From an uncultured Ruminiclostridium sp. (GTDB lineage Bacteria > Bacillota > Clostridia > Oscillospirales > Ruminococcaceae), in NCBI GenBank assembly GCA_947630685.1, contig CANRII010000006.1, positions 1 to 48,258 of the forward strand: 48,258 nucleotides of DNA. The letters run 5' to 3'. Both the position numbers and the translations under genes were made by a program. The notes below the pieces were generated by a model. That model worked only from the letters and a program-made list of their open reading frames with translations. It was not told where the DNA came from and ran no database searches. Shown here piece after piece: positions 1 to 48,258 of the stretch; positions within the stretch are counted from its first letter, which is position 1; every line of letters begins with the position of its first letter.

Positions 1-247
1 GTATCAACGCCTCGTTGCTGAGCACCAGCACGTCCAGCGGGTCGCCGTCGTCCGCAAGCGTCTTGGGGATAAAGCCGTAATTTGCGGGATAATGGGTAGA
101 GGTATAAAGTATCCTGTCCAGGATAAGCATACCTGTCTTTTTATCCAGCTCATATTTTAATTTACTGCCCTTTGATATCTCTATGACAGCAAGGAAATCG
201 TCCGGTGTGACTCTGTCGTTGTCTACATCATGCCATACATTATTCAT
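1..247 (-). CDS. ppa: Inorganic pyrophosphatase, N-terminal part (truncated by window edge)
   Basis: Manual reverse-strand translation from ATG at 247: [82 protein letters not shown]. This is the family I pyrophosphatase signature ([26 protein letters not shown]). It is absent from the supplied ORF track. Confidence 0.93.
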
Positions 248-347
248 ATTCGATCCTCTTTCGGTCGGCTTTCCGACTGTTTCTTTTCTTAATTATACAA
301 TATGCTTTTATAAAATTCAAGAGATAATATAAAATTTTTAGCTGTTT

Positions 348-1052
348 TCAGCAAAATCCTCCGTCCACGCCGAGCACCTGCCCCGTAATATAGGGAGAAA
401 CCGCTAAAAATTTCACGCTGTCCGCTATTTCCTGCGGCGTGCCTAACCTGCCGAGCGGTATTTCCCGCTTAAGCTCGTCAAGGTCGTCGGCGGTAAGAGC
501 GTTTACCGTCATGGGACTGTCCACCGCGCCGGGCGCAACGCAGTTTACGGTTATCCCGGAGGGGGCAAGCTCCTTTGCAAGCGCCTTTGTAAAGCCGATA
601 ACTCCCGCCTTTGCGGTGGAATAATGCACCTCGCAGGACGCGCCGTACACTCCCCACACGGATGAGATATTTACGATACTGCCCGCCTTTCGGTGAAGCA
701 TATACCTGACCGCCTCCTGCGTGACATTGAACATGCCGGTAAGATTTACATTCAGCATATCCCGCCAGTCATCTTCGGTTATATCGGTAAACAGCTTTAT
801 CTGCGCTATCCCCGCGTTATTTATAAGTATATCTATCCTGCCGTACAGGTCGTATATCTCCTTTACGACCTGCGCCGCCTGCCGCTTTGAGGTAATATCG
901 GCCTTAAAGCAGCGGCATCCGTATGTTTTTTCAAGCTCCGCCGCCTTTTCGTCGGAGCTTTTATAGATAACCGCAGTATCGTGATACTTTGAGAATACGC
1001 TTACTAACGCGCTGCCTATAGCACCGGTCCCGCCGGTAATGATAACCGCCAT
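348..1052 (-). CDS. fabG: SDR family oxidoreductase, 3-oxoacyl-ACP reductase-like
   Basis: TGGTGAIG cofactor motif, NNAG, YSTAKAG active site, C-terminal GQVLGVDGG. Confidence 0.85.
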   Translation of the reverse strand: MAVIITGGTGAIGSALVSVFSKYHDTAVIYKSSDEKAAELEKTYGCRCFKADITSKRQAAQVVKEIYDLYGRIDILINNAGIAQIKLFTDITEDDWRDMLNVNLTGMFNVTQEAVRYMLHRKAGSIVNISSVWGVYGASCEVHYSTAKAGVIGFTKALAKELAPSGITVNCVAPGAVDSPMTVNALTADDLDELKREIPLGRLGTPQEIADSVKFLAVSPYITGQVLGVDGGFC

Positions 1053-1080
1053 ATCTGTCCTTTCTGCCGAAGCGGGAACA

Positions 1081-3372
1081 TTATTTGCCCGTTATCTTAA
1101 GGCTGTCTGCGGCCGCGTCTATCTTTATAGAGGATATAACGCCGTCATTATCTACTATAATGTCCGCTACCTTATCCTCTACCTCCTTGCGGATTATCCT
1201 GCGCACGTCTCTGCCGCCGTATTTCCCGCCGTAAGCCTTTTTGCCGATATACTTATAAGCCTTATCGGTGACTTCCAGCGTGATATTTTTCTCCTCGAGC
1301 GGCGTTTTCATCTCGTCTATCATCAGACGGGCGATACCGCAGTAGGACTCTTCGTCAAGCGGCTTGAACACCACTATCTCGTCTATTCTGCTGAGAAATT
1401 CCGGCCTGAGGAAATCTTTTAATGCGTTCATCGCCTTTTCGCGGGAAATGTCCTCCTCGGTCTTTGCGAAACCGAGGCTGGCGGTTTTAAGTGAAGAACC
1501 GGCGTTTGAAGTCATGGCGATAATGGTATGCTCAAAGCTTACCGTCCTGCCGTGCGCGTCGTTCACCTTGCCCTCGTCCAATATCTGAAGCAGTATATTC
1601 AGCACATCGGGATGCGCCTTTTCTATCTCGTCAAAAAGTATCACCGAATAAGGCTTTCTGCGTACCTTTTCGGTAAGCTGTCCCGCCTCGTCATAGCCGA
1701 CATATCCCGGAGGAGAGCCTATTATACGAGATACGCTGTGCTTTTCCATAAACTCCGACATATCAAGTCTGATAAGCGGGTCTACCGTATCGAAAAGCTC
1801 TGCCGCGAGCACCTTTACAAGCTCTGTCTTGCCTACGCCGGTAGGTCCGACGAATATGAACGACGCCGGTCTTTTGCGAGCCGAAAGCTGTACTCTGGTG
1901 CGCTTTATCGCGGCGGCTACCAAAGAGCATGCCTCGTCCTGACCGACTATCTTGCTTTTCAATACCTCTTCCAGCTTGGCTATCTTGATATATTCGGTCT
2001 CCATTATCTTGCTTGCGGGTATCCCCGTCCAAAGCTCGATGACCTTGCAGACGTCCTGAACGGTAACGTTTATCTCGTCCAGCTTAGGCTCAAGCTCCTT
2101 TATCACCGCTTGATTTTTAGCGATCCTGGTCTTTACCTCGGCTATCCGCTGATAATTTACGTTTTCGGTGTCGGAGGAAAGCTCGTTCTCCTCCTGCTCC
2201 AGCTTTTTATTTTCCTTTACCAGCTTTTCGTAGCGGGTAAGCTCGTCGCTGTTTATGCTTGCGCAGGCGGCGGACTCGTCCAGCAGGTCTATCGCCTTAT
2301 CCGGCAGAAAACGGTCGGTGATGTATCTCTCGCTCAGCACCGCGCAGCTTTTTAGCACCTCTTCGCTGATGTGTATTTGGTGATGCTCCTCATAGTAGGA
2401 TTTGATACCGCGCAGCAGCTCTATAGTTTCGTCTATTGTAGGCTCGTTTATAGTCACCGGCTGAAAACGGCGTTCCAGAGCGGCGTCCTTTTCGATATAC
2501 TTTCTGTACTCGTCGAAGGTGGTCGCGCCTATCACCTGCATTTCCCCGCGGGAAAGCGCCGGCTTGAAAATGTTTGCGGCGTTCATAGTACCCTCGGAAT
2601 CGCCGGTGCCGACAAGATTATGCACCTCGTCGATAAAAAGTATGATGTTTCCGGCAGTCTTTATCTCCTCGATAAGCGACTTTGCGCGGCTCTCAAACTG
2701 ACCGCGGAACTGCGTCCCCGCTACCAATGCGGTAAGATCCAGCAGATAAAGCTCCTTATCCTGTAACCTGAACGGTACGTCTCCGCTGACTATCTTCTGA
2801 GCGATACCCTCCGCTATAGCGGTCTTGCCTACGCCGGGCTCGCCTATAATACAGGGATTATTTTTAGTGCGGCGGGAAAGTATCTGAGTGACGCGGTATA
2901 TCTCCTTATCCCTGCCGATTATCCTGTCCAGCTCGCCGCGCCTTGCCTTGTCAGTAAGGTTGGTGCAGTAGGTATCAAGAAAGCGGCGTTTTTTCTCCTC
3001 TTTCCTCTTATTGCGCTTTTTCTCCTCCTTGACAGGCTGACCGTCGCCGCCTGATATGGCGTTGTTTTCGTTTCCGGCGGAGCCGAACAGGCGTTGAAAC
3101 AGCGGAGGCATAGTGCTTGCGCCGCCGGGAATGAATTTGTCGTCGTCTTCGTCAATGTCATCGTCCTCGGCCTCTTCGTCGCCGAACATCATTTTATAGC
3201 TCTCTTCTAAATCTTCATCGCTTATACCCATCTGTTTAAGGTACTCGTTCACCTGCGGCACGCCGAGCTCCTTTGCGCAGATAAGGCAAAGCCCCTCGTC
3301 GCGCTTTTCGTTCCCCTGCATGGTCGAAATGAATACCACAGCGGTTCTTTTTTTGCATCTTGAACAAAGCAT
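1081..3372 (-). CDS. AAA+ Clp ATPase (ClpC/ClpE-like) with N-terminal CxxC zinc finger
   Basis: Two Walker A motifs (GEPGVGKT, GPTGVGKT), ClpB/C middle region, N-terminal CSRC...CLIC and an acidic linker. Confidence 0.92.
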   Translation of the reverse strand: MLCSRCKKRTAVVFISTMQGNEKRDEGLCLICAKELGVPQVNEYLKQMGISDEDLEESYKMMFGDEEAEDDDIDEDDDKFIPGGASTMPPLFQRLFGSAGNENNAISGGDGQPVKEEKKRNKRKEEKKRRFLDTYCTNLTDKARRGELDRIIGRDKEIYRVTQILSRRTKNNPCIIGEPGVGKTAIAEGIAQKIVSGDVPFRLQDKELYLLDLTALVAGTQFRGQFESRAKSLIEEIKTAGNIILFIDEVHNLVGTGDSEGTMNAANIFKPALSRGEMQVIGATTFDEYRKYIEKDAALERRFQPVTINEPTIDETIELLRGIKSYYEEHHQIHISEEVLKSCAVLSERYITDRFLPDKAIDLLDESAACASINSDELTRYEKLVKENKKLEQEENELSSDTENVNYQRIAEVKTRIAKNQAVIKELEPKLDEINVTVQDVCKVIELWTGIPASKIMETEYIKIAKLEEVLKSKIVGQDEACSLVAAAIKRTRVQLSARKRPASFIFVGPTGVGKTELVKVLAAELFDTVDPLIRLDMSEFMEKHSVSRIIGSPPGYVGYDEAGQLTEKVRRKPYSVILFDEIEKAHPDVLNILLQILDEGKVNDAHGRTVSFEHTIIAMTSNAGSSLKTASLGFAKTEEDISREKAMNALKDFLRPEFLSRIDEIVVFKPLDEESYCGIARLMIDEMKTPLEEKNITLEVTDKAYKYIGKKAYGGKYGGRDVRRIIRKEVEDKVADIIVDNDGVISSIKIDAAADSLKITGK

Positions 3373-3464
3373 ATCTTACATAAATACTCCAGTATAGAAG
3401 TATATCTCCTTTCCGTGGGAATTTTGCCTTTTTATCTAATATGCCGGACAGCGGCAGAATGTGT

Positions 3465-4502
3465 TTACGACAGGAAATCCAAGAACCGGAAATTATATAT
3501 CCAGCCGAATGCGTATGAGTCGTCTATCGTCATATCGTTTAAGAACACCATCGAATTATCCGTCAGTATAGTAACGATATGAAGAATTATAACAATAATA
3601 AATATAATCAGCACGCCGTTGATTATTCCCAGCACTCCGCCTAAGAACGCATTGAAGCGCCCTATCAGCGGCAGCTTGTTGACAACGGAGGTAGCCGTTA
3701 TCACAAGATTGAGCACTAACAATATTATAACAAATAAAATCATAAAAATCAACGTTCTCAGCGGTATAAGTATCACGGGCTTCACCAGATTGTCAAGTAT
3801 CGCCTTGCCGGGATTGCCGTTTGCGTTGCGCACGCTGATTATCACGTCGCGTATCACATTATTATCCGCCTGAGCAAGAGTTTCGGCGTTGATATTCAGT
3901 ATCGGCACCGCCTCGCCTACCTTATCCGCCACATCGGCAACTGCGTCGAATACGTCGGAATCCAATATCTTGCTTGTCAAAACCTCCGCCAGCAGAAGAT
4001 CTCCGATGTTGTTTTGTCTTAAGTCGCTCTCATAAATTTGCACCGTGCCTATATCAAGGTCGGATATATTTATATTTTCCGATTTATCGTAGCCGAACAC
4101 GGAAAGATCCACGCCGGAAAGTCCGGTGCGGCTCATATCGACGTCCTTTAAGCTGATGGTTATCTTGCCCGCTCCGTCCGGGGTAATATCCAGTTGATCC
4201 AGCGTTTTCCCTCCGACAGTTACTTTATCCATATTTATCTTGCCGAGCTGGGTCACTATATTATCGCCGAGCGTATCGTTCACCGTGTCGGTTATAGCGG
4301 TCTCCAGCTTTTCTTCAACAAATGATTCATACAGCTTTTCGGAGGCGATGTCGCTTACAAACAGCGATATCAAAAACGCTGCAACAAACGCCGCTAAGCT
4401 CAGCACCATGCGGATAAATCCTCGCTTTACCCCTAAAAACATCATGCCGATAAGTACGGCGACCAATATCACGTCATAAAACCAGAAAAATTCCGTTCCC
4501 AT
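3465..4502 (-). CDS. CvpA family membrane protein
   Basis: N-terminal hydrophobic helices (DVILVAVLIGMMFLGVKRGFIRMVLSLAAFVAAFLISLFVS) and C-terminal LPLIGRFNAFLGGVLGIINGVLIIFI, typical of CvpA. Confidence 0.8.
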   Translation of the reverse strand: MGTEFFWFYDVILVAVLIGMMFLGVKRGFIRMVLSLAAFVAAFLISLFVSDIASEKLYESFVEEKLETAITDTVNDTLGDNIVTQLGKINMDKVTVGGKTLDQLDITPDGAGKITISLKDVDMSRTGLSGVDLSVFGYDKSENINISDLDIGTVQIYESDLRQNNIGDLLLAEVLTSKILDSDVFDAVADVADKVGEAVPILNINAETLAQADNNVIRDVIISVRNANGNPGKAILDNLVKPVILIPLRTLIFMILFVIILLVLNLVITATSVVNKLPLIGRFNAFLGGVLGIINGVLIIFIIVIILHIVTILTDNSMVFLNDMTIDDSYAFGWIYNFRFLDFLS

Positions 4503-4519
4503 ATCCTACTTCCTTTCTT

Positions 4520-5701
4520 TTACAGATTAGCCTTTTCTATCGTGTCATAGCCAAGCATAAGATACATCGAACCCGCTCGTACAAAAGCGGAAAAATCATG
4601 CTCAAGTCTTGCTTTGCTTATTTCGGTAAAATCCTGTTTTACCCTCGCTATATCCCGTCCGCTCAGGATACACATTTCGCTGTCGTACAGCTTTATATCG
4701 GATATCGTATCATATCCGTCCTTTTTAGAGACCTCGGCGCAGGTATTATCCAGCACCATTACGGTCTTTCCGTTTCCGGCGTAATAGTCGAGCACATATA
4801 CCCCGCCGCTTTCGCCGATATCAAAATCGCTCAGCTCGCCTTCAAAGCTGTATCTGCCCGATTCCTCGCCGGTATCGGCATTCAGACTGTATACGGCGTT
4901 GTCCTCCACCGCGGTCACAGTATTGCCGCTTACCTTGAGGGCATACGGCAGGCTGTCGCTTATACTGTACTTCCAAAGCTCTTTTTCCTCGGAGGAAATG
5001 TCGTACTTGCACACCTCGGTGACGATATCCCCGTTATTTGATCTTACCAGAGTGAGGAACAGATATTTCCCGTCGTCGGAAAAATCCGCCTGCATAACGT
5101 TTTCATCTATGAATTTACGGGTATAAAGCCATTTTCCCGTGCCGTCGTAGACATACACGACGTTTGAGTATCTCCCTCCCGAGGTAACTATCGCCGACTT
5201 GTCGCCCGCTCCTATAAAAGCCGATACGATAGTTTCGTCGTTTACGGACTGTTTGAACATCTCCGCGCCGGAGGAATACAGCGCGAAATCATGTCCGCCG
5301 CGGTCGTAGATGAGCGCGCGCTTTTCGGTGGATACCGCCGCCGGATTAACGTAGCCGTGCTGGACGGCCTGTTCCTGTCCTCCGGCGGAATTGTATGTAT
5401 AAAAATACGTATCGGTCACAAGCGCAAAATCGTTTCCGACGGAAAGCAAGGTGTATTCCGAGCTGCCGGGCAGCTTTACCGGAAAGCCTCCGCCCTGCGC
5501 CGTCTGACCGGTAAGTCCCGACGCTATGCCTTTCAGCGGCTTTGCTATCTCGTCGCGGAATATATATATCACAACGCCGATGGCGATGATAACTGCAAGA
5601 ATAATAATATTTCTCAATATTTTAAGACGTTTTTTCTTTTTTCTAAAAGCCGTCATGTCGTTCAGACTGTTGTCTGCGGCAGGCATATCCGGTACTTTCA
5701 T
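4520..5701 (-). CDS. Membrane-anchored protein, beta-propeller-like extracytoplasmic domain (DUF5711-like)
   Basis: One N-terminal TM helix followed by WD/PQQ-like repetitive beta-strand segments. Confidence 0.6.
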   Translation of the reverse strand: MKVPDMPAADNSLNDMTAFRKKKKRLKILRNIIILAVIIAIGVVIYIFRDEIAKPLKGIASGLTGQTAQGGGFPVKLPGSSEYTLLSVGNDFALVTDTYFYTYNSAGGQEQAVQHGYVNPAAVSTEKRALIYDRGGHDFALYSSGAEMFKQSVNDETIVSAFIGAGDKSAIVTSGGRYSNVVYVYDGTGKWLYTRKFIDENVMQADFSDDGKYLFLTLVRSNNGDIVTEVCKYDISSEEKELWKYSISDSLPYALKVSGNTVTAVEDNAVYSLNADTGEESGRYSFEGELSDFDIGESGGVYVLDYYAGNGKTVMVLDNTCAEVSKKDGYDTISDIKLYDSEMCILSGRDIARVKQDFTEISKARLEHDFSAFVRAGSMYLMLGYDTIEKANL

Positions 5702-5714
5702 GCTACCCCTTCTT

Positions 5715-6455
5715 TCAATAATATACTTTGTTCAGATAAAGTCCGCAGGCCGGTGCGGTCTTTCCCGCGCGCTCCCTGTCTTTAAGCCTTAGCGCGGCGT
5801 CTATATCCTCAGCAGCGCGCTTCCCCTCGCTTATATATATCAGCGTTCCGGCGATTATCCGCACCATATTGTGCAAAAAGCCGTCGCCGCTTACATAGAT
5901 GTCGGTAAATTTACCGTTTCTTACCACTTTTGCCTCGGTAATCGTCCTGACGGTGGTTTTTACAAGCGCTAATGATTCCGCCTTGCAAAACGCGGCGAAA
6001 TCATGCGTTCCTATGATATGAGCGGCAGCCTCGTTCATTAAAGGCACGTTAAGCTCATACGGATAATGCAGCGCCATATCCCGTAAAAACACGTCGCGCA
6101 CTTCCGAGGTGTATATCCTGTAAAGATACTGCTTACCCTTACAGGAGTATCTGGCGTGAAAGTCCGGCTCTGCCTCGCGGCAGCTGAGTATCGCTATATC
6201 CTCCGGCAGCAGCGCGTTCATTCCGCGAAGAAAGCCGTCGCAGGGTATGCCGCTGTCCGTTTTCATATTGAAAACAAATTCATTAGCATGGACTCCCGCG
6301 TCGGTGCGCGAGCAGCCGGTTATGCCTATCTCGCTTTTAAGCAGCTTTTTTATCGCGTCCTCGACGGTCTGCTGTACGGTGATCCCGTTATCCTGCCGCT
6401 GAAAGCCGTGATAAGCAGCGCCGTTATATGACATTGTCACCGCAAAATTACGCAT
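5715..6455 (-). CDS. truA: tRNA pseudouridine synthase A
   Basis: GCSRTDAGVHANEF active-site motif and FLHNMVRIIAGTL. Start placed at 6455 (MRNFAVTMSYNGAAYHGFQRQ) because it is preceded by GAAAGGAG; the longer ORF start at 6629 is not supported. Confidence 0.95.
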   Translation of the reverse strand: MRNFAVTMSYNGAAYHGFQRQDNGITVQQTVEDAIKKLLKSEIGITGCSRTDAGVHANEFVFNMKTDSGIPCDGFLRGMNALLPEDIAILSCREAEPDFHARYSCKGKQYLYRIYTSEVRDVFLRDMALHYPYELNVPLMNEAAAHIIGTHDFAAFCKAESLALVKTTVRTITEAKVVRNGKFTDIYVSGDGFLHNMVRIIAGTLIYISEGKRAAEDIDAALRLKDRERAGKTAPACGLYLNKVYY

Positions 6456-6466
6456 CGGTTCTCCTT

Positions 6467-7306
6467 TCACGGCACCATATACGGTATGCCGAGATAAGGT
6501 ATATATATATTCAGCAGGATAAGCTCCGCGAAAAACAACGCCATTACGGCAAGCGCGATATAATCCTTTAAGCCGGAGTGGAGCTGTTTCATTCTTGTCC
6601 TGCCCTCTCCTCCGCGGTAGCAGCGGCACTCCATCGCGAGCGCAAGCTCGTTAGCCCTTTTGAACGCGGAAACGAACAGCGGTATCATCACCGGTATCAG
6701 CGCCTTTGCCTTTTTCATAAGCCCGCCGGTATCGAGATTAGCGCCGCGCGCTTTCTGCGCCGACATTATTTTGTCCGTTTCTTCTATCAGAGTAGGTATA
6801 AACCTTAACGCAATAGTCATCATCATAGCCAGCTCATGCACCGGAAAATGCAGCTTTTTAAGCGGAGATAAAAGCCGCTCGATAGCGTCGGTCAGCTCTA
6901 TCGGCGAAGTGGTATAGGTTAATAGCGACATACCGATTATAAGGAACATTATCCTTACCGCCATGAATATAGAGGTGGTTATTCCCTCCGGGTATATCAT
7001 TATCACCCCGCCGATATTAAGCAGCGGCTCTCCGCTTCCCCTGATAAAAAACAGGTTAAGTATACAGGTTATCGCGATAAGCGGCATTATCGGGCGCAGG
7101 CTTTTAAGTACAAGTCTTAATCCTACGCCGGACATGATATACAGCAATATCATAAACAGACCGACAGCGACAAGCCCCAGATAATTTGAGGCGGTGAACA
7201 GCATAACTACATACGCTATGTCCATTATTATCTTAAAACGGCTGTCCAGCCTGTGAATAAGCGAGTTACCGGGAAAAAACTGCCCGATGGTTATATCTTT
7301 CAGCAT
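6467..7306 (-). CDS. ecfT: ECF transporter transmembrane component EcfT
   Basis: Polytopic protein with an ALAMECRCYRGGEGRTRM coupling motif, adjacent to two ECF ATPases. Confidence 0.93.
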   Translation of the reverse strand: MLKDITIGQFFPGNSLIHRLDSRFKIIMDIAYVVMLFTASNYLGLVAVGLFMILLYIMSGVGLRLVLKSLRPIMPLIAITCILNLFFIRGSGEPLLNIGGVIMIYPEGITTSIFMAVRIMFLIIGMSLLTYTTSPIELTDAIERLLSPLKKLHFPVHELAMMMTIALRFIPTLIEETDKIMSAQKARGANLDTGGLMKKAKALIPVMIPLFVSAFKRANELALAMECRCYRGGEGRTRMKQLHSGLKDYIALAVMALFFAELILLNIYIPYLGIPYMVP

Positions 7307-8163
7307 ATTCTTCCTTTTGCCATGTATTCCAGTATTCTTTCTTTTGCTCTTTCGACGGTATAGATATCGCTGCCGAGATCTATACCCTTTTGCCGCAGCT
7401 TCATTATCACTCTGGTTATCTGCGGCACGTCAAGCCCTATCTTTATTATCTCGTCCTGACGCGCGAACACCTCGTCGGTAGGCGAATGACAGAACACCTC
7501 GCCCTTATTCATCACCAGCACCTTTTCGGCGAATCTTACGATATCCTCCATCGAATGGGAAACAAGCAGGATAGTAGTGCCGTATTTCTTATGATATTCG
7601 CTTATCCTGCTCAAAACGCTTTCCCTGCCTATCGGGTCAAGCCCCGCCGCCGGCTCGTCAAGTATGAGTATCTCGGGTTTCATAGCTATTATCCCCGCCA
7701 GCGCGACGCGGCGCTTTTGTCCGCCGGAAAGGTCAAACGGAGAGCGCTCCAGCAGTTCTTCGGATATACCCATGCTTTCCGCCGCCGCACGAACGCGGGT
7801 ATCTATTTCCTCCTCCGACAGTCCCATATTCTTAGGACCGTAGGATATATCTTTATATACGGTCTCCTCAAACAGCTGATGCTCCGAATACTGGAACACC
7901 AGTCCCGCCTTAAAGCGCACCTCTCTTATATCGACGTCTTTGCTCCAGATGTTTTCGCCGTCGATATACACCTCGCCCAATGTAGGCTTTACCAGTCCGT
8001 TAAGGTGCTGTATCAGCGTGGATTTGCCGCTGCCGGTATGTCCTATTATCCCGCAGAACTCGCCCTTTTCGACGGTCAGGCTGACATTATTCACCGCCAC
8101 CGCCTCAAAAGGCGTGCCCGCGCTGTATTTATACGTTACGTTTTTAAGCTCGATAACACTCAT
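7300..8163 (-). CDS. ecfA2: ECF transporter ATPase EcfA2
   Basis: Walker [23 protein letters not shown], Walker B; second ATPase of the ecfA1-ecfA2-ecfT-truA order. Confidence 0.92.
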
Positions 8164-9038
8164 TTTTTATCTCCGACGTCGGCGGTAAGCATATCAAAAA
8201 GATACTCCGCACATTCTTCCTCGTAAAGCAGGTCGTCCGGCACGTCAAGCCCGCTCTTTTTAAGCTCGTACATAAGCTCTATCGTCTGCGGCACGTCCAG
8301 CCCTACCGACCTTAACAGCTCCACCTGTGAAAAAATCTTTTTCGGCACGTCGTCCAGTAATATTTTTCCTTTATCTATCACCACTACCCGGTCAGCCTGC
8401 GCCGCCTCCTCCATATAATGGGTGATAAGCACCACGGTGATACCGTGCTCGCGGTTAAGCAGCTTGATAGTTTTCATTATCTCTTTTCTTCCCTTTGGGT
8501 CGAGCATGGCGGTCGGCTCGTCCATAACTATACAGCGCGGACGCATGGCGATTATGCCCGCGATAGCCACCCTTTGCTTTTGCCCGCCGGAAAGCTGATG
8601 AGGAGAATGCTCGCGGTATTCGTACATATCCACCGTTTTAAGCGCCTCGTCCACCCTGCGGCGTATCTCTTTAGGCTCGACGCCGAGGTTTTCCAACGCG
8701 AACGCCGCGTCCTCCTCGACTATAGTCGCCACTATCTGGTTATCCGGGTTTTGAAACACCATGCCTACCGTCTGCCGGATATCGTATATCCTGCTTTCGT
8801 CCTTAGTGTCCATGCCGTCCACCGTCACGCTGCCGGACATGGGCAGCAATATGCCGTTAAAATGCTTTGCCAGCGTGGATTTACCGCTGCCGTTATGCCC
8901 GAGTACCGCCAGAAACTGCCCCTCGGGAACGCAAAGCGACACATCGTCCAAAACGCGGGTGCGCGACACCTCGTTTCCGTCCTCGTCCAGCACGGGATAT
9001 TCAAATATAATGTTTTCAGCTTTTATGATATCGCCCAA
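8160..9038 (-). CDS. ecfA1: ECF transporter ATPase EcfA1
   Basis: Walker [23 protein letters not shown]; overlaps ecfA2. Confidence 0.92.
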
Positions 9039-9060
9039 TTCAGCTATCCCTTTCGTAAGA

Positions 9061-9927
9061 TCACTCGAAGAATACCGCAGCGGTACTCCCCGCCGGAACT
9101 GCCAGTCCTGTTTGTTCTACTTTAAGACCTATCTCCTGAGAATCTACTCTTATCTTAAATCTCTGTCCGACCGTCATATTTATAAGATACGTCATCACCG
9201 AGGAGGAAAGCCCGGTCGTGTAGCTGTTCAGCAGTACAAACAGCGGCTTGTCCGTCAGCACCTCGGTACACATCTGCATAAGCTCAAAAATACAATCCTC
9301 TATCTTCCACATTTCGCCGTTTGTACCGCGCCCGTAGCTTGGCGGGTCGAGGATTATCCCGTCGTAACGGCTCTGCCGCTTTATCTCGCGGCGAAGAAAT
9401 TTCATAGCGTCGTCAACTATCCATCTTATCGGTTTATCGGAAAGACCGCTCAGCGCGGCGTTTTCGCGTCCCCATTCCACCATGCCCTTTACCGCGTCGA
9501 GGTGGCAGACCTTTGCTCCCGCCTTAGCGCAGGCGAGCGTTGCCGCTCCGGTGTAGGCAAACAGGTTGAGCACGTTTATCTCCCTATTCGCCGAGGAGAT
9601 GAGCTTTGTGCATAAGTCCCAGTTCACCGCCTGCTCCGGGAAAAGTCCGGTGTGCTTAAATCCGGTGGGCTTTACCTTAAAAGTAAGCCCTTTATAATCC
9701 ACCGTCCAGCTTTCCGGCAGCTTTTTGGAAAAGCTCCAGCTTCCCCCGCCTGAGGAGGAACGGTGATACACCGCGTCCGCCCTCTCCCACAGCTTTGAGG
9801 GGTGGGGATTTTCCCATATTATCTGCGGGTCGGGGCGCACCAGAATGATATCGCCCCAGCGCTCAAGCCTTTTGCCCGCCGACGTGTCTATCAGGCTGTA
9901 TGACTTCCAGCCGTCCGATACTCTCAT
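9061..9927 (-). CDS. Class I SAM-dependent rRNA methyltransferase (RlmI-like)
   Basis: [18 protein letters not shown] and [10 protein letters not shown] motifs. Confidence 0.85.
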
Positions 9928-9946
9928 CTTGCTCCTTTACAGTAGG

Positions 9947-11302
9947 TCAGCATAGCTGCTCGCGCACGACGGCGACTATCCTGCCGACCCATTCTTCCAC
10001 CTGCGGCATTTCCGCCGCTTCTATCATAACTCTTACCAGCGGTTCCGTTCCGCTCTCGCGGACGAGTATCCTGCCGTTATTGCCGAGCGCGTCCTGCGCC
10101 TGCTGTATCACCGCGTTTATCTCGGGAGTTTTATCCCACAGTCCGCGCTTTTCCTCGGTTATCTTTACATTTTCCAGCTTTTGCGGATAATCCGGTATAT
10201 CGCCCGCAAGCTTTGACAACGGCAGCTTGCTGTCCGTCATCATTTGAAGCACCTGTACCGCCGTCAGCTGACCGTCGCCGGTGGTGGCATGGTCAAGGAA
10301 AATTATATGTCCCGACTGCTCGCCGCCTATATTATAGCCGCTCGCCAGCATTTCCTCAAGCACGTAACGGTCGCCGACCTTTGTACATACGGTGTCTATG
10401 CCGTTTGCTTTCATGAACTTATGAAAGCCCAGATTGCTCATCACGGTGACCACCGCGGTGTTGTTTTTGAGCGTCTGCTTTTCCTTCATATAGCGGGACA
10501 TTATCGCTATCAGCTTATCTCCGTCGATGATATTTCCCTTTTCGTCCACCGCAAGACATCTGTCCGCGTCCCCGTCAAAGGCAAAGCCTACGTCGCAGCC
10601 GCGCTTTACCACCAGCTCGCGAAGCTGCTCGATATGGGTAGAGCCGCAGTTGTCGTTTATATTAAGCCCTGTCGGCTCGTTGTTGATATAAATAAATTCC
10701 GCGCCGAATTTGTAAAACAGCGCCTCAGCCGTGGCGCTCGCGCTGCCGTTAGCGCAGTCTATCGCCACCAGCAGGCCGTGGAACATACCCTTTACCGTGG
10801 ACTGGATATGCTCGTTGTACTCGCTTACCGCGCCGTAAAGCGTCCTGACTCGCCCTACGTCCTTGCCGTCGTGCAGCGTTATTTGCTCCGGCGTGTCCAG
10901 TATCAGCGCCTCTATCTCGTTTTCCACAGCGTCCGGCAGCTTAAAGCCGGTAGAGGAAAACAGCTTTATGCCGTTGTATTCCACCGTGTTATGCGAGGCG
11001 GATATCATCACTCCCGCGTCCGCTTCGTAATATTTCACAAGATACGCGACCGCCGGAGTGGGAACGACTCCCAGCAGCTCCACGTCGGCGCCTACCGAGG
11101 TTATCCCCGCTACCAGCGCGGCTTCAAGTATGTCCGAGGATATCCTTGTGTCCTTTCCGATAAGTATGCGCGCTTTCTCTTTTTTAGTGCCGTGCTTTGT
11201 CAGCACTATCGCCGCGGCTCTGCCTATGTTCATCGCCATTTCACAGGTAAGCTCCGTGACTGCGACTCCTCTTGCTCCGTCGGTACCGAATAATCTGCCC
11301 AT
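9947..11302 (-). CDS. glmM: Phosphoglucosamine mutase
   Basis: MGRLFGTDGARGVA N-terminus, ISASHNTVEYNG phosphoserine loop, DGDADRC, VRESGTEPLVRVM. Confidence 0.97.
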   Translation of the reverse strand: MGRLFGTDGARGVAVTELTCEMAMNIGRAAAIVLTKHGTKKEKARILIGKDTRISSDILEAALVAGITSVGADVELLGVVPTPAVAYLVKYYEADAGVMISASHNTVEYNGIKLFSSTGFKLPDAVENEIEALILDTPEQITLHDGKDVGRVRTLYGAVSEYNEHIQSTVKGMFHGLLVAIDCANGSASATAEALFYKFGAEFIYINNEPTGLNINDNCGSTHIEQLRELVVKRGCDVGFAFDGDADRCLAVDEKGNIIDGDKLIAIMSRYMKEKQTLKNNTAVVTVMSNLGFHKFMKANGIDTVCTKVGDRYVLEEMLASGYNIGGEQSGHIIFLDHATTGDGQLTAVQVLQMMTDSKLPLSKLAGDIPDYPQKLENVKITEEKRGLWDKTPEINAVIQQAQDALGNNGRILVRESGTEPLVRVMIEAAEMPQVEEWVGRIVAVVREQLC

Positions 11303-11326
11303 AATAAACTCCTGTCGTGTATAAAT

Positions 11327-12373
11327 TCAGTCTAATCTTTGCTGTCCCTCGCGCAGCATTCCGAGATGCTTATAAGCAAGGTCGGTGGCGCAGCGCCCTC
11401 TCGGGGTGCGGGATATAAAACCGAGCTGCATAAGATACGGCTCGCATACGTCCTCAAGCGTTACCGATTCTTCACCCAGCGCAGAGGCAAGCGTTTCCAG
11501 TCCTACCGGACCGCCGCCGTAGCCCTTTATTATCATGGTGAGCAATCTTCTGTCCAGACTGTCAAGTCCCAGTTTATCTATATCCAATCGGCCAAGCGCA
11601 ATATCGGCCATTTCCTTTGTTATCCTGCCGTCGCCCATTACCTCGGCAAAATCGCGAACGCGCTTTAGTAATCGGTTAGCGATCCTCGGTGTTCCGCGCG
11701 AGCGACGCGCCAATTCTTTAGCGCCCTCTTTTTCGCAGGGTATCGCCATTATCACCGCAGAGCGCTGTATTATCTCGGTAAGCTCTTTCTCGGAATAAAG
11801 CTCCAATCTCATCACGATACCGAAACGATCTCTGAGCGGCCCGGTCAATTGCCCCGCTCGGGTAGTCGCGCCTACCAGCGTAAAATGATTAAGATCGACG
11901 CGTATCGACTGCACCGACGCGCCTTTTCCTATCATTATATCCAGCACATAATCCTCCATGGCGGGATACAGCACCTCTTCCACCTGTCGGGAAAGCCGAT
12001 GTATCTCGTCCACAAACAGAACGTCCCCGTCCTGAAGTCCGGTGAGCAAGCCCGCAAGGTCGCCCGGCTTTTCGATAGCCGGACCGGAGATTATCTTTAT
12101 ATTCGAGCCCATCTCGTTGGCGATTATACCGGCGAGCGTGGTCTTGCCGAGTCCCGGCGGGCCGTAAAGCAGCACATGGTCGAGATTTTCTCCCCTGCTC
12201 CTCGCCGCCTCGATATATACCGACATGTTGGATTTCACGTTTTCCTGTCCGATATACTCGCTCAGCCGTTTAGGTCTGAGGGAAAACTCGATATCCGCGT
12301 CCTCCTCGGTAAGCGCGGGTTCAACGATACGCTGCTCGGCGTTTGTTTCGGAAAAATCGGTTTTCTCTATCAT
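11327..12373 (-). CDS. ruvB: Holliday junction DNA helicase RuvB
   Basis: [52 protein letters not shown]. Confidence 0.98.
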
Positions 12374-12422
12374 TTATGCGTTATTCCTCCAAAGATTGCA
12401 TGTTTACACGGATATCTCCCGC

Positions 12423-13013
12423 TCAGAATTTCGACAGATTTTTAAGCGCCGCCTTGATAAGCTCGGAGGACGGGGTATCCTGCGGCATGCCCGATATCGC
12501 CTTTGCCGCCTCGGAGCTGCTGTAGCCCAGCGTCTGCAATGCCGTTATTGCCTCCGCAAAATTGTTGGAAACAGCGCCGACGCCGATATCCTGCGCCGCT
12601 ATATCCTGAGCCTGTCTTTGTATCTTATCTTTCAGCTTAAGTACGATAAGGTCGGCGGTCTTTTTGCCTATACCCGGCGCGCGGGTCAGCGCCTTGCTGT
12701 CCTCCGACGCTATACACAGTGCAAACTGCTGCGGGTCCATCTGGGAAAGTATCGAAAGCGCGCCCTTTGCTCCCACTCCGGAAACGGAGGTGAGCAGCTT
12801 AAAGCATTCCAGCTCTCCCTTATCCGCAAAGCCGAACAGATCTGCAGCGTCCTCGCTTATTTTAAGCACGGTGTACAGCTTTACCTCGCTGCCGAGCTTC
12901 AGCTTGGACAGCGTGTATGAGGTGGTACGGCAGGCATATCCCACGCCGCCGCATTCCACCACGGCAAGATTTTGCTCCACATCGGTCAGCACGCCGCTAA
13001 CACTATATATCAT
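12423..13013 (-). CDS. ruvA: Holliday junction branch migration protein RuvA
   Basis: OB-fold N-terminus, VSGVGAKGALSIL, PGIGKKTADLIVLKLKDK; adjacent to ruvB. Confidence 0.95.
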   Translation of the reverse strand: MIYSVSGVLTDVEQNLAVVECGGVGYACRTTSYTLSKLKLGSEVKLYTVLKISEDAADLFGFADKGELECFKLLTSVSGVGAKGALSILSQMDPQQFALCIASEDSKALTRAPGIGKKTADLIVLKLKDKIQRQAQDIAAQDIGVGAVSNNFAEAITALQTLGYSSSEAAKAISGMPQDTPSSELIKAALKNLSKF

Positions 13014-13513
13014 ATTCTTCTTCCTCCAAAATTACTCAGCAGCGAACCGCTTACATGTGCGTGGCATATCGCCAGCGCCAGCGCGTCCGCGGTGTCGTCC
13101 GGCTTAGGCACGCTTTCCAGCGAAAGTATCCGCCTGGTCATGTCCTGGACCTGTTTTTTTACCGCTCTGCCATAGCCTACCACCGCCTGTTTTACCTGAA
13201 GCGGGGTATATTCGTTTATCACGATATCCCGCTGAGCCGTCGCCATAACGATTATACCTCTCGCCTGCGCGACGTCTATCGCGGTTTTCTGATTGGTATT
13301 GAAATACAGCCGCTCCATCGACAGCGCGTCGGGCTTGTATTTATCCAGTATATAACAATAATCCGTGTATATCTCGCACAGCCGCTTTTCAAAAGGGGTG
13401 TCTTTTTTTGTAGTTATCGCGCCGTATTCCACCACGGAAAAGCGTCCGCCGTTATAATCAAGCAGTCCGTACCCCACTATCGCATAGCCCGGATCTATCC
13501 CAATAATACGCAT
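13010..13513 (-). CDS. ruvC: Crossover junction endodeoxyribonuclease RuvC
   Basis: IGIDPGYAIVGYGLLD, MERLYFNTNQKTAIDVAQARG, DDTADALALAICH. Confidence 0.97.
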   Translation of the reverse strand: MRIIGIDPGYAIVGYGLLDYNGGRFSVVEYGAITTKKDTPFEKRLCEIYTDYCYILDKYKPDALSMERLYFNTNQKTAIDVAQARGIIVMATAQRDIVINEYTPLQVKQAVVGYGRAVKKQVQDMTRRILSLESVPKPDDTADALALAICHAHVSGSLLSNFGGRRI

Positions 13514-13624
13514 ATAAAAGCACCTGTTTCCCCGTTAAAGACCCGGCCGGAGCTCCGACCAAGCCGTAATTGTCCATATTAAGTTATTATACCACATTAA
13601 CACGCTGTTGTCAATCTCACGGGA

Positions 13625-13656
13625 TAAAAAACCGCCTCCGGAAAAACCGGCGGCGG
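13625..13656 (-). terminator. Rho-independent terminator
   Basis: Near-perfect stem CCGCCTCCGG/CCGGCGGCGG with AAAAA loop; on the minus strand followed by a T run; downstream of the 13663-14478 gene. Confidence 0.75.
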
Positions 13657-13662
13657 ATAGTA

Positions 13663-14478
13663 TTATTTTATTACCTTTCCGTGAGTTTTGGTGACGGATC
13701 TTACCGCCTCCTCCGAGCCTCCGCGATCGACGAATACCGTTTCGGATTCCTCCGGCTCTTCCGGCAGCTCGGGATTGCGCTCTCCACGTTCTTCATAATA
13801 CGGATTTACAATGTATTTCTGCACCACGGGATAGCAGATAAACACCGTAGCAAAGCACATCCACGACAATGGCAGGAATATCATCACCGTAGCGGAAAAC
13901 GGCAGGAACAATATCAGCAGCGTGATAAACACCAGATTTATAAGCAAAGCGATGACGTTGCGTTTTACTCCGAGGAACACCAAAAACAGCGCATTTTTAA
14001 GTATGGCTTTCATTTTAAGGTTCAGCGCGACTATCTCGACATAGATATAAAAGTGCATCATAAAGAATATCGTGCCTACGCCGAAGAAAAATCCCATCAT
14101 CATAAGTCTTTCTCCGGACGCCGTCGGGTCGGTGAAAAACGCGCTGCACACTATCCAAAGCGAAACTATGCAGATAACGTCCACTATCCCCACGAAAAAC
14201 GACTGCTTAAAATTTTTCTTGAAAGCGGTGAAAAATTCATCAAAGACGAAGCACGGCTGCTCCAGCATGAATTTTCGCATAACGTGCGTCATGGCGGCGA
14301 CCGCAGGACCGAACGTCACTATAGGGATACAGAAAAGCACGAATATCATGTTTATCTCGATGAGCTTCCAGAATTTTCTTGCGAATATCTCAAAAAATTT
14401 GAAAAACGGTTTTTTCTCCGGGCCGTGTTTTGCAACGCCTTTGCCCGCGCTATTATAATCGAACAGCTTAAAAGCCAA
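13663..14478 (-). CDS. Membrane protein, DUF624/YesL-like
   Basis: Multiple TM helices; FFKFFEIFARKFWKLIEINMIFVLFCIPIVTFGPAVAAMTHVMR resembles the YesL N-terminal region. Confidence 0.6.
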   Translation of the reverse strand: MAFKLFDYNSAGKGVAKHGPEKKPFFKFFEIFARKFWKLIEINMIFVLFCIPIVTFGPAVAAMTHVMRKFMLEQPCFVFDEFFTAFKKNFKQSFFVGIVDVICIVSLWIVCSAFFTDPTASGERLMMMGFFFGVGTIFFMMHFYIYVEIVALNLKMKAILKNALFLVFLGVKRNVIALLINLVFITLLILFLPFSATVMIFLPLSWMCFATVFICYPVVQKYIVNPYYEERGERNPELPEEPEESETVFVDRGGSEEAVRSVTKTHGKVIK

Positions 14479-14625
14479 GCTAACAACTCCTTACAAATCA
14501 TACTGCCGTTCCCGGCGGCAAATCCAATAAATAATATATTACCGTTTTTTTAACGGCATATTAATTTTACCACATTGTCGCCTACTTTGCAAGCGGACAG
14601 GCAAATTTTTTCGATTTTGCCGCAA

Positions 14626-17121
14626 TTATGCTTCCTTTACCCCCTGCTCCGACAGTCCCATAGCCTCAAAATACGATACGGCGGTAAGAGCGGAGGAGAA
14701 CTTTTCAAGCGTCATGCCGTCGGGAAGCTCGCTTTTGTCCGCGTAGACCGTCACCGTGCCGGCATGGATATCGAACCAGTTATCGGAAAATACGCAGTCG
14801 AATCCGTCGGTATCCAGCCGCACGCCCTTTGCGTAAGCTAATGCGCTGACCGATACCGCAAAGCGTTCTCCCTTGTCGACAGCGCTTACGCTTAGCTTCG
14901 GGTCAAGAAAGCCAAACGCCTTGGGCTGAACCGCATGGTATATGCCGGAGCTTATGACGTTTTTATTTTCGGTAACGGAAAACTCGATATACGCGCGATT
15001 TTTGTTCTCTTCGGTAAGGCGTGTGGTCTGCTCGCTAAGCGCTATAATATCATTTGCCGAAAGCGGTTTTATTGATGTCAGCACAGAGCCGGACGCGATT
15101 ATCTCGCCGGTATTGAGGCGTGTGTTCCATACAATTTCGCCGACAAACGGCTGCCGCCTTTCGGAAGAAACATTCAGCACGATGTCGTTGCCTGCTTTTT
15201 CCGCGGAGATAAGCACCGGAGAAAAGAATTTTGCCGCGTAGTAATGCAGCGCTTTCAGTCTGCCGTAATAATCTACGGACGACCAGGATATCACCGGGTT
15301 GGAGTCGTTGACCTGCCAATAAAGGCAGCCCATACATACGCCCCGCGAGCGGCGCATGTGTTCGGCGTTTATCCTCACCGCGTCCGCCTGCACTATCTGC
15401 GACGCGTACACCAGCGAGGGAAAGCTGTAGGGATAATGCACCATCTGAGCGAGGTAGTACATTATCTTTTCGGTGCCGCCCTCGCATTTCTGGTGCGTCT
15501 CCATGACCGGACAGCAAAGATTGAGGTCCTGCTTTTTTGCAAAGGCGTTTATTGTTTTCATATCCGGCAGCGACTCAAACCCGAACTCCGAACAAAAGCG
15601 GTAATGATAGTTATAATAATCGGTGAACGGCTTTAATCCGTGCCACACCGACCAGTAATGACAGTCGCCGCGCGTTTCGTCGCCGGTATTATCGAATCCA
15701 CCTCCGGAGGACGGCGAGGACGGCCAGTAAAAGGTAACGGGGTCGTACTTTTCCAGCTCCTCGGGAAGTACCTGCTCAAACAGCACAAGATAGTCCTCGC
15801 GGTACTTCTGCTGGTCTTTGGGCAGACCCCAGCCCGGCCACATCGATTCTATTTCATTATTGCCGCACCACATGGCAAGGCTCGGATGATTGCGCAGCCG
15901 CTTTATATTATCTCTCGCCTCGGCTCTGACGGTATTTATAAACTCAGCGTCCGCCTTATATACCGAGCAGGCGAACATAAAGTCCTGCCACACCAGCAGT
16001 CCCAGTCTGTCGCATTCATCATAAAACCAATCTTCCGGGTAATAGCCGCCGCCCCACACTCTTATCATGTTGTAATTTGCCTTGCAGCAATTTTCAAGCA
16101 GGCGGGCAGTCCTTTCCTTATTGCAGCGGGAAATTATCTGATCCTCCGGGATATAATTCGCGCCCATGGCGAACAGCTTTACACCGTTTACCATAAAGGC
16201 AAATTCCTCGCCGACGCCGTTTTCGCAGTCGTCGCGGCTGACCGTCACGGTGCGCAGACCTATCTTTGTCTTATATTCGTCAGCGGTTTCGCCGTCGTGA
16301 TAAAGCGTAACGGTAAGCTCATACAGCGGCTGTTCTCCGTAGCCGCGGGGATACCACAGCTTAGCTTCGTCTACTGTCAAAGAAAGAGCGCAGCTTTCGC
16401 CGTTCACGTCGGATTTAGCGGTGAACGTCCTGCCGTCGGGAGAAATAAGACTGGCGGTCAATTGAAGCCCGTTTGCGACGTAAGCAAGCTCGGCTTGTAC
16501 TTCCAGCGTTACGATACCGTCCGCCGCGTGTTCATGCTCCTGAGAGATATATACCCCGTCGATAAGCCCGCCGTTTACGCCGATAAGCTCAACGCCGCGC
16601 CAAATTCCCGCGTCCGGCAGCATCGGACCCCAATCCCAGCCGAACATATAATGCGCCTTTCTGATATGCGGATAGCCCGGCATGGTGGAGGCTACTCCCC
16701 ACAGCGGCTCGGATAACTGCTTTTCCTTTATGTATTTTATCGGAGAAAAAATATTTACCGTCAGCAAATTTCCCTCGGGCTTGATGATATCGCCGATATC
16801 GAAAACATACTCGCGGTGCATATTGTCGGTCTTTCCTAGCTCAACGCCGTTAAGCGTCACCTGTGACAAGGTATCTATCCCGTAGAATTTTAACAGCTTA
16901 TGCTCGCAGTCCATTATCTCCTTTGCGTCAAAGCTGCGGGAAAATAAGCAGTCGGTGTCGCTGATATAAGTGCTTTTATATTCGTTGTCGCGGTAGTACG
17001 GGTCGTCGATAAGCCCATTACTTATCAGCGTTCCGTAAAGCGAGCCGGGTATCTGCGCGGCGGTATCGTATTTCCCGTCGGAAGTTATTAACCGCCATTC
17101 GCCGTTTAATGAAATTTTCAT
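14626..17121 (-). CDS. Glycoside hydrolase family 2, beta-mannosidase-like
   Basis: LNGEWRL start, GWDWGP, RVWGGGYYPEDWFYDECDRLGLLVWQDFMFACSVY, WCGNNEIESMWPGWG, CSEFGFESLP catalytic region. Confidence 0.93.
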   Translation of the reverse strand: MKISLNGEWRLITSDGKYDTAAQIPGSLYGTLISNGLIDDPYYRDNEYKSTYISDTDCLFSRSFDAKEIMDCEHKLLKFYGIDTLSQVTLNGVELGKTDNMHREYVFDIGDIIKPEGNLLTVNIFSPIKYIKEKQLSEPLWGVASTMPGYPHIRKAHYMFGWDWGPMLPDAGIWRGVELIGVNGGLIDGVYISQEHEHAADGIVTLEVQAELAYVANGLQLTASLISPDGRTFTAKSDVNGESCALSLTVDEAKLWYPRGYGEQPLYELTVTLYHDGETADEYKTKIGLRTVTVSRDDCENGVGEEFAFMVNGVKLFAMGANYIPEDQIISRCNKERTARLLENCCKANYNMIRVWGGGYYPEDWFYDECDRLGLLVWQDFMFACSVYKADAEFINTVRAEARDNIKRLRNHPSLAMWCGNNEIESMWPGWGLPKDQQKYREDYLVLFEQVLPEELEKYDPVTFYWPSSPSSGGGFDNTGDETRGDCHYWSVWHGLKPFTDYYNYHYRFCSEFGFESLPDMKTINAFAKKQDLNLCCPVMETHQKCEGGTEKIMYYLAQMVHYPYSFPSLVYASQIVQADAVRINAEHMRRSRGVCMGCLYWQVNDSNPVISWSSVDYYGRLKALHYYAAKFFSPVLISAEKAGNDIVLNVSSERRQPFVGEIVWNTRLNTGEIIASGSVLTSIKPLSANDIIALSEQTTRLTEENKNRAYIEFSVTENKNVISSGIYHAVQPKAFGFLDPKLSVSAVDKGERFAVSVSALAYAKGVRLDTDGFDCVFSDNWFDIHAGTVTVYADKSELPDGMTLEKFSSALTAVSYFEAMGLSEQGVKEA

Positions 17122-17256
17122 GTTCCCCTCCGAAAATGTACTTTATCACAATTATATATTCTTTTAAGACAAAAATCAAGGCAAATCGTAAATAAAAAAG
17201 GCCGACGCTTAAAAACATCAGCCTTTATTATTCAGCCTTTATTATAAAGATCGTGT

Positions 17257-17937
17257 TTACCTGGCGGTCGCTATAAACGGCGAAATTGCCGACGCTACTG
17301 CCGAAGCGGGCATTGTTTGCAGCCAGATCCTGCCGGGGCCGGTAACTCTGGTGTTGAAGAAGCCCTCTCCGCCAAACAGCTTATTGCCGATACCCTTAAC
17401 GGATTCTATCGAGATCTGAACGGTAGCGTCCATAGCGGCAAGATGTCCGGTATCCAGCAGCATGGACTGACCTGCCTGAAGGTCGTATGTAACTACCGCG
17501 CCGTCTATTTCAAGGAAAACCATACCCTGACCGTCAAAGCGCTGCATGATAAAGCCCTCGCCGCCGAAGAAGCCCGCGCCCATCTTGCGCTGAAAGTGTA
17601 TGCTCATCTGAACGGTAGCCTCCGACGCCATGAAAGCGGATTTCTGTGCAACGATGGATTTTCCGTTGCCTATCTCCATAGCGAGTATCTCGCCCGGGAA
17701 GCTGGAAGCGAACGCTATCTGTCCGGGGCCTCCCTGCGCCGTGTAAACGTTCTGGAACATCGACTCGCCGGAAAACATCCTTGACATCGCTTTTCCCACG
17801 CTGCCGCCGGCATTGGTGGACATAACCATATTCGGCGTCATCCAGCTCATACCGCCTTTGTCGGTTATCATCGATTCTCCGTCCGCTACGTTGCAAATTA
17901 CCACCGGAAGCGGAGTACCCTTAATTTCGTACTGCAT
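17257..17937 (-). CDS. AIM24 / TIGR00266 family protein
   Basis: MQYEIKGTPLPVVICNVADGESMITDKGGMSWMTPNM and GGEGFFNTRVTGPGRIWLQTMP. Confidence 0.9.
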   Translation of the reverse strand: MQYEIKGTPLPVVICNVADGESMITDKGGMSWMTPNMVMSTNAGGSVGKAMSRMFSGESMFQNVYTAQGGPGQIAFASSFPGEILAMEIGNGKSIVAQKSAFMASEATVQMSIHFQRKMGAGFFGGEGFIMQRFDGQGMVFLEIDGAVVTYDLQAGQSMLLDTGHLAAMDATVQISIESVKGIGNKLFGGEGFFNTRVTGPGRIWLQTMPASAVASAISPFIATAR

Positions 17938-18072
17938 AATTCCTCCTAAAATAAAAACAAATTTTTACCGTCAAGCGCGGTGAATTTCACATTAATATTT
18001 TAACTTATCTTACAGCTTTTGTCAAGTTTTTTATGCACATTTCATAAAAAAATTTCATTTTCAAATTTACTC

Positions 18073-18101
18073 TTGCAAATTATAACGAAACATGGTAATA
18101 T
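18073..18101 (+). promoter_or_regulatory. Predicted sigma70-type promoter of the DegV gene
   Basis: TTGCAA - 17 nt - TAATAT, upstream of ATG at 18141. Confidence 0.55.
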
Positions 18102-18140
18102 TAACTTAGTTAAGTAAACATTTTCGGGAAAGGGATTTAT

Positions 18141-18983
18141 ATGAAGATAAAGATAACTGCCGACAGCACCTGCGATCTGTCGCCGGAGCTTACCGCAAAA
18201 TACGGTATAGATATACTCCCGCTGTATATCGTAAAAGAGGGAAAATCTTATAAGGACATGAGCGAAATTGTGCCGCAGGACATTTTCGACCATGTGAGCG
18301 CGGGCGGAGAGATAACCTCCACCGCCGCGATAAACACTGAGGATTATATCAATTATTTCAAGCCGCTCAGCGAGGAATACGACGCCGTTATCCATATAAA
18401 TATCAGCGCGGATTTTTCAAGCTGCTATCAAAACGCCTGCATAGCCGCTAACGAATTTGAAAACGTCTACGTTATCGACAGCCGCAACCTTTCCACCGGC
18501 AGCGGGTTGCTTGTGCTGGAAGCGGCGGAGATGGCGCAAAACGGAGAGAGCGCGGAAAAGATAGTGCACGTGCTGACAAATCTCGCGCTTAAAGTAGAGG
18601 CAAGCTTTGTGATAGACAAGCTGGATTATCTCAGAAAGGGCGGCCGCTGCTCGGCGCTTGCGGCGTTGGGGGCAAATCTGCTTTCGCTGCGACCCTGTAT
18701 AGAGGTAGTCGACGGCAAAATGAAAGTCGGCAAAAAATACCGCGGACATTTTGAAAAATGTATCCAGCAATATGTTAAAGAACGCCTGGACGGAAGATTC
18801 GACATATCAACAAAGCGAATATTCATCACTCATACTCCCTGCCCCGACGGACTTGCCGACGCGGTTAGAGCCGAAATAGCAAAGTATATGAAGTTTGACG
18901 AGGTGCTGGAGACCTTCGCGGGCTGCACGGTGTCAAGTCATTGCGGACCGAATACGCTCGGGATATTGTTTATAAGAAAGTAA
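18141..18983 (+). CDS. DegV family protein (FakB-type fatty-acid-binding fold)
   Basis: ITADSTCDLSPEL, DIFDHVSAGGEITSTAAIN, LDYLRKGGRCS, CGPNTLGILF. Confidence 0.93.
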   Translation: MKIKITADSTCDLSPELTAKYGIDILPLYIVKEGKSYKDMSEIVPQDIFDHVSAGGEITSTAAINTEDYINYFKPLSEEYDAVIHINISADFSSCYQNACIAANEFENVYVIDSRNLSTGSGLLVLEAAEMAQNGESAEKIVHVLTNLALKVEASFVIDKLDYLRKGGRCSALAALGANLLSLRPCIEVVDGKMKVGKKYRGHFEKCIQQYVKERLDGRFDISTKRIFITHTPCPDGLADAVRAEIAKYMKFDEVLETFAGCTVSSHCGPNTLGILFIRK

Positions 18984-19013
18984 CACCGCTTTCAACGACG
19001 GCGAGGTATCAAG

Positions 19014-19646
19014 ATGGAAAAAGCGAAAAAACAAAAGGATCACGCGCTGACAGCGGCGATACTTTTCTCTATGTGTACGCTCTGCGTTCTTTACATGAAT
19101 TTGGAAACTCTCATGACAACGACGGTCGGATCGGATAATACGAATTTATTAAGTTCCGTTTTACTCCTTATTGCTTCGACCGTTATCACCGTGGCTTTAT
19201 TTTTCAAAAGCAAAAAATGGTGTATTGTGGGAGCGGCGCTCGAGATAGCGTATTACATTTGGGGAAGTATATATACACATTCCTTTACTAACATATTCCT
19301 GTTCGTCGCTTATGCCGTCCTGATCTTCTTCTTTGCACAAAGTTTAAGAAAGCGCGAGCCCATCATAAAAATGATATGGTTTATGCCGAGCTTATTGATG
19401 CTGCTTTACCTGCTGCTGTATACGCCAGAATTTATAGGAGAATGTATGCGTTATGCAGAATTTCAAGCGATTTACGAAGCACACGGCGTTTATTTTAACT
19501 ATTTCCGCATTATCGCACAATTCGCAAGCTGTATATTTGAGACCGCCGCGCTGTTCTTCATAGGGATTTGGCTTAAAGCAAGCGCTCCCTCTCCGGTAAC
19601 AGAGGATATAAACGCGATAAGCTCTGAAGAAAAAAGCAATATATGA
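19014..19646 (+). CDS. Hypothetical polytopic membrane protein
   Basis: About 5-6 hydrophobic segments; starts 30 nt after the DegV stop. Confidence 0.65.
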   Translation: MEKAKKQKDHALTAAILFSMCTLCVLYMNLETLMTTTVGSDNTNLLSSVLLLIASTVITVALFFKSKKWCIVGAALEIAYYIWGSIYTHSFTNIFLFVAYAVLIFFFAQSLRKREPIIKMIWFMPSLLMLLYLLLYTPEFIGECMRYAEFQAIYEAHGVYFNYFRIIAQFASCIFETAALFFIGIWLKASAPSPVTEDINAISSEEKSNI

Positions 19647-19698
19647 ATAATCTCTCCTTTCCGCAGCAAAATAGTAAAAATGGAAAGGAGCGATTTTT

Positions 19699-20241
19699 AT
19701 GCAGCTTGAGGGTTCACGCACATTGGAAAATCTCAGAGCCGCCTTTCAAAGCGAGGCGGAGGCGGTGAGCAAATACAGCGTCTACGCGGAAAAGGCTCAG
19801 CAGGAGGGCTATAACGAAATATCGGAGGTGTTTTCAAACACCGCAAGAAACGAGCACGCACACGCACAGCTTTTCCTCAGTTTGGTAAACGGCGGTATCC
19901 CCGCTACGGAAAAGGCTTTGGAAAACGCCGCGGGCGGAGAGAATTACCGCTGGTCGCAGCAGTACGCGGGTTTCGCCCAAACCGCGAGAGAAGAGGGGTT
20001 TGACAACATCGCCGCGCTGTTCGACATGGTGGCAGGCGTTGAGAAAGAGCACGAAAAGCGCTACAATATGCTGCGCGAGCGGCTGCTGTCCGGCAAGATG
20101 TTTACCGAGGAGGGCGAATGCGTCTGGCTTTGCCGCAACTGCGGTTATCTCCATGTGGGAACTCAGCCGCCTAAACAATGCCCCGTCTGCCGTATGCCGC
20201 AAGCGTATTTTCAAAGAAAATCCGACAGTATTACCACATAA
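19699..20241 (+). CDS. Rubrerythrin family protein
   Basis: Four-helix ferritin-like ExxH pattern and C-terminal rubredoxin-type CRNCGYLH...CPVCRMPQAYF. Confidence 0.93.
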   Translation: MQLEGSRTLENLRAAFQSEAEAVSKYSVYAEKAQQEGYNEISEVFSNTARNEHAHAQLFLSLVNGGIPATEKALENAAGGENYRWSQQYAGFAQTAREEGFDNIAALFDMVAGVEKEHEKRYNMLRERLLSGKMFTEEGECVWLCRNCGYLHVGTQPPKQCPVCRMPQAYFQRKSDSITT

Positions 20242-20245
20242 AACA

Positions 20246-20277
20246 AACGACCGCGTTTACAGCAACGCGGTCGTTTT
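20246..20277 (+). terminator. Rho-independent terminator after rubrerythrin (potentially bidirectional)
   Basis: AACGACCGCG/CGCGGTCGTT perfect 10-bp stem followed by T's. Confidence 0.8.
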
Positions 20278-20290
20278 AGTATATTCTTAA

Positions 20291-21679
20291 TTACTGGTCG
20301 AGAGTCTGAGGAGCTTCCGACGTGGTCTTTTCTCCCAGGAATTTCGGAAGATCCATGCCCGCCTGATCGAACATTTCGCTCATCGGGGGAATGGATTTAA
20401 GCATTCCGCTCAGAAAATCCGCGGTGGCCGTCTTGCCGTCCTTGCCGGAGCCGCCGTCCCATACGGTGACCTTATCTATCTTGATGTTCTTGATAGCGTC
20501 TACCTGTATCTTCATCAGCTCTTCCATGTTGTTGGCTATGATAAGGCGTATTGCCTTATCTGCGTCGCCGCCTGCCGCTACAACAAGCTCGCGCATACCT
20601 GCCGCCTGTTTGGAAAGTATCTCCTGAGTACCCTTTGCCTGAGCCTCCATTTTAGCGAACAGCGCGTCCGCTTCACCTTGTGCGGTACGGCGTGCTACCT
20701 CTGCCTGAGCCTCCGCCTCTATCTCCGCCTGCTCCTTGGCGATCTTTGCCTTTACGATGACGTCCGCTTGCTGGGTAGCGGTCTCAAGAGCCGCACGGGT
20801 CTGCTCTGCCTGCTGCTGAGCGACGTAGGCTTCTTCCTTAGCCTTAGCCGCCTGGACTGCCTCTGCCGCGGTAGCTATACGCATAGCCTCCGCCTCGCGC
20901 TCACGCCTTAACGCCTCGGACTGAGCTATCTCTATCTTGGATTCGTTCTCTCCCTTGATAGCGGTAGCGTTTGCGGCTGCTACCTGGATACGCTGATCTC
21001 TGCGGGCGTTTGCCTGACCTATCTCACCGTCGCGGTCTTTTTCCGCAACGGATTTTTTAGCGTCGTTGATAGCCTTTGCCGCCGCTTCTTTACCGAGCGC
21101 CTCGATATATCCCGATTCGTCGTTTATATCGGTGAGGTTTACGTTGATAAGCCGCAGACCTATCTTTTTAAGCTCTATCTCCACGTTATTTGATACGGCT
21201 ACTAAGAACTTATCGCGGTCGGCGTTTATCTCCTCTATCTCCATAGTGGCGATGACCAAACGCAACTGACCTAAAATTATATCCTTTGCCAGCTCTTGTA
21301 TCTCGTTCATTTTAAGACCGAGCAGACGCTCTGCGGCGTTTTGCATGATGGTAGGCTCGGTAGAGATACCTACCGTAAATCTTGACGGTACGTCAACACG
21401 GATATTCTGCTTGGAAAGCGCGTTTTTAAGGTCTACGTTCAGCGATATCGGCGTCAGATCCATAAACTGGTAGGACTGAAGTATCGGCAGTATGAACGCC
21501 GCGCCGCCGTGAATGCACTTTGCGCTGCGCGCCTGACCGTTGCGGTCGCTGCCCACCTTACCGTAGATAACCAGTATCTTATCCGACGGACATTTGCGGT
21601 AACGGGACAGTATCCCCATTATCAAAGCGAACAGTATCACCACGATAACACATATCGCTATTAAAATCTCCGGCTGCAT
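20291..21679 (-). CDS. Flotillin/SPFH domain protein
   Basis: N-terminal TM, PHB domain, long Ala/Glu-rich coiled coil (AEAQAEVARRTAQGEADALFAKMEAQAKG). Confidence 0.93.
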   Translation of the reverse strand: MQPEILIAICVIVVILFALIMGILSRYRKCPSDKILVIYGKVGSDRNGQARSAKCIHGGAAFILPILQSYQFMDLTPISLNVDLKNALSKQNIRVDVPSRFTVGISTEPTIMQNAAERLLGLKMNEIQELAKDIILGQLRLVIATMEIEEINADRDKFLVAVSNNVEIELKKIGLRLINVNLTDINDESGYIEALGKEAAAKAINDAKKSVAEKDRDGEIGQANARRDQRIQVAAANATAIKGENESKIEIAQSEALRREREAEAMRIATAAEAVQAAKAKEEAYVAQQQAEQTRAALETATQQADVIVKAKIAKEQAEIEAEAQAEVARRTAQGEADALFAKMEAQAKGTQEILSKQAAGMRELVVAAGGDADKAIRLIIANNMEELMKIQVDAIKNIKIDKVTVWDGGSGKDGKTATADFLSGMLKSIPPMSEMFDQAGMDLPKFLGEKTTSEAPQTLDQ

Positions 21680-21691
21680 ATTATTTCCTCC

Positions 21692-22339
21692 TTATGTATC
21701 TTTTTCGACCACCAGCACATCGCCGCGTATATCGGTCACGCGAACCGGCGTACCGGTGGGGATAGATGTTTCTTCATCGGTCACCGCCGACATTTCTATA
21801 TAACGCTCTCCGGCGGTCACAGTTACCTTGCCCTGCCCATTCCCTGCGGCGGGAATTGGGATATACACGTTTCCTTTTTCGCCGAGGAGCTTTTTGATAT
21901 CTATGTTTCCGCTCTGAGCGAGGCGGGCGGTAAGCTGTATCACCTTCGCTACTCCGAGCATAGCAAGAAAACCCAGCGCCAGCCCGATTATAACGGCGAG
22001 CGCAACATGCAGTCCGAGCGACATACATACTATACCGCTCCAGCTGAACACGCAGAGGAACGCCATTATCCCCTGTACGGTAAATATCTGCATAGTGCCG
22101 AAATCCGCCGGGTTGCTGCCGTCCGCGATATCGGTACCTACGTCGGAAACGTCCGGAGCGTCGGGGATATCAACGCCGCCGTCCAGACCGGAGGTGTCGC
22201 TGAAATTCACTCCTTCTCCCCCGCTGCCCATGCCTATCATTACCATTATCGCCTGAATAATGATTATCAGCGTGGAGGGTATGGCTATACAATAAAATAT
22301 CTGCTGTGCAAGCTCCAGCGAGCCCCACCATTCAGCCAT
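21692..22339 (-). CDS. NfeD-like membrane protein partner of the flotillin
   Basis: TM segments plus C-terminal OB-like domain (LLGEKGNVYIPIPAAGNGQGKVTVTAGERYIEMSAVTDEETSIPTGTPVRVTDIRGDVLVVEKD); adjacent to flotillin. Confidence 0.8.
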   Translation of the reverse strand: MAEWWGSLELAQQIFYCIAIPSTLIIIIQAIMVMIGMGSGGEGVNFSDTSGLDGGVDIPDAPDVSDVGTDIADGSNPADFGTMQIFTVQGIMAFLCVFSWSGIVCMSLGLHVALAVIIGLALGFLAMLGVAKVIQLTARLAQSGNIDIKKLLGEKGNVYIPIPAAGNGQGKVTVTAGERYIEMSAVTDEETSIPTGTPVRVTDIRGDVLVVEKDT

Positions 22340-22392
22340 AAAAATTTCCCCCTTGTAAAGAAATTACAAACCGCAAAAACCGTTTTACCGTC

Positions 22393-23052
22393 TTAGCTCT
22401 TATCGGATGAAATTGGACTTACCGACTGTCCGGGAGTAGGCTGCGAATCGTTATAATACCCTAACGTCAGCAGCACCAGAAAGCTCTTGTCCGAAAGCAC
22501 CCATTCCTCGTCGGTGTAGCGGAAATCTATCGCAAGCTCAAACGGCTTGGACTTAAGGCTCATATCCCCGACGACGGAATCTATATACTTCATCTGCGCG
22601 TCAAAATCGGTTTTGAGCCCGTTATTGATGTCGGAGTCGGTCATCTCGTTGAATTTTTCCATATCCATAGAGGTAAACGTGCCGGTCACGACCGCGGTGC
22701 GCCCCTCGTAATCCAATGTTTCGTTAAGCTGCGTATAGGTCACATAGCTGTCGAACAGTTTATACATTATATCGGAATAGCTCTGTGTCCATTCCATATC
22801 GTAATCCGTGCCGGTGTCGTCAAAATAAAGCTGCATGCTGTACGGTGAAAAGCTGCGGCAGTAATAAGCCAGCTCGTCGTATTCCTTATCCTTGGCAAGC
22901 GTGAAGATCTTTTCTACTATCTGACGCGGCGAAAGAGAAACGTCTTCGGTCTCTTTCTCTTTCTTACACGCGGAAAGCGAAGAAATACATATCACGACCG
23001 CCGATAAAACTGCGCCGACTCTAAACCATATCGCTCTCCGAAAACCTGTCAT
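22393..23052 (-). CDS. Hypothetical lipoprotein
   Basis: Signal peptide with lipobox LSAC; no recognised domain. Confidence 0.65.
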   Translation of the reverse strand: MTGFRRAIWFRVGAVLSAVVICISSLSACKKEKETEDVSLSPRQIVEKIFTLAKDKEYDELAYYCRSFSPYSMQLYFDDTGTDYDMEWTQSYSDIMYKLFDSYVTYTQLNETLDYEGRTAVVTGTFTSMDMEKFNEMTDSDINNGLKTDFDAQMKYIDSVVGDMSLKSKPFELAIDFRYTDEEWVLSDKSFLVLLTLGYYNDSQPTPGQSVSPISSDKS

Positions 23053-23217
23053 GCCTATTTCCTTTCAATTGTGTAATTTTTATTTACCTTAATTATATCA
23101 CTTTCGCCGTAAATGTCAATATTTTTTGACGCAAAACCTAAAAATCGTCACTATATACATTATATTTTGCTGTTTTTTGTGCAGAAAAGAGAAAAAACGC
23201 TCCGAACATTATTTCAC

Positions 23218-23246
23218 TTGATTTTTTCGGCGTTTTCTGATAGAAT
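23218..23246 (+). promoter_or_regulatory. Predicted sigma70-type promoter of the XRE regulator gene
   Basis: TTGATT - 17 nt - TAGAAT. Confidence 0.5.
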
Positions 23247-23311
23247 TAAATTGTTAGTAAATAATATTTACCCGCGGTAAAAACATTCGTCGGCTAGAGA
23301 AAGGAGCGGTC

Positions 23312-23824
23312 ATGAACGCACAGCAGCTCGGAAAGCGAATAAAAGAAGTACGCATTCAGCGCAAGATGACACAGTCTGAGCTGGTCGGCGACTTCATAAC
23401 CAGAAATATGCTCAGCCGGATAGAAAGCGGGAACGCTTACCCGTCGGTGAAAACACTCGAATATCTGGCGCAGCGGCTGGATATACCGTTCGGTCAGTTG
23501 ATGGATGAGGATATAGACGAAGCGCAGCCGGACGAGGTGCAGCTGCTTTCCTTGGCAAAGCGGGCGTTTCTTGAGGAAAAATACGCCGATTGTATGAAAG
23601 CCGCCGAAAAGCTGGATAACAGCGTATTTTCCGACGAGGCGGCGGCGCTTATGGCGAGATGCAGCATAGCCGAGGCGAAGCGCTTAGAAAAGCAGGGCGA
23701 CCGTCTTGCCGCGGCGGATAAAGCGGAAAACGCGCTGAAATACGCCGATATCGGAATTTACGCTTCCCGCGAGATAAAAACGGAGGCGGTGCTGCTGCTC
23801 GACCGAGCCGCCGGAAATAAATAA
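23312..23824 (+). CDS. XRE-family helix-turn-helix transcriptional regulator
   Basis: LGKRIKEVRIQRKMTQSELVGDFITRNMLSRIESGNAYPSVKTLEYLAQRLDIP HTH; Ala-rich helical C-terminus; RBS AAAGGAG. Confidence 0.9.
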   Translation: MNAQQLGKRIKEVRIQRKMTQSELVGDFITRNMLSRIESGNAYPSVKTLEYLAQRLDIPFGQLMDEDIDEAQPDEVQLLSLAKRAFLEEKYADCMKAAEKLDNSVFSDEAAALMARCSIAEAKRLEKQGDRLAAADKAENALKYADIGIYASREIKTEAVLLLDRAAGNK

Positions 23825-23834
23825 CAATAATTTA

Positions 23835-23866
23835 TCGGTAAGTACGCCCCGTTGCATACTTACCGA
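23835..23866. terminator. Bidirectional hairpin between convergent genes
   Basis: TCGGTAAGTA / TACTTACCGA perfect 10-bp stem, 12-nt loop. Confidence 0.6.
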
Positions 23867-23869
23867 TCT

Positions 23870-24013
23870 TCATTGTCTTATATATATTCCCTGTTCTTCG
23901 AGGTAATCCTCAAGCTCCTGCTTCATATCCCAAATTTTTTCTTCTTTTTTGGCCGCGTCGCGGTTTTGCTCGTCGACCGTCTGTTCATCGGTCCTTTTTT
24001 TGTCTTCCGACAT
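23870..24013 (-). CDS. Small charged helical protein, 47 aa
   Basis: ATG at 24013: MSEDKKRTDEQTVDEQNRDAAKKEEKIWDMKQELEDYLEEQGIYIRQ, TGA stop; preceded by GAGGTAAC. Below the ORF-track length cutoff. Confidence 0.5.
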   Translation of the reverse strand: MSEDKKRTDEQTVDEQNRDAAKKEEKIWDMKQELEDYLEEQGIYIRQ

Positions 24014-24039
24014 TGTTACCTCACTCTCCCGTGAAAATG

Positions 24040-24636
24040 TTATCTGCCCGACAGACCGGATATCATCTGAGAAAGCCTGTCGTAATAAAGCGTCATCAGC
24101 GCGTTTGCACAGCCGGAAAAATATAAATTCCGGTTGTTTATCTGTGCAAGCTCGGTGCGGTAGTTATAAATATATCTGCCTACCCATCGGGTATCCTGCG
24201 GCGGGAAAATTTTTAAGCCTTTTGAAAGCCGCAGATTTTCCTCAAAGGTCTCACGCACCGCGCCGCCTACGTTGTCCGCGCCGTTTGCTGTCACCTGATC
24301 GTACAGCCTGCGAAGCTGTTTTACATCCGCAGAGCCTGTCTGCTTTATGATAAACGGTATACGTACCGCAAAGGAATATCCTATCAGCTTTGCCAGCTCG
24401 TTAATATTATCGTCGGCGAATATCCCCTCGGTCAGTATGTCCGGCTTTATGCCCAGCGCGTTTACCTGCGAGCAAGAGGTTATATCCTCCAAAGCGGCGG
24501 AAAAAATATCGCGGATATTTATTTTGTAGTAGTCATCGCAAGCGGCGTATACATATTTCAATGCCTCGGCGGCCGCTTTTGCGGTATCGTTTATTATCCC
24601 GGCGATCCTCTCTGTCGCCGCAGCGTCAAACCCCAT
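24040..24636 (-). CDS. Hypothetical helical protein
   Basis: 198-aa ORF, 14 nt downstream of the GGDEF/EAL gene on the same strand. Confidence 0.6.
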   Translation of the reverse strand: MGFDAAATERIAGIINDTAKAAAEALKYVYAACDDYYKINIRDIFSAALEDITSCSQVNALGIKPDILTEGIFADDNINELAKLIGYSFAVRIPFIIKQTGSADVKQLRRLYDQVTANGADNVGGAVRETFEENLRLSKGLKIFPPQDTRWVGRYIYNYRTELAQINNRNLYFSGCANALMTLYYDRLSQMISGLSGR

Positions 24637-24650
24637 ATCTAAGCTCCTGG

Positions 24651-26933
24651 TTAGTGATTTATATTGTGAGAACGCTCTATAATGCGTTCAAAATCGGTAT
24701 ACGGCATTGGCTTTGCGAAGAAGAAGCCCTGCGCCATATCGCAGCCGAGCGAGCGCAACAGCTGAGCCTGCTCGTCCGTTTCGATACCCTCGCATATAGT
24801 TTCCATACCGAGCGTGCGCGCCATTTTGATAACGTGGCCTATAATGTCGTTAGCGCGCTTATTGTTCGTTTCGGTAAGGAATACCCTGTCTATCTTAAGC
24901 ACATCGACCGGTAAGTCTTTAAGCATATTCAGCGACGAATAGCCCGAACCGAAATCGTCTATCGAAATATGGAAGCCGCGGTTCTTAAGGTCGTGTACCA
25001 CATCTATCAGCACGTCCATAGAGTCGTATGCCGCGCTTTCGGTTATCTCTATCTCTATCATCGACGGAGCGACTCCGTGAGTTTTGCATATCTCCTCCAG
25101 CTTATCCACAAAGCCGGGGTCGCGCAGATGTACTCTTGACATGTTTACCGAGATAAGTATACTCGGTATGCCCTCGCTCTCCCATTTTTTTAGGCAGCGG
25201 CATACCTGGTCGAGAATGTAATAGTCCAGCTTGATTATAAATCTGTTCTTTTCAAACAGCGGGATAAACTTTCCGGGCGACACTACGCTGCCCTTGCGTA
25301 TCCAGCGCACCAACGCCTCCGCGCCGGTCAGCACCGGAGGACCGCTCAGCGAGAATTTCGGCTGAAGATACAGCGAAAACTCGTGGGTGTCCAGAGCGTT
25401 CTGCATTTCGTTTTCTATAGCCTTTTCCTCGCGCATGCTTTCCAACATGGCGTCGGTAAAGTAAGCGACGCTGCTTTCCTCTTGGTATTTCACGGTGCGT
25501 CTTGCGATATCCGCGCAGTCCGTCATACGCCTGAGCGATACGTTCTTATCCACTATCCTGTAAACGCCGAACGACAATACCGGAACATAATTTGAAAATT
25601 CATAGCTTATCGCCGATATTATTTTTCTTATCCTGTCGTTTATATCCGCGTCGTCCTTATAAGACAGCAGTATAACGAAGTTGTCGGAATTTACTCTGGC
25701 AAAGGTCTCCCAGTCCAGCAGATTGCGCTGCACCGTTTCCGCTACCTGCCTTAACATATGGTTGCCCTCTTCATGACCGAACATATCGTTTATCGCCTTG
25801 AATTTATCTATATCGAAGCTAACAAGGCAATAACGCCGGTAATCATGCTGGAGCAGCTCCTTTATATCCTCTTCAAACTTGTTGTATGTACTGAAGCCGG
25901 TCACCGAATCCTCATACGCTACCTTGCTCATAAGCTCGTTTGCGTTTCTGAGCGAGCGCAGGTTGGTGTGCATTATAATGAAATACGCCAGCGCCATGAT
26001 TATAAGAACGCCGAGGAATACCAGATACATTATAAGGTTGCTCTCCATGTATCTAAACAGGTCGCTGAATACCGTTGACTCATCGAACACCACCACATAG
26101 TGCAGATCGGGATCGGTGGCAAGGTCGGTATAATACACGATATATTGTTTTCCGTCTACCGTCATCTTTACAGAGCCGGCGGAATCCTTTTTGGTAAAGT
26201 CGTCTACAATTCTTTGACGTTCGTTTTCGCCCGCCGCGCTTATCAGAGCGCTGTCAAAAAAGCTCTCTTCCTCGTTCGGGATAACTGCGTCCGGCAGCAG
26301 CTTAGTGCCGCTTATGATAATATCGCCGTCGGTGTTTACTATATAGCCGTTTGCGTTGTTTTCAACTCCGCGCACCGCAAGGTTTATCTCGTTGGAATAA
26401 TCGTTCACGCTGCGAAGTCCCGCCACAACGCCGACTATTTTAGAGTCGTTGTATATCGGCGCGGAAACGACGTTCGCCATGCTGTTGTCGGGATTGCTGA
26501 AAATAGGCTTGGAAATATAAACCTTGCCCTGCAAAGCGGTCTTGAAATAGACTCTGCTGGCTACGTTTATATCCTCGTTTCTGTAAGAAATAACTTCGCC
26601 GTCCGGCTTTACAAGTATAAAGTTCAGATAGCCGTTTATTTGGGTTATCCTTTCAAGCGTGGAATCTATTACTTTTTCATCGAGATTTTCATAGTCAGAA
26701 AGCGACGAGGAAAGATTCTGGACAAGCTTCATATCGTTTTCCAAAAGAGTGTTTACATAATCCGTCTTGCGGTCGGTTATCTCCTCGACGTATTCGTCCG
26801 TTACGGAATTGAGCTGACCGTAAACATACAGCATGAACGTAGTCGCTATGGTCGCAAAAGCCACTATCGAAGCTATTATCGCAACGGTCAGCAAAACCGA
26901 CTTGGTCACGTTTTTCTTAAGACCTTTGTTCAC
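24651..26933 (-). CDS. Cache-GGDEF-EAL protein (c-di-GMP phosphodiesterase, degenerate GGDEF)
   Basis: Two TM helices flanking a dCache-like extracytoplasmic region; GGDEF site reads RVNSDNF; EAL motifs intact (GAEALVRW, SVNMS, EIEITES, DDFGSG, KID, CEGIET). Confidence 0.92.
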   Translation of the reverse strand: MNKGLKKNVTKSVLLTVAIIASIVAFATIATTFMLYVYGQLNSVTDEYVEEITDRKTDYVNTLLENDMKLVQNLSSSLSDYENLDEKVIDSTLERITQINGYLNFILVKPDGEVISYRNEDINVASRVYFKTALQGKVYISKPIFSNPDNSMANVVSAPIYNDSKIVGVVAGLRSVNDYSNEINLAVRGVENNANGYIVNTDGDIIISGTKLLPDAVIPNEEESFFDSALISAAGENERQRIVDDFTKKDSAGSVKMTVDGKQYIVYYTDLATDPDLHYVVVFDESTVFSDLFRYMESNLIMYLVFLGVLIIMALAYFIIMHTNLRSLRNANELMSKVAYEDSVTGFSTYNKFEEDIKELLQHDYRRYCLVSFDIDKFKAINDMFGHEEGNHMLRQVAETVQRNLLDWETFARVNSDNFVILLSYKDDADINDRIRKIISAISYEFSNYVPVLSFGVYRIVDKNVSLRRMTDCADIARRTVKYQEESSVAYFTDAMLESMREEKAIENEMQNALDTHEFSLYLQPKFSLSGPPVLTGAEALVRWIRKGSVVSPGKFIPLFEKNRFIIKLDYYILDQVCRCLKKWESEGIPSILISVNMSRVHLRDPGFVDKLEEICKTHGVAPSMIEIEITESAAYDSMDVLIDVVHDLKNRGFHISIDDFGSGYSSLNMLKDLPVDVLKIDRVFLTETNNKRANDIIGHVIKMARTLGMETICEGIETDEQAQLLRSLGCDMAQGFFFAKPMPYTDFERIIERSHNINH

Positions 26934-27099
26934 ACCGTGTCAGTTCCTTTCTCTTTACTAATCACAGGAAAATATTGCGTTTTTATGTAAACGATACCAT
27001 CCGAAAAATCACAAAAACGCACCTTTGACCCCATTGTATAAAAGTATAACATTTATTGCAAAGATTTGCAATAGTTTTTTTAAGTTTTTGATATAAAAA

Positions 27100-27133
27100 T
27101 TTTCTCCTACAGCCTTAAATCCGAAGGAGAAAA
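27100..27133 (-). terminator. Rho-independent terminator of the patatin-GNAT pair
   Basis: TTTTCTCCT / AGGAGAAAA 9-bp stem just past the 27141 stop. Confidence 0.6.
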
Positions 27134-27140
27134 TTTGAAT

Positions 27141-27947
27141 TTATTTAAGCCTTTTATTCATCATTAGCTGCGGCTGCACCGGCACAAAGCCGAGTCTGCC
27201 GTACCAGTCGATAAGCTCGACGTAAAGCAATTCTATCTTGTAACAGCCGTTTGAGAAAAGCCGCGCCGCGCCCTCGGCGACCATTGAAAGCCCTATTCCC
27301 TGCCGCCTCGCTTTCGGGATAACGCCGACGCAGCCGATATATCCCGCTTGCTCATTGCCGCAGAAGGTGCTGCCCTCTCCCAGCATTTCAAATCCCACCG
27401 GTTCGCCGTTGTACTCGGCAATAAGGACGTCCCCATGTTCGCGCTCAAACAGCGGCAGCCATTCCGGTTCGGCAGCCTTTACCGCATCCAAGAGCTTCGG
27501 CAGGTCGCTTTCCTTTGCAAGACGAAACACAGTTCCACGCGGTGCGGGACGTATCTTTTCCGGCGTGAAATCGTTTTTCTCCAGCACCATGTTATAGCTT
27601 GTCCAATCGCTGACGTAGCCGTGTTTTTCAAAAAATCCGCCGATGTTTTCAGGCACACCCTGAAGCAGAAAATTATCCCCGTTTCCGAGCGTGACGGTAT
27701 CCATGCCGCTTTTGCAAATATATTCCTCCGCCTGACTCAGTAAACATGTTCCTATTCCTTGATTTTGATGAACGCTATCTACGCACAACAGCGTTATACT
27801 GCCTTTATTCACCGCGCAAAATCCCTTTAACGAGCCGCTTGCGCCGCTGTAGAAAAGATGTGCAGAGTTAAGGCAGCCGCAAAAGGTATCCATATCCGCG
27901 GGATAATCCGGCATAACGCGGTGGAAAAGCTCGTAACACTCTCTCAT
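27141..27947 (-). CDS. GNAT family N-acetyltransferase (tandem GNAT fold)
   Basis: VDSVHQNQGIGTCLLSQAEEYI and GVIPKARRQGIGLSMVAEGA acetyl-CoA binding motifs. Confidence 0.85.
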   Translation of the reverse strand: MRECYELFHRVMPDYPADMDTFCGCLNSAHLFYSGASGSLKGFCAVNKGSITLLCVDSVHQNQGIGTCLLSQAEEYICKSGMDTVTLGNGDNFLLQGVPENIGGFFEKHGYVSDWTSYNMVLEKNDFTPEKIRPAPRGTVFRLAKESDLPKLLDAVKAAEPEWLPLFEREHGDVLIAEYNGEPVGFEMLGEGSTFCGNEQAGYIGCVGVIPKARRQGIGLSMVAEGAARLFSNGCYKIELLYVELIDWYGRLGFVPVQPQLMMNKRLK

Positions 27948-28795
27948 TTACTTGATCCTACAAATTCGATAAGCTGCGGCAATACTCGTTCCGCAACGTC
28001 CCTGCCGAGTTTATATACGCGTTTAAGCTCAGCGGGGTCATGCTCTGCCGAGCCTATATTAAGCGGTCCGTCAGGGCGTATCACGAAAATATCGCCCTCG
28101 CGCTCCCGCTCGCGTATGTATTCCAAAGTACGGTTATAGCGCAAATGGCGATCCGCCACCGCTTTTATAAAATTCGGGTACTTGCGCATGGTGAGCTTAA
28201 GCACGGGCAAAAACTTATTCTTTTCCTTAACGTAATCCGCAGGTCGGGTGAGTACCACGACGTTGCGGTCATAGCCCAGCCCCTCGAAAAATTTAAGCGG
28301 TATGCTGTCGGAGATACCGCCGTCCAGCAGCTTTTTCCCGTCAAGCTCTACGATACGCGATACCATCGGCATAGACGCGGACGCGCGCATCCATTGGAGA
28401 TCCTCCCCGCTGCCGTTCGGCAAAAGTCTATACACCGGCTCTCCGGTCTCTATGTCGGTGCAGACAACATAAAAATCCATCGGGTTCGCGCGGTACGCCT
28501 CAACGTCAAAAATATCCAGCTTTTCCGGTATCTCGTAATAACAGAACTTCTCGCCGTACAGGTCGCCGGTCTTTATCAACGAGCGCAGGCTGCAATAGCG
28601 CCAGTCGCGGCAGTATGTGGTGTTGTAGCGTATCACTCTGCCCGGCTGCTTTGATTTGTAATTGCAGCCGAACGCCGCGCCCGCGGACACGCCTACCGCT
28701 CCGTCAAATATTATATCGTTTTCCATCATAACGTCGGTAACGCCCGCGGTGAACATACCGCGCATCGCTCCGCCCTCAAGCACAAGTCCTAACAT
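27944..28795 (-). CDS. Patatin-like phospholipase family protein
   Basis: LVLEGGAMRGMFTAGV oxyanion loop, GVSAGAAFG (GxSxG), LDGGISDSIP (DGG). Confidence 0.92.
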   Translation of the reverse strand: MLGLVLEGGAMRGMFTAGVTDVMMENDIIFDGAVGVSAGAAFGCNYKSKQPGRVIRYNTTYCRDWRYCSLRSLIKTGDLYGEKFCYYEIPEKLDIFDVEAYRANPMDFYVVCTDIETGEPVYRLLPNGSGEDLQWMRASASMPMVSRIVELDGKKLLDGGISDSIPLKFFEGLGYDRNVVVLTRPADYVKEKNKFLPVLKLTMRKYPNFIKAVADRHLRYNRTLEYIREREREGDIFVIRPDGPLNIGSAEHDPAELKRVYKLGRDVAERVLPQLIEFVGSSK

Positions 28796-28848
28796 TTTTT
28801 GTCCTTTCTTTTGTTTTAACAGGGTACTTTATTATAAACGACAGCCGT

Positions 28849-30244
28849 TCACACTCCTATCGACTTTATGAACAATACCGCCAGCATTACCGGTGCGATG
28901 TATTTTATCATCGCGATATACATGGCCTTTCTGCCCATTACGCAGCCGGTCTTTTCCACCTCGTCTATAATAAGCTTAGGCTTTACCGCCCAGCCTATAA
29001 GAAGACAGGTGCCTATCGCCACCAGCGGCATTAAAACGTTGTTGCTGATATAATCCATAAGATCGAGTATCTGCGCGGTGGAGCCGTTCGGCAGCGGCAG
29101 CTCGAAATATAAAAGATTATAACCAAGACATACAAGCACCGCTCCGGCAAGAGTTATCAATGTTTCTATGACTACCGCTTTTTTTTCGTGATATGTGAAA
29201 CGCGTCCATAAGGCTGGAAACTACGGCCTCCATTATGGAGATAGCACTGGTAAGCGCTGCGAAAAGTATCATCACGAAAAACAATATGCCTACTATATGC
29301 CCCACATCTCCCATAGAAGAAAACACCTTCGGCATGGTGACAAACATCAGTCCAGGCCCGGAAGCCGCCATGCCCTCGGTTCCCGCAAAGGTGTAAACCG
29401 CCGGTATTATCATAACTCCTGCAAGAAACGCGACTAAGGTATCAAATATCTCAATGCGGTTTATGGAGGTCTTTAGGTTGGCGTTATCGTTCACATACGA
29501 GCCGTAGGTTATCATTATCCCCATAGCGACGCTGAGGCTGAAAAACAGCTGTCCCATAGCGTCCAGCAAGGTCGTGAAAAAGCTCCCCACGGTAAGGCCG
29601 TCAAAATTCGGGATAACGTATATGCCCAGCCCCTCAAGCCCCGTGCGTGTCGCGCCGCTTTCGTCGGTATGGGTTATCGTAAGTGAAAATACCGCTATCA
29701 CCACTACCATTACCAGCAGCACCGGCATAAGTATTTTAGAGGTAGTCTCTATGCCTTTGTTCACACCTCTGTAAACCACGAACGCTACGGCAAGCAAAAA
29801 TATCACCGTCATAAGCAGCGGCTCTCCGGTGCCGGAGATAAACCCGTTAAAAAATCCGTCCTGCGCCGCCTGTTCTCCTCCCATGGTAAGGTAGACCAGG
29901 GAATATTTAACTACCCAGCCGCCTATCGCGCAGTAATACGGCAGTATTATGACCGGTACTATGCAGGCGACTATGCCTAAGCCTTTCCACTTTGGGTGCA
30001 GCTTTCCGTAAGCCGTGAGCGGGCTTTGCTTAGTGCGCCTGCCTGTCGCTATTTCAGTTATCAGCAGAGTATATCCGAAAGTCAGCGCCAGTATGATATA
30101 TATTACCAGAAACAACCCGCCGCCGTCTTTTGCGGCAAGGTAAGGAAACCTCCAGATATTGCCCAGTCCGACCGCGCTGCTCGCCGCCGCCAAAACAAAG
30201 CCCAGCGAGCCGGTAAAAGAGTTGCGTTTTGATGTTTTGTCCAT
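28849..30244 (-). pseudogene. Sodium-dependent transporter (NSS/SNF family), split by a frameshift at a homopolymer
   Basis: ORF 29117-30244 carries GSLGFVLAAASSAVGLGNIWRFPYL...; ORF 28849-29160 carries the missing C-terminus (ITLAGAVLVCLGYNLLYFELPLPNGSTAQILDLMDYISNNVLMPL). Frames swap at A8 (29179-29186). Confidence 0.85.
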
Positions 30245-30271
30245 ATTTCCTCCTACATATCAGCCTGTTGA

Positions 30272-30847
30272 TTATTTACCCGTGCTGATAAGCTCGACCC
30301 TGCCATCCTCTGTGTGATACAGCGCGCCTCGTACCTCAAGGCCATGTCGTTCCTCCGCCTTTATCTCAATGCTGTTTTCAATTACCTCAATGCTGTGCAG
30401 CACGTTGAGTCTGCATGCTTCGCACTCGTCGGTGACGTTTCCTATCGCCTTTTTTATCTCGTCGGTAATGTACTTTATATTATTCGCGGGTTCGTGATTT
30501 ATCGCCGCGTCCACCGCTCCGCACCTGTCATGCCCCATTACCAGTACCAGACGGCAGCCCAAATGCTCCGCCGCATACTCGATACTGCCGAGCTGGTGCT
30601 TATCTATCACGTTTCCCGCCACGCGGATAACGAACAGCTCGCCTATACCCGCGTCAAAAATGCTCTCCGGTATCACGCGCGAATCGGAACAGGTTATTAT
30701 TATCGCATAAGGCGATTGCCCGTCATCGTGCGTTTTCTTCCTTATTTCCGCGGAAATGTCCCCGCCGCAGCTTTTTGCCGTAAGATAGCGGGTATTTCCC
30801 TCCATCAGCTTTTGGAGCGCCGCCTGTGCGTCAAGTGATTTGTTCAT
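30272..30847 (-). CDS. Beta-class carbonic anhydrase
   Basis: ITCSDSRV, RVAGN, VMGHDRCGAV zinc-ligand motifs. Confidence 0.92.
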   Translation of the reverse strand: MNKSLDAQAALQKLMEGNTRYLTAKSCGGDISAEIRKKTHDDGQSPYAIIITCSDSRVIPESIFDAGIGELFVIRVAGNVIDKHQLGSIEYAAEHLGCRLVLVMGHDRCGAVDAAINHEPANNIKYITDEIKKAIGNVTDECEACRLNVLHSIEVIENSIEIKAEERHGLEVRGALYHTEDGRVELISTGK

Positions 30848-30939
30848 ATTTTCCTCCTGCTATGAATATATTGTCGCTAAGAAGTTTTTATCCGTAGATC
30901 ATGGCCGGTAATTTTCCGGCGTGGTCAAAATATCGTCCG

Positions 30940-31488
30940 TCAACCCGGGACAGAACCGTTCCATTCTTCGTTTAATATCGCGTAGGCGGCGTAATCGCTC
31001 CAAATGGGCTCGCCGTTCTCGTCTTTTTGAAAATACGCGCTTTTCAGATAAACGCCCTCTTTTCTCATTCCCGCGCGCTCAAGTAATTTTAACGAGCGGG
31101 TGTTGCGCACATCGGCCTCGGCGATTATCCTGCGCACACCCGAGGCAAAAGCGTTATCCATCACGCCGCGTACCGCCTCTAATGCGTAGCCGTGTCCCCA
31201 GAATTTCCGATTAAAGGAATATCCTATCTCGTAAGCGCCGAAAAACTTTTTATCCTCGAAATATATCTTGCCGATGAGCTTGCCGGTCTCTTTGAGTATA
31301 ACGGCGTAAAACCTCTCGTCGCCGTTTAACTTTTCGGCTTCGAGCAGGGCGTCCTCTTTAGCGAACGTATCGTAAGGCTCGAAATAGCTGACCTCTTCGT
31401 CGGTGAGTATCTCCGCGAAATCCTCGGCGTCGGCTGCTCTGAAACGGCGCAGCCCGAGCCTATCTGTAGTAAATAAATATTCCCCCAT
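30940..31488 (-). CDS. GNAT family N-acetyltransferase (RimJ/RimL-like)
   Basis: TDRLGLRRFRAADAEDFAEIL and GYSFNRKFWGHGYALEAVRGVMDNAF. Confidence 0.9.
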   Translation of the reverse strand: MGEYLFTTDRLGLRRFRAADAEDFAEILTDEEVSYFEPYDTFAKEDALLEAEKLNGDERFYAVILKETGKLIGKIYFEDKKFFGAYEIGYSFNRKFWGHGYALEAVRGVMDNAFASGVRRIIAEADVRNTRSLKLLERAGMRKEGVYLKSAYFQKDENGEPIWSDYAAYAILNEEWNGSVPG

Positions 31489-31564
31489 AAAGCCTCCTTG
31501 CCATATTTTGAAAGCTCATTAAAATTGTACCATATTTAGTTCAAAAGGTCAATAGTTATGATTT

Positions 31565-31589
31565 GAACCGGACATATAATATCCGGTTC
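31565..31589 (-). terminator. Hairpin downstream of hydE
   Basis: GAACCGGA/TCCGGTTC 8-bp stem; weak U-tract. Confidence 0.4.
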
Positions 31590-31608
31590 TATTTATCGTA
31601 TTTATGTT

Positions 31609-32649
31609 TTACCTGATAACGTCGCCGCGCGAGGTGACCGCTTTATACCCGGCGGAAATTATCCTTTGTTCAAGGCAGCTGCGGCATTGGGCGGCTTCCT
31701 CTCCGGTGCAGAGCTTGTTTTCATACAGCTTGTAAAGCTCCCTTACTCCCACGGGAGAAAGGTTCGGCATCACGACGTTCGCGCCGGCTTTCAGTCCTCT
31801 TTCCCTGCCCTGCGGGTGGATAGAGCCCAGCGCGGTGGTAGCGGGTATCAACGCATACGGGAACATCAGCCTTAATATCGCCACCAGCCTCAGCGTCAGC
31901 TCCAAGCTGCCGTTTTCCTTATCACGAAAAGGGGTGTCCTTATGCTTAATATACGGTCCTATGCCTATCATGTCCGGCGACAGCTGCTGTAAAAATCGCA
32001 GATCGCTGATAAGGTTTTCCGTAGTCTGATACGGAGAACCCACCATGAAGCCCGAGCCTACCTGATAGCCGATAGCTTTTAAGTCAAACAAACAGCGCTT
32101 GCGATCATCAAGGCTCATCTGCAAAGGGTGCAGCTTTGCGTAATGCTCGTCCGACGCGGTTTCGTGCCGCAGAAGATAACGGTCAGCGCCCGCGTCAAAA
32201 TACGCCTGATAGCTCTCACGCGGTTTTTCTCCTATAGATAAGGTTATCGCGCAGTCGGGGAATTTTTGCCGAATATTCGCCACAATGCCGCATATACGCT
32301 CGTCGGTGTAATACGGATCCTCCCCTCCCTGCAAAACAAACGTGCGAAAGCCCAGCCGGTAACCCTCCTCGCAGCAGGAGAGTATTTCTTCTTCGCTCAG
32401 GCGGTAGCGCTTAAGCCTGATATTATCCCGGCGTATTCCGCAATAGTAGCAGTTATTTTTGCAATAGTTGGTAAATTCTATCAATCCGCGCAGATATATG
32501 TCGGTTCCGTAATGCTCTTTCCTGACCTTATCTGCAAGAGAGAACAGCAGATCGTCATATATATCCGTTTCGAGTATCTCTTTTAACGCCGCATCGGGAA
32601 TATCCTGCTTACGATACAGCGTATTGATATTCTGTTCTATAGGCTCCAC
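31609..32649 (-). CDS. hydE: [FeFe] hydrogenase H-cluster radical SAM maturase HydE
   Basis: CKNNCYYCGIRRDN (CxxxCxxC), LQGGEDPYYTD, GSGFMVGSPYQTTENL, MPNLSPVGVRELYKLYENK; GTG start preceded by GAGGTGAT. Confidence 0.93.
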   Translation of the reverse strand: MEPIEQNINTLYRKQDIPDAALKEILETDIYDDLLFSLADKVRKEHYGTDIYLRGLIEFTNYCKNNCYYCGIRRDNIRLKRYRLSEEEILSCCEEGYRLGFRTFVLQGGEDPYYTDERICGIVANIRQKFPDCAITLSIGEKPRESYQAYFDAGADRYLLRHETASDEHYAKLHPLQMSLDDRKRCLFDLKAIGYQVGSGFMVGSPYQTTENLISDLRFLQQLSPDMIGIGPYIKHKDTPFRDKENGSLELTLRLVAILRLMFPYALIPATTALGSIHPQGRERGLKAGANVVMPNLSPVGVRELYKLYENKLCTGEEAAQCRSCLEQRIISAGYKAVTSRGDVIR

Positions 32650-32670
32650 ATCATCACCTCGTTTAAGTTA

Positions 32671-32699
32671 ATTATACTAAATTGATAGGTAATTGTCAA
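32671..32699 (-). promoter_or_regulatory. hydE promoter (cassette copy A)
   Basis: Minus strand TTGACA - 17 nt - TATAAT. Confidence 0.8.
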
Positions 32700-32761
32700 G
32701 GGAGGAGAGTGTTTGCGGGGATGATGAAGTTTATATAAATCATGAAAATCACAAAAAAACA

Positions 32762-32791
32762 TTGACAAATAAAAGCGTATCGTGCTATAAT
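32762..32791 (+). promoter_or_regulatory. Strong sigma70-type promoter of the leader RNA / surface protein gene
   Basis: TTGACA - 18 nt - TATAAT; predicted start near 32798. Confidence 0.8.
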
Positions 32792-32796
32792 ATGGG

Positions 32797-32907
32797 TGCG
32801 ACACAACTGAATATTTCCTAAATGACGAGGTATAATACTTTTACTACAGGTAAAAGTGCATGCTCTTTTTTCGTATACCTTTTCATTTGGGAACGAGTTG
32901 TGTCGCA
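32797..32907 (+). ncRNA. Candidate structured leader RNA (unassigned class)
   Basis: Nested helices: P1 32797-32808/32896-32907 (TGCGACACAACT/AGTTGTGTCGCA, 12 bp), P2 32817-32825/32883-32891 (9 bp, one G-U), P3 32829-32834/32874-32879 (6 bp), P4 32837-32844/32850-32857 (8 bp). Confidence 0.65.
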
Positions 32908-32931
32908 GCAATCGGAGCTTTGCATTTTTCG

Positions 32932-32958
32932 GTGCGTAGCTTCGGCTGCGCACTTTTT
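32932..32958 (+). terminator. Intrinsic terminator inside the 5' leader
   Basis: GTGCGTAGC-TTCG-GCTGCGCAC (9 bp with one G-U) followed by TTTTT, upstream of the 33019 start codon. Confidence 0.8.
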
Positions 32959-33018
32959 AATTTTGCGGAAAAGTGCGCTGACAATACACAACCGCAAAAA
33001 GAAATCGGAGGAAACACC

Positions 33019-34020
33019 ATGATACTAAAAAAGACTGCTGCGGCTATTCTGGCGGCGGCAACGGCAATGGCGAGCGTATGTGTATGCGCTTACGCACAGG
33101 ACGATACGGCAGGAGGCGCTCCGTTTAAGTTTACATACGAAAACGTCAAGAGCGCAGACGGCTATGACGACGAGGCTATGGCGATCGTAAAACACTTTAA
33201 CGGCGACGCTTCGCAAGCCGAGGGCGCGATCGACGGCATTCTCGCGGGCAACAGCATCATCACGGCGGATTTCGGTGATAAAGGCATAGATGAAAACGCG
33301 ATACCTGTTTTCAAATTTTATAACCTTTCCGAAGACGGCACAAAAATTGAAGAAAAGTATTCGTTCAACACACATAAGCATCCTGCAACCGAGGATTATG
33401 CTTGGGAATTAGACGGAGTACGCGTCTTTTCTGACGGAATAAAAGGAAAGCCTATTGCTGCCGACGGACAGATCGACGGTATAGACTATAATACCGGCGG
33501 ATGTATTGTAGGTCAAACGACTGTACTCGGCAACAAGATAAGCGGTAACCTCATAAAGAAATTATATGAAGAAAATGTTGCAGGCGCGATCGGTATGGGA
33601 TCGGATTTTTACAGCGATGAAGAGCTTGAGGAGCTTAAAAATCTTCCGAGCTTTGACGAATATGATATGATAGAGGTCGGAATAAATATTGACGGCATGG
33701 TCTACTCAGCATTTTTCCTGAACGCAAGCTACACAGGCGATACCGAAACCCCCGAAACTTCCGAAACCCCCGAAACCTCGGAAACTCCTGAAACTTCTGA
33801 AACTCCCGAAGCTTCCGAGACTCCCGAAACCTCGGAGACTCCCGAAACTTCCGAAGCTCCTGAAACCTCGGAGACTCCCGAAGCTTCCGAAGCTCCCGAA
33901 ACCTCGGATACCTCTGATAAGGACAATCCCGCTATGGGAGCGGCTGCTATTGTTCCGGCAGTCGGAGTTGCATTCCTCGCCGGAGCTGCTGCTATAATCG
34001 CTTATAAAAAGAGAAAGTAA
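33019..34020 (+). CDS. Secreted surface protein with (E[T/A]PE[T/A]S)n stalk and C-terminal membrane anchor
   Basis: Start 33019 supported by GGAGG 7 nt upstream; signal peptide; nine hexapeptide repeats; C-terminal NPAMG + TM + KKRK. The ORF-track start at 32860 lies inside the leader RNA. Confidence 0.8.
   Translation: MILKKTAAAILAAATAMASVCVCAYAQDDTAGGAPFKFTYENVKSADGYDDEAMAIVKHFNGDASQAEGAIDGILAGNSIITADFGDKGIDENAIPVFKFYNLSEDGTKIEEKYSFNTHKHPATEDYAWELDGVRVFSDGIKGKPIAADGQIDGIDYNTGGCIVGQTTVLGNKISGNLIKKLYEENVAGAIGMGSDFYSDEELEELKNLPSFDEYDMIEVGINIDGMVYSAFFLNASYTGDTETPETSETPETSETPETSETPEASETPETSETPETSEAPETSETPEASEAPETSDTSDKDNPAMGAAAIVPAVGVAFLAGAAAIIAYKKRK
33745..33906 (+). repeat. Nine tandem 18-bp units encoding ETPETS-type hexapeptides
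   Basis: Direct reading: gaaacccccgaaacttcc and variants, 9 x 18 = 162 bp, in frame. Confidence 0.9.
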
Positions 34021-34038
34021 GCTTTTGTAAAATCATTA

Positions 34039-34074
34039 AAGCGCACCTTGTTGAAATAACAGGTGCGCTTTTTT
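34039..34074. terminator. Terminator between convergent surface-protein genes
   Basis: AAGCGCACCT / AGGTGCGCTT perfect 10-bp stem followed by TTTT. Confidence 0.8.
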
Positions 34075-34095
34075 GTAGTCTTATTTCAGAAGAGT

Positions 34096-35121
34096 TTACT
34101 TCTTTTTGCGGAAAAATATAACCGCCACCACCGCGCCCGCAATTACGATAACGCCGAGCGTTATTGAAATTACTATAACTAATATGTCGGGAGAGGTCGT
34201 GCTTTCGCTGTTTGAAACGCTGCTGTCGGTCGCTTTATCGGAAAGTGTGCTTTCGGTAGAAATTACATACTTGCTGAAATGATCGCTTTCAAACACGACC
34301 CAGCCGCCCTCTGCTCTTGCGTTCATGTTTGTGTAAGCGCCGTCGGTTTCAGCTCGGAAAACATAAACATTTTGGTTTGCCATTTGCGAAGGGATCGGGA
34401 GCTTGACGGTGACCATACCGCCCGGCTGAATTGTTGTTCCGTCGGCTGCCTTGAATGAAATATCGTATGTGACCCTTGTTTCGTCAGCTTCGACCGCCTT
34501 TGCAGAAAACACCGCGCCGTCAGCAATAACGCCTTTATCCGCGTAGGCCAAAACAAGCCCGTCGGAATAGTTGATAGGCTCATCGGCCGCAGGTCCATCG
34601 GAAATAGGCTCGCTCTCGGCGGGAGCGGATGTATTTATTTTGTAGGATACAAATACAATTTCTTCCTTAAATCCTACCCAAAATTCGTACAAGTCTTCGT
34701 CAAGCGTGTTTACATAAGATACTTCATCTATCATATCGGAAACGCGATTGCCGTCCTTATCGACGAGATAGCCCTTACCGTCTTTTATAACAGGAGTGTA
34801 CTCGCTGTTCACGCTTGAAGGATCGCCGCTCGGATCTATCTCAATGCCGGCTTCAACATCCGTGTAGGTAAGATTGCCGTATTCGTCCTTTTCAAAGTGA
34901 ATAGTGCCGGTAATGTTATTTCCTTCGTCATCAAAACCGCTGTAAGAACCATAGCCGTCGCCAAGATACTTAAACTCATACGCGCTGTGGATCGAAATTC
35001 TTTCCAGCGTTGTAAGCACTACTTTAGTTTCCTCTTTTTCTTGTGCGAACGCGCAGAGCGAAAATACGCTTACCGCAGTTATTGCCGCAAGTGCCGCCGC
35101 GAATATTCTTTTTAATCTCAT
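34096..35121 (-). CDS. Secreted membrane-anchored surface protein
   Basis: Signal peptide MRLKRIFAAALAAITAVSVFSLCAFA; VKLPIPSQMANQNVYVFRAETDGAYTNMNARAEGGWVVFESDHFSKYVI domain; C-terminal TM + FFRKKK. Start set to ATG 35121 (the track starts at an in-frame GTG at 35130). Confidence 0.75.
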   Translation of the reverse strand: MRLKRIFAAALAAITAVSVFSLCAFAQEKEETKVVLTTLERISIHSAYEFKYLGDGYGSYSGFDDEGNNITGTIHFEKDEYGNLTYTDVEAGIEIDPSGDPSSVNSEYTPVIKDGKGYLVDKDGNRVSDMIDEVSYVNTLDEDLYEFWVGFKEEIVFVSYKINTSAPAESEPISDGPAADEPINYSDGLVLAYADKGVIADGAVFSAKAVEADETRVTYDISFKAADGTTIQPGGMVTVKLPIPSQMANQNVYVFRAETDGAYTNMNARAEGGWVVFESDHFSKYVISTESTLSDKATDSSVSNSESTTSPDILVIVISITLGVIVIAGAVVAVIFFRKKK

Positions 35122-35125
35122 AATG

Positions 35126-35186
35126 ATCACCCCCCGTTTAAGTTAATTGTACTAAAATAACAGGCGATTGTCAAGAAAGGAGGCTC
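35126..35186 (-). repeat. Promoter cassette copy B (61 bp)
   Basis: 60/61 identical to 36158-36218; contains TTGACA - 17 - TACAAT (35146-35174). Confidence 0.9.
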
Positions 35187-35195
35187 AGCGATTCT

Positions 35196-35669
35196 TTATA
35201 TATTTTGCTTATTTGAAATCTTTTTTCGGCGCTTTTGTACGATGCACACCGTAAACCACATAACAAGCGTATATTGCACGGTTATAAAAAGCGACGCTGT
35301 TACCGACGGCATTCCGGCGGCTTTCACTAATATACCCGGTCCCCATTCGGCAGTAAGTATAAACAGATACCGCCACGGAGGAATATATATTGAAAAGGGG
35401 CAAAATAACGAAATTACAGTTACAGGTATACATTTTGCCGTTATATTAAATTTTTTTGCCAAAACGGCAGTCGGGACAACAATTATGACAAACTGAACAA
35501 CAAAATCTATTATGAAACACAGCAGCGCGCCCAAGGGATCATAGCCGTTTCTTCCGATAGCGACAAGAAGAGCGGGCGCTATGAAGATCACATATAAAAC
35601 CGTTATAACGTATATTGCAACACACGCAGCAATTGCAGCGATATACGGTTTTATTTTGTCAAAGCTCAT
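35196..35669 (-). CDS. Hypothetical membrane protein (about 4 TM)
   Basis: RBS AAGGAGG upstream of ATG; hydrophobic segments. Confidence 0.6.
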   Translation of the reverse strand: MSFDKIKPYIAAIAACVAIYVITVLYVIFIAPALLVAIGRNGYDPLGALLCFIIDFVVQFVIIVVPTAVLAKKFNITAKCIPVTVISLFCPFSIYIPPWRYLFILTAEWGPGILVKAAGMPSVTASLFITVQYTLVMWFTVCIVQKRRKKISNKQNI

Positions 35670-35764
35670 TTTTTACCTCCTTGACAAAATATACACGAGA
35701 GTCAGAAGTATGATCTGCTCCTCAAAAAATGTTGATAGAATACAAATTTTTACAAAACAATATT

Positions 35765-36154
35765 TTATCCGCCTATTTGAATACCCGTTTCAACTCTTGT
35801 AATTATCCCGTCGCTGTCATAGTACATATAGTAATAATAATCGTTTGTATCAAAATTATAAAGATAATAAGCGGCTATTCTCCCGGTGTCGATATCATAT
35901 TTTCCGTATCTTGCTTCAACATTTGAAATGTTATTTCCGACTATCCACCAATCATTATACCTTAATGATGTATGATGACTGGCATAAAACAAGATGACCG
36001 ATACTATAAACAATATTATTATAGCTACCGTAACTGTCCGTGATATTATTTTGATACGGTTCTCTCTTTTGTTCTTTAGTATCTCTTTCGGCGCCGCGTC
36101 GGGAATATCCCGCTTTTGATACAGCGTGTTGATATTCTGTTCTATAGGCTCCAC
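35765..36154 (-). CDS. Chimeric small membrane protein: HydE-derived N-terminus + TM + short extracytoplasmic domain
   Basis: MEPIEQNINTLYQKRDIPDAAPKEIL matches HydE MEPIEQNINTLYRKQDIPDAALKEIL; then KNKRENRIKIISRTVTVAIIILFIVSVILFYAS...; GTG start. Confidence 0.75.
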   Translation of the reverse strand: MEPIEQNINTLYQKRDIPDAAPKEILKNKRENRIKIISRTVTVAIIILFIVSVILFYASHHTSLRYNDWWIVGNNISNVEARYGKYDIDTGRIAAYYLYNFDTNDYYYYMYYDSDGIITRVETGIQIGG

Positions 36155-36157
36155 ATC

Positions 36158-36218
36158 ATCACCCCCCGTTTAAGTTAATTGTACTAAAATAACAGGTGAT
36201 TGTCAAGAAAGGAGGCTC
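36158..36218 (-). repeat. Promoter cassette copy C (61 bp)
   Basis: 60/61 identical to copy B; TTGACA - 17 - TACAAT (36178-36206). Confidence 0.9.
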
Positions 36219-36347
36219 GGAGATTTTTTTGATCTTCGTAAAACGGAATATTTTTATCGTTTGTTCGGTCATGCCCTATCCTCATTATCACCTTTGATTT
36301 TACCGAATTTTATGCTGCAATACTTTAGTATAACATCCATGAGTGTA

Positions 36348-36791
36348 TTAATATAAAGACCATTTGGACTGAATTTTCGCGGTATCGCTGCTTTTATTTT
36401 TCTTATAGCTCAAAATCAAATATCTCACTAACCTAGCCGTCAAAAACGGTATAAGCTGCGGTAAAAACTCGACTGCCATCCAACCGAATACCTGATTGCC
36501 GGAGGGATATATAAGATAACAGCAACAAAAGAGTAGATAACCGTAGATCCAATAAATCAGCGCTTTTTGGGATCTAATAATTGCGCCTAAAATAATGCCT
36601 GCAATAATATTGAGAAGAAAGGCGAGAAGCAGCACTACGATGATCCCGTTAACGGAAAGGCCTTCCGTTATTTCGATACCTATTTTTCCTAAAAGATAAC
36701 GTCCAAACGCGAGATATATCGCCTGTATGATATATACCGACAATTCCACCACAAGAACTTTAATAACATCTTGTTTATTGATTTTAGACAT
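36348..36791 (-). CDS. Hypothetical membrane protein
   Basis: Start at 36791 (MSKINKQDVIKVLVVELSVYIIQAIYL) supported by an upstream AAAGGAG; hydrophobic. Confidence 0.55.
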   Translation of the reverse strand: MSKINKQDVIKVLVVELSVYIIQAIYLAFGRYLLGKIGIEITEGLSVNGIIVVLLLAFLLNIIAGIILGAIIRSQKALIYWIYGYLLFCCCYLIYPSGNQVFGWMAVEFLPQLIPFLTARLVRYLILSYKKNKSSDTAKIQSKWSLY

Positions 36792-36951
36792 AATTATGCC
36801 TATCTCTCCTTTCGGTTTTTTATGGCTTTGCGAATCAAAATTGCCGACCGTATCCGACAAGGCAAAAAACCACATTCTGAAAGATTTATTTTCAGACTTA
36901 TCACCTTTGATTTTATCTGAAAAGTCGATCAAAAAGCAACAACGACGTTCT

Positions 36952-37413
36952 TTAAGAACCGTTACTGTCGGGATCGCTTTTTGAAGGCTTATTTTTTACA
37001 AAGCTTATTATATTATCTAAGCCTTTACGAATCGCTAAGCCGGGCATATCCATAAGTAACATTTTAACAAAGGCAAAACCTATAGCTTGATCGATCGGTC
37101 CGTAATTCAGCAGCCCCACTCCGGGCTCTACCCAAAATATTAAAAAACGACCTTCTTTTACTTCTAAAAACAGCGCAGCTAAAACAACAAAACAAAGCTC
37201 GGATAAAATTATCGATTGGATAGGCGGACGTAAAACAGCTATAGCAACAACCGAAACAATTACGATAAACACTATTGAAAATGCCACTTGATATTCCAGG
37301 TCGCAGGTATAAAATAAAATAATATGAAATAACACTATCAAAGCTTGAACGCACGAGGGGATAACGGCTTTTTTTAGGATCGTTTTCCATTTTTCCAAAT
37401 CAAATTTTTTCAT
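36952..37413 (-). CDS. Hypothetical membrane protein
   Basis: About 4 hydrophobic segments; directly downstream of the ABC ATPase on the same strand. Confidence 0.6.
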   Translation of the reverse strand: MKKFDLEKWKTILKKAVIPSCVQALIVLFHIILFYTCDLEYQVAFSIVFIVIVSVVAIAVLRPPIQSIILSELCFVVLAALFLEVKEGRFLIFWVEPGVGLLNYGPIDQAIGFAFVKMLLMDMPGLAIRKGLDNIISFVKNKPSKSDPDSNGS

Positions 37414-37424
37414 ATCGGCTCCTT

Positions 37425-38084
37425 TTAAGCGTTTTTAATTATCTGTCCGTCCGCTATCTCGATAACCCTCCCGCATTGTGCGGCGATGTCCGCGTCGTGA
37501 GTGACTATAATAACGGTCTTGCCGTATTCGCGGTTAAGCTCGGTCAAAAGCCGCATGACCTCCTCGCCGGACTTTGCGTCAAGGTTGCCGGTAGGCTCGT
37601 CGCAAAGCAGCACGTCGGGGTCGTTTATCAGCGCCCTTGCTATCGCCGCGCGTTGCTGCTGTCCGCCGGAAAGCTCGGACGGGTAATGCCGCAATCTATC
37701 CGATATGCCGAGCCTGTCGGTTATCTCTGTAAGCCGCTCCGCTTTCTTTTTAGCGAGCTTTGCGGGCAAAAGGATATTTTCCTCGGCGGTAAGCTCCGGC
37801 AAAAGGTCAAAGAACTGAAACACAAAGCCGATATTGTTAAGCCGAAAATCCGCAAGCGGGCTGTCTTTGAGCTTAGTTATATCGGTATCGCCGTACATAA
37901 TACTTCCGCTGTCCGCCTCGTCCAGCCCTCCGAGCAGATTAAGCAAGGTAGTTTTACCGCTGCCGCTTTTGCCGATAAGTGCGGTAAGCTCGCCGTCGTT
38001 TACGGAAAGATTTATATTTTTAAGCGCTTTGACGCTGCCGTCGCCCTTGCCATAGGTCTTGTTAAGGTCTGTAGCTTTGATCAT
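37425..38084 (-). CDS. ABC transporter ATP-binding protein (LolD/MacB-type)
   Basis: [46 protein letters not shown]. Confidence 0.95.
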
Positions 38085-40768
38085 TGTCTTTCCCTCCCTG
38101 AGTTTATATCCTCGGCTATGTTCTTCCTAAATTTTCTAAGAGCAAGCACGGTCAGAAGTATCGTTACCGCGCACATTATACCGACTATGATAAGCGTTAT
38201 CCGTTCGGCGGGTACTACCCACATAACTCGGTCAAGAAAATATCGGTCGCTTATCTCTGTAAGCTGCGAGCGCAGCGATTCTTTCAAAGCTCTGTCGGTG
38301 GAGGGGTCGTTCAGCATATCAAAAGTCTGCGAATGGAGATAATACCCGTGCGCCATCAGCATTTGCAGACCCTTTACCGATATGACGGAAAGCGCGCCCG
38401 CTATTATCGGCAGCTTGATATTATCTATAAGCAGTCTCAGCCTAAGCCTTGATATCGGCGCACCTACCGCCCTTAATACCGATATTTCATAAGCGCGCTG
38501 ACGTATCTTTACCCCTATTCCGTTAAAGTACGCCGCAAAGCCGAGCAGGGACATAATAATTATGATAAGCGCCATTCCTCCGTATTTTGCGGCGGCGGAC
38601 GCGATCATCGCCGTGTGTATCTGAGCAAGTCCGGTTTTGGTAAAGCCCGCGCCGGTTAGCGGCCCCGCGTCTATTCCGTCCTTGGCGATAATATTAGTAT
38701 AAGCCGCGTTGTGCAGCCCGATCGCCTTTGCGCCTGATACGGTGGTAAGCAGCCCGTAAGAGACCTCCGACTGATAATTTTTCACGCAGTTAAAGGTGAC
38801 GTTATCCATGTTCTCGGTGCTTATCACCGCGCCTATCTTCACTTTGCCCGAATTTATCTCTCCGATGCCGCCATAATCGTTTGCTTTTGCGGAGCAAAGC
38901 GTTATCTCGTCGCCCTGCGAAAGATGACCGCTGCCGCTGCATACGAAGATAACTTCTTCCCCGTTCGATATTTTTTCGGGGTCGATGCTGCCGCTTATGA
39001 CATACTTATCCAGGCTGTCTATTACCGAGCTGTCGGCAAGGCTGACCTCTATTTTATCAAGCGTCAGAGCGCCAAGCTCTCCGTCGTCGAAAATATCGGC
39101 ATATTTCTCATCGGACACGCTGATAAGATAATCCTTTTCCTCTTGCGTTCCGAAAAATATCCTGTCGGGATAGCCCTCTTTTCCTATCATAAACGTATTA
39201 GTAAGTACGCCGAACGCCTGCGCTCCCTTAAGCTCATCCGCGACCGCGTCGTCTATGCCGTACTCGGTATCCGCGCCCGCCATGGGAAATTCCCCGATAT
39301 AGACGGTAGGAGAGCCGGGCGCGCTGTAGTATTCGCTTATGCCGTCAAGCTCAAGATCTATGCCTCCCACCTCGGTGGAAAATTCGTAGCTTTGCGGGGT
39401 GTAATTCAAGGTTTGTATGATATTTTCATGATAGAAGCTTTCCTTTTCGGGAGTATCGGCAAAATACATATATCCCAAAGCCGTACCGCAGCAGATAAGC
39501 ACCAGCGCGGCGGTCTGTACGACGGTTATATATCTTTGTCGAAATACCCGCCCTATGCTGACAAAAAGGCTTGCGGGCTTTTTACCGCGCTTTTTTGTAA
39601 GCGGGCGCAGCTTAGACGCAAGCGCTCCCGCTAAAAACGCCGTAACGGTCATTATTACCGAGAAAGCGGCGGAAATGATAAACGGATCGAGGGTATAATT
39701 CGTTACCCACTTATCCGCCGTAAATCCCGAATAGGGCGGCATACCCATAAGCTCTGTCTGAAATATGTAGATCGCCATATAGACGAGCGACCCCGCGCCG
39801 CAGCCGATAACAAGCTGTACCAGCACGGCAAACAGCCCCTCGGTACAATACATGGCGGCGAGCCTTTTGCGGGAAAGCCCTATTCTCAGCAAAAGCCGAT
39901 CATGGTTCTTTCTCTGTGCGATTACCGAGCGCAGCACCGAAAATACCGACAGCGCCGCTATCACCATACATACTATCGACAGGCAGAGCAGAAACGCCGT
40001 GTCCTGCGTCGCATACTTCTTTAGCAGCTCGGAGGTTGAATATAAATCGTCTATACTTACAGAACTATACCCGTATTTTTGCAATATCTCGTCATATTTA
40101 ATATACAGATCGTCCTCGCCGTACAAATTGCCCTCGGCTATCCCGCTCAGCATGGTATATTCGTACAGCACATTTGCATTTTCGGGCTTGCCGACAAATA
40201 TCGACGGTAGGGGCTGTTCGGGCGGGTCGGTCATTCCTTTTCTTGTTGTTGAGGAAATTTCCGACAACGGGCGGTACAGTCCGTAGATCTCGTCTATTAT
40301 GCCGCTTACCGTATAGGAAACGCCGTCAAGCGTCAGGGTATCGCCCACATCGCCTACCCAGCCGAATCTGTCCAGAACATAACGGTCGGCGGCTATCTCG
40401 TTTTCCGACTGCGGAAGCCTGCCGCTTTCCATCGGGATATGACACAGTCCGGCGGGGTCGTCGAGATAGCCGCAGGTGAATTTTTCCGCGCCTGTCCCTG
40501 TTTTACCGAGAATGTTTATATGTCCCTCGCTGTACTCCCTGCCGCCCGAAATTTCGGTCAGAAATTCCTGCGACGGCGAGGTCACGATAAGCTCGTACAT
40601 TCCGTCATAGTCATAATCCGAATGAAGCTGCCGCGCAAAGCTTGAACGCAGCATAAGCAGCGACACGGTGACGACCATATTCATAAGTATCCCCGCAAAC
40701 AGCAGAGCGAATGCGGTTTTAAGGTGCTTGCGCCAGTATTTTAGAGATATGTAAAATAACGTTTTCAT
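38081..40768 (-). CDS. ABC transporter permease, FtsX/MacB-type
   Basis: 895 aa; N-terminal TM and large extracytoplasmic domain; two FtsX-like TM blocks; RAYEISVLRAVGAPISRLRLRLLIDN. Confidence 0.9.
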   Translation of the reverse strand: MKTLFYISLKYWRKHLKTAFALLFAGILMNMVVTVSLLMLRSSFARQLHSDYDYDGMYELIVTSPSQEFLTEISGGREYSEGHINILGKTGTGAEKFTCGYLDDPAGLCHIPMESGRLPQSENEIAADRYVLDRFGWVGDVGDTLTLDGVSYTVSGIIDEIYGLYRPLSEISSTTRKGMTDPPEQPLPSIFVGKPENANVLYEYTMLSGIAEGNLYGEDDLYIKYDEILQKYGYSSVSIDDLYSTSELLKKYATQDTAFLLCLSIVCMVIAALSVFSVLRSVIAQRKNHDRLLLRIGLSRKRLAAMYCTEGLFAVLVQLVIGCGAGSLVYMAIYIFQTELMGMPPYSGFTADKWVTNYTLDPFIISAAFSVIMTVTAFLAGALASKLRPLTKKRGKKPASLFVSIGRVFRQRYITVVQTAALVLICCGTALGYMYFADTPEKESFYHENIIQTLNYTPQSYEFSTEVGGIDLELDGISEYYSAPGSPTVYIGEFPMAGADTEYGIDDAVADELKGAQAFGVLTNTFMIGKEGYPDRIFFGTQEEKDYLISVSDEKYADIFDDGELGALTLDKIEVSLADSSVIDSLDKYVISGSIDPEKISNGEEVIFVCSGSGHLSQGDEITLCSAKANDYGGIGEINSGKVKIGAVISTENMDNVTFNCVKNYQSEVSYGLLTTVSGAKAIGLHNAAYTNIIAKDGIDAGPLTGAGFTKTGLAQIHTAMIASAAAKYGGMALIIIIMSLLGFAAYFNGIGVKIRQRAYEISVLRAVGAPISRLRLRLLIDNIKLPIIAGALSVISVKGLQMLMAHGYYLHSQTFDMLNDPSTDRALKESLRSQLTEISDRYFLDRVMWVVPAERITLIIVGIMCAVTILLTVLALRKFRKNIAEDINSGRERQ

Positions 40769-40778
40769 AAATCGCTCC

Positions 40779-41651
40779 TTATTTTTCTTCTACGTCTATG
40801 CCGTGATCGCGTAAAAAATCTATATCCTCCTTGGGATACATTTCCTTTGACGCTTCGACCCGCTTTAGGCTGTCCATTTCGATAAGCCGCTTTATATCGA
40901 CCGAATCCAGACCGGTTATATCCAATTCTTCGACCGTTGAAAGAGTATAAAGCGCCGAGATGTCAGCCGGTTTTTTATCCGGGTCATAGTCAAACTTCCA
41001 TATCTCAAGACTTTTAAGATTTTTAAGACCGGTGAGAGGACTTAATGTAGGGATATATGAATGATGCAGGTCAAGCGCTTTCAAAGAGGTGAGCTTCCCT
41101 ATCGTTTCCAGCTCTTCAACAGTAAAATCGTGTAAGGAAAACTCCAAGTCCTCAAGATACGGCATATTATCCAAAAAAGTAATATCGTCGCCCCAGAAAT
41201 TAAAAACGGCAAATTTTTTAATCTCTTTCTGCTTAAACAAGGGCGAATAATCTATAGAATCATATCCGAGCATTTTGCCGAATTCGGCGTCGCTGTAATT
41301 TCCGCTGTAATAATCATCCAATGCTTCGCCTTTGATATCAGGGTCGTTTTTGGGTGAAAAGCCGATTTGCAGTTCTTCAAGCGAAAGCGGATCAAGAAAA
41401 TCAAAATTTTTTATTACATTACCTCTGAGGTTGAGGACTTTCAGATCTTTGAAATATGTAAGCTTGTACTGCTCGTTCGGTCTCAGCCGATCGAACCTTA
41501 GATCCAGCTCTGTTTCCGCGGTGCTGTGAAATTCGTTGTTTGTGCCTATTATTACAAACGGATGAAAAGCAGCGCAACATATCCCGAACACCGCTATTGC
41601 CGAAAGAACAACACCGGCCAAAGTCAATATCACTTTATCTTTACGCTTCAT
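40779..41651 (-). CDS. Membrane-anchored leucine-rich-repeat protein
   Basis: N-terminal TM; repeats such as LKVLNLRGNVIKNFDFLDPLSLEELQIGF and LTSLKALDLHHSYIPTLSPLTGLKNLKSLEIW. Confidence 0.8.
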   Translation of the reverse strand: MKRKDKVILTLAGVVLSAIAVFGICCAAFHPFVIIGTNNEFHSTAETELDLRFDRLRPNEQYKLTYFKDLKVLNLRGNVIKNFDFLDPLSLEELQIGFSPKNDPDIKGEALDDYYSGNYSDAEFGKMLGYDSIDYSPLFKQKEIKKFAVFNFWGDDITFLDNMPYLEDLEFSLHDFTVEELETIGKLTSLKALDLHHSYIPTLSPLTGLKNLKSLEIWKFDYDPDKKPADISALYTLSTVEELDITGLDSVDIKRLIEMDSLKRVEASKEMYPKEDIDFLRDHGIDVEEK

Positions 41652-41842
41652 TTATGCTCCCTTCGCCGTTTCTTAATGCCGTCGCTATGCCGAATGCCAT
41701 TAGAATCAATCCCCGTCAAAACGATAAACCGTTTTATCAAAATTATAACTTATTCTTATTTTGTTTACAATATTTCTATCGTGAATAGCAATTTATGAGC
41801 GTGAACGGCGAGATTATCCTGTGACTTTTGTATTAAACTCAC

Positions 41843-41907
41843 ACAATTGCTTACTTGAATTATAATCTTTTCTTGCCTAAAAGTCAATACCTTTGCATTA
41901 AACGCCT
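41843..41907 (-). repeat. Exporter-operon promoter cassette, copy 1
   Basis: 64/65 identical to 46071-46135; minus strand TTGACT - 17 - TATAAT (41859-41887). Confidence 0.9.
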
Positions 41908-41935
41908 CGTATTTGCATTAAACGGCTGAAAAATC

Positions 41936-41965
41936 CAAAACCGACCTCATTTGAAGCCGGTTTTG
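41936..41965 (-). terminator. Terminator of the upstream exporter operon
   Basis: CAAAACCG / CGGTTTTG stem. Confidence 0.55.
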
Positions 41966-42226
41966 AATATTAATAGAATTTCTTAAAGTCACTCTTTCCT
42001 AAAACGCTTATATATAATCCATTTGTCAAAGCTTACCGGAGCAAAGCGGGAGAAAAGCAGCGCCGCTGTGATCAGCAGGCGTGCCGGAAATAAAAATTAT
42101 ACGCTTTTTTAGGCTGTATTTTCATGGTTATGATCCCCTTTTGCTTAATTTGAGATCGGATAATTCTATTTTGACATAGCGTTTTACGGCGTTTTCTCGT
42201 GTACGACTTTAGTGGTGACCGCCCCG

Positions 42227-44653
42227 TTATTCCACGCCCTTTAAGCTTTCCACAACGGACGTTTTGAAGCTCTTAAAGGACGCATACAGGGATATCAATA
42301 TCACAAGGGCGAAATATACCGGCGCATAGACAGCTATTTCCCACATCGAAAACATCGCTGCCGAATACCCTGACAACAGCGAAACGGCAAGGCACAGCCC
42401 GCCGCCGAGAAGAAGTCCGAGTAAAAAGGCGGCGGCAAGGTAAACAAGATTTTCGGTAAGCAGCAGCTTAAAAAGCTGAGCTCGGGTCATTCCCGCCGCA
42501 CGTAAAGCGCCGAATATTCTGCGCCGCCTTGATATTTTTGCCGACAGCGAGCTTATCAGGCTTATCACCGAGAAAACTCCTAATGTAACGCACACTGTTT
42601 TGGATATCGCCAAAAACGCATTATATACCTGCTGCGCCGATTCGGACTGCTGAATGTTATCCGTCACCCATAACGATAAGCCGCCGGATTTATAATACTG
42701 CTCTATATCGTTTATCACCTCTGCAAGCTTAGCAAAATACTGCTTATCCTTGACTGTAAGGGCAACACGGTTATATCCGGCGTTGATATTAAGGGCGTCA
42801 TAAGCGTCTATCGACCATATATTTCCTCTGCTAAGCTCTTTTATCAAGGAAGCGTTTTCTGCAAGCTTTATATCCGCCACTGCGCAGACAGTCACCTCGA
42901 AGTCCAGCATACGCGGCTTTTCTTCGTCGTTGTCGGAGAATAAAACCGCGTATCTTATCCTGTCGCCAACATTATCGTTTTTATCGGTGGAGATCACCTG
43001 CGTTCCGTCTTTGAGCGCGGATATATTTATTTTTCCCTTGATTACATATTCGTTCAAAGTCTCCAGCGTTTCGTCGGATACGCCGCTTATAACCGTTTCT
43101 TTAAGCCTATATCCGTCCGGATAGCCCATATCTTTCGCCGTTTGCATAAGGCTTTCGTCTTGGTTTTCCGTGCCGCTGTAAATGGTTTCATCGACCAGTT
43201 CATATGGTTCAAAGCAAGCCATGCCGATTATCTGCTTTGTGTCTGGATTATCGTATAAAGCCGCATAATCAGTCTTTGTTATGCCCTTTACCGAATCCGA
43301 GGATACCTCGCCCGGCATTTTTGTGTATGCGGTATCAATATGAAAATCATACGGACGTGTAAGGCTGCTGATATCCTTAAGTAGCGCCACGCCGATAAAG
43401 GAACAGAAAACCATTATCACTACCGAAATAAACACCGTAATGCAGGCTGCGGTGATCTCTCCGGCGTTTTGCAAAAAGCTCTTTACCGCATATAAAACGT
43501 ATGGATTTTGAGAGGTGAAATTTGTGCCGCTTTCGGTAACGCTCGCCTTCGGCTTAAGATTTTCTATCACCGGCTTATTTACCGAACTTACAATGCTTAA
43601 ATACGAGAACAGCACCGCAAGCAGAAATATCCCTGCCACACCTAAAATGCACACAAGCCCCGCCTGCGCCGCGTTTTGGTTCGCGCCGAATATATCGCTT
43701 ATCCAAAATGAGGAAACAAACGCCGCCGCACCCGCAAGTATCGCACAGGGAGCGGCGAGCATAGCCGTTCGTAAAATAAATACCAGCGATATCGTCTTGA
43801 CCGAAAATCCGGCGGTTTTGAGCATGCCCGCCTGCATGATGTTCCCACGCGAGGATATCATGGTTATCGAAAGAAGTATTAACGCCGTAACAATAAGCAT
43901 AAGCAGGATAATAAAAAATACCGCGCCGCTGTCGGATATCCCGGTAATTACCATTATATCGCTGTTGCGCTGATTTGGAGTATATGCTATGGCGCTGCCG
44001 TTTTCTACAAGCTGTTTTGAAATCGTATCAACGTCCGTTCCGTCTGTAAATTTCACGCTTACAAAGCTGTACGGCACGGCATATGAAAAGTCCTCGCTCA
44101 CCAGCGCATTTATCATCGGGACCGAGCGGTCGTTCCACTGCATATTGGATATATTGTTGATAACGCCGCAGATTTTCATTGAGCGTTCTTCACCGTCGGA
44201 AAGCGTAAAAGTTATTTCATCGCTGACAGCCGATCTCGGGTATACCAAACTGAGAAAAGAACGCTCAAGCGCGATCTCATTGCTGTTTTGCGGAAAATTA
44301 CCCTCCAGTAATGTTATGCAATTAAGCGCTATGGCGTTTTCATCGGCGTGACCCATTACTATCGGTCGGTCGGAATAGTCCTCGTTTCTTATTGCCGAGC
44401 CTGTTACATAAATCGTACCGCGTTTAGTTATATCTAAAGAGGAAAACTCATCGGCATTTTTCACGGCAAAAACAGCGTCATGCACGCCGTAGGTCATATC
44501 CATGCGCTTTTCGTTTCCGGCATTCCAGCTAAACAGGAAAAGCGCCTGCAAAACAAAAAACAATGACGCAAAAAAGTAAAACAGCGCGGTTATAATGCTT
44601 TTACGCCTGTTTAATATTATGGTGCGGCTGACATAATGCAGTATATATTTCAT
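42227..44653 (-). CDS. ABC transporter permease, FtsX/MacB-type
   Basis: 808 aa; FtsX-like TM blocks; RRRIFGALRAAGMTRAQLFKLLLTENLVYLAAAFLLGLLLGGGL. Confidence 0.9.
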   Translation of the reverse strand: MKYILHYVSRTIILNRRKSIITALFYFFASLFFVLQALFLFSWNAGNEKRMDMTYGVHDAVFAVKNADEFSSLDITKRGTIYVTGSAIRNEDYSDRPIVMGHADENAIALNCITLLEGNFPQNSNEIALERSFLSLVYPRSAVSDEITFTLSDGEERSMKICGVINNISNMQWNDRSVPMINALVSEDFSYAVPYSFVSVKFTDGTDVDTISKQLVENGSAIAYTPNQRNSDIMVITGISDSGAVFFIILLMLIVTALILLSITMISSRGNIMQAGMLKTAGFSVKTISLVFILRTAMLAAPCAILAGAAAFVSSFWISDIFGANQNAAQAGLVCILGVAGIFLLAVLFSYLSIVSSVNKPVIENLKPKASVTESGTNFTSQNPYVLYAVKSFLQNAGEITAACITVFISVVIMVFCSFIGVALLKDISSLTRPYDFHIDTAYTKMPGEVSSDSVKGITKTDYAALYDNPDTKQIIGMACFEPYELVDETIYSGTENQDESLMQTAKDMGYPDGYRLKETVISGVSDETLETLNEYVIKGKINISALKDGTQVISTDKNDNVGDRIRYAVLFSDNDEEKPRMLDFEVTVCAVADIKLAENASLIKELSRGNIWSIDAYDALNINAGYNRVALTVKDKQYFAKLAEVINDIEQYYKSGGLSLWVTDNIQQSESAQQVYNAFLAISKTVCVTLGVFSVISLISSLSAKISRRRRIFGALRAAGMTRAQLFKLLLTENLVYLAAAFLLGLLLGGGLCLAVSLLSGYSAAMFSMWEIAVYAPVYFALVILISLYASFKSFKTSVVESLKGVE

Positions 44654-45315
44654 TCTGCCACAACCTTTCCGTCGCGCAGAATTACAGTCCTGCCGCCTTT
44701 TGAGGAGAAATCCGCGTCGTGGGTGACGATAACTACTGTTTTATTAAGCTCCTTGTGCAGCTTGAGCAGCAACCGCTGCACAGATTCCGACGACGCAGAA
44801 TCAAGATTTCCCGTAGGTTCGTCACACAAAATAACAGACGGGTCGGTCATAAGCGCTCTGGCGATAGCTACCCTCTGCTGTTGTCCGCCCGAAAGCTGAG
44901 AGGGCAAGTGCTTTAACCGTTCCGAAAGTTCAAGAGCCGTTACAAGATAATCGAACAGCTCTCCGTCGATCTTTTTTCTTCCCAGATATACGGGGTATTT
45001 TATGTTTTCCTCGGCGTTAAGCTCCGGAATAAGATTGTAATCCTGAAATACAAAGCCGATATTATCACGGCGAAATACCGACAATTCGCTCTCTTTTTTA
45101 TCGGTGATGTTTATATCGTTGTAAAAAACCCCGCCGCTGTCGGGTCTATCCAGACCGCCTATAATATGTAACAGCGTTGATTTTCCCGAGCCGCTTTTCC
45201 CGATTATAAAAAGCAGCTCGCCGTCGGGTATCTCAAGATTTATCCCCTCAAGAGCGGCTATAGTGTTGTCCTTGTCAAGCTTATAGCGCTTTGTTATATC
45301 GTTTATCTTTATCAT
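44650..45315 (-). CDS. ABC transporter ATP-binding protein (LolD/MacB-type)
   Basis: [46 protein letters not shown]. Confidence 0.95.
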   Translation of the reverse strand: MIKINDITKRYKLDKDNTIAALEGINLEIPDGELLFIIGKSGSGKSTLLHIIGGLDRPDSGGVFYNDINITDKKESELSVFRRDNIGFVFQDYNLIPELNAEENIKYPVYLGRKKIDGELFDYLVTALELSERLKHLPSQLSGGQQQRVAIARALMTDPSVILCDEPTGNLDSASSESVQRLLLKLHKELNKTVVIVTHDADFSSKGGRTVILRDGKVVAE

Positions 45316-45836
45316 TGCCTGCGCTCCTTATTTTGCATAAGCTTAACGAAAAGTCGGTTTATATAGTAGCCCAACGCACACCCCGCCGCCGAAAAGATGA
45401 TAGCCGCGGTATCGTTTCTGACTCCCATTGATATACCGATAAAGTATAATATCAATATCAACAGTTCAACAGGCAGCACTACACAGACAGTTAAGGTCAC
45501 ATATTTTCCCGTGCTGTTCAGATTAAATAAAACCGGCGCAAAAATACCCCACAGCAAAGCTAAGATAAACGCCGCCGCAAATCCGTTAAAATAATATGAT
45601 TCCGGCAAGCCGGCCATTGCTGCAAACGGGATAGGGTTATATCCTATCCATTCTACATCGTCAAATGAAAATTGTTCGCCTATTCCGATAAAAAGCCGAT
45701 AAAAGAGCGCTGCAACAAGTATCACAGCACAGCCCACCTGTTTTAATTTCAGCTTTCGCGCAAAAGCAAAACCGAGCGCAACACAAATCAGCGCAAAAGC
45801 CAGCATTGTTAAAAATATCGCAGTGTTTAATCTCAT
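45312..45836 (-). CDS. Hypothetical membrane protein, first gene of exporter operon 1
   Basis: Hydrophobic helices; overlaps the ATPase start; RBS AAGGAG. Confidence 0.65.
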   Translation of the reverse strand: MRLNTAIFLTMLAFALICVALGFAFARKLKLKQVGCAVILVAALFYRLFIGIGEQFSFDDVEWIGYNPIPFAAMAGLPESYYFNGFAAAFILALLWGIFAPVLFNLNSTGKYVTLTVCVVLPVELLILILYFIGISMGVRNDTAAIIFSAAGCALGYYINRLFVKLMQNKERRQ

Positions 45837-46070
45837 GGTAATACTCCTTTTTTGTTACATTTTAGTGAATTTTTGCTGAAACTTAGCCGAATAAGTTGAT
45901 ACACGGCCGAATAAAATTTGACGGTTTTTCAGATGACGACGACCACTTCCTTTGTCAAAATTATAGCCGATTATTCCCGTATTTCCAATATTGCCATCGT
46001 GAATAAGCAGTATACGAGCGTAAACAGCAGAATTACTTTGCTTTTCCTCCTTTGCAAAAATTAAGCTTAT

Positions 46071-46135
46071 ACAATTGCTTACTTGAATTATAAGCTTTTC
46101 TTGCCTAAAAGTCAATACCTTTGCATTAAACGCCT
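46071..46135 (-). repeat. Exporter-operon promoter cassette, copy 2
   Basis: 64/65 identical to 41843-41907; TTGACT - 17 - TATAAT (46087-46115). Confidence 0.9.
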
Positions 46136-46235
46136 GAATAAGTATATTTATGTAGTATTTTGCGCATAAGAAAATCAGTTATGATCGATCGACTTTTCAG
46201 ATGATTTAGTCAAAATCATAGCTGATTATTTTTGT

Positions 46236-46498
46236 TCATTTTTGCTTTAACGCGCCGAAGCTGTTTTCGGTATAGATAAGTATAAGGTCATTGTGACGGA
46301 TAATACTGAACGTGATAAAGCGTTTTCCGGCAGCTCCTCGCACGCCTAAAAAGCGTTATCGAGAAGATTTGAAATGATAGCTGTCCTGTCAAGCTCGGCC
46401 ATAAAATCAAGCCTTGAAAACCGTATATCCAAGTTGAATTTTATGTTATTCTTATCTACGATCAGCCGCTTGCTGTTAAGTATCGGTATGTAGTTTTC
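46236..46498 (-). pseudogene. Decayed GHKL-domain sensor histidine kinase (AgrC/CitA-like), C-terminal fragment
   Basis: Manual translation: ENYIPILNSKRLIVDKNNIKFNLDIRFSRLDFMAELDRTAIISNLLDNAF*ACEELPENA, then after a frame change FITFSIIRHNDLILIYTENSFGALKQK*. N-box-like ISNLLDNAxxAC is recognisable. Confidence 0.75.
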
Positions 46499-46588
46499 GA
46501 AATAATTTCCGAGCCGTTACCTGAATGCTTTGGGTTGTGCTGTTAGCGTTTCAAAGGTGACGGCAAACGGGAATTTTTCTATCCAAAT

Positions 46589-47248
46589 TCACTTTGCCAG
46601 CAAGTAACTTTCATCCACCCTGCGGCATATTTCATCCGTCAAAACCGTTCCGTCCAAAATGATCGTGTACCAATGCTTCTTATTCATGTGCCAACCGGGG
46701 AAAAATCGTGTGTTATCAATGAGGTTTTCCATTTCTTCCGGCGCGATGCGCAGGTCGATAATTTCCACGATCTCATCAGATGGGATTCCAAGTTTGCGGC
46801 GGGAAACAGTCAGCAAAGCGCCGTACCATTTTTCATTGTCCTTCCGACGCCATACGGCATTATCGGGAAATTTATCCCATAGATATTCAAGCTCGTCACC
46901 GTATTTTTCACGAACATAGGCGATGAGCGCAACGGACTGCTCCGCCTTGAAGACCGCCGTCTCATAGCAGTTATCTGCTATATCCTGCAAGATGTTTGTT
47001 ACAGCCGTTCTGACCTCGCCGACAAATGCGCCGACCGCGTCTGTTTTGTAAAGGACATATTCCTCGCCGGTGGCAGTTTCCGTCAATTTCGTATCCGGCG
47101 CTGTTCCTTTGCCGATGGTGATCTCCAACGCAAAGGCATTGTCAAGAATATTCGTACCGTATCTGTAGCTACTGCGTATTTTCTGAAAGCCGTAACTTTC
47201 CAGCCTTTCGGGAACAGCCTTTTTTCGCAGAAAAATATCTTCAAACAT
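46589..47248 (-). CDS. MmcQ/YjbR family protein
   Basis: Start at 47248 with GGAGG upstream; C-terminal YGALLTVSRRKLGI...EIIDLRIAPEEMENLIDNTRFFPGWHMNKKHWYTIILDG. Confidence 0.8.
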   Translation of the reverse strand: MFEDIFLRKKAVPERLESYGFQKIRSSYRYGTNILDNAFALEITIGKGTAPDTKLTETATGEEYVLYKTDAVGAFVGEVRTAVTNILQDIADNCYETAVFKAEQSVALIAYVREKYGDELEYLWDKFPDNAVWRRKDNEKWYGALLTVSRRKLGIPSDEIVEIIDLRIAPEEMENLIDNTRFFPGWHMNKKHWYTIILDGTVLTDEICRRVDESYLLAK

Positions 47249-47283
47249 GGTATCGTCACCTCCGTAAAACAAGATTGGGTGGG

Positions 47284-47892
47284 TTATTCCCAAACGTCAA
47301 GCTTCCTGTCTTTATAATAAAACTCCCTATCCTTTTCGCCAATCTCACGAATAACCTGACAGGGAACGCCAAAGGCGACAACATTCGCGGGAATATCATG
47401 AGTCACAACGCTCCCTGCTCCGATAACAGAATTATCGCCTATCGTAATTCCGGGCATAATTTGGGAGCCGGAACCTATCCAAACATTTCTCCCAATATGG
47501 ATAGGAAGATTGTAAACATAGTGGTGTTCACGCAAAATCGGCAGAACAGGATGCCCCGAAGTGGTAAAGACAACATTCGGAGATACCATTGAATAATCAC
47601 CGATATAGATATGCTCATCATCAACAAATGTGACATTTGAATTTATATATATTCCTTTTCCCAAATGGACGTGTTTACAGCCCCAGTTCGCATTGAGAGG
47701 CGTTTCAACTGTGCAGCCCGTTCCTACTTCCGCGAATACTTCCCGCAGAAGTTTCTGCCGAAGCTCCGTTTCGGTAGGCAGCGTACGATTATACTCTGTC
47801 ATTTTGTTTTGATAGATGTGCTGGTCGCCGAGTAATGCGGGGTCGTCATAGCGGTATGGCAGACCTTGCTGTTTCCGTTTAACATTATCCAT
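47284..47892 (-). CDS. Sugar O-acetyltransferase (maltose/galactoside acetyltransferase family)
   Basis: Left-handed beta-helix hexapeptides, NSNVTFVDDEHIYIGDYSMVSPNVVFTTSGHP, GRNVWIGSGSQIMPGITIGDNSVIGAGSVVTHDIP. Confidence 0.92.
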   Translation of the reverse strand: MDNVKRKQQGLPYRYDDPALLGDQHIYQNKMTEYNRTLPTETELRQKLLREVFAEVGTGCTVETPLNANWGCKHVHLGKGIYINSNVTFVDDEHIYIGDYSMVSPNVVFTTSGHPVLPILREHHYVYNLPIHIGRNVWIGSGSQIMPGITIGDNSVIGAGSVVTHDIPANVVAFGVPCQVIREIGEKDREFYYKDRKLDVWE

Positions 47893-47958
47893 TATTCAAA
47901 TCCTCCTTAAATTTTGATTTGCCGTATCAATTGTTACTCAGACAAACGGGAATTGTAC

Positions 47959-48258
47959 TTATATCTTTTTCAATTCTGCTATGGCGGCATAATGCAAAAC
48001 ATCAAATTCTTCAGGAGCAATTTCAGATAAAAGTTTCAAATGTTCCTGCTCCCAAGCGTTTATCTCATCTTCCGACAGAGAAGCTCCGATCCCCCGACAG
48101 GCTTTCATCCTGCCATTCCAGCTTTCCCGTGTAAAATGCACATTTATAGGATATTCCTCATGGTAAACAAGCTCAAATCGCTCCTTATAACATTCGGGGA
48201 TAAATATCGGGTGGATCGTCTCTCCCGCGCCGCTCCAATCAGGGCTGTATTTTAACAC
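47959..48258 (-). CDS. C-terminal part of a class I SAM-dependent methyltransferase (truncated by window edge)
   Basis: FTRESWNGRMKACRGIGASLSEDEINAWEQEHLKLLSEIAPEEFDVLHYAAIAELKK, a familiar C-terminal region of this family. Confidence 0.7.
   Translation of the reverse strand: MLKYSPDWSGAGETIHPIFIPECYKERFELVYHEEYPINVHFTRESWNGRMKACRGIGASLSEDEINAWEQEHLKLLSEIAPEEFDVLHYAAIAELKKI

Follow-up and report, generated by a model that had tools for sequence, protein, structure and literature searches.

Here we report a structured leader RNA at positions 32797-32958 of the forward strand of a 48,258-nucleotide stretch of DNA (the window) from an uncultured Ruminiclostridium sp., which in our judgement most probably acts in cis as a pseudoknot-gated, riboswitch-like transcription attenuator. 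The position of its promoter, its helices, its pseudoknot (PK), antiterminator (AT) and terminator (T), the mutual exclusion of these folds and the linkage to a downstream gene are all established in silico; no transcript, termination or ligand data are available. Carried by about one in four of the Clostridia genomes sampled and not represented in Rfam 15, the leader would be among the larger regulatory RNA families in the herbivore gut that still await characterisation.

Anatomy of the leader and its exclusive folds

The whole element is longer than first drawn. The preliminary description had placed here a promoter, a 12-bp helix (P1), helices of 9 and 6 bp (P2 and P3) and an apical hairpin (P4), and each of these parts was found where it had been claimed: TTGACA at 32762-32767 and TATAAT at 32786-32791 with a spacer of 18 bp, P1 as TGCGACACAACT (32797-32808) pairing with AGTTGTGTCGCA (32896-32907) at 12 of 12 positions, P2 and P3 within 32815-32834 and 32874-32893, and P4 as ACTTTTAC (32837-32844) pairing with GTAAAAGT (32850-32857). 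As an anatomy it was nevertheless incomplete, leaving out the terminator up to 32958, the two exclusive folds of the 3' part and the pairing of the apical loop with that part. The features are as follows.

32762..32791, + strand: sigma-A promoter, TTGACA-18-TATAAT, seen in the sequence; start predicted at ~32797, the first base of P1
32797..32808, + strand: 5' strand of P1; 98.6% of cells paired in 202 non-redundant homologs
32896..32907, + strand: 3' strand of P1; pairs 4, 11 and 12 each significant singly
32815..32834, + strand: 5' strand of P2/P3 (rod); sequence varies, pairing maintained
32874..32893, + strand: 3' strand of P2/P3 (rod); from the window fold and rod folding in homologs
32837..32857, + strand: apical hairpin P4, ACTTTTAC..GTAAAAGT; 89.6% of cells paired
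32856..32865, + strand: 5' strand of PK, GUGCA-U-GCUC; 9 pairs, 93.4% of cells paired
32915..32925, + strand: 3' strand of PK, GAGC-UU-UGCAU; bases shared with the AT 5' arm
32905..32924, + strand: 5' arm of AT; 88.9% of cells paired
32933..32949, + strand: 3' arm of AT, overlapping the terminator
32932..32958, + strand: intrinsic terminator (T), hairpin GUGCGUAGC/GCUGCGCAC plus U5; 99.4% of cells paired
33007..33011, + strand: Shine-Dalgarno (SD) sequence GGAGG of the controlled gene, seen in the sequence
33019..34020, + strand: controlled gene, putative secreted surface protein with PETSET repeats and a C-terminal anchor-like segment

Directly 3' of the second P1 strand lies GCAGCAAUCGGAGCUUUGCAUUUUUCGGUGCGUAGCUUCGGCUGCGCACUUUUU, and the ATG of the secreted-protein gene is 60 nt 3' of the U-tract. 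The window RNA folds with -68.6 kcal/mol against -35.9 +/- 3.6 kcal/mol for 200 dinucleotide shuffles (z = -9.07), a stability far beyond chance. A perfect 10-bp inverted repeat at 32948-32978 matches GCGCACTTTT, the 3' arm and U-tract of the terminator, with AAAAGTGCGC downstream; this pairing could form only in read-through RNA.

Common to the homologs are the promoter, P1, the rod with an apical GGUAAAAnUGCAUnCUC and, on the 3' side, the linker and a terminator that ends in a U-tract; the flanks are not conserved. A -10 box with at most one mismatch is present in 239 of 276 homologs, exactly 5 nt upstream of the element in 223 and behind a 17 bp spacer in 210, and the consensus promoter has an extended -10 (TGTGnTATAAT). 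The rod interior is variable in sequence, with a median fold z-score of -5.2 (59 homologs), and few unpaired bases are conserved outside the strongly conserved apical GGUAAAAnUGCAUnCUC. The apical UGCAU.GCUC is complementary to GAGC..UGCA in the linker, a match spotted by eye and then counted, with ACGCAUACUC/GAGUUAUGCGU (locus L087) and CGCAACUU/GAGUUGCG (locus L075) as examples. The linker bases of this pseudoknot are also the 5' arm of AT, the 3' arm of which falls within T.

An R-scape-like test of single pairs (89 sequences) was significant only for the three P1 pairs listed above, and a helix-level test was therefore used on 202 sequences, all below 90% identity to one another, with a tree-based null (200 alignments in which the substitutions of each column were re-dealt on the tree) and a second control in which helices were compared with every slid placement. 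The net covariation scores of P1, P4, PK, AT and T each exceeded the null (0/200) and every slid placement, and the pair G32858-C32923 of PK, for example, is GC in 148, AU in 29 and GU in 14 sequences. The covariation proposed earlier as a check is thus significant in P1 and P4, and also in PK and the terminator. Since the covariance model used for the alignment contained neither PK nor AT, the alignment did not favour these two helices; their significance holds at the helix level only, not per pair, and the outer 5-bp segment of AT (ATa) alone did not rise above the tree null. With their pairs enforced, AT and T are near iso-energetic, as expected of a switch: the energy difference has a median of -0.5 kcal/mol (177 homologs). 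PK and AT, and likewise AT and T, share bases while each covaries, as a mutually exclusive platform demands.

In one homolog (L066, 1501-1620) the apical hairpin and PK strand are lost while P1, promoter, AT and terminator are kept, a natural deletion mutant.

Distribution and relation to described RNA classes

The element had been described as matching no known class, and this holds: cmscan against Rfam 15 gave no match in the window that reached a gathering threshold, with only chance-level matches at E<=5, and no Rfam match at the element positions of 20 homolog loci at E<=0.1, where the matches were tRNAs, a single Gut-1 RNA nearby and others below threshold. The best Rfam match was SR6 antitoxin RNA (RF02892), at chance level (21 bits, with the gathering score at 55; E 0.29) and resting on a shared terminator hairpin. 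No description of the element was found in the open-access literature, subscription papers and preprints being outside the scope of the search.

Within the genus, BLAST found homologs in 28 of 60 genomes, and the window's own genome carries a single copy. A covariance model (A1, R1) built from 20 BLAST homologs and containing only P1, P4 and the terminator scored matches with E<=0.001 in genomes of the genus (35/71), family (27/249), order (98/295) and class (95/391), spanning ~40 families in all. These E-values are rough owing to a short calibration, and the best scores in other families were 125-140 bits; a weak match in L029 is a fragment and was left out. When a larger number of candidates was scored, sixteen selected carrier genomes proved to contain 7-25 copies each. 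In an exact-pattern scan all named records among the matches listed are metagenome-assembled genomes (MAGs), almost without exception from Clostridia of the gut or rumen, including Oscillospiraceae, Ruminococcus, Ruminiclostridium, Monoglobus and others; we infer that this pattern of occurrence may be the reason for the absence from Rfam.

Some observations concern the genomic surroundings of the copies. One copy with 80% identity lies at 2061-2235 of MT835845.1 (L335), an unannotated human-faecal 'Bacteriophage sp.' record. A phage or plasmid origin was rejected, with two such unannotated faecal records, no plasmid and no IMG/VR pattern match. Gut-1 RNA (RF01706, function unknown) stands at L100 1905-1976 (- strand), just upstream of an element copy on the same strand. 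Seven of 20 loci (L093, L096, L097, L098, L085, L088 and L057) have tRNA genes at most 1.5 kb from the element, but linkage to tRNA islands was discarded when this enrichment shrank to ~9/113 in a wider set.

Close in kind are the transcription-attenuating riboswitches with pseudoknotted aptamers, such as c-di-GMP-II (RF01786). Like the element, these are 5' leaders that combine a compact rod and pseudoknot with a T/AT switch and occur in several and tandem copies per genome before surface-protein genes; however, the element matches none in sequence or by covariance model, its helices are others, and c-di-GMP is excluded as its general ligand. The c-di-GMP-I (GEMM) riboswitch, RF01051, likewise has a broad and diverse regulon that includes exported proteins, but it differs in structure, is present in only 1/71 genomes of the genus, and many element carriers have no GGDEF protein. 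Neither family gave a match in the window or the 20 homolog loci. 6S RNA (RF00013) also has a long rod with an internal loop and its own promoter; unlike it, the element includes PK, AT and a terminator and is followed by genes. Identity with 6S RNA was rejected, there being no RF00013 match and the genome's 6S sitting elsewhere (C90).

Downstream genes and the proposed attenuation mechanism

The next feature after 281 copies is an SD sequence and open reading frame (ORF) in 236 cases, another copy in 20, the contig end in 3 and no recognised ORF in 22, so that the element holds the 5'-leader position expected of riboswitches. The median distance from RNA to ORF is 24 nt, and in 167 of the 236 the ORF begins no more than 40 nt past the terminator, which leaves no room for a separate promoter. 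A terminator hairpin with conserved U-tract thus lies between promoter and gene, as in attenuators of the intrinsic-terminator type. The downstream genes fall into 118 unrelated clusters, and conservation therefore tracks the RNA and not the gene; their domains include LRR_5, Big_2, SLH, CHAP, CAP, zinc-ribbon, AMP-binding and HTH_3 besides many unknowns, and no metabolic pathway is indicated. The gene in the window had been called a secreted surface protein; its product has a signal peptide and PETSET repeats and matches no Pfam family. The linkage to secreted products extends to the whole element family: 58% of the downstream products look exported, 16% having a lipobox, whereas among the remaining ORFs of these loci the figure is 14% (odds ratio 8.6, p = 6e-35). 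The export call is a crude N-terminal test, and the control ORFs may include some spurious ones. As the regulon consists mostly of exported proteins and lipoproteins, the element may be a main control of surface change in these bacteria.

We propose that a constitutive-looking sigma-A promoter would start the RNA at P1 and that the rod, P1 to P4, would fold first, exposing the apical strand UGCAU.GCUC. Once transcribed, the linker GAGC..UGCA could pair with one of two partners, this strand (PK) or the terminator's 5' half (AT). Formation of PK would block AT, allowing T to fold and transcription to end before the gene (OFF); without PK, AT would fold and RNA polymerase would enter the gene (ON). 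A signal acting on the rod and apical domain, most likely a ligand or protein, would bias PK, and a run of U that follows the 3' strand of PK is inferred to be a possible pause site. The direction of control is itself inferred, as is the existence of a trans signal, whose identity is unknown. The label riboswitch is not warranted before ligand binding is shown, and the element cannot be filed under any described class that can be tested. That it represents a new riboswitch class, very abundant in uncultured gut Clostridia, which reads a ligand not yet known to be read by RNA and switches the exported and surface proteome globally, is a tentative reading whose chances we put slightly below even.

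The preliminary description had left open whether the RNA is a new cis-acting regulator or a stand-alone sRNA of ~160 nt. Cis-regulation is supported by the conserved T and AT, the abutting promoter and the SD and ORF that follow most copies, and a stand-alone RNA, trans-acting or a decoy and placed before genes by chance, is unlikely. Such an RNA would account for the element's own promoter and terminator, for multi-copy arrays without genes and with divergent rods (L332, L182, L262, L320) and for the copies followed by no ORF (22) or by another copy (20); indeed the ~15% of copies with another copy or no obvious ORF behind them, and the arrays with no gene between copies (L332, L182, L262), speak against an attenuator. 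It would not explain why 236/281 copies are followed so closely by an SD and ORF, too near for another promoter, nor the strong bias to exported genes, and a conserved antiterminator would serve it no purpose. Many copies per genome, unrelated genes behind them and unconserved flanks would also suit a MITE-like mobile hairpin that carries a promoter and has no regulatory function, but the rods diverge in sequence yet stay paired, PK, AT and T covary, the borders are promoter and terminator and not an insertion site, and the window's genome has one copy only, making this very improbable. Even less can be said for ribosome-mediated attenuation by a leader peptide from the PK AUG: an ORF that starts at 32860 of the window does continue in frame into the gene, but the frame from PK to terminator is near random (85/61/51 in 197 homologs) and often closed by a stop, and this control was ruled out for want of a conserved reading frame.

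As to the input of the proposed attenuator, a third class of c-di-GMP riboswitch was tested because genus carriers have twice the GGDEF genes (20.2 proteins against 9.1; partial rho given size 0.54) without known c-di-GMP riboswitches, those of classes I and II exceeding the cut-off in 1/71 and 0/71 genomes of the genus; the surface-protein regulon and tandem copies also resemble that class. We now give the idea almost no credence. Element-rich genomes of the class sample, namely G850 (25 copies), G830 (14), G782, G742, G797 and G813, have no GGDEF match, G602, G659 and G663 are also listed with zero, and such GGDEF-free carriers rule out c-di-GMP as general ligand; the within-genus correlation therefore probably reflects lineage or size. 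An RNA-binding protein in place of a small molecule, with the attenuation mechanism unchanged, is a somewhat doubtful but serious possibility: it fits the very diverse regulon and an apical GGUAAAAnUGCAUnCUC that is strongly conserved where few other unpaired bases are, but no candidate was identified, co-occurrence of cognate genes not having been sought.

Tandem copies and neighbouring features of the window

Arrays of three or four copies occur at L332 154-1073, L182 887-1667, L262 1309-1889 and L320 1252-1810, each copy having its own promoter and terminator, without intervening genes, and that of L182 mixes different subtypes. The arrays of L272 and L096 arose via duplication of the leader and the start of its gene; the gene-less arrays of L332, L182 and L262 are only partly accounted for and not fully explained.

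The window itself contains a 137 bp duplication (36077-36214 against 32573-32707, 87%) of the 5' end and promoter region of a BATS-domain radical-SAM gene (31609-32649), the product of which is HydE-like by sequence. The copied segment fronts the ORF 35765-36154, and the different small protein there begins with the first ~26 residues of the radical-SAM gene product. Further downstream, ABC transporter sets with FtsX-like permeases lie on the minus strand at 37425-40768 and 42227-45836.
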